36,419 nucleotides of DNA, taken from assembly GCA_030679895.1 (NCBI GenBank), contig JAUXSN010000002.1:1-36419 (forward strand), in the 5' to 3' direction. Each line of letters begins with the position of its first letter. The stretch's first letter is position 1. Shown one piece after another: positions 1 to 36,419 of this stretch. This DNA comes from Candidatus Moraniibacteriota bacterium (lineage in GTDB: Bacteria; Patescibacteriota; Minisyncoccia; Moranbacterales; UBA11712). The notes under the pieces are model-generated. The model had not been told where the DNA came from and did not search any database. It saw only the letters and a program-made list of their open reading frames with translations. The position numbers and the translations under genes were made by a program.

Positions 1-6
1 CCGTTT

Positions 7-642
7 ATGGAAAAATTGATTAAAGAACGAAAATTAAACTTATTTGTCCTATCTAGTTCCCTTTATGTTTCATTTCAGCTTTTTGCCAATATCCTTTCAA
101 CCAAAATAGCCATATTGCCATATTTCAATCTGGCCATCGACGGAGGAACAGTCATTTATCCGCTCACTTTCACGTTGCGCGACTTCGTCCACAAAACCCA
201 CGGGAAAAAAGACGCCCGGCAGGTGATCATCATCGCGGCCGCTCTCAACGCCGTGATGTTCGGCCTCTTTTGGCTCGTCGGGAAAATGACTCCCGACCCG
301 ACCTGGCAATTCCAAAGGGCATACGAGCAAATTTTGCTTCCCGTGGGACGAATAGTCCTCGCGAGCATCATCGCCCAAGTGATTTCGGAGCTCATTGATA
401 CGGAAATTTTCAGTAGGGTATATAAAAAAACCAGTGATGCTGTGGCGGTTTTTTCGTCAAATAGCATCAGCTTGGTCGTGGACAGTTTCATTTTCAGCTT
501 CATCGCTTTTCTCGGCGTTTTGCCGTTTGCGACGGTGATGCAAATATTCGTCGCGAACATTTTGGTCAAATTCGTCATCAGCACTTTGAGTGTGCCGACG
601 ATAAAGCTGATCCCAAGAACAGCGAAATTTGAGGATATATAA
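7..642 (+). CDS. yhhQ: Queuosine precursor transporter, YhhQ/VUT family
   Basis: 211 aa multi-TM protein with YhhQ-like pattern (LSTKIAILPYFNLAIDGGTVIYPLTFTLRDFVHKTHGKKDAR). The start lies 6 bp from the window edge, so the N-terminus could be longer. Confidence 0.8.
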   Translation: MEKLIKERKLNLFVLSSSLYVSFQLFANILSTKIAILPYFNLAIDGGTVIYPLTFTLRDFVHKTHGKKDARQVIIIAAALNAVMFGLFWLVGKMTPDPTWQFQRAYEQILLPVGRIVLASIIAQVISELIDTEIFSRVYKKTSDAVAVFSSNSISLVVDSFIFSFIAFLGVLPFATVMQIFVANILVKFVISTLSVPTIKLIPRTAKFEDI

Positions 643-667
643 GGATAAATTTTTAATTTTAAATTTT

Positions 668-1354
668 ATGGAAATGATACCACCACAAGAAGAGGAAAAT
701 ACACTAGAACAAACACAAAAAAAAGTTGCTCGAGCTCTTTTAGAAATTGGAGCAGTTGGATTCAGGCCCGAAGATCCGATTCAATTTAAATCTGGCATTT
801 GGTCCCCTGTATATGTTGATAACCGTCTTTTCACCTCTAATCCAAACGAATGGAAAGATGTTATTGAAGGATTTCAGAATTTGATAAAAGAAAAAGCGCT
901 TTCATTTGATATGATTGCAGGTATAGAGTCTGCCGGTATTTCTCATAGTGCCGTTTTAGGATATCAAGAAAAAAAGCCCATGGTTTATGTGAAAAAAGAA
1001 GTAAAGGAGCACGGAACAAGAAAAAGGATCGAGGGCGGAAAAGTTGAAGGAAAAAAAGTGCTTTTGCTTGAAGATTTGGTTTCAACGGGAGGTAGCAGCA
1101 TATCCGGAGTGAATGTTCTACGAGAAGAAGGCGCTCAAGTTGATGACTGTGTCGTGATTGTAAGTTATGGTATGAAGAAAGCAACGGAAAAGTTTGATAA
1201 AGAAAAAGTTAATCTTCATACTCTCACATCCTTTCCTGTAATTTTAGAAGAAGCAGTGTCTATGGGCAAAATATCAGATGAAGTATCGGAGACAGTAAAA
1301 GATTGGCTTGCCGATCCTGATGGCTGGGCGGGGAGGCATGGATTTGATAAATAA
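668..1354 (+). CDS. pyrE: Orotate phosphoribosyltransferase
   Basis: PRPP-binding motif VLLLEDLVSTGGSS; FKSGIWSPVYVDNR typical of PyrE. Start placed at MEMIPPQEE rather than the upstream in-frame ATG at 629. Confidence 0.88.
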   Translation: MEMIPPQEEENTLEQTQKKVARALLEIGAVGFRPEDPIQFKSGIWSPVYVDNRLFTSNPNEWKDVIEGFQNLIKEKALSFDMIAGIESAGISHSAVLGYQEKKPMVYVKKEVKEHGTRKRIEGGKVEGKKVLLLEDLVSTGGSSISGVNVLREEGAQVDDCVVIVSYGMKKATEKFDKEKVNLHTLTSFPVILEEAVSMGKISDEVSETVKDWLADPDGWAGRHGFDK

Positions 1355-1365
1355 TATACTTTATC

Positions 1366-1395
1366 TTGTATCAGTAAACTAGTTTACTGATACAA
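1366..1395. repeat. Perfect 30-bp palindrome TTGTATCAGTAAACT|AGTTTACTGATACAA between pyrE and pyrF
   Basis: Arms are exact reverse complements; no T-run follows. Confidence 0.9.
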
Positions 1396-1430
1396 ACGTT
1401 CTTTAGCGCTAATAAGTAAATTTTATAAAC

Positions 1431-2228
1431 ATGCCCATTATTGACAAGTACAACGACCGATCAGACAAAGTTAATTCCCTCGCTTGCGTAGGGCTCGATT
1501 CGGAATTTGAAAAACTGCCGGAGCGCTTTAAGAAAATGGAAAATCCGCAGTTCGAATTCAATAAGTGGATCATTGATCAGACTCACGAATTCGTCGCCGC
1601 TTTCAAGACGAACATCGCTTTTTATGACCAGCGCGGCGATCAGGGACTCAAGGAGCTAAAAATGACGCAGGACTACATCAAAGAAAACCATCCGGATATT
1701 TTTCGAGTGTGCGATTCAAAAAGAGGTGACATCGGAAATACGAACAAAGGGTATGTTGATGAAATCCTTGATTGGCTGGATTTTGACGCTATGACCCTTC
1801 ATCCATATATGGGAAAAGAATCTCTGTTGCCGTTTCTTGAAAGAAAAGATAAGGGACTCATAATCCTTTGCCGCACTTCAAATCCAGGCGCGGGAGAGCT
1901 TCAGGATTTAATGATAAATAACAAGCCGGTCTGGCAGATAGTGGCAGAGAAAGTGCGGGACGAATGGAACGAGAATAATAATTGCATGTTGGTCGTTGGT
2001 GTGACCGTTCCAGAGGAAGCAAAAAGAATCCGCGAAATTGTAGGCGACATGACTTTTCTTATGCCCGGCGCCGGCGCCCAGGGAGGCGATATCGAAAAAA
2101 CCGTGAAAGCCTCACTTAATTCTCAAAATAAGGGTTTCATTCTCAATTCTTCCCGCGGAGTTATTTTTTCCGAAAATCCAAAAGAAGAAGCGAAGAAATT
2201 AAGGGACGAAATCAATAAGTATCGGTAA
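1431..2228 (+). CDS. pyrF: Orotidine 5'-phosphate decarboxylase (subfamily 2-like)
   Basis: VCDSKRGDIGNTNKGY catalytic motif; CRTSNPGAGELQ; MPGAGAQGGD phosphate loop. Confidence 0.9.
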   Translation: MPIIDKYNDRSDKVNSLACVGLDSEFEKLPERFKKMENPQFEFNKWIIDQTHEFVAAFKTNIAFYDQRGDQGLKELKMTQDYIKENHPDIFRVCDSKRGDIGNTNKGYVDEILDWLDFDAMTLHPYMGKESLLPFLERKDKGLIILCRTSNPGAGELQDLMINNKPVWQIVAEKVRDEWNENNNCMLVVGVTVPEEAKRIREIVGDMTFLMPGAGAQGGDIEKTVKASLNSQNKGFILNSSRGVIFSENPKEEAKKLRDEINKYR

Positions 2229-2231
2229 ATA

Positions 2232-2264
2232 AAAACCCCGAAGCTTAGCTTCGGGGTTTTTGTA
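2232..2264. terminator. Bidirectional intrinsic terminator between pyrF and purCE
   Basis: AAAAACCCCGAAGC-TTA-GCTTCGGGGTTTTT, with T-runs on both strands, between convergent genes. Confidence 0.9.
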
Positions 2265-2294
2265 TTTTGTTAAATAATCCGGCCATCTAATATA

Positions 2295-3605
2295 TCAGGT
2301 ATCGAAACTTTCCATTTTGAATCTCCGTTGCATATACGCGATTGGATTTTTTTTGGCCAAAATATTGAGCGCAAAATCGACCGCGTTGGATTCGCGTTCG
2401 ATCACCGCCATCGGGACATCCGAGGGCATCCGCAGGCTACTCCAGGCGTCCCCCGGAAAGATTTTGGCGGTCGCCGGAATGGAAATCACCGGCCAATGAG
2501 TATGAGTGGCAAGCACCGGTCCGAGTCCGTTGCTCAAACCCACTTTGGTGACAATCACTCCCCCGCCCGGAAATTCTCGCTCCAGATTTTCAAGTTCCTT
2601 GAGGCAAAGAGCGGTTTTTTTGTGTCCGGAAATTATTTTTTTCACCACTTTTATGCCCGGAATATCCGGCGCTTCCGGCGCTTCGTCTTTTTCCGAGCCG
2701 GTCCACAAAACCAGCGCCTGGTCGGGAATATACGGAAAATCTTGCACGAGGTCTGCCACAATTTGATACTTGGGTTCGATTGTTTCCAGATCTTCCCCGT
2801 CACGGAAAGCTTGCTTCGAAAGCTCTTTCCATTGGGGATCTCGCAAACGCCAGGAATCGTTATCAATTACGTCCGCTACCACCAGCTCCCCGTCTTTGGT
2901 CAACCCAAATTCAATCTTCATATCAAGCATCCTGTAATTTCTTTGCGAAAACGCGCCCTCGAGAACCAAAAAGGTTTTCCGCATAATTTCGTCCATTTTT
3001 TTGAGTCTTCCGGAATCTCCCAAAAGCACTTTTTCGCGTGGTATTGTCCTTTTGAGATCCGCTTCTTTGTCCCAAACCGGCTTCCAGGCAAAAAGCGGCT
3101 TCCAATCCTCCTCTTGCGGGTTGAGAATCACCGGATCGTCCTGTTCCGAGGTCAGGTCTTCGATCAGCGTTTCACCGGCAATGGAAACTCCCCCTTTGGT
3201 TGTCTTCAGGAAAAATTCATTCACGAGATGGCGAAAATAGACCGGCGGCTTGCCCTCTGAAACTGCCATTTGCGGATTTCTTTTAAGATAACTGCCGAAA
3301 GCGTAGCGCCTCGGCACGGCTTCAACTAGGATCATTTGGCAAGGCTTGGCGGCAAACTCTGTTTCGGAGATTTGCTCCACGAAGTGCGTGGGAATTCCCG
3401 CTTTGTTCAAAAGCTCAAACACCCGGCAAGTCGTGAGATTTGAATTCTTGCCTTTGCTTTTGAATTTTTTGGTATATTTTGGATCGTTGAACGCGGTAAT
3501 GTCGTCTTTGTATTCGACGATTACCGTCTTGAGATCTTTTTTGTTTTCCCAAATTTTTTTGGTTTTTCCCTCCGCGATCAAATCGCCTTTTTGATACTGC
3601 GACAT
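2295..3605 (-). CDS. purC-purE: Bifunctional SAICAR synthetase / PAICS-type AIR carboxylase (PurC-PurE fusion)
   Basis: N-terminal PurC (IAEGKTKKIWE, VEAVPRRYAFGSYLKRNP, LDMKIEFGLTKDGELVVADVIDNDSWRL); C-terminal PurE-like (VLWTGSEKDEAP, ISGHKK, GLSNGLGPVLATHTHWPVISIPA, DAWSSLRMPSDV). Confidence 0.88.
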   Translation of the reverse strand: MSQYQKGDLIAEGKTKKIWENKKDLKTVIVEYKDDITAFNDPKYTKKFKSKGKNSNLTTCRVFELLNKAGIPTHFVEQISETEFAAKPCQMILVEAVPRRYAFGSYLKRNPQMAVSEGKPPVYFRHLVNEFFLKTTKGGVSIAGETLIEDLTSEQDDPVILNPQEEDWKPLFAWKPVWDKEADLKRTIPREKVLLGDSGRLKKMDEIMRKTFLVLEGAFSQRNYRMLDMKIEFGLTKDGELVVADVIDNDSWRLRDPQWKELSKQAFRDGEDLETIEPKYQIVADLVQDFPYIPDQALVLWTGSEKDEAPEAPDIPGIKVVKKIISGHKKTALCLKELENLEREFPGGGVIVTKVGLSNGLGPVLATHTHWPVISIPATAKIFPGDAWSSLRMPSDVPMAVIERESNAVDFALNILAKKNPIAYMQRRFKMESFDT

Positions 3606-3627
3606 AAAAATAATTTAATTGTATATA

Positions 3628-4932
3628 TTAATTCTTGCCAAAAACTCTTTCAAATATATAATCCACATGTTTCAGCTTCAGCTTCAAATCAAAACACTCT
3701 TCCAACTCTTTTCCACTGATATATTTCATAACTTCTTTATTTTTCCGCAAAGCCTCCTGAAAATCTTCCCGGCTTTCCCAGCAATTTTGGGCAATATCGC
3801 GGACGATTTTATAGGCATCTTCCCGCGGGAGATTGCTCTTCTCGGCCAGTAGCGTCTGAACCTCCTGGGAGAAAACCAATCCTTTGGTGAGAAAAATATT
3901 TTCCTTCATCTTCTCGGGATAGGCTATCAATTTTTCCAGGCTGCCCGCCAGGCGGTTCAGCATATAATCAAGGAGTATCGAAGCGTCGGGTAAAAATATT
4001 CTTTCCTGGCCCGAGTTGGAAATGTCCCGCTCATCCCAAGTGCTTATTGTTCCGAGAGCCGTCACCGCGTATCCCCGCATCATATTCGCCATGCCGGATA
4101 AATTTTCGAAGGATATGGGATTACGCTTATGGGGCATAGCCGATGAGCCCCTTTGATTTTTGGGATCGAAATATTCCTGCGCCTCGAGAATTTCCGTTCT
4201 CTGCAACGTTCTGATGTTCACGCATATTTTTTCCACCGTCCCGGCAATGATCGCGAGAGTTGAAACGTATTCCGCAATGATATCGCGGGAAATAATTTGA
4301 GTGGCAATAATCGGTTTAAGACCGAGGATTTGGCAAGTTTCCTCTTCGATCTTGGGATCGAGCGTATACATTCCGACGGCTCCGGAAATTTTCCCGACCG
4401 CCACCCGTTCGCGTAATTTTTTCAGCCGATCTTCATGCCGCGCGAATTCGTCATACCATTTGGCCAGTTTCACGCCGAAAGTTATCGGCTCGGCGTGTAC
4501 ACCATGCGTGCGGCCAATTTGCGCCACATCTTTATATTCAAACGCTTTATTTTTTAAAACTTCTTTGTTTTTTTTAACGCGATCCAGCAGCAGATCAATG
4601 CTAGCCGCCAATTGCAAGCTTAGAGCCGTATCCTGCGTGTCATACGAAGTCATTCCGGCATGCCAAAAAGGCCGCAGTTTTTCGGGAAGCTGGGGCGAGG
4701 TGTGCATAAGAAAGGCGATCACATCATGTTTTGTGATCTCTTTTTCAATTCGGTTGATTTCTTCCGGATCTATTTTTATCGATTCAACCAGATTTTCCGG
4801 AATTTTTACCTTAAGCAGGCCAAGATTAACTTTGGCTCGCAGTACGGCGATCTCGACTTTAACCCAATTGCGAAATTTGGTTTCGTTGCTCCAAATTTGG
4901 CTCATTTCCTTGGTGGAATATCTCGAAATCAT
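3628..4932 (-). CDS. purB: Adenylosuccinate lyase
   Basis: Signature GSSAMPHKRNPISFENLSG; TSYDTQDTALSLQL; GRTHGVHAEPITFG. Confidence 0.93.
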   Translation of the reverse strand: MISRYSTKEMSQIWSNETKFRNWVKVEIAVLRAKVNLGLLKVKIPENLVESIKIDPEEINRIEKEITKHDVIAFLMHTSPQLPEKLRPFWHAGMTSYDTQDTALSLQLAASIDLLLDRVKKNKEVLKNKAFEYKDVAQIGRTHGVHAEPITFGVKLAKWYDEFARHEDRLKKLRERVAVGKISGAVGMYTLDPKIEEETCQILGLKPIIATQIISRDIIAEYVSTLAIIAGTVEKICVNIRTLQRTEILEAQEYFDPKNQRGSSAMPHKRNPISFENLSGMANMMRGYAVTALGTISTWDERDISNSGQERIFLPDASILLDYMLNRLAGSLEKLIAYPEKMKENIFLTKGLVFSQEVQTLLAEKSNLPREDAYKIVRDIAQNCWESREDFQEALRKNKEVMKYISGKELEECFDLKLKLKHVDYIFERVFGKN

Positions 4933-5025
4933 GCTTTATATATCAATAATAGTTAGGTTGATTTTCCTAAATATTATTCTAGAGGATAAACATTCTGTTG
5001 TCCAAAATTATACGCCAAAGTATTA

Positions 5026-7248
5026 TCATTTCTTATATATCCGCAAGCTGTTCGCCACCACCGAAACCGAGCTCATGGACATCGCAGCGGCGGCGATGAT
5101 CGGGCTCAAGAGCCCTGCCGCGGCCAAAGGAATGGCAATAACGTTATAGGCAAAGGCCCAAAAAAGATTTTGCTTGATCGTCTTGAAAGTGAGACGGGAA
5201 ATTTTGATCGCTTCGACCACTTTCTCAAGATTATTTTGAATGAGGATTATTTGGCCGGCTTCTTTCGCGATGTCTGTCGCCGATCCCATAGCGATTCCAA
5301 GATCGGCTTGCACGAGGCTCGGCGCGTCATTGATTCCGTCGCCGACAAAAATAACTTTTTCGCCCTGCTTTTGAAGCTTCTTCACTTCCTCCGACTTTTC
5401 CGATGGCAGAACCTCCGCCAAAACTTTTGCGATCCCGAGTTCCTGCGCCACGGCTTCGGCGGTTTTTTTGTTGTCCCCTGTTATCATCGCGAGCTCGAGT
5501 CCCATATTCTTGAGTTCCTCGATCACTTTTTTTGATTCATCCCGAATCTCGTCGGCGACCACAATGGCTCCGACAATTTGAGCTCCATGCGCCACAAAAA
5601 GCCGCGTTCCCGTTCCCAATTTATCATCACTAATGATTCCGTCCGCCCATTTTGTCTCTAAATTATTTTCTTCCAACAATTTTTTGTTTCCCAAAAGCAA
5701 AGCTGTTTTATGTTCCACGCAATTGGCTTTTATCCCTTTTCCTCTTATTTCTTTCACATTCTCGAGTTCCGCCAGTTTAATATTCCTCCCCTCAATATGT
5801 TTCGCTACTGCTTTTGAAAGCGGATGGTCTGAATTTTTGGCAAGGCTCGCCGCAATTTTCAGAATTTTATCTTCCGTGAATTTATGCCCCGGATTACTGA
5901 TTATTTTTTGCACTTCCGGTTTTCCGCGAGTCAGCGTTCCCGTCTTATCGAACACAACTATAGTGATGTCTTTCGCTCTTTCAAAACTTTCCCCTTCTTT
6001 AAAAAGGATTCCATTTTTCGATCCCCGACCAGTTCCAACCATAATGGCCGTCGGAGTAGCCAGGCCCAAGGCGCAAGGGCAGGCGATCACCAAAACCGCC
6101 ACAGCATTTATGATCGCTATCGCCAAGTTATGACTGAAAAGATACCAACCGAAGAAAGTTAGAAAGGCCACGCAGATTATCGCCGGCACAAAAATACCCG
6201 ATATTTTGTCGGCCAGTTTCTGGATCGGCGCTTTTGAGGATTGAGCCTCTTCGACAGTTCTGATTATTTGCGCGAGCACTGTTTCTTCGCCAATATGCGT
6301 TATTTTTATCTTAAGCACTCCGTCTAAGTTGACCGTCGCGCCGTATGCTGAAGAATATTTTTTCTTTTCCACCGGCAGGGATTCTCCGGTCAGCATCGAT
6401 TCATCAATATTGGATTCGCCCTCGACCACGATTCCATCGAGCGGAATTTTCTCTCCGGCTCGTACAATGATTGTATCGCCGACTTTAATTTCATAAATAT
6501 TTACTTCTTTTTCTTCGCCATTCACTATAAGCCGCGCTTTTTTTACCCCGAGTTCCAATAGTTTTCGCATCGCCTCCCCCGCTTGGCCGGTACTTTTGGC
6601 CTCAAAATATTTTCCGAGGATAATAAGGGTGATAATGAGCGCCGCCGATTCCAAATAGCCAACGCGCGCGGAAAATATCGCCCACAGGCTGTAGAAATAG
6701 GCCGTGAGCGTGCCAAGCGAAATCAAAGTGTCCATGTTGGCCCGCATTTTTTTGGCTTGCATATACGCCATCCGGTGAAAGCGCCAGCCGCAATAGAAAA
6801 CAACCACTGTTGCAAAAAAAAGATTGAGCCACATGACAAGATCGGTTTTCAAGATCAAAACACCCGTCTCAATCTTGAAAAACATACCAAGAAGGAGGGG
6901 GGCACTCAAAATGGCAGAACCCAAGAACGCTAGCCAATTTTTCCGGATATCCTCGCCGATATGTTCATGCTCGCCATTTTCCATGAGCATTCGATGTTCT
7001 GTATGCTTCGTATGCTCCATGTTATGTGTTTCGTGTTCTACAACTTCATAGCCGTTATCCTTTATCACCTGCTTAACATCCTCCCCGCTCAAAACATCCG
7101 CGTCGTATTCAACAGACGCTTTTTTGGTCGCGAAGTTAACATTCGCGCTTAAAACACCTTTCCTTTTCAAAAGTTCTTTTTCGTTGTTTATGGCGCAAGA
7201 GGCGCAAGACATGCCGCTAATTTTAATTGATATTTTTTTTGATTCCAT
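5026..7248 (-). CDS. copA: Copper-translocating P1B-type ATPase
   Basis: N-terminal HMA (GMSCASCA), CPC motif ([11 protein letters not shown]), [17 protein letters not shown]. Confidence 0.95.
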
Positions 7249-7259
7249 AAATTTGGATC

Positions 7260-8657
7260 TTATTCCACTATAAATTTACCCCGCACCATTCCCATTCCGC
7301 AGCTGAAGGCGATCTCGCCGGATTTTTGAGGAGTGAATTGCACCACATTTTCGCCATACTTCAAATTTTTCGAAATATTGAAAGACGGCACGATGATCGT
7401 GCTGGTGCAGCCGCTGACATTCACACCGTTGATAACCCATCTTACGGGAACACCCTGCTTTATCTTGAAAACGCTCGGTTCAAACCCGCTTGAGGTTACG
7501 TTCATAGTTATGGTTTGTTCGACCTGGCTCGCGGTCTGTTTTTGAACGGGTGCAGTATCGCTTTTTACCGCAATCTCTTTTTTATTGTTATTCGAACTTA
7601 TGACATTTGTCTTCACGCCCTTGAGAGCCAGACCGGAATTGAGCGTATAAATGGCAAAAATTATGATGAGAGCCCCCGCCACTTTTTGAAATACCACGAA
7701 TCCCCGATTTTTTGCGAAGGATGCCGTGATACCCAAAACCAGAAGTGTTGGTACTGTGCCAAGCGCGAAGAGAAACAGGCTCAAGGCGCCAATCAGAAAA
7801 CTGCCGGAAGCCAGCGCGAAGAGCTGCATACTTTGAGTGAACCCGCAGGGAAGAAAAAAACTTAAACCGCCCAGAAGAAAGGGAGCTGCTTTATGTTCCG
7901 AGCGCTTCAATTCTTTCCATTTGCCGCTAAAACTTTTGGGCATTCGAATCCCGACAGCTGAAAGCGAAGGAACAATCCCCAGGATATTCAGTCCCAGCCA
8001 TCCCATAACCACGGCGATGATGATCGTATAGGCGGAAATGAAATTGCCGGATACATTCAGTTCTCCGCCGATGATTCCCAACAGTCCGCCTAAAAGAAAA
8101 AATGCCGCCAATCGTCCGGTATGAAAAAATAAATTCGGCCGGACGGCGCTTTCAAAAAAACCTTTCCCGCTGCTTTGATACTTCTCGGAAAAAGCGATTA
8201 TTACCGCTCCCACCACCGCGAGACACGAAGAGACGGAAGCAACCAGACCGATAAGAAAAGATACTCCGTATGACAGCGTTGCGCTTTTAATATTAATCGC
8301 ATCAACGAAGCTGGCGCTTTGAAAAAGGCGACACAGTAATAAAATGATTAGGGTAATAATGCCCGCGTTCAGCCAGTCCTGCCACGTAGCTTTGTTTTTC
8401 CCGCCATTTTCTTTTTCGGCTTGCCTCGCCGATAGACGGGACGGATTATTTTCAGTAGCGGCATAGCCGTATTTTTTGGCAATTTCTTTTATCGCGTCGA
8501 GATCCGGCTCCGTTTCTTGGTAAAAAATTTCGGCCGTATTGTTTTTCCAATCCACTTTTACATCCGCCACACCGGCGACATTTCTGAATTCACCATCGAG
8601 CAATTTTTCGCAGCTCGCGCAATGCATCCCTTGGATATAGATTTTTTTTGAACGCAT
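7260..8657 (-). CDS. HMA domain - TauE/SafE (DsbD-like) membrane domain - C-terminal cupredoxin-like domain fusion
   Basis: N-term [12 protein letters not shown]; multi-TM core [19 protein letters not shown] and [22 protein letters not shown]-term [25 protein letters not shown]...[20 protein letters not shown]. Confidence 0.85.
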
Positions 8658-8664
8658 ATTTTTT

Positions 8665-8705
8665 CCAAGATCCGACCTTGGGGCGACCCTAAGGTTGGAC
8701 CTTAG
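8665..8705. promoter_or_regulatory. Two tandem related 17-bp palindromes between csoR and the HMA-TauE/SafE fusion gene
   Basis: CCAAGATCCGACCTTGG (8665-8681, near-palindrome) and CTAAGGTTGGACCTTAG (8689-8705, perfect 7-bp arms, 3-nt centre), 24-bp period. Confidence 0.75.
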
Positions 8706-8715
8706 TATATCATTA

Positions 8716-9006
8716 TTATTTCGACAATCTGCTAATATTCAGTATCTCATCGATCATTTCTTGCTTTCGCTTCTCATTCGTCCCCCGCATAGCGCTCACA
8801 AAACAGCTGTTGAGATGCCGCTCCAGCAGCTTATTATTGGCCGACTTCAAAAGGCCGATGACCGCCAAATTCTGCTGGAGGATATCAATGCAGTATTCCT
8901 TATTTTCAACCATTTTTATTACGTTTCCGAGATGGCTATGGGCTTTCTTCAGCGCCGTAATGATTTCTTTATTTTTATCGGATAAATCGGTTTTGACATT
9001 TGACAT
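8716..9006 (-). CDS. csoR: CsoR-family metal-sensing transcriptional repressor
   Basis: Helical DUF156-type protein with Cys-His-Cys pattern YCIDILQQ...LERHLNSCFVSAM; adjacent to copper genes. Confidence 0.85.
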   Translation of the reverse strand: MSNVKTDLSDKNKEIITALKKAHSHLGNVIKMVENKEYCIDILQQNLAVIGLLKSANNKLLERHLNSCFVSAMRGTNEKRKQEMIDEILNISRLSK

Positions 9007-9028
9007 GTGAGTTTTAAGCTTTATTTAT

Positions 9029-9075
9029 TACCTCCCCCCTAGGTATACACTATACTCTACTCCAGATGCTGTCAA
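9029..9075 (-). promoter_or_regulatory. csoR promoter with CsoR-type operator
   Basis: On the minus strand TTGACA (9070-9075), TATAGT (9049-9054), then TACCTAGGGGGGAGGTA (9029-9045), a TACC/GGTA dyad with a G-tract as in CsoR operators. Confidence 0.7.
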
Positions 9076-9125
9076 ATTATTTCAATGACGTTTGGATTTC
9101 TTTCATTTCATGACATTAGCGTACT

Positions 9126-9162
9126 AAATATAGCCAGACGTTTTTGTTTGGCTATATTTTTT
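9126..9162 (+). terminator. Intrinsic-terminator-like hairpin upstream of the metallophosphoesterase gene
   Basis: AAATATAGCCA / TGGCTATATTT 11-bp arms followed by a T-run. Confidence 0.75.
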
Positions 9163-9186
9163 GTCCATCAATGCTATAATAAAAGC

Positions 9187-10293
9187 ATGGAACCTTCTTC
9201 AAAAAAAAAATTGCTCGCAGTCACCATTGCTTTTTCTGTCATGGCTTTTGCCAGTATAGCCTATTTTCTCGTTGCTCCCGAAAAAGAAATAACTGCAGAA
9301 AATAAACCCGCAGCGACAACTCCCCAACTCAAATCATTCCGGGGTGTTTTGGCCAGCACATTGCTTGACGCGAAAGAAGAAGCCGTCAAGATCGGAGAAA
9401 AAATCGGCGAAGCTGTTTCGAATCCGTTCGCCAGCACTCAAAACGATTCTTCTCAAAAGACTTCTTCCGAAACATCCGGTGAAAATAGTTTTTCTTTCGC
9501 GATTCTCGGCGATACACAACGTTTCGATGCCGGAAATCCGCAGGGAAATTTCCAAAAAGCGATGGCAAGCATAACAAAATTAAATCCTGATCTCGTGTTG
9601 GCTGTTGGTGACTTGGTTGAAGGCTGCGACGGAGACAACAAATGTTCTAAAAAATATAGCGACTGGAAAAAAATAGTGGGCTCTCTTTTGCCCAACACCT
9701 ATGCCATGCAGGGCAATCACGACCGCACCGGAGATGACAAAACCGACGATGTCTGGCGGTCCAGTTTCAGTTTCCCGACCAATGGCCCGTCCGGATTTAG
9801 CGAACAGGTCTATTCTTTTGATCATAAGAACTCTCATTTCGTCGTTCTGGACAGTGACAAACCTAAAGAACATCTGGTGAACGGCGAAGAGAGAAGCTGG
9901 CTCGAAAAAGACCTCTCCGCCAACAAAAAAGAAAATACTTTCGTTTTCTTCCACGAACCCGCTTATCCCGTGAGCTCCAAAATTACGGAAAGTCTTGACA
10001 AGGAGCCGACGGAGCGTAACGCCCTTTGGGAAATTTTGGATCGCCATAATGTTACGGCCGTTTTCAACGGGCACGAGCATATTGTCAGCCGCCGCAAAAT
10101 AGATGGAATTTATCAATTCGTTTTCGCCAATACGGATTCTTTCAATCATGATCTTCCGAAGTCCGGCATTGCCGAATACGCCAGCCAGATACAAGGCAGT
10201 TCCGGCCTCGTAAAAGTGGATGGGGGGGAAATTACGGTCGAAACCCACGCTCCCAGCGGTACACTCTTGAATTCATTTACTTTTTCGAAATAG
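9187..10293 (+). CDS. Calcineurin-like metallophosphoesterase with N-terminal membrane anchor
   Basis: AILGDTQRFD, VGDLVEG, MQGNHDRTGDD, VFNGHEHI motifs; N-terminal hydrophobic segment. ATG at 9187 preferred to 9085 (preceded by extended -10 TGCTATAAT). Confidence 0.85.
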   Translation: MEPSSKKKLLAVTIAFSVMAFASIAYFLVAPEKEITAENKPAATTPQLKSFRGVLASTLLDAKEEAVKIGEKIGEAVSNPFASTQNDSSQKTSSETSGENSFSFAILGDTQRFDAGNPQGNFQKAMASITKLNPDLVLAVGDLVEGCDGDNKCSKKYSDWKKIVGSLLPNTYAMQGNHDRTGDDKTDDVWRSSFSFPTNGPSGFSEQVYSFDHKNSHFVVLDSDKPKEHLVNGEERSWLEKDLSANKKENTFVFFHEPAYPVSSKITESLDKEPTERNALWEILDRHNVTAVFNGHEHIVSRRKIDGIYQFVFANTDSFNHDLPKSGIAEYASQIQGSSGLVKVDGGEITVETHAPSGTLLNSFTFSK

Positions 10294-10323
10294 AAAACTT
10301 GATAGGAGCCCAACTTATATATT

Positions 10324-10359
10324 AAAAAGAATTACGTAACTAGTTACGTAATTCTTTTT
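10324..10359. terminator. Perfect 36-bp palindromic bidirectional terminator
   Basis: AAAAAGAATTACGTAACT|AGTTACGTAATTCTTTTT between convergent genes. Confidence 0.85.
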
Positions 10360-10416
10360 TCGGAGTTTGATTCTCCCCGCCGAGATCCGCAGGAGTAACC
10401 CTTTCAGATATTTTAA

Positions 10417-11073
10417 TTACAAAAGTTTTTCCCAGTCTCCTTCCTCGAAATCCAGAAGTGACGGCAAGATCAAGTCCGCTATTGCCAGTTTCGGATGATC
10501 AAAAAACATTTCCTCCGGAACGCAGACGCATTTCATGCGCGCGGACTTCGCCGCCAGAAGCCCGTTGAAAGAATCCTCGAAGGCAAGACAATATTCCGGA
10601 GCGACATCGAGCATTTTTGCCGTCGTGAGATATACTCCCGGATGCGGTTTTCCATGCTCTTCGAATTCCGCGGAGTAAATTTCGTCAAAATATTCTCCTA
10701 TTCCCAGTTTTTCGACGGCAGCGTCAATTATCAACATAACCGACGAAGAGGCTAGGGCCATTTTTACATTTTTTTTCTTCATCATCTCCAGTATTTGCCT
10801 CGTGCCTGGCATTTCAACGCCCCTGGCCCTGACTCGCGAGATAAGATCCGCGACAAGCGCGTTCTCAAGTTCTTTCTTGGATGGAGTAGTCCAGGGTTTT
10901 ATGTTGAACCAGTGGTCGACAATTTTGTCGACTCTCAGGCCTGCAGTTTCAACAACCTGCGATTTGTCCAGATTAAGACCAGCCATCTTAGCGGTCTCGA
11001 TTTCCGCCTCCCACCAAAGCGGTTCTGAATCAATAAGAAGACCATCCATATCGAATATGACTGCTTTTATCAT
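10417..11073 (-). CDS. HAD-superfamily hydrolase (beta-phosphoglucomutase-like subfamily)
   Basis: AVIFDMDGLLIDSEPLWWEAE; LASSS; EDSFNGLLAAKSARM. Confidence 0.88.
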   Translation of the reverse strand: MIKAVIFDMDGLLIDSEPLWWEAEIETAKMAGLNLDKSQVVETAGLRVDKIVDHWFNIKPWTTPSKKELENALVADLISRVRARGVEMPGTRQILEMMKKKNVKMALASSSVMLIIDAAVEKLGIGEYFDEIYSAEFEEHGKPHPGVYLTTAKMLDVAPEYCLAFEDSFNGLLAAKSARMKCVCVPEEMFFDHPKLAIADLILPSLLDFEEGDWEKLL

Positions 11074-11156
11074 AATCCTATTCCCTTAGTTTTATTTTAT
11101 GCGTATAAGCCCTGCCAAAATCCACGTAGAGGGAAAACTGTGTATTTTCTGCCCCT

Positions 11157-11186
11157 ATCCTATCACCAAAACGCCTTTTTTATCAA
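11157..11186 (-). promoter_or_regulatory. Sigma-70-type promoter upstream of the HAD hydrolase gene
   Basis: Minus strand TTGATA-N18-TAGGAT; near-identical to the box at 11663-11691. Confidence 0.7.
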
Positions 11187-11656
11187 ATAAAAATGGGGGG
11201 ATATCAAGGCATCACGATTGCCGACATCCCCCCAGGCCAAACACGCCTTCTCCCCTTGAGATGGACTATAAAGTCGCCCCAGGACTCATTAGCCCACCGC
11301 TCTCGGGATCCTTACGGATGAGGCCCAAGAACCGTTCCAGATAAAACTGGCTCACGCATACTGCAAGAGAGGCGCGAGAGTTGCTTCGTGCAGATCATGA
11401 CATAACCCCCAAAAAGAGAAAGAGGTTCGCCGAATGAGGGCGATTATCCCGGGATATACTCCACCGGGTCAGATGGAGTATTATTCAACCGAGATAAATG
11501 TTTCAATGATCCGCTCCAAACACAATCTCTCTATTTGCGGGATATCCTACCGGACGAAAGGCCACCCTAGCGGCGGCACGCTATCCATGTCAACCCCACA
11601 AAGTTCCTTATAAAGAACGACAATGACTGTTATGAATATAACAGGCTCAATTTCTT
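11186..11656 (-). ncRNA. Unidentified structured noncoding RNA candidate (~470 nt)
   Basis: No plausible CDS; minus-strand promoter at 11663-11691, multiple hairpins (CTGTTAT/ATAACAG, GCCGCC/GGTGGC, TACTCCA/TGGAGTA with possible CCCGG/CCGGG pseudoknot, ATCC-GTAA-GGAT, GACT/AGTC, TCTC/GAGA), G/C-rich terminator at 11190-11233. Confidence 0.65.
11188..11233 (-). terminator. Intrinsic terminator of the ncRNA candidate
   Basis: Minus strand GGGGGGAT...GGCA-ATCGTGA-TGCC...ATCCCCCC followed by ATTTTTATTT. Confidence 0.8.
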
Positions 11657-11662
11657 GCCCCT

Positions 11663-11691
11663 ATTCTATCTCAAAACACCTTTTTTATCAA
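11663..11691 (-). promoter_or_regulatory. Sigma-70-type promoter of the ncRNA candidate
   Basis: Minus strand TTGATA-N17-TAGAAT. Confidence 0.7.
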
Positions 11692-11695
11692 GAAA

Positions 11696-11717
11696 GAACA
11701 GGATTTGATCCCTGTTC
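11696..11717 (-). terminator. Hairpin terminator downstream of the SHOCT-domain gene
   Basis: Minus strand GAACAGG-N8-CCTGTTC followed by TTTCTT. Confidence 0.7.
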
Positions 11718-11742
11718 TCGCCGTAAACTAAAATCGGCTTTG

Positions 11743-11997
11743 TTATTCCAAATCTTTTTTCATTTTCTCAAAATCTTCTTTAGTTACCTCTCCTTTGGCA
11801 TAGCGTTCTTTGAGAATATCCAAAGCGCCCTTTTCCTTGTGCTTATGTTCGCCAAGATTATGCCAGCAACCATGACCTGAAAAACCGCGGATCAAGGCAA
11901 AAATCGCAAAAATAATCAGCGCCCAAAAAATAAGCATGGAGATGAAACCAAAGCCAAAACCGATTCCTCCCATATGCCCGTAATAATTTCCCATCAT
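11743..11997 (-). CDS. Small membrane protein with C-terminal SHOCT-like domain
   Basis: One TM helix plus [27 protein letters not shown], the SHOCT signature. Confidence 0.85.
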
Positions 11998-12077
11998 ATA
12001 TGTATTTTACTATTTACCTCAACAACTATTACGTTTCGGGCATCTCTTTATTTCAACCGCTTTTCTTAACATATAAA

Positions 12078-12117
12078 AAGCCCCGGGGAGGAAGAACATT
12101 TCTCTCCAGGGCTAAAA
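12078..12117 (-). terminator. Intrinsic terminator after the YkgJ-like gene
   Basis: Minus strand AGCCCTGGAGAG...CTCCCCGGGGCT then TTTTTAT. Confidence 0.7.
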
Positions 12118-12531
12118 GGTTATCCAGCGTCCTCCCTCCATTATGGGACAGTTTGGTAAAAGAGACGTGCCGAATATACGGCAGGCGATTGGCCGATACT
12201 CGTAAATCGCGCATTTGTTTTCTCGATTAAGGAACACGCACTTAATCCATTTAATGCGTTTATTGACAGCATAAATAATTGCTTCACACATCAGCTCTTC
12301 AATTTCCCTTTCCGTGGCCTCCTTTTTTATTCTTTGAAAGATTTTTAGGAGCGGGAAAATATAATATCCCCTGTTTCGCCCGCCGATCAGTTTCACGATT
12401 TTGCAGTTGTACCGACGGAATAGGCCCAGTTCCTCGGCTCTCTGGAATGAATCCCGATCCCAAAGAGTGAAAATTCCACAGCAAAATGCTTTGCAAGGCC
12501 AGCCTCTCGTGCAGGGTGGTGTTTGGTACAT
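12112..12531 (-). CDS. YkgJ-family cysteine cluster protein
   Basis: Cys-rich: CTRGWPCKAFCCG, CVFLNRENKCAIYEYRPIACRIFG. Confidence 0.75.
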   Translation of the reverse strand: MYQTPPCTRGWPCKAFCCGIFTLWDRDSFQRAEELGLFRRYNCKIVKLIGGRNRGYYIFPLLKIFQRIKKEATEREIEELMCEAIIYAVNKRIKWIKCVFLNRENKCAIYEYRPIACRIFGTSLLPNCPIMEGGRWITF

Positions 12532-12636
12532 ATTGCCCTCCTCAATATGTAAGGTTGATATGATTTTTGAAGTAATTCATCCTACCAAAGATCTCTGTGT
12601 TTTTCAAATTTGTTCTAGATACACTATACTAAATAC

Positions 12637-13467
12637 ATGCCACAAGCTTGGCAAAATATTCCCGATCACCTGAATCCAATTGCATTCCGCCTCGGCCCGG
12701 TTGAGATTTTCTGGTACGGAATAATGTATCTGGTTGCTTTTGCGATTGTTTATTATTTGGTCCGTTACCGAATCAGAACTGAAAAAATGGGAATTTCTTT
12801 TGAAACCGTCCAGGATTTTTTTCCTTGGGCAATTGTGGGCTTGTTATTAGGCGCGCGGCTCGGAGATGTTTTCATTTATGACTGGAGTTATTTTTCGAAG
12901 CATCCGCTTGAGATATTTTTGCCTTTTGATATTTATAATCATTGGCAATATATCGGGATTTACGGGATGTCGTATTTTGGGGGACTCGTCGGCCTTGCGA
13001 TTGCGCTTTATCTCTTTTGTAAAATTAAGAAAATTAATCTTTTGGAGTTTAGCGATTTGTTCTCCCCCGCCGTCCCGCTTGCTTTCACTTTCGGCCGATT
13101 GGGAAATTTCATAAACGGGGAATTGTACGGACGAATTACAAATAAATTTTGGGGAATGTATTTCCCGGCTGATTTTTCCGGCCAGCTTCGCCATCCTTCG
13201 CAGCTTTATGAAGCGCTTCTTGAGGGAATTTTGCTGTTCGCTATTTTGTGGAATCTTCGCAAAAAAAATTACCCGGCCGGGTATTTAACTGCTTTTTATC
13301 TCATTGGCTACGGAATCGCCCGCTTCACCGGCGAATTTTTCCGTGAGCCGGATAAAAGCTGGTTCTTCAACCCGAAAATGTTATCGAGCGGACAAGTATT
13401 TTCCCTTCTTTTGATTTTTGCCGCCCTATTTTTACTAATACTGAAAAGATCCAAAAGGCGTGCTTAG
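12637..13467 (+). CDS. lgt: Prolipoprotein diacylglyceryl transferase
   Basis: FWYGIMYLVAF, GRLGNFINGELYGR signature, RHPSQLYEALLEG, multi-TM. Confidence 0.95.
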   Translation: MPQAWQNIPDHLNPIAFRLGPVEIFWYGIMYLVAFAIVYYLVRYRIRTEKMGISFETVQDFFPWAIVGLLLGARLGDVFIYDWSYFSKHPLEIFLPFDIYNHWQYIGIYGMSYFGGLVGLAIALYLFCKIKKINLLEFSDLFSPAVPLAFTFGRLGNFINGELYGRITNKFWGMYFPADFSGQLRHPSQLYEALLEGILLFAILWNLRKKNYPAGYLTAFYLIGYGIARFTGEFFREPDKSWFFNPKMLSSGQVFSLLLIFAALFLLILKRSKRRA

Positions 13468-14610
13468 CTCCACTTCATTTTTTCCTTTTGCCTCTTCACA
13501 TTTCCCAAGTTCGTATAACTCAACACTGGTTTCTTTGGAAACGAAATCGATGGCCTCTTTCAAAATTCCGCCTTCGCCCGATCCCACCGCTTCGAGCCCA
13601 ATCCCCATATTAAACGTCACGCACATATTTTCCCAACTTTCTTTTGATTCGTTCTGAATCAATTTAAAAAGAGGCGGGCAATCCGGAATTTGCTTTATAT
13701 ATCGAATATTATTTCCCAAGCTGCGCACCTTCGTCAGTCCTCCGCCGGTATTGATGCAAAGGCCATGAAGCAGATGGAGCGCTTTTTTCTTTTTCAACTC
13801 CTCTATCAAAAATTTTATCACAATCGCCCACTGGCGCGTGGGAGAAAGGATGGCTTCGCCGATTGTCATGCCCAGTTCGTCGATACGGTCTTCCACTTTA
13901 TATTTTCCCAGGTAGGGATATTTTTCACGGACTAAGAACGGATATTTTTTGGCGTAGTCGGCGCGCATCAGACAAGTTCTGGCCATCGTGAGTCCGTTCG
14001 TCATCATTCCGGAATTCGGTTTTTCTTCCCATTCGGCCTGCCCGGCGCTGGAAAAACCAAAAATCGAATCCCCCGCTTCGATGTTTCCCCGGATTATATC
14101 CGCCTCCGGCGCAGTCGCGCGAACATCAATATCAATGGCGTAGGAATTGACCTGGTCCGGAAGATCGGCCGTTTCCCCGCCCAGAAATTCAATTTCCAGG
14201 CCGAACTTTTTATAGAGTTCGATCATTTTCAAAAATCCCAATCCCAGCTGTTTCAAGATTATATCTTTGGGAACGTTTTTCGAATTGATGTTGATGACAT
14301 CCGTTACTTCATAGGTATCAATGAATCCGCTGGCCGCAATGTCGCCCGTATTCGAAGAAAGCGCGTCAAAAATTTCTTCCTGGAAAATTGTTTCGTCGCC
14401 GGTTTCGAAATAATGGAGGCAACGCTGGATACTCTTGCTCCCGCTGCCGTCGGAATGCTTCACTTTCACCCAGCCCGGATTTTTCTTGTCGCGCGCCATC
14501 ACGCAAAAAGCGTTCGGGAAATCATTCTTCATGATTTTCTCAAACACTCCCCGCACGTTATCCTTGTGCGGATCAACTCCCAATTTTTCGTAGATGCTTT
14601 GTTTGGGCAT
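13435..14610 (-). CDS. purM: Phosphoribosylformylglycinamidine cyclo-ligase (AIR synthetase), divergent long form
   Basis: HSDGSGSKS, GGETADLPDQV, GFSSAGQ, SGMMTNGLTMAR; 391 aa; next to purL. Confidence 0.85.
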   Translation of the reverse strand: MPKQSIYEKLGVDPHKDNVRGVFEKIMKNDFPNAFCVMARDKKNPGWVKVKHSDGSGSKSIQRCLHYFETGDETIFQEEIFDALSSNTGDIAASGFIDTYEVTDVININSKNVPKDIILKQLGLGFLKMIELYKKFGLEIEFLGGETADLPDQVNSYAIDIDVRATAPEADIIRGNIEAGDSIFGFSSAGQAEWEEKPNSGMMTNGLTMARTCLMRADYAKKYPFLVREKYPYLGKYKVEDRIDELGMTIGEAILSPTRQWAIVIKFLIEELKKKKALHLLHGLCINTGGGLTKVRSLGNNIRYIKQIPDCPPLFKLIQNESKESWENMCVTFNMGIGLEAVGSGEGGILKEAIDFVSKETSVELYELGKCEEAKGKNEVELSTPFGSFQY

Positions 14611-14638
14611 AAATATTATTTAGTACTTTTATTTTTTC

Positions 14639-17600
14639 TCACTTCCGGTTGCACCACTCCCGCGCGTTCTGGAACATCTTGAGCCAGGGAGACGCTTTCC
14701 AGGCTTTATTTTGCTCTTCCGGAAGATAGGGCCATTGCCATTTGAGAAAGGCTCTTTCCGGATGCGGCATCATGGCAAGATGCCTTCCGTCCGGAGAACA
14801 AAGAGCCGCAATTCCTTTGAGCGATCCGTTTGGATTGAAGGGATATTTTTTAGCCGGTTTGTTTTTGTCATCGACATAGATTATAGGCGCCAGTTTCCTG
14901 GCCGAGACTTTTTTGAAAATATCCTGGTCTGGACAATAAAGTTGTCCCTCTCCATGAGCTATCCAAATTCCCAGTTTTGAATTTTCCATACCTTGAAGCA
15001 TCATCGCCGGGCTTTTTTTGATTTTCACCGTCAGCCATCTTGATTCAAACCGGCCGGATTGGTTCCGGATGAATCTGGGCTGTTTTTCATCGGGCGTTCC
15101 TTTAAACGGCACCCAGCCGAGAAGCGCCATCAACTGGCAGCCATTGCAAACTCCCAACGAGAAAGTATCTTCTCGCTCATAAAATTTATCAAACATCTCT
15201 CTTATTTTTTCGTTGAAGCGAATTGTGCCCGCCCAGCCTTTAGCGCTGTCCAGAACATCGGCATAGGAAAATCCTCCCACAAAAACGAGGCCCCTGAAAT
15301 CGTCCAGGCTGATTTCCCCATTCAAAAGATCATTTACGGTGACGTCCCATGGTTCGAACCCGGCCGCGAAAAAAGCGGAAGTCATTTCCCGGTCCCCATT
15401 GCTGCCTTCCTCGCGAAGAATAGCTACCTTTGGTTTTTTTTCGGCTTCGATAATTTCATCCGGCGTTTTTTCTGGTTCAAAAGACACCTCGTAACTGATT
15501 CCTTGGCGGTTATGCTGCTTGGCTTGAACTTTCGCCAGCTCTGGATTCATTTGAAATTGCTCCAGCCGGTCGCTGGTCGCTTCCCACCATTTGAGAAGGT
15601 CTTTCGTGCTTGCGTCCAATTCCAGTTTTTCCCCGTTATATATTTTGAGATCCTTTTCTTTTTTAGTTCCGCCAAGTGTTTCGAAAAGCAAGTCCGAATC
15701 CCTGAAAATCGAAATGATTTTTTCTTCGTTTTCCGGAAGATATTCGATCACAATCCCCAATTCTTCCGAAAATAGTTTTGAGACCAGGTCCGCACTTTCC
15801 CCAAGCTTAATTTCAGCTCCGCAATTTCCCGCCATCACCATTTCAGCTATTGCCGTCACCAGCCCTCCATCGCTTCGGTCATGGCCCGCCAGTATCAGAT
15901 TTTCTTCAATCATTTTTTGAACCGCCAGAAATGCTTTTTTGAGTTTTTCCGGGTTTTCAACATCTGGCGAAACATTTCCTATTTTTCCAAAAATTTGAGC
16001 CAGAGCCGATCCGCCAAGGCGATTTTCACCAGTTGAAAGATCAACGAACATCAACCGGCTCTCACCCGGCTTTTTGATGTCCGGCGTCACAAATTTTTCG
16101 ATGTCAGGCATGGTAGCGTAAGCCGAAACTACCATCTGGCCCGGTGCTTTCACGACTTCCTCGCCAACTTTGGCCGCCATGGAAAGGCTGTCTTTCCCTC
16201 CGTCAACCGCAATTCCGAGACTGATCATGATATCTCTCATTGAAACAGCCGCGTCATATATATTCGCGCCTTCTCCCGGAAGTTTGGCCGCCCACATCCA
16301 GTTGACCGAGCACTTGATATGAGGCAAGTCGCTTATTTTTGCCCACATCATATTGGTAAGCGCCTCGCCAACCGCCATTCTCGCCCCCGCTTTGGGATCA
16401 ATCAGCATCTTCAAGGGTTGCTCGCCGATTGAAATGGCTGTTCCTGTTTTTCCAAAATGGCTTTGGGCCACAACTGAAACATCCGCAACCGGGAGCTGGA
16501 GCGGGCCCGAGCATTGCTGGCCCGCGATAAGTCCCGTAACGCTCCGGTCGACTTTCCGCACCAAATATCCTTTTGATCCGACGGACGGCAAGCAAAATAT
16601 TTTTCTGACCGCGTCTTTGATTTTGATATTTTTCGGCAAAACAAACGGCTTCAATTTCAAAGGTTTTCTTTTGGACACGAATTTTTTCTGTGGCATGTCG
16701 CCTAAAATTTTTTCAAGCTCCAGATTAACCGGCGAAGAATCGTCCTTACTGTCATGAAGAACAATTTTTCCGTCCCCCGTGATTTCTCCCAGCACTTCGC
16801 AGCTTACTCTTTCTCTTTGGCAGATGGATTGAAAGCCTTCCATCTGTTCCGGCCGGATGAGAAGAGCATTGCGTTCTTGATATTCTCCGCCCCAAATTTC
16901 AAGGACCGACATGGTCTTGTCTCCCAGTTTAATATTTCTGATTTCCACCTTGCCTCCGACTGGATCGACCAATTCGGTGACAACATTGCAAGGACCGCCC
17001 GCCCCCTGATCATGGATACTGACAATTGGATTATCGCTGCCCATCTCCACGCAGGCTCTGATAACCCGGTTCATTTTTTGTTCCATCTCTGCATCTCCTC
17101 TTTGCACCGCTGAAAAATCAAGTTCTTCCTTGTTTTCTCCCTGGATCATACTTGAGGCCGAGCCGCCTCCAATTCCAATGCGATAAGCCGGGCCGCCGAT
17201 CTGGATAATTTTCATTCCCGCTTCCGGTTTTTCTTTTTCAATATGCCGCTCATCCATTTGTCCCACCCCTCCCGTAAACATGATGGGTTTGATCCATTCC
17301 CTTCTTTCATTCTTCTTTAGTTTTATCCCAAAAGTTCTTACGAATCCCTGAATCAGCGGTTCGCCAAATTTGTTTCCAAAATCCGAAGCTCCGTTGCTTT
17401 CTTTGATCAGGATCTGAAGCGGCGTCGCCAGATTCGTTGGATATTCGAAGCCTTTTTTTTCTCCGCCGATTTTATGATCATTTATATTCAAACTTCCCGT
17501 GCAATAGCCCGCCGTTCCGGCAATAACAAGCGCCCCTTTTCCCGTCGCCTGGACATCCCGAATCCGACCGCCGGTTCCTGTTTCCGCGCCCGGAAAAGGA

Positions 17601-18451
17601 GCCACTCCTGAAGGAAAGTTGTGGGTTTCCGCGGTGAATATCGGGTGATAAGTCTCCTCCCGAAAAGAAAAAGGGGAGAATTTGCCGGATTTTTCCGGCT
17701 TTATGGTTTTTATTTGGTATCCTTTGATGGCGCTCGAATTATCCTTGAAAGCGATGAGGCTGTTTGAGGGATTGGCCTTGAGCGTGGAGCTCACAACATC
17801 GAGCAAGTTTTCCGGCATCTCCTGTCCGTCAATGATAATCCGTCCTTTGAAAAACCAATGGCGGGAATGTTCACTGTTGGCTTGCCCGAGCTGAAAGCAT
17901 TCCACGTTGGTCGGATTTCTCTTGAAGTCTTTTGCAAATAAATCGAAATAGAAATTTATGTCCCAATCGTCCATTCCCAGCCCGATTTCTTTGTTTATTT
18001 TTCGAAGCTCCTCTATTCCTTTTTCGATAAGCCGGATTTCATAAACTTCTTTCGGTTTGATTCCGGTTTCGAAAGTTTCCAACGGCTTTTCATAAACACA
18101 TTCCGTCATCCGATCATGGCTCGCTCTGGTAAATTCTTCAATGCCCGAGTCTTTCGGCAAAACGCATCTTTTCGATTTTTCAATTCGCGTTATTTTTTCA
18201 ATGCCGCAGGACCGACAGATGGAAACGGCGTTCGTCGAAAAAGCGGACTCAAAATTCATCCGCGGCCCGATTTCGACTATTTCGCCTTTTTCCGGATCAA
18301 GAAAAGAGTTCCGGCTCAAATTTTCCGGCTCAAAAGTTTCCGCGAAAAGCCATTTCAGGACTTTTATTTCGCTTTCCGAGAGCGGCTCGGCCGTTTCAAT
18401 ATAGAAGCAGTACTCCTTATCCTCCCCGTATTTTTTATAAAATCGCTCCAT
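14639..18451 (-). CDS. purL: Phosphoribosylformylglycinamidine synthase, single-chain (PurL plus glutamine amidotransferase domain)
   Basis: 1270 aa; FTAETHNFPSGVAPFPGAETGTGGRIRD, GGPAYRIGIGGGSASSM, C-terminal amidotransferase VGGFSYADVL, LGVCNGCQLM, MMPHPERAF. Confidence 0.95.
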   Translation of the reverse strand: MERFYKKYGEDKEYCFYIETAEPLSESEIKVLKWLFAETFEPENLSRNSFLDPEKGEIVEIGPRMNFESAFSTNAVSICRSCGIEKITRIEKSKRCVLPKDSGIEEFTRASHDRMTECVYEKPLETFETGIKPKEVYEIRLIEKGIEELRKINKEIGLGMDDWDINFYFDLFAKDFKRNPTNVECFQLGQANSEHSRHWFFKGRIIIDGQEMPENLLDVVSSTLKANPSNSLIAFKDNSSAIKGYQIKTIKPEKSGKFSPFSFREETYHPIFTAETHNFPSGVAPFPGAETGTGGRIRDVQATGKGALVIAGTAGYCTGSLNINDHKIGGEKKGFEYPTNLATPLQILIKESNGASDFGNKFGEPLIQGFVRTFGIKLKKNERREWIKPIMFTGGVGQMDERHIEKEKPEAGMKIIQIGGPAYRIGIGGGSASSMIQGENKEELDFSAVQRGDAEMEQKMNRVIRACVEMGSDNPIVSIHDQGAGGPCNVVTELVDPVGGKVEIRNIKLGDKTMSVLEIWGGEYQERNALLIRPEQMEGFQSICQRERVSCEVLGEITGDGKIVLHDSKDDSSPVNLELEKILGDMPQKKFVSKRKPLKLKPFVLPKNIKIKDAVRKIFCLPSVGSKGYLVRKVDRSVTGLIAGQQCSGPLQLPVADVSVVAQSHFGKTGTAISIGEQPLKMLIDPKAGARMAVGEALTNMMWAKISDLPHIKCSVNWMWAAKLPGEGANIYDAAVSMRDIMISLGIAVDGGKDSLSMAAKVGEEVVKAPGQMVVSAYATMPDIEKFVTPDIKKPGESRLMFVDLSTGENRLGGSALAQIFGKIGNVSPDVENPEKLKKAFLAVQKMIEENLILAGHDRSDGGLVTAIAEMVMAGNCGAEIKLGESADLVSKLFSEELGIVIEYLPENEEKIISIFRDSDLLFETLGGTKKEKDLKIYNGEKLELDASTKDLLKWWEATSDRLEQFQMNPELAKVQAKQHNRQGISYEVSFEPEKTPDEIIEAEKKPKVAILREEGSNGDREMTSAFFAAGFEPWDVTVNDLLNGEISLDDFRGLVFVGGFSYADVLDSAKGWAGTIRFNEKIREMFDKFYEREDTFSLGVCNGCQLMALLGWVPFKGTPDEKQPRFIRNQSGRFESRWLTVKIKKSPAMMLQGMENSKLGIWIAHGEGQLYCPDQDIFKKVSARKLAPIIYVDDKNKPAKKYPFNPNGSLKGIAALCSPDGRHLAMMPHPERAFLKWQWPYLPEEQNKAWKASPWLKMFQNAREWCNRK

Positions 18452-18550
18452 ATATTCCTAAATAATTCTTATTTCTCTTTTTTTAATATATCACAGGAAA
18501 AAGAATCGGAATAGTTATTTTTAACTTCAAAAGTTGACAAAAAAAGAAGG

Positions 18551-18577
18551 AGCAAAGCCGAATCAGCCTTGCCCCAT
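18551..18577 (-). terminator. Intrinsic terminator between the HAD/EhaR-like gene and purL
   Basis: Minus strand GGGGCAAGGC-TGATTC-GGCTTTGCTCC then TTCTTTTTTT. Confidence 0.8.
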
Positions 18578-18603
18578 TTTGTTTTTTTCGACTCATCCAG
18601 TCA

Positions 18604-19683
18604 TTATGTCAGAGAGCCGATGTGCACACCCCGGAACTTCTTCCGCATATTCTCGCTCCTTGCCTCCAAGCGTTTGACATTTTCCGACGTTACGACATGA
18701 AGCTTCCCGCCGAAATGGGCTTGGCGAGAAGGTGCACAAAAGCTGATCGCGCCCTCCCGGCCGCTTTTGTCGAACACATCGGCAACTTCGGTGATGGCCC
18801 GGGCATCTTGCCCAATATACATGATATCAGAAAGCTCGCAAACTTGGTGGCCTTTCCCGTTGAACATCATAACAAGGCCTTTGTTGAGAAGATACCGGGC
18901 GACCTCGACGTCGGTTTGGCTGTCGCCGACGTACATTATGCGCCGCAAGGGTTGGTCAGCAATTTCCGCAATATCTTTGAGCGCTTCATACTTCTGAAAC
19001 TGACCAACGGGGTGAACTTCTTTCATCAACCTGCCAACCTCCATGTTGCGCACCGTATACCAGATGAATCCGGTGATACGGTCATAATTTTTTTGATGAT
19101 TTTCCGCAATTTCTCCGGTAAGGTGATCATATTTAACCGGAGGCATCTGCGACAGCTCCTCTAAAAATTTGAGGAGTTTATTTTTCTGTCTCGTGGTCGT
19201 TGAAACCCCGTTGTAGAGCTTGGGATCGATCCTCGTACAGTAAGCTTGTTGAAAATCCAACCCCACGAGGTCGCAGAACGCTTCGATAAAAAAACTATAA
19301 CTCGTGGAGATTTGGAATATTTCATAGCCGCGGTTTTGCAGATCCGGGATTACTAAATCGATTTTAGGAACGACTAGAATATTGCTCTTTGAAAATTCAT
19401 AAAGCCATTCAAGTTTTGTCCCAAGAGCCCGGATGAAAGGAAGAATGACTTTCAGTGTGTGGCCCGCCGAATAGGTCGGATCAAGACGAGCCATCTTTTT
19501 GAAGTCACCCCAGATATCATCAATGACACTCAGATTTCTAAAGGTGGCTGCCGCCGCTTTTTCGGAAAAACCAAAAAGCATCAAAATGGCGACAAAGAGT
19601 TCGAAAGCGTTATCGTTTTTCGTGCAGGGACCTTCGTTGTCCAGCACAACCACAGGCCGCGATTTTTCTTGTTTCATAGCCAA
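18604..19683 (-). CDS. HAD-fold phosphatase-like protein, EhaR-like
   Basis: VVVLDNEGPCTKNDNAFELF (HAD motif I with D-x-E-G-P), SAGHTLKVILPFI, IMYVGDSQTDVEVARYL (motif IV). Resembles EhaR-type proteins from recall only. Confidence 0.6.
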   Translation of the reverse strand: MAMKQEKSRPVVVLDNEGPCTKNDNAFELFVAILMLFGFSEKAAAATFRNLSVIDDIWGDFKKMARLDPTYSAGHTLKVILPFIRALGTKLEWLYEFSKSNILVVPKIDLVIPDLQNRGYEIFQISTSYSFFIEAFCDLVGLDFQQAYCTRIDPKLYNGVSTTTRQKNKLLKFLEELSQMPPVKYDHLTGEIAENHQKNYDRITGFIWYTVRNMEVGRLMKEVHPVGQFQKYEALKDIAEIADQPLRRIMYVGDSQTDVEVARYLLNKGLVMMFNGKGHQVCELSDIMYIGQDARAITEVADVFDKSGREGAISFCAPSRQAHFGGKLHVVTSENVKRLEARSENMRKKFRGVHIGSLT

Positions 19684-19799
19684 AATCTCCCTCTTAATCC
19701 TTTAGGATTTATTTTAAAATTATAAAAGAAGCGACCTCCTAGCCCCTCCTCTTTGTCTGATTTTATCTAAGCATTATTCATCAAAATTTGCAAAAGAAA

Positions 19800-19830
19800 A
19801 GGGTAGGCCCCTATAGAAGCCTACCCCTGT
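19800..19830 (-). terminator. Intrinsic terminator after purN
   Basis: Minus strand GGGTAGGC-N10-GCCTACCC then TTTTCTTTT. Confidence 0.85.
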
Positions 19831-19843
19831 TAATTTTCAGCGG

Positions 19844-20563
19844 TTAAAACGTGAAGTTTTCCACCTCCCGGGAAAAATCACGTACGCCTTTTTTGTTTCC
19901 AGCCCATACCATTCCTTCACAAAATTGGATTTCTCCTTCCGCCAAAGCCTTGAGCGTGAGAAGGATCAGCGGCAATTCGCGGCGGAACTCCTCAGCCCTG
20001 ATCTTCTCCGGATCCGGGTCGAAAACAGGAAAGGAAAAATATGCCAAGGCCGGTCCTTTGTCGAGCTCAGGCGTGGCGAGATTAATCATTGCCCCGGCCG
20101 TATCCGCGCCCTGTTCAATAATCTGTTGCATTACTTCCTGCCAGGTACCGACAAATCTCCCCGGCAAATCTGGATGCAAATTAAGCATTTTGAGTTTGCC
20201 GCAAAGAAAAGGACTCGCAATAAGCATATAGCCCGCCAACAGGACAAAATCGACCTCAATGCTTCCGATGACTTCGTCGACGCTTCGATCAAACTCTTCG
20301 CGGGCTTGCTTCAGCGCCAGTTCATTCCCCTTGTTTTGGAAAATAAACTTCCTCAGACCATGGGATGAACTCGAAAAAAGTTTGGTATGGTACTCTTCGA
20401 GTCCCTCTTCCAGCGATCCGTCGATCATTTCTGGCCGGTCGCAGAAAACATAGCTTATGCTGACATCCGGGAGGTAGCCCGAGTTAATTGCGCCTAAAAT
20501 GCCATAAAGAAGGTCGTATGCCTCCTTATCCCTGAGCGAAGAAAAAATTCCGATATTCAGCAT
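19844..20563 (-). CDS. purN: Phosphoribosylglycinamide formyltransferase-like (divergent)
   Basis: VDFVLLAGYMLIAS...MLNLHPDLPGRFVGTWQEVMQQIIEQGADTAGAMINLATPELDKGP: formyltransferase-fold HP.LPG and tG..i....ELD.GP motifs. Confidence 0.75.
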   Translation of the reverse strand: MLNIGIFSSLRDKEAYDLLYGILGAINSGYLPDVSISYVFCDRPEMIDGSLEEGLEEYHTKLFSSSSHGLRKFIFQNKGNELALKQAREEFDRSVDEVIGSIEVDFVLLAGYMLIASPFLCGKLKMLNLHPDLPGRFVGTWQEVMQQIIEQGADTAGAMINLATPELDKGPALAYFSFPVFDPDPEKIRAEEFRRELPLILLTLKALAEGEIQFCEGMVWAGNKKGVRDFSREVENFTF

Positions 20564-20673
20564 ATCCCTTATCTCCCTATATCAGTCAAGAATTTTTCTT
20601 AATTTTAAAAGAGGAAACCTCCTGGCCCCTCCTCTGAAACTAGACTAACATTCGGCGATAATTATAACAAGTA

Positions 20674-20702
20674 TTGACAAAAACGCCTTAAAATGCTAAT
20701 AT
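20674..20702 (+). promoter_or_regulatory. Sigma-70 promoter for the zinc-ribbon/RGG gene
   Basis: TTGACA-N17-TAATAT. Confidence 0.75.
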
Positions 20703-20835
20703 TCCTTCCAGTTATCGAATTAGGCGTAGTATCCAAATATTACTTTATATAAGGAATACGAAAAGTCGTCGCCTAAGTGAGAGCTATCTTGAGCCGAGGG
20801 CTTCAGGATTATTAAAAAATTAGGCGAGACGAAAA

Positions 20836-21066
20836 ATGGATTATCAAAATCGTCCCCAAAGGCAGATGTTTGATGTCGCCGAACTCAACCTCAAATGCGC
20901 TGAGTGCGGAGTAGACATCAAAGAACTTCCTTTCCAGCCGACCCAGAAAGACGACGGAACTTATGGCAGAATTTATTGCCAGGAGTGCAACCGAAAACGT
21001 CGAAGAGACACTGGCGGCGGAAATCGCGGGGGCTTTGGTGGTGGCGGTCGAAGAGACCGATACTAA
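20836..21066 (+). CDS. Small zinc-ribbon protein (CxxC...CxxC) with Arg/Gly-rich tail
   Basis: LKCAECGVDIKELPFQPTQKDDGTYGRIYCQECNRKRRRDTGGGNRGGFGGGGRRDRY. Confidence 0.8.
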   Translation: MDYQNRPQRQMFDVAELNLKCAECGVDIKELPFQPTQKDDGTYGRIYCQECNRKRRRDTGGGNRGGFGGGGRRDRY

Positions 21067-21078
21067 TCGAAACAAAAA

Positions 21079-21110
21079 AAACCGTTCTTCATTGAGCGGT
21101 TTTTTTGTTG
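21079..21110 (+). terminator. Intrinsic terminator after the zinc-ribbon gene
   Basis: AACCG...CGGTT then TTTTTT. Confidence 0.75.
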
Positions 21111-21125
21111 TAAAAATAGTTTGGC

Positions 21126-21521
21126 TTATTTGATAAATCCAAAATGTTTCAAGGCCGGCACAATATTCGGCGCCAGATTGTTCGGAAGATTGTCGATTGG
21201 CAGCCAATCCCAACTTCGGATGTCTTTTCCCGGTTTTATTTCACCGATCCTCGCGGCCAAATAGTGGACTAAGATGACATCAATTTTGCCTTCCGGCATT
21301 TCTTTGATCGTATGCGTAATGAACGGTTTTTCATCCAGAATCTCGATATCAATCCCCATCTCCTCTTTCACCTCGCGCCTGGCGTTCTCAATCAGCCCGC
21401 TGCAAAAATCGTCCACCCTTCCCCCGCAAAATTTCCAAAAGGTTGTATCCCCGTGCTGATTGAGGAGTACCCTCCCGTCTTCCATAATCACCGGCCCGGA
21501 AGCGATAATGATTTTGGTCAT
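21126..21521 (-). CDS. Nudix hydrolase
   Basis: Nudix-like box GGRVDDFCSGLIENARREVKEEMGIDIE. Confidence 0.85.
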   Translation of the reverse strand: MTKIIIASGPVIMEDGRVLLNQHGDTTFWKFCGGRVDDFCSGLIENARREVKEEMGIDIEILDEKPFITHTIKEMPEGKIDVILVHYLAARIGEIKPGKDIRSWDWLPIDNLPNNLAPNIVPALKHFGFIK

Positions 21522-21582
21522 AAATATTTTCCATTAATTCTTATCTATCCTATACTATTAGCATAAAAGCCATATTTTTTCA

Positions 21583-22383
21583 ATGATCAGAAAAACCAAG
21601 AAAATTATTATTTTTGTTGCAATAATCGCCGTTGCCGCCGCGTTGTATTTTACCTCGCGTGGCCGAAAAGCAAACGACAACAATGCCCGAATAAACGCAA
21701 TTGGACCTACCACTCAAAACCAGCCAGAAACAACAAAAACGCCTGAACCGGAAAACAAAATCGAACCAAAAAAAGAACAGCCTATTCCCGAAGAAGCACC
21801 GCCCTCAAAAGAAATTCCCGAAAAATATCTTCTGGATATGCCTTTCTATTCCCAAGCCCCTCTTTCGAAGTGGGACGCGTTTCATGAGGATATGTGCGAG
21901 GAAGCCTCAATTCTCAACGCCGGACTATATCTCGAAGGCAAAAAACTGACCAAAGACCAATTTGAATCCGAACTTCAGAAAATACAAAAGACCGAAAAAA
22001 AAGAAATTGGCGAGTGGAAAAGCACGACCGTTGCCCAGACGAAAAAGCTGGTCGATGCCTATTTTGAAGGCAAGATTAAAAGCAAAATCATTGATAGCCC
22101 GACCATTGAACAAATCGAATCCGAAATCGCCCAGAACAATCCGGTGATTGTTCCACTGGCCGGCCGGGATATTGGAAACCCGAACTTCACCCCGCCGGGG
22201 CCCGTTTATCATATGCTGGTTGTGAAGGGTTACGACAGCCAAGATTTCATCACCAACGACGTCGGCACCCGCAAAGGAAATTCTTATGCTTATAAAAAAG
22301 AGGTGATTATGAAGAATATCCATGACTGGAATAAGAAAGATATACATTCAGGATCCAAGAAAGTATTAGTTCTATATAAATAG
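21583..22383 (+). CDS. Membrane-anchored C39-like (papain-like) peptidase family protein
   Basis: LLDMPFYSQAPLSKWDAFHEDMCEEASILNA, NPVIVPLAGR, YHMLVVKGYDSQDFITNDVGTRKG; N-terminal TM. Confidence 0.8.
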   Translation: MIRKTKKIIIFVAIIAVAAALYFTSRGRKANDNNARINAIGPTTQNQPETTKTPEPENKIEPKKEQPIPEEAPPSKEIPEKYLLDMPFYSQAPLSKWDAFHEDMCEEASILNAGLYLEGKKLTKDQFESELQKIQKTEKKEIGEWKSTTVAQTKKLVDAYFEGKIKSKIIDSPTIEQIESEIAQNNPVIVPLAGRDIGNPNFTPPGPVYHMLVVKGYDSQDFITNDVGTRKGNSYAYKKEVIMKNIHDWNKKDIHSGSKKVLVLYK

Positions 22384-22399
22384 ATCCATCAAACAAACT

Positions 22400-22545
22400 C
22401 TCATTAAATTTTCAATTTCTAATTTTAAATTTTCAAACAATGCCATAATTTCTCAATTTTAAATGATTAAATGTTTGAAAATTCGGTCATTGAAACATTG
22501 GAAATTGTTTAGAAATTGAGAATTGAAAATTGAAAATTATAAACT
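22400..22545. repeat. AT-rich intergenic inverted-repeat element
   Basis: Left half ATTTTCAATTTCTAATTTTAAATTTTCAAACAATG; right half CATTGGAAATTGTTTAGAAATTGAGAATTGAAAATTGAAAAT; imperfect dyad. Confidence 0.6.
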
Positions 22546-22612
22546 TGGCACCCCACCGATCTTGATATATAATACTTAATAAGCATAAACCTTAAGTCAC
22601 ACTCTACGCCTA

Positions 22613-23632
22613 ATGTATTGTCTTGTTGATTTTCGAAATCGTCCGCAATATAAACACACCTTTCGCGCTCTTGAAAAAGCCAAAGAGTGCCTAAAAAAAA
22701 TCCGGAACAACCCCTTGGGAGCGACCATAATCTACGCTGACGGGCGAAGAGAATATTTTGAGAATGGACTTCCGGAAGGATATTCCGATTTTTCCGGGAG
22801 ATCAGCCTGCGTAAAAAAGGGCTGTCACGTGAAATACAAAATTCGCCGCCTTGGAGTTTTGGACGGATTGGCAAAAACCGCTCATACCGAAACAAAAAAT
22901 ATTCCAAATTGGAAAGAAAAATCGATTTTCTCTCTTTTTATGCTGGGCAATCGAAAATTTTACGCCTGTTTGGTTGTTTTGGCTCTTATAGCCTTCTCTT
23001 TCTCTTTTCTTTTTCAAAAAAAATTCGGGCCGGGATCCATCGCCCGATCCGGTGATAACGGGGAAATCCAAGGCCGGGTTGCCGGAGCCATGGATTCGAA
23101 AGTTGGCGATAGCTCCGAAGACCAGGGAAATGACGCTTCTCTTCAGCTGGCTGACGCTGACATCATTATGAGCCTTCTCGGAAAAGTGGAGGAAAAACAG
23201 CATTCAGCGTTCCAAAAAGAAATTCTGGGCTATATCAAGGGAAAACCGATGGAAAGTATGTCCCCTTATATCGCCAAGCAACCCAGAATAGTGGCCGCTT
23301 TCATCGTGGGAATCGCCATGAAGGAGAGCAAGTTTGGGATATATGCTCCGCATGACAGCAGTGGACGCGATTGCCTGAACTATTGGGGTTACAGGGGCAG
23401 AGAAAACACCACCGCTTCCGGTTATAGCTGTTTTGACTCACCCGAACACGCGATACAAGTCGTGGGGAAGAAAATAGCCTCACTGGTAAACCGTGGCATA
23501 AGCAACCCCGCCGAGATGATCTCCTGGAAGTGCGGCTCGACTTGCGCCGGCCATGGCGCGGAGAACGTCCGCAAATGGATCGCGGATGTGGGAGTGAATT
23601 TTTATAAGATAAACAAAGGGAAAAATTCTTGA
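22613..23632 (+). CDS. Membrane-anchored protein with C-terminal lysozyme/glucosaminidase-like domain (paralog A)
   Basis: TM segment FYACLVVLALIAFSFSFLF; C-term AAFIVGIAMKESKFGIYAP...RDCLNYWGYRG...SWKCGSTCAGHG..NVRKWIADVGVNFYKIN, shared with the next gene. Confidence 0.65.
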   Translation: MYCLVDFRNRPQYKHTFRALEKAKECLKKIRNNPLGATIIYADGRREYFENGLPEGYSDFSGRSACVKKGCHVKYKIRRLGVLDGLAKTAHTETKNIPNWKEKSIFSLFMLGNRKFYACLVVLALIAFSFSFLFQKKFGPGSIARSGDNGEIQGRVAGAMDSKVGDSSEDQGNDASLQLADADIIMSLLGKVEEKQHSAFQKEILGYIKGKPMESMSPYIAKQPRIVAAFIVGIAMKESKFGIYAPHDSSGRDCLNYWGYRGRENTTASGYSCFDSPEHAIQVVGKKIASLVNRGISNPAEMISWKCGSTCAGHGAENVRKWIADVGVNFYKINKGKNS

Positions 23633-23663
23633 ATTACGGCTCTGATGTGTCGCACATTGTGAT

Positions 23664-23692
23664 TTGACACCAAATCGGGCTTCTGCTAGCAT
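23664..23692 (+). promoter_or_regulatory. Sigma-70 promoter upstream of paralog B
   Basis: TTGACA-N17-TAGCAT. Confidence 0.65.
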
Positions 23693-23865
23693 ACCCTCTG
23701 TAGCCAGTGATAAGTAGCAATTCAATGCTATTTTTTTATTGGTGAAAGGTTGACTAATATAGCTTGTATAAAGCAATATTTGCCAATTTGTCCGCTTCAG
23801 CCCCGGGAGAATGTCGCAGATAAATGGGGCTTTTGAAGGGATACTAATCATTAGAATATTTTTTA

Positions 23866-24732
23866 ATGAGTAACTTTGGAAGATCCGCTGTTTATGGGGG
23901 GATTTATGCCAAAGATCAAAACGAAAATACTTGCGAAAAATGCGATATTAAAATTAATTGCCGTTTCCGCAAAATCTCGAGCCTTTTCGAAAAATCACTA
24001 GAAATCGCGATAAATTGCTGGGGGAAAACAAAAGAATTATCAAATACAAGTAAAAATAAGCTAAAAGGACATATTTGGGAAAAACAGGATCTCTACCTGC
24101 CTGTTTTGATTGCCGCTGTTATGTTGGCCTTAGTTTTCTTGTCAAAGACCGCTTTTTCCAAGACTCCCGATATAACAAATAATTTGCCGGTTGAAGACAA
24201 CTATAGGATGAAATTGATCGGAACGAATATAAATCCTGGAAAAACAAAGATCTGTTCTGCTGATAATCCTGAATATCAGAAATATCTTGAGAATAACAAA
24301 GGGGGGGAATCCGACGATAATGGCTTGAAAGAAGATGTGGCCGCCATCGTGAAAAACACTCCTATGGCAGCCATGGCCGAAGCCATTTCCCAAAAATCCC
24401 GGCCGGTCGCCGCTTTCATTGTGGGAATCGCTATGAAAGAAAGCAAATTCGGAGTATATTCTCCGAAGCTTGCCGGACGCGATTGCTTCAACTATTGGGG
24501 TTTCAAAGGTGGCGGGAAAACCACCTCGGGCGGATATTCTTGTTTCAGTTCCCCTGACGAAGCCGTCAATGCTGTTGGAAATAAAATCGAAAAAATGGTA
24601 GCCAAGGGCGTTCGAAGTCCCGCTCAAGCAATCTCCTGGAAGTGCGGAAGTTCTTGCGCCGGCCACGGCCAAGCCAACGTCCAGAAATGGATTTCGGATG
24701 TCGGAATAAACTTCTATAAAATCAATTCGTAA
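23866..24732 (+). CDS. Membrane-anchored protein with C-terminal lysozyme/glucosaminidase-like domain (paralog B)
   Basis: TM segment LPVLIAAVMLALVFLS; C-term AAFIVGIAMKESKFGVYSPKLAGRDCFNYWGFKG...SWKCGSSCAGHGQANVQKWISDVGINFYKIN. Confidence 0.65.
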   Translation: MSNFGRSAVYGGIYAKDQNENTCEKCDIKINCRFRKISSLFEKSLEIAINCWGKTKELSNTSKNKLKGHIWEKQDLYLPVLIAAVMLALVFLSKTAFSKTPDITNNLPVEDNYRMKLIGTNINPGKTKICSADNPEYQKYLENNKGGESDDNGLKEDVAAIVKNTPMAAMAEAISQKSRPVAAFIVGIAMKESKFGVYSPKLAGRDCFNYWGFKGGGKTTSGGYSCFSSPDEAVNAVGNKIEKMVAKGVRSPAQAISWKCGSSCAGHGQANVQKWISDVGINFYKINS

Positions 24733-24741
24733 TAATCTTAC

Positions 24742-24774
24742 AAAAAAAGACCCCGCAGCGCGGGGTCTTTTTTG
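24742..24774. terminator. Bidirectional intrinsic terminator
   Basis: AAAAAAAGACCCCGC-AGC-GCGGGGTCTTTTTT between convergent genes. Confidence 0.9.
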
Positions 24775-24790
24775 TTATATATTGTATGAT

Positions 24791-26086
24791 CTAATAGTCC
24801 TTCAACTTTTCTATCAGTCCGCTTTCCCGTATCTTATCAAGCGCTTTCGCTTCGATCTGCCGGATTCTTTCTCGGGTGACGCCAAACTCGTGTCCCACTT
24901 CTTCAAGAGTATGCGTTACTCCGTCTTCAAGGCCAAAACGAATTTTAAGGATTTTCTGCTCGCGAGGCGTAAGATCTTTCAGAATTTCGTCCACGTGATC
25001 CGTCAGAAGCTTTCTGGCCGCCGACTGATGAGGCATTACGGTTTCCGTGTCTTCGATGAAATCCCCCAAAATACTGTCATCCTCGCTGTCGCCCACGGGC
25101 GTTTCGATGGAAACGGTTTCTTGGGATATTTTCATAATGTGCCGGACTTTGTCCACTTCGATTCCCATCTCGGCCGCGGTTTCTTCCGGCAGAGGATCGC
25201 GGCCCAACTCCTGCACCAGTCGCCGGGTGGCCTGGGTGTATTTGTTGATCGTCTCCACCATATGGACCGGGATGCGGATCGTTCTTGATTGGTCAGCGAG
25301 AGCTCTCGTGATGGCCTGCCTGATCCACCAGGTGGCATAAGTGGAAAATTTGTAGCCTTTCCGATAATCGAATTTCTCCACCGCCCGGAAAAGTCCGATG
25401 TTTCCTTCTTGGATCAGATCAAGAAGCGACAAATTTGTGCTTCGTCCGACATATTTTTTGGCAATGCTCACAACAAGGCGCAAATTAGCTTCGGTGAGTT
25501 TTTGTTTGGCCGCCAAATCCCCTTTTTCAATCCGCTTTGCCAGTGATACCTCTTCCTCCCCTTTGAGCAGCGGCACTCGCCCGATTTCCCGCAGATACAT
25601 CTGGACCGAATCCGAAGAAACATCGCCGAGATCGAGCGGAATATCGATATTTTCAACTTTTTTCTCTTTTTGCTCGGCTGCTTTTTCGATGTCTTCCTTC
25701 AGCACTTCGTCCGAGCTTATGATTTTTATGCCCTGGGCATCCAGCTTCTCATACAGTTTTTCAAGCGCGCTCAAATTTTTCTCCACTTCCGGAATGATAT
25801 GCAGAATTTCATCTTCGGTCACAAAACCTCTTTGCTTTCCCAGCCGGATGAATTCATCAGTCCGCTTCTTTTCTCTTTCTCCGCTAGGAGACAGTTTTTC
25901 CTCTTTTCCGGATTTTTCTTTACGAAGAATTTTCTTTTTCTGCTTTTCCTTTTTTTTCGCTTTCGCGGGCTTCACAACTTTCTTCTTTTTCTTTTGCGCG
26001 CGTTTTTTCAATGAAAAAGATTTTTTTCTTTTCCGACTGGCTTTCTTCACTACCGCTTTTTTCTTCTTTTTCTTTTTTCTAAGCAT
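24791..26086 (-). CDS. rpoD: RNA polymerase primary sigma factor with Lys-rich N-terminal extension
   Basis: Regions 2-4: [90 protein letters not shown]. Confidence 0.95.
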
Positions 26087-26111
26087 GACAATAAAAAGTT
26101 AACTAAAAAAA

Positions 26112-27971
26112 TTATATCTCTATTCCTGATGCTAAATTTTGGAATTCATTCACCAATATTTTGACCGCTTCCTTGTCGCCTGTTCTTTCGGCTTCTTTTA
26201 TATCTTGGGTGATCCTGACAATTTTTTCTTTTATGCGCGTTTTTTTCAGCCTTTCAAGACATGCCTTCAACTCCAGAGCCGGATCGAAGAAACGCTGGCC
26301 CTCCGTTCTGTTTTCCGCCTCCACTTCTGCTTCGAGAATAGTCTCTTCAATAAACTTAACCAATTTATAATCGGAAAAAGAGCTTTTGATTTTAGCTGGG
26401 TCATAATCCCCTTTTTCTTTTTTTATCGCCTCAAGAATGCTTTTTTCTTCTTTTTCGAAAAAATAATCCGGTCTTATTTTTTCTAGTTGCCGCCGGCCTT
26501 CTTTTGGGAAAGCGAGGAGAAGGCCGATGATCCTTTTTTCGTGAGAATAGCCCTTTTTTTCTTGTTTTTTCTCTACTTCCCGCGAACCGGTTTTCGTTTC
26601 TCTTGTTTCTTTTTTGGACTGTTCCAGCACGTTTGCGAGGATTTTTTCTTCGGTGCCCAGTTTTTCCGCTAAAACCTTAAGCCAGTGGGATTGCTCGACC
26701 GGGCTCGAAATATCCTTGATCACATTCAGAAGCTCTTTGGCAATTTTTTTCTTTCCTAGCGGATCTTTCGAATCGTGCCGTGAAAATATGTCTTCGAAAT
26801 AATACTCAATCAGCCCCCTGGCCTCCAAAACGGATTTTCTCCAAATTTCTTTATTTTCTCGGATAATATCGGCTGCGTCTTTCCCGCTGGGCAGCAAGAC
26901 TATTCTAACATCTAAATCGTTCTCAAGACAAACGCGGGCGCTTTTTTTCGCCGCCGCTTGCCCCGCCGAATCCATATCAAAGGCCATCTTGAGATTTTCC
27001 GTGTAGCGTTTGATTATTTTTATCTGCTCGAATGTCAAGGCTGTTCCGGAAACCGCGACTGTATTCGGAAAACCGGCTTGAGAAGAAGCGATGACATCCA
27101 TATTCCCTTCGACAAGAATGATTTCGTCTTTTTTCCTTATTTCCGTCTTGGCCAGATGCAGCCCGTAAAGAGTCTTGCTTTTGTCGTAGAGTTCCGATTG
27201 GGGCGTATTGATATACTTGGCGTTTTTTTCGTCGCCTCCCGGAGCCACGCGGGCCGAAAAACCAACGACTCGCCCCATCACGTCAAGGATCGGAAACATG
27301 ATGCGGTCCCTGAATCTGTCATAACAACGATCAGCAGTCAGTGACCAGTGACCAGTATTGTTATTTAAATCTTTTCCAATTTTATTGTTCACTGTTCGTT
27401 GTCCACTGTTCACTGATTTTTCAACCAGCAATCCGGTTTTAGAAATATCGGCAATATTATAATTCTTCTTCAATAAAAATTCCAGAATATTCCGCCAGCC
27501 CTCTGGCGCGTAGCCGAGGCGGAATTTTCTCATTGTTTCGTCCGTCAAGCCTCGTTCGCGCAGATATTTCAGAATTTTTTCCTTTCCCGTTCCCTCCCAA
27601 AGATTTTTCTCGTACCATTTGGCGGCCAGTTCCAGAATCTTATAGAGTTTCGGCTTAACGCTGTCTTCCTTCTTTTTTGTCCCTTCATATTTTTTGAGTT
27701 GAACTCCCGCTTTTTGAGCCAGCTGTTCAAGAGCTTCCCGAAACCCGATGCCTTCCATTTCCATCACAAAGGAAAAAGCGTCCCCGCCCTTGCCGCACCC
27801 GAAACAGTGCCAGCTCCGGCGCTCTTCGCTTGCTATGAAAGAAGGGCTTTTTTCATTATGAAAAGGACAGAGCGCTTTCCAATTGCTCCCCGCTTTCGTG
27901 AGCCGGATGTACTCACCGATGAGTTCGACAATATTTACCCGGCTTTTTACCTCTTCGACATCGGAATTCAT
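26112..27971 (-). CDS. dnaG: DNA primase
   Basis: Zinc finger CPFHNEKSPSF...WHCFGCGKGGDAFSF; Toprim LVEGNMDVIASSQAGF. Start at MNSDVEEVK preferred over the upstream in-frame ATG at 28001. Confidence 0.95.
   Translation of the reverse strand: MNSDVEEVKSRVNIVELIGEYIRLTKAGSNWKALCPFHNEKSPSFIASEERRSWHCFGCGKGGDAFSFVMEMEGIGFREALEQLAQKAGVQLKKYEGTKKKEDSVKPKLYKILELAAKWYEKNLWEGTGKEKILKYLRERGLTDETMRKFRLGYAPEGWRNILEFLLKKNYNIADISKTGLLVEKSVNSGQRTVNNKIGKDLNNNTGHWSLTADRCYDRFRDRIMFPILDVMGRVVGFSARVAPGGDEKNAKYINTPQSELYDKSKTLYGLHLAKTEIRKKDEIILVEGNMDVIASSQAGFPNTVAVSGTALTFEQIKIIKRYTENLKMAFDMDSAGQAAAKKSARVCLENDLDVRIVLLPSGKDAADIIRENKEIWRKSVLEARGLIEYYFEDIFSRHDSKDPLGKKKIAKELLNVIKDISSPVEQSHWLKVLAEKLGTEEKILANVLEQSKKETRETKTGSREVEKKQEKKGYSHEKRIIGLLLAFPKEGRRQLEKIRPDYFFEKEEKSILEAIKKEKGDYDPAKIKSSFSDYKLVKFIEETILEAEVEAENRTEGQRFFDPALELKACLERLKKTRIKEKIVRITQDIKEAERTGDKEAVKILVNEFQNLASGIEI
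27328..27423 (-). repeat. MITE-like inverted-repeat element inserted in frame inside dnaG
   Basis: Minus strand TCAGTGAACAGTGGACAACGAACAGTGAACAATA...AATACTGGTCACTGGTCACTGACTGCTGATCG: imperfect terminal inverted repeats (TCAGTGAaCAGTG vs TCAGTGAcCAGTG), encoding VNSGQRTVNNKIGKDLNNNTGHWSLTADR. Confidence 0.65.
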
Positions 27972-28067
27972 CAGGTAAGGGTTGTTTATTAATAATACCA
28001 AGCCAACGGCGAAAATATTTCGCTGATTGAAGCAATGAAGTTTTTTCAGTTTGTGTTTAGTTTTTTT

Positions 28068-28349
28068 CTAGACGAGAATGAGCGACTTGGCCGTAATTCC
28101 GTAAAGCTGATCCAGATCCTTTGTGATCCGGTTCAGGTCTTTGGCGGAGGCCTCGATCGCCACCGTAATCATGGCGGTGCAATGCTCAATGCAATGCCGC
28201 TGGACATTGACGCCGAGCCTCGCCAGGATCAAGTGCCCGCTTTCCGTGAGAATCCGGTTCACTTCCGGCGAGTGCATCTGCCGGTCCTTCACCAGAATGG
28301 TAATCGTGGCCAGATGTAATTTTGGTTTTATTGCGTTTTTTTCAGGCAT
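28068..28349 (-). CDS. TM1266-like small ACT/NikR-C-fold protein (annotated elsewhere as iron-only hydrogenase system regulator)
   Basis: ATITILVKDRQMHSPEVNRILTESGHLILARLGVNVQRHCIEHCTAMITVAIEASAKDLNRITKDLDQLYGITAKSLIL matches the family pattern from recall. Confidence 0.6.
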   Translation of the reverse strand: MPEKNAIKPKLHLATITILVKDRQMHSPEVNRILTESGHLILARLGVNVQRHCIEHCTAMITVAIEASAKDLNRITKDLDQLYGITAKSLILV

Positions 28350-28429
28350 AAAGCTGTTTCTTTAGCTAATCATAGCTTAACGGAAGATCTTGTTTTTGTA
28401 TAGTTTTCGGTTTTTTTCTTTTTGGCAGT

Positions 28430-29002
28430 TCATTTTTTGAATAATAAGTTGTAAAATTCATTCCGGTATTTTTTATCAAAACGAGCTCGGAGAAGAGAGC
28501 TTTTTATTTCCCCTTCATAAAAATCCGGATTCTCGGAAAGCGTCAGAAGTTCATTGAAAGCTACCAGTCTAGTTTTTATTTTTTCTCCCGCGTCCGGCTG
28601 GGGTGGCTGCTTGAAATAGCAATCGCGGGCGATATAGGTATAAATTGTCCAGATCATTTTCCCGCTTGGATTTTGTTCTTTCCAAAGCGCCCAGTCTTTT
28701 GACGCGTATCCTGTTTCTTCAAGAAGCTCTCGTTTCGCCGCCGCAAGCGGCCTTTCTCCCTCATCGATCCGCCCGCCGGCAATTGTTGTTTTATCTGTTT
28801 TCCAGTTCGGCTGCCTTTGTTTCAAGATCAAAATCTTGTCCCCGATGACCGGAATCACGTTGACGGTGTCGGGACGGCGCAATTTTTCAAAAATTTCAAC
28901 CGAACCGTCAAACATTTTCTGCTTCCACTGCCAGACGTCAAAAATAACGCCCTTAAAAACGCGCTTGGCATTGGCCGGAAGATTTTTTCTGTTTTTAGGC
29001 AT
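28430..29002 (-). CDS. Nudix hydrolase, ADP-ribose pyrophosphatase-like
   Basis: Nudix box GGRIDEGERPLAAAKRELLEETGY. Confidence 0.88.
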   Translation of the reverse strand: MPKNRKNLPANAKRVFKGVIFDVWQWKQKMFDGSVEIFEKLRRPDTVNVIPVIGDKILILKQRQPNWKTDKTTIAGGRIDEGERPLAAAKRELLEETGYASKDWALWKEQNPSGKMIWTIYTYIARDCYFKQPPQPDAGEKIKTRLVAFNELLTLSENPDFYEGEIKSSLLRARFDKKYRNEFYNLLFKK

Positions 29003-29101
29003 ATTTTAAGGCTTTATTTAGACAGTTTCTAAAATCTAACGCCCAAAAAGAAAAAGATACTTTTACTAAATCCAAAAATCCGGAGTCCGGATATAGAAAG
29101 A

Positions 29102-30811
29102 CTATTTTATCCGTATCGTCGCGAAGTCCGTTCCAAAACCCGGCTGGGGATCTATTTTTTCAAAATTTGCCCCGGGAAAAGCTGTTTCGATTCTCGCCAT
29201 CAGGTCATCATCATACCCCATCAGGATTATTTGCGAAGGTTTTTTTATCGCGCTCGGATCAAAATCGGGCTTTACGTAAAAAATATTGGCTGTTTTGCCG
29301 TAGGTAAAAAGTTTGATCACTTGGGCGGAAACAGGAAGGCCGTCTTCCGTTTCTTTTCCTCCTCCGTTTGTCACCACGTATTTCGAGAGACCAACCGGCA
29401 GATTATTGATATACTTGGCCATATTCATAAAATTCTGGTTGAAAGCCTGATGGGACTCTTCGCTCTGTCCCCAGTCCACAAAATACATTTTTGTGGACAG
29501 CAATCCGCTGCCGATGATCGCAACGGTTAAAAGGGCATAAACCGCTTTTTTAAATTTCGCTTTCCGATAGCGCCCGGCCCATTTGAATGCGGCTTCGATG
29601 GAAAATACCGCGATCAGTAGCGCGGCCGGCATGCTCCCGATACTTCTAAGGGCGTGCGGGATTCCTTCATAAGTCATCGCCGCCGGAAGAAGCATCACAA
29701 AAAACCAGGAAAGAAGAAGCGAAACCAGAATCAGGCGCTCGCTTCGTTCACCGCTCTTGATCCGGCGATAGAGAAGATAAAAAAATTCATAGATGGAATA
29801 AAACAGGCCGGCGAGGAAAAACATTCCGATAATTATGGGGAGTTCCGGCTGTGTGGGCAGATTTTGCCGCCAATTCTGATCGCCGTAGAAATTGAACTCG
29901 GCTAAGGTCTTTCCGAAACTGGCGCCGATCGTCAGAAGCAAGTGCCCTCCATTCACTGCCGGATTGAACACCGACACCTCTCCGGTGCGGGAGGTGAAAA
30001 GTTCGGGGTGGATCGCGAAATTCACGAGCATAGGAAGCGCCACGAGAATCATAGCGAAAGAAAAAGCGGCGATTTCTTTCCAATGGGTCGCCAAAAATCT
30101 TTTCCGGCTGATGATAAACGCAGCCAGAAGAACAATCAGGATTAAGGGAGCGATGCGAAAAGCGATATAGGTATAAGTCCCCAGTCCGAAGAACATCCCG
30201 GCAATGGCATAATCGATAATTTTCTTTTTTTGGATCCCCCGGATGAGGAAAAAGATCGTGAAGACCAAAACAAAGGGCAGGAGACTAGCCCGAAAAGAAA
30301 TGCGGCTGAAATTGATGGCCCAAAAAGTCGTGGCCGTCAAAAATCCGGCGATGAGACCGGCTCTCCGGCTCCGGAACAGTTCCTCGCCGAGAAGTATCAT
30401 CCCCAGAACCGTCAAAGTTCCCGCCAGAACCGACCACATCTTGAGCGTAACCACGCTCACGCCAAAAAGGGTGAATCCTAGGGCGATGAGATTCATGAAA
30501 AGGCCTTCGCGCCCGTTGTTGTTAGTATAAAAAAGCTTCCAATGATGACTGGCGTTGGCAGTGAGAGCGTCCGTTCCATTGACGGCTTCATCCGGATAAA
30601 CACCGGCCGGAATGGAGCTCAAGTGATAGGTTCTGATGAAAAAAGCCAAAAGGACAATGAACAGTCCCAGAATGAAGAAAGTTTTGCGGCTTAGGGTTTT
30701 TTCGTCATCGGGCTTGTCTTTCAGGAAACCGAATGATTCATTCGTGGCAGATTTTTTTTGACTGCTTTTTTTCCCTCGTGAACCGGATTTTGACTTTAAT
30801 GATTTAGCCAT
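29102..30811 (-). CDS. ArnT/GT39-like membrane glycosyltransferase
   Basis: Multi-TM; AFFIRTYHLSSIPAGVYPDEAVNGTDA (acidic DE motif in the first periplasmic loop), NGREGLFMNLIAL. Confidence 0.75.
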   Translation of the reverse strand: MAKSLKSKSGSRGKKSSQKKSATNESFGFLKDKPDDEKTLSRKTFFILGLFIVLLAFFIRTYHLSSIPAGVYPDEAVNGTDALTANASHHWKLFYTNNNGREGLFMNLIALGFTLFGVSVVTLKMWSVLAGTLTVLGMILLGEELFRSRRAGLIAGFLTATTFWAINFSRISFRASLLPFVLVFTIFFLIRGIQKKKIIDYAIAGMFFGLGTYTYIAFRIAPLILIVLLAAFIISRKRFLATHWKEIAAFSFAMILVALPMLVNFAIHPELFTSRTGEVSVFNPAVNGGHLLLTIGASFGKTLAEFNFYGDQNWRQNLPTQPELPIIIGMFFLAGLFYSIYEFFYLLYRRIKSGERSERLILVSLLLSWFFVMLLPAAMTYEGIPHALRSIGSMPAALLIAVFSIEAAFKWAGRYRKAKFKKAVYALLTVAIIGSGLLSTKMYFVDWGQSEESHQAFNQNFMNMAKYINNLPVGLSKYVVTNGGGKETEDGLPVSAQVIKLFTYGKTANIFYVKPDFDPSAIKKPSQIILMGYDDDLMARIETAFPGANFEKIDPQPGFGTDFATIRIK

Positions 30812-30906
30812 GTTTTTTGTTTTAAATTTTCAGTTTTATGTTTTTATAATAATATACTCGCCGCTAATTCACAAAGGCGTGAATAATAGTTTGTGATATC
30901 CTAATT

Positions 30907-30931
30907 TTCCCTAACATTAAATGTTAGGGAA
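30907..30931. repeat. Near-perfect palindromic hairpin TTCCCTAACATT-A-AATGTTAGGGAA
   Basis: 12-bp arms; plus-strand T-run follows. Confidence 0.8.
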
Positions 30932-30955
30932 TTTTTTTCGCGGGCTTTTTAATCT

Positions 30956-30980
30956 ATTCCTAATCTCGTAGATTAGGAAT
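30956..30980. repeat. Palindromic hairpin ATTCCTAATCT-CGT-AGATTAGGAAT adjacent to the ahcY 3' end
   Basis: 11-bp perfect arms with 3-nt loop. Confidence 0.8.
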
Positions 30981-30985
30981 TTTGA

Positions 30986-32392
30986 TTAATACCGGTAAAA
31001 ATCCGGTTTGAAGGGTCCTGATTCGGAAATTCCGAGATATTCCGCTTGTTCCTTAGTGAGCGTCGAGAGCTTTACACCAATTTTTCCGAGGTGGAGGCAG
31101 GCCACTTCTTCGTCAAGTTTTTTGGGAAGAATATGAACGCCGATGGGGTATTTTTTCGTCCAAAGTTCCAATTGGGCAAGAACTTGATTGGAAAAACTGC
31201 TGCTCATCACAAAACTGGGATGTCCGGTCGCGCAACCAAGGTTCATAAGACGCCCTTCGGCGAGAATATATATTTCGTTTCCACCAGGAAAAATATATTT
31301 GTCCACTTGGGGCTTGATGTTCACTTTTTTGACGCCCTTCGCGCTGTCGAGCTTTTCCATTTGAATTTCGTTATCAAAGTGGCCGATGTTCGCGACAATC
31401 GCCTGATTTTTCATTTTTTTCATGTGGTCATATGTAACAACGTGCCGATTGCCGGTCGCGGTGATATAGATATCGGCTCTTCCCAGAGTATCCTCGATAG
31501 TCGTGACTTCATACCCCTCCATCGCCGCCTGAAGAGCGCAAATCGGATCAATTTCCGTGATGATCACCCGCGCGCCTTGCCCGCGGAGCGCTTGCGCGCA
31601 ACCTTTTCCCACTTCGCCGTATCCGCAAACCACCGCTGTTTTCCCTCCCAGCATTACATCCATCGCTCGGTTGAGCCCGTCGATGACTGAATGCCGGCAT
31701 CCGTAAATATTGTCGAATTTGCTTTTGGTCACCGAATCATTGACGTTGATCGCCGGAAATAATAATTTTCCTTGTTCAAAGCGTTGATAGAGCCGGTGCA
31801 CGCCGGTCGTCGTTTCTTCGGAAACGCCTTTGATTTTTTTCGAAACGTTTTCCCAACGCTTCGGTTTTTTTTGAAATTCTTTTTTTAGGATCTTAATCAA
31901 TTCCTGAAAATCTTTTTCGGATCGGCTATAATCTTTTTTTAGCAGTTCCGGATTTTTTTCTATTTCCGCCCCGAGATGAACCATCAGCGTCGCGTCCCCT
32001 CCGTCATCGACAATAAGGTCCGGACCTTCTCCGTTTCCGAAGTCCAGCGTTTTCTCAAGACACCACCAGTATTCTTCAAGAGTTTCGCCTTTCCAGGCAA
32101 AAACGGGAATGCCGGCCTTGGCGACAGCCGCCGCCGCATGGTCTTGCGTGGAAAAAATATTGCAGCTCGACCAGCGCACCTCGGCGCCAAGGGCCGCAAG
32201 GGTTTCGATAAGCACCGCGGTCTGGATCGTCATATGGAGCGACCCCGCTATTTTCGCATTCTTAAAGGGTTTTTTACTTGCATATTTTTTCCGAATTGCC
32301 ATCAGCCCCGGCATTTCCTTTTCGGCAATCTTGATTTCCTTTCGGCCCCACTCGGCGAGTTTAATGTCTGCCACTTTGTAATCTGTTTTCAT
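30986..32392 (-). CDS. ahcY: Adenosylhomocysteinase
   Basis: [67 protein letters not shown]-terminal KPDFYRY. Confidence 0.96.
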
Positions 32393-32413
32393 TAATTTAA
32401 AAAATTTAATAAT

Positions 32414-33364
32414 TTAATCAGCAAGATCAATTTCTTCTTTATATGCTTTCTTGTATCTTTCGCTGAATTCCTTTTTTGTGAACCTATGCTCCTGCGTTCC
32501 GTATTTCTCAATCGCGAAACTGGCCGCGACGCTCCCGAGCCGGGCGCACATTTTCAAATTATACCCCTTATCGAGGCCAATTAAAAGCCCCGCGCGATAC
32601 GCATCCCCGGCACCGGTAGGATCAACGATTTTTTTCGGCTTGCTCGCTTCCACGCGTATTTCTTCTTTTTGATTGGTTTTGATGAGCGATCCATTAGCGC
32701 CAAAAGTCGTAATCAGCATTTTTATTTTATTTAGCATATCATTTTCGCTCCAGCCGGTCCTTTTTTGAATCATTTTAATTTCATAATCATTCCCAACAAG
32801 AACATCCGCCTGACTAATGGATTTTTTCAATTCCTTGTCGCTGAAAGCCGGAATCTGCTGTCCGGGATCGAAAATTGTTTTGATGCCAAGGATAGCGCAC
32901 TGCGACAAGTGCCTGATCATTATTTTCTTTTGCGTCGGTGAAACAATGGCCCACTTCGGTTTTTTATCCCGCTTTTTGAAAAAAATATCCGGCGCCAAGC
33001 CAAGAGCTCCGTTATAGAACGCGGTGATTTGATTGTCATCGAGATCGGTTGTTATATAGCAGGAAGCGGTGAAAAGTTTTCCGTCTTTCACAATTTTATT
33101 CGTTTCGATGCCTAATCTTTTTAGATGTTCGATGTATTCGTCTCCGTCCTGCCCGACAGACGAAACAACAATCGGATCCGCGCCAAGCAGCTTGAGGCTG
33201 TAGGCAATGTTTCCAACCGTTCCCCCTTTGCTTTTTCCAAGCTTTTCCACTGTGAAACAAACATTCAGAATATGAATATTGTCCGGCAGAATATGGTTTT
33301 TGAAGCGATCCGGAAAGTCCATGATATGGTCATAGACCAAAGATCCGGAAACAAGAATTGGCAT
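32414..33364 (-). CDS. PfkB-family carbohydrate/nucleoside kinase (adenosine kinase candidate)
   Basis: GGTVGNIAYSLKLLGADPIVVSSVGQDG; VDPTGAGDAYRAGLL; immediately downstream of ahcY's strand neighbourhood. Confidence 0.85.
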   Translation of the reverse strand: MPILVSGSLVYDHIMDFPDRFKNHILPDNIHILNVCFTVEKLGKSKGGTVGNIAYSLKLLGADPIVVSSVGQDGDEYIEHLKRLGIETNKIVKDGKLFTASCYITTDLDDNQITAFYNGALGLAPDIFFKKRDKKPKWAIVSPTQKKIMIRHLSQCAILGIKTIFDPGQQIPAFSDKELKKSISQADVLVGNDYEIKMIQKRTGWSENDMLNKIKMLITTFGANGSLIKTNQKEEIRVEASKPKKIVDPTGAGDAYRAGLLIGLDKGYNLKMCARLGSVAASFAIEKYGTQEHRFTKKEFSERYKKAYKEEIDLAD

Positions 33365-33368
33365 AAAA

Positions 33369-33815
33369 TTATATTTTATCTTTTTTAACGAATTCTTCTT
33401 CTAAATCCTTGAGAAACTCCAGATATCTTTTATCATTTCTTCCGAAAATTATTCCATAGGCTTTAACATAAAGCCAGAAAAATTTTTCTCTGTCGTACTG
33501 CTCGGACGCGAATAAAGAATTTATTTCATCGGTGATTGTATTCAGATTGTCTATCCTTTTTCTTGATTCATCCTTGATTTTACTGTGATCGTAAGCTGAT
33601 TCTGGATAACGCTCTTCATAACGAGAAACAATCTTTGTCTTCCCTTCCGCATGCTTTTTTTTTAATTCTTCCAGAGTATCCATGTCCCACCAATCAGCGT
33701 CTATAGCTCCAGCAGAAAATACCTGATAAGCATTATTGTAGTCACCACTCACTCCTGTCTCCGGGACAATTTGAGGAATTTCTTGAAGAACTTTTTCTTG
33801 GTGTTCTACTGCCAT
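33369..33815 (-). CDS. Hypothetical protein (148 aa)
   Basis: ORF collinear with the neighbouring operon, 4 bp from the PfkB gene; no recognised domain. Confidence 0.6.
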   Translation of the reverse strand: MAVEHQEKVLQEIPQIVPETGVSGDYNNAYQVFSAGAIDADWWDMDTLEELKKKHAEGKTKIVSRYEERYPESAYDHSKIKDESRKRIDNLNTITDEINSLFASEQYDREKFFWLYVKAYGIIFGRNDKRYLEFLKDLEEEFVKKDKI

Positions 33816-33835
33816 AAAATTTAGTACCTAATTAT

Positions 33836-34093
33836 TTATTTTTTCCGCCTCTTGAGGTTCGGGGTAGTCTTTTCGGCCATCGCGCGGGCTTTTTCTTCCG
33901 GCATTCCCAGCTTATCAACTGCGATTTTGATTTGCATTTCAATATATTCAGGCATTTCCATCTTAGCAGTGAATTCACCATTCTGGAAGCAAAAATGGCA
34001 ATATTCGCTGCTCGGCGACCCGTCCGCGTTCGTCCCAAAGTCTTCCGATTTGCTCATCGGCATCCCGCAGCTTTAGCAAGTTGTTGTTCCCAT
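33836..34093 (-). pseudogene. Putative zinc-ribbon protein (zf-ribbon_2-like) interrupted by in-frame TAA at 34073-34075
   Basis: Reading from ATG 34093: MGTTTC*SCGMPMSKSEDFGTNADGSPSSEYCHFCFQNGEFTAK; the family normally has CxSCGMP...GTnadGs.s.eYC.yCyqnG.f. Confidence 0.65.
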
Positions 34094-34113
34094 AAGTTTT
34101 CTTTATTTATTAT

Positions 34114-34770
34114 CTATTTAACTTTCACCATCCTCAAAATCTTTTTTATTTCCTTGTCATATTTCTTGAGCAAATAAAAAAGATCCCAAGTAAAATTATC
34201 CGGATGGAATTTCATCTCCCTCGCTAGAACTTTCTTTTCATAAAACAGCACTCCGCTCGCCTCCTTGTCGACGGGCTTTACGGAACCGTTATAAAGGCCG
34301 ACATAAAAATTATATTTGTTCGCTATATGGACTTTTTTTCCTTTAATCATTCTTTCCATGGACATTATCCTTGTATCGATGTGCCTCACGAGAGCCACGC
34401 TTTCCATATATTTTCGGAGCAATTTGAAAGCTTTTTTGAATTCATCTTCCGTTTCCACCACGATTGACGGAACCTTGAGCTCCTGTACGGTCTCAAACAT
34501 GACTGTGTAGAAAGGCACGTCCCCGAAAGTCACATGTCCACCAATAGTCTTATCTATAAGAGACGCGTTGTGGTTTTTTCGGTGAGATCTTTTCTGGAGA
34601 AGCAGTTCACCGTCTAGATTGAAGAGCAAAGTCATGACAACTTCACAAGCCCACGTTGGTTTTCCCGTTTTTTTGAAAACCTTAGTTTGCTCAGCATAAA
34701 ATTTGTCCCGATCCATCGCCGCCGCCACATCCGTTTTCTTGAGATCGTAGGTTGTGATGAGTTCGCCCAT
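34114..34770 (-). CDS. Nudix-fold protein with degenerate Nudix box
   Basis: GELLLQKRSHRKNHNASLIDKTIGGHVTFGDVPFYTVMFETVQELKV. Confidence 0.6.
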   Translation of the reverse strand: MGELITTYDLKKTDVAAAMDRDKFYAEQTKVFKKTGKPTWACEVVMTLLFNLDGELLLQKRSHRKNHNASLIDKTIGGHVTFGDVPFYTVMFETVQELKVPSIVVETEDEFKKAFKLLRKYMESVALVRHIDTRIMSMERMIKGKKVHIANKYNFYVGLYNGSVKPVDKEASGVLFYEKKVLAREMKFHPDNFTWDLFYLLKKYDKEIKKILRMVKVK

Positions 34771-34825
34771 TGGTTTAAAATTTACGAAAATTAATTTTCT
34801 ATATTTTTTTAAGTGCTAAACAACG

Positions 34826-35611
34826 TTAATTCTTGTGTCCAAATAATTTAAGGTAATGTTCTTTGAGTGTTTTATTTGCTTGCGGCATATTTAGGTTGTT
34901 GATTAAAGATTTCCATTCTCCTGCTTGAGTATATCTTTCCGCCACATTTAATGCGATGGGATCCCTCAGCTTGTTGATGTTCAATGGGAGACTCAAACCA
35001 TCGGAATATAGTCCAGCTTTCCCTAAACCCCGAGTAATCTTTTCCGTTTCTTCATTTTTGAAATTGAAGCAGTATATCATCACATTGTCCGGCATATTCG
35101 CAAGAATAGATCTGAATCCGCTTTGAAATTCCACATTTGCGCTCTTTCCCAGTCTGCCAGAAGGATATATCAACACTATTCCATTATGATCCTGTATATG
35201 TTCGACCACGGATTGAACCATCTTTCGACCCTCGGAAAGATTATTGCCGCTGGGTATCGGGATGAAATAATTTCTGCCCAGCGCTCTTCCATATTCTTCG
35301 TATCCTCTCGGAGTTGTGACCATTTTGAGATCAGCCGGATCTCTCGTCAGTGCTCCGATAATCGCCGGGGTGTCTATTCCGCCTGGGTGATTCGCGATAA
35401 TAAGACCTGCTTCCTTATTAAGCTTTTGCCTTTCCTCGTCTTCAGCATCTTTTTCGTATCGGACATCAACATTAAAAACCTCAAGGAGGTAGCCCGAAAC
35501 ACCTTTCAATCCTCCCTCTCGGAATTTTTCTGCCATTTTCTTCTCCATATTCTGACGCATCGCACCCCTGTATTCTTCATGAACATAACCTCCTGGTTTA
35601 AGTGATTCCAT
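34826..35611 (-). CDS. PlsC-like lysophospholipid acyltransferase
   Basis: HX4D motif IIANHPGGIDTPAI; GIVLIYPSGRLGKS. Confidence 0.7.
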   Translation of the reverse strand: MESLKPGGYVHEEYRGAMRQNMEKKMAEKFREGGLKGVSGYLLEVFNVDVRYEKDAEDEERQKLNKEAGLIIANHPGGIDTPAIIGALTRDPADLKMVTTPRGYEEYGRALGRNYFIPIPSGNNLSEGRKMVQSVVEHIQDHNGIVLIYPSGRLGKSANVEFQSGFRSILANMPDNVMIYCFNFKNEETEKITRGLGKAGLYSDGLSLPLNINKLRDPIALNVAERYTQAGEWKSLINNLNMPQANKTLKEHYLKLFGHKN

Positions 35612-35615
35612 AAAA

Positions 35616-36080
35616 TTATATCTTTTTCCTTAACCTCAAAATATATTCCCGAAAACCGTATTTTTTCCAGGCGGCTCTGGCTTGCTTATTTTTTTCGAGT
35701 ACGGTGAGCTCAACTTCTTTAATCTTCTTTTCCTTGTACCACTTGTAAATATGCGAGAGAAATCTATCTGCCATGCCTATCCTTTGGTATTCTTTCTCAA
35801 GATAAATGAAGCTGATGTCTCCATATGGCCTTTTACCCCAAATAAGCGGCGTTTTCCGGATTTTTGCCAAGGCAAAGCCAAATATTTTTTCGCCTTCAGT
35901 CGCCACTAGCAAGAGACTCCTGCTCGAGTACGTATTTTTCCTGAAATAATCAAGAAATAGTCTTTTCAAATCTTTGGACAGAGGGTAATACTGGTCAATT
36001 CTATCAAGATACCAATTGAAATCCACCGCCATTTCCGCGATTCTAGGAACATCCTCAATTTTCGCTTTTCGAATTTGCAT
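35616..36080 (-). CDS. GNAT-family N-acetyltransferase
   Basis: MQIRKAKIEDVPRIAEMAV; YLEKEYQRIGMADRFLSHIYKWYKEKKIKEVELTVLEKNKQARAAWKKYGFREY. Confidence 0.85.
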   Translation of the reverse strand: MQIRKAKIEDVPRIAEMAVDFNWYLDRIDQYYPLSKDLKRLFLDYFRKNTYSSRSLLLVATEGEKIFGFALAKIRKTPLIWGKRPYGDISFIYLEKEYQRIGMADRFLSHIYKWYKEKKIKEVELTVLEKNKQARAAWKKYGFREYILRLRKKI

Positions 36081-36084
36081 AAAT

Positions 36085-36419
36085 TTATCTTTTTGAAAGC
36101 GCCACTTTGAGCCCAAGAAGAATCAGCATCCCCCCGAAGAATTTGGAGAAAATGTTCTCGAAGCGTTCGTAAACTTTTCGCACCCGCTGTTGGGTGAAAA
36201 ATATCGCCACGAGCGAAAACCACAGAATCGTATTTACCATCATAATAGCACTTGTGGAGAGAAGTACAGACTTCGGGACATCCGGAGAAATCACGAGCGT
36301 AAAAAGCCCCAAAAAGAAAAGAGTGACTTTAGGATTCAAGATATTCGTGAGAAATCCCATTTTCACCGCTGAAAGCGCGGAAATATCTTCTTTTGATTCT
36401 TCCTGTTTTATTTCAATAT
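36085..36419 (-). CDS. LysE-family translocator, C-terminal part (5' end beyond window)
   Basis: Frame open to window edge; KMGFLTNILNPKVTLFFLGLFTLVISP typical of LysE/RhtB. Confidence 0.8.
   Translation of the reverse strand, partial: IEIKQEESKEDISALSAVKMGFLTNILNPKVTLFFLGLFTLVISPDVPKSVLLSTSAIMMVNTILWFSLVAIFFTQQRVRKVYERFENIFSKFFGGMLILLGLKVALSKR

Follow-up and report, generated by a model that had tools for sequence, protein, structure and literature searches.

Organization of the locus

The window, that is, the whole stretch of DNA analysed here, is one whole contig of 36,419 nucleotides from a Candidatus Moraniibacteriota genome of 1.03 Mb. On its minus strand, a gene for a small SHOCT-domain protein and the terminator of that gene are followed by a promoter (P1), a predicted structured RNA of about 470 nt, a 12-bp terminator, a second promoter (P2), and a gene for a HAD-family hydrolase (Table 1). 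The end of the SHOCT terminator directly precedes P1, and the ends of the RNA are placed from the positions of its promoter and terminator. An earlier note, made from the sequence alone, had claimed that no plausible coding sequence lies between the SHOCT and HAD genes and that the minus strand carries a complete transcription unit. Both claims held. No open reading frame of at least 30 amino acids occurs on the minus strand at the RNA locus, and the proposed promoter and terminator are present and isolate the unit on both sides. The short reading frames of this RNA and of the related RNA described below, compared by eye, revealed no obvious common peptide. A simple terminator scan did not list the terminator hairpin of the RNA (stem 11195-11233) because its loop is a hairpin too. 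P2 comes after this terminator and matches P1 at 76% over 37 nt, the two lying 506 nt apart; from this arrangement, the HAD gene is predicted to be transcribed separately from the RNA. The neighbors of the RNA are the SHOCT, HAD, and lgt genes, and an Rfam 15 scan of the window gave no tRNA or other match.

Table 1. Features at the RNA locus, in window coordinates
Feature	Position	Strand	Evidence
SHOCT-domain small protein, gene upstream of RNA	11743-11997	-	Pfam PF09851, E 2.9e-9
Terminator hairpin of SHOCT gene, 9-bp stem then TTTCTT	11694-11719	-	Fold, -12.5 kcal/mol
Promoter P1 of RNA, TTGATA-N17-TAGAAT then AGGGGC	11663-11691	-	10/12 consensus
Structured noncoding RNA, ~470 nt	11186-11656	-	z -5.42; homologue G001:C71:9765-10210
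Hairpin H1, CTGTTAT/ATAACAG	11627-11644	-	p 0.94; weak support in G001
Hairpin H2, GTTCTT/AGGAAC (GTTCTTTATAAGGAAC)	11603-11618	-	p 0.92; 5/6 pairs kept in G001
Domain 1, three stacked helices (10+5+6 bp)	11534-11602	-	Covariance model; 21/21 pairs kept in G001, 5 by double changes
Domain 2, long closing helix, nested 9-bp and 10-bp hairpin (11444-11497), CGCC/GGCG hairpin (11427-11443)	11376-11531	-	Fold, structural alignment
Domain 3, branched, hairpins CCAG-UUUUAU-CUGG and AUCC-GUAA-GGAU; internal pairing tentative	11243-11375	-	Fold, structural alignment
Intrinsic terminator of RNA, 12-bp stem and U-rich tail (11193-11187)	11194-11234	-	p 0.97 in fold; inverted repeat
Promoter P2, TTGATA-N18-TAGGAT, for HAD gene	11157-11186	-	Second copy of P1 element
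HAD-family hydrolase, gene downstream of RNA	10417-11073	-	Pfam PF13419, E 2.6e-28

Copies of a 35-bp promoter-like element (TTGATAAAAn6TTTTGGGATAGGATAGGGGC), far longer than the sigma-70 consensus, lie on the minus strand of the window at 11691-11657 and 11186-11151. Of 20 genomes searched, 5 carried the element, in one to three copies each, and all 5 belong to the RNA host's family; a control pattern gave none. Other copies are at G001:C30:7717-7751, G001:C71:10587-10621, G002:C18:2577-2611, and G006:C2:290296-290330, and in G007 at C2:11577-11611 and twice in C28. It precedes unrelated genes, often with an overlap between it and the U-run of the terminator before it, and could be an operator common to them or a promoter of an unusual type. 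Where the element is adjacent to lgt (window 11657-12637; G001:C30, ~7700; G004:C34, 7800-8690), the cargo differs in each genome: the RNA and then the HAD gene in the window, a HAD-like gene in G001, and in G004 a gene, possibly aspartic-protease-like, with a promoter on either side.

Predicted fold of the RNA

The minus strand of the RNA locus folds at -189 kcal/mol (z -5.42), which none of 100 shuffled sequences equalled; the plus strand gave z -2.62. Among 152 segments tiled over both strands of the contig (mean z -0.74, SD 1.39), the RNA ranked first. Nine of the elements listed in the earlier note were tested as strings on the minus strand and all were present, including, besides the promoter, the terminator, and the pairings of H1 and of the near-palindrome in H2, GCCGCC-GCTAG-GGTGGC (11561-11577), TACTCCA..TGGAGTA (11457-11480), ATCC-GTAA-GGAT (11308-11319) within CTCAT/ATGAG (11285-11322), and GACT/AGTC (11264-11275). 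A pseudoknot proposed between the loop CCCGG and a downstream CCGGG was not borne out: that CCGGG forms a 9-bp helix with UUAUCUCGG (p 0.96), and a 7-bp helix occupies the equivalent site in the related RNA. Domain 1 carries the conserved sequence UUUGYGGGRUU...AUCCYGCRA.

Second to the RNA in folding strength on this contig is a stretch at 20641-21111 on the plus strand (z -5.08). It contains at 20836-21067 a gene for a zinc-finger-like protein of ~76 amino acids (zf_Tbcl_2, E 5e-5, below the cut-off). The leader of this gene, ~130 nt long, has two copies of TTAGGCG and one of the complement CGCCTAA, a composition that suggests possible alternative pairings.

A homologue in a sister species

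The only other genome of the genus that was compared is the Ca. Moraniibacteriota fen_1326 MAG (G001), and it contains a related RNA on contig C71 (PMJF01000009.1). An nhmmer search over loci brought in by BLAST promoter matches found this copy at E 7.5e-8, promoter included. It is an RNA of ~440 nt (z -5.86), preceded by hexamers and spacing identical to those of P1 and ended by its own equivalent 12-bp terminator with eight U residues. It is flanked by a radical-SAM gene and, at a greater distance, by a gene for a D-Ala-D-Ala dipeptidase, which has a separate copy of the promoter element ~370 nt further along.

A covariance model of domain 1, built from the window alone with the promoter excluded, gave the G001 copy (30.8 bits) as the sole match at an E value of 10 or less in 1.18 Mb, a search space to which a third genome of the family contributed the greater part of its sequence. 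The model alignment of the window and G001 keeps 26 of 27 pairs in both, five of them by two-sided changes, a covariation limited by there being two sequences only; 98.1% of cells are paired, and sliding the partners as a control lowers pairing to 42 to 58%. With a LocARNA-like aligner written for this analysis, the two whole RNAs scored 0.82 per nt, compared with 0.38 to 0.65 in 30 RNase P and tmRNA comparisons and 0.88 to 1.05 for true homologue pairs. Against shuffled G001 sequence, the score had a z of 6.1 (4.8 on structure only), where the shuffles lose stability too. Domains 2 and 3 alone, after removal of domain 1 and the terminator, placed G001 first of 239 (0.78, the next being 0.66), and the same result was obtained with the sequence terms off. 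At the level of sequence analysis, these results show homology of domain 1 between the window and G001, and the predicted fold strongly suggests homology beyond it. The two grades are kept apart because a covariance model of domain 2 (R3) did not recover G001 and because the register of domain 3 is ambiguous, the aligner's differing from the one set by eye.

Over its full length the RNA has a plain identity of 0.64 between the two species, against a shuffled mean of 0.62, and outside domain 1 the copies are barely alignable. Between the same two species, RNase P RNA is 86% identical and tmRNA 94% identical, and the divergence of the window RNA is unusual for a housekeeping RNA. Overall identity at background, the failure of R3, and the occurrence of random matches to the short anchor pattern within genes are the points in favor of reading the G001 likeness as chance and the region as a GC-rich, well-folding spacer. 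We consider this very improbable in view of the independent model match with intact inner helices, a structural score that exceeds all controls, and the promoter hexamers and terminator layout common to both copies.

Distribution among relatives

BLAST of the window RNA against 57 relatives returned promoter element matches only, and BLAST of the G001 copy against 385 genomes returned two short matches, which were judged from their context to lie within coding sequence. Covariance model R1 found the window and G001 only among 114 relatives and one extra match (E 5.3) in 36 genomes under laxer filters; across 388 genomes of the class, it gave no convincing further member. The three R1 searches together yielded two weak matches, the one at E 5.3 and another at E 0.32. 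Model R2, run with strict filters over the 132-genome order, missed even G001, so sensitivity to diverged copies is low and absence elsewhere is poorly supported. The anchor pattern had one real match in the genome contigs (PMJF01000009.1); two others were rejected on failing inner helices. One match in viral contigs lies inside a phosphoesterase-like gene. Phage and plasmid records gave no match. The structural aligner was also run over 516 intergenic segments of G006, covering most of the long non-coding regions of that genome, and the best of them (0.70) was rejected, being at the end of an apparent coding sequence. In the same genome, locus L091 (G006:C2), at 7514-9725, matches the 16S rRNA gene over 1894 nt; the 3' end of this match is overlapped by one to a group I intron (63.7 bits).

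The RNA is single copy in each of the two genomes. The earlier reading of the locus as an undescribed noncoding RNA is supported by the homologue with compensatory changes, found at another locus of the sister species; two members, in one genus so far, are known.

Genomic position and alternative explanations

The counterpart of the window locus in G001 is on contig C30, where the Lgt proteins are 69% identical and the same two genes follow. There the promoter is present and is followed by the HAD-like gene, without the RNA. Because this counterpart lacks the RNA and the identity of the two copies is at background, we conclude that the RNA occupies non-corresponding places in the two genomes and is evolving fast.

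Non-syntenic sites in two sister species, together with a syntenic lgt locus in G001 that has the promoter and not the RNA, would also suit a mobile element that moves between loci (an intron, a transposon guide RNA, or a phage RNA), with the RNA as its remnant or its RNA component. This origin is improbable, as there is one copy per genome, no Rfam intron or guide-RNA match, and no match in the phage and plasmid records, and among the proteins inspected or Pfam-tested beside either copy, no mobile-element gene such as a transposase, reverse transcriptase, or phage gene was apparent.

A long, riboswitch-like cis-regulatory leader of the HAD gene, in which the hairpin terminates transcription conditionally, would account for an RNA that is on the HAD strand, directly upstream, and ends in a strong terminator. 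We regard it as distinctly improbable: a full second promoter stands between the terminator and the HAD gene, HAD orthologues in G005, G012, and G011 have no RNA upstream, and the G001 homologue precedes a different gene, the dipeptidase behind its separate promoter, such that no conserved link to one downstream gene or pathway was found between the two copies. The different neighbors in the two species, with the separate HAD promoter, argue against a cis-regulatory leader, and the different neighbors by themselves argue for action in trans.

Among trans-acting RNAs, a rapidly evolving regulatory small RNA that pairs mainly with mRNAs, and whose fold serves stability, would fit the fast divergence, the non-syntenic sites, and the possession of a promoter and terminator. 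It is an unlikely explanation here, because the size and the multi-domain fold kept in both copies exceed what such an RNA needs and the segment with the highest conservation is one that is base-paired. The size, the conservation of the fold, and the pairing within the conserved core would favor a structural RNA that acts in trans rather than an RNA that works by pairing.

Proposed nature of the RNA

The locus has a sigma-70-type promoter and a terminator of its own and is free of plausible coding sequence; its transcribed strand folds strongly, and a homologue elsewhere conserves the fold. These features show, as far as sequence can, a stand-alone gene for a structured noncoding RNA. We think it probable that this free-standing gene specifies a large, trans-acting, fast-evolving structured RNA of a family outside Rfam. 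The RNA would be made constitutively and would work in trans through its folded form, the likeliest role being that of a scaffold binding to a protein or to itself, like other large bacterial noncoding RNAs. Selection appears to keep the fold and the domain 1 sequence as the remainder drifts quickly. A more tentative possibility, which we put forward with some doubt, is a new family of large RNAs of Moranbacteria that outpaces RNase P RNA and tmRNA in divergence, keeps a three-domain fold, moves between chromosomal loci with its promoter, and forms, in a bacterium with a reduced genome, the core of a ribonucleoprotein or of a particle made of RNA only. An RNA of 470 nt, kept in a genome of ~1 Mb and with a fold common to a sister species, gives RNA sequencing, structure probing, and cryo-electron microscopy a concrete target. 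It also indicates that large noncoding RNAs can escape sequence search even between species with 94% identical tmRNAs.

Comparison with known RNA families

The earlier note could not match the RNA to RNase P RNA, tmRNA, SRP RNA, 6S RNA, or group I or II introns, and Rfam 15 agrees. No family matched the window at gathering score, and matches up to an E value of 10 in the window and the G001 copies were unrelated noise only. RNase P RNA class A and tmRNA are, like the window RNA, structured bacterial RNAs of similar length, but their structural alignment scores with it are at background. The genome's own RNase P RNA (RF00010; 172.9 bits) is at G000:C35:36548-36956 and its own tmRNA (RF00023; 146.7 bits) at G000:C26:108-505, with no match to either model at the RNA locus. 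Models for group I and II introns, 6S RNA, and SRP RNA had no match in either copy. The last two are stand-alone bacterial noncoding RNAs, as is the window RNA. 6S RNA is one long hairpin, and the small SRP RNA is ~100 nt, so that neither identity fits a three-domain RNA of 470 nt.

The OLE, ROOL, GOLLD, and raiA models likewise matched neither copy at E values up to 10. The window RNA resembles OLE, ROOL, and GOLLD in being stand-alone, large, and multi-domain, in its extensive predicted structure, and in that little or nothing is known of its function (PMC12286853). At ~470 nt, it is shorter than the ROOL env-120 RNA of 659 nt and than many GOLLD RNAs, which exceed 800 nt (PMC12286853). It is chromosomal and away from tRNA islands and phage genes, unlike the setting of ROOL and GOLLD, and its host is a candidate phyla bacterium, whereas OLE, ROOL, and GOLLD belong to Gram-positive bacteria or phages. 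In the literature that we searched, no structured RNA particular to Moranbacteria or to other candidate phyla bacteria was reported. The description that suits the window RNA best is that of a new family within a known kind, the stand-alone large structured noncoding RNAs, lying outside the Rfam families tested.
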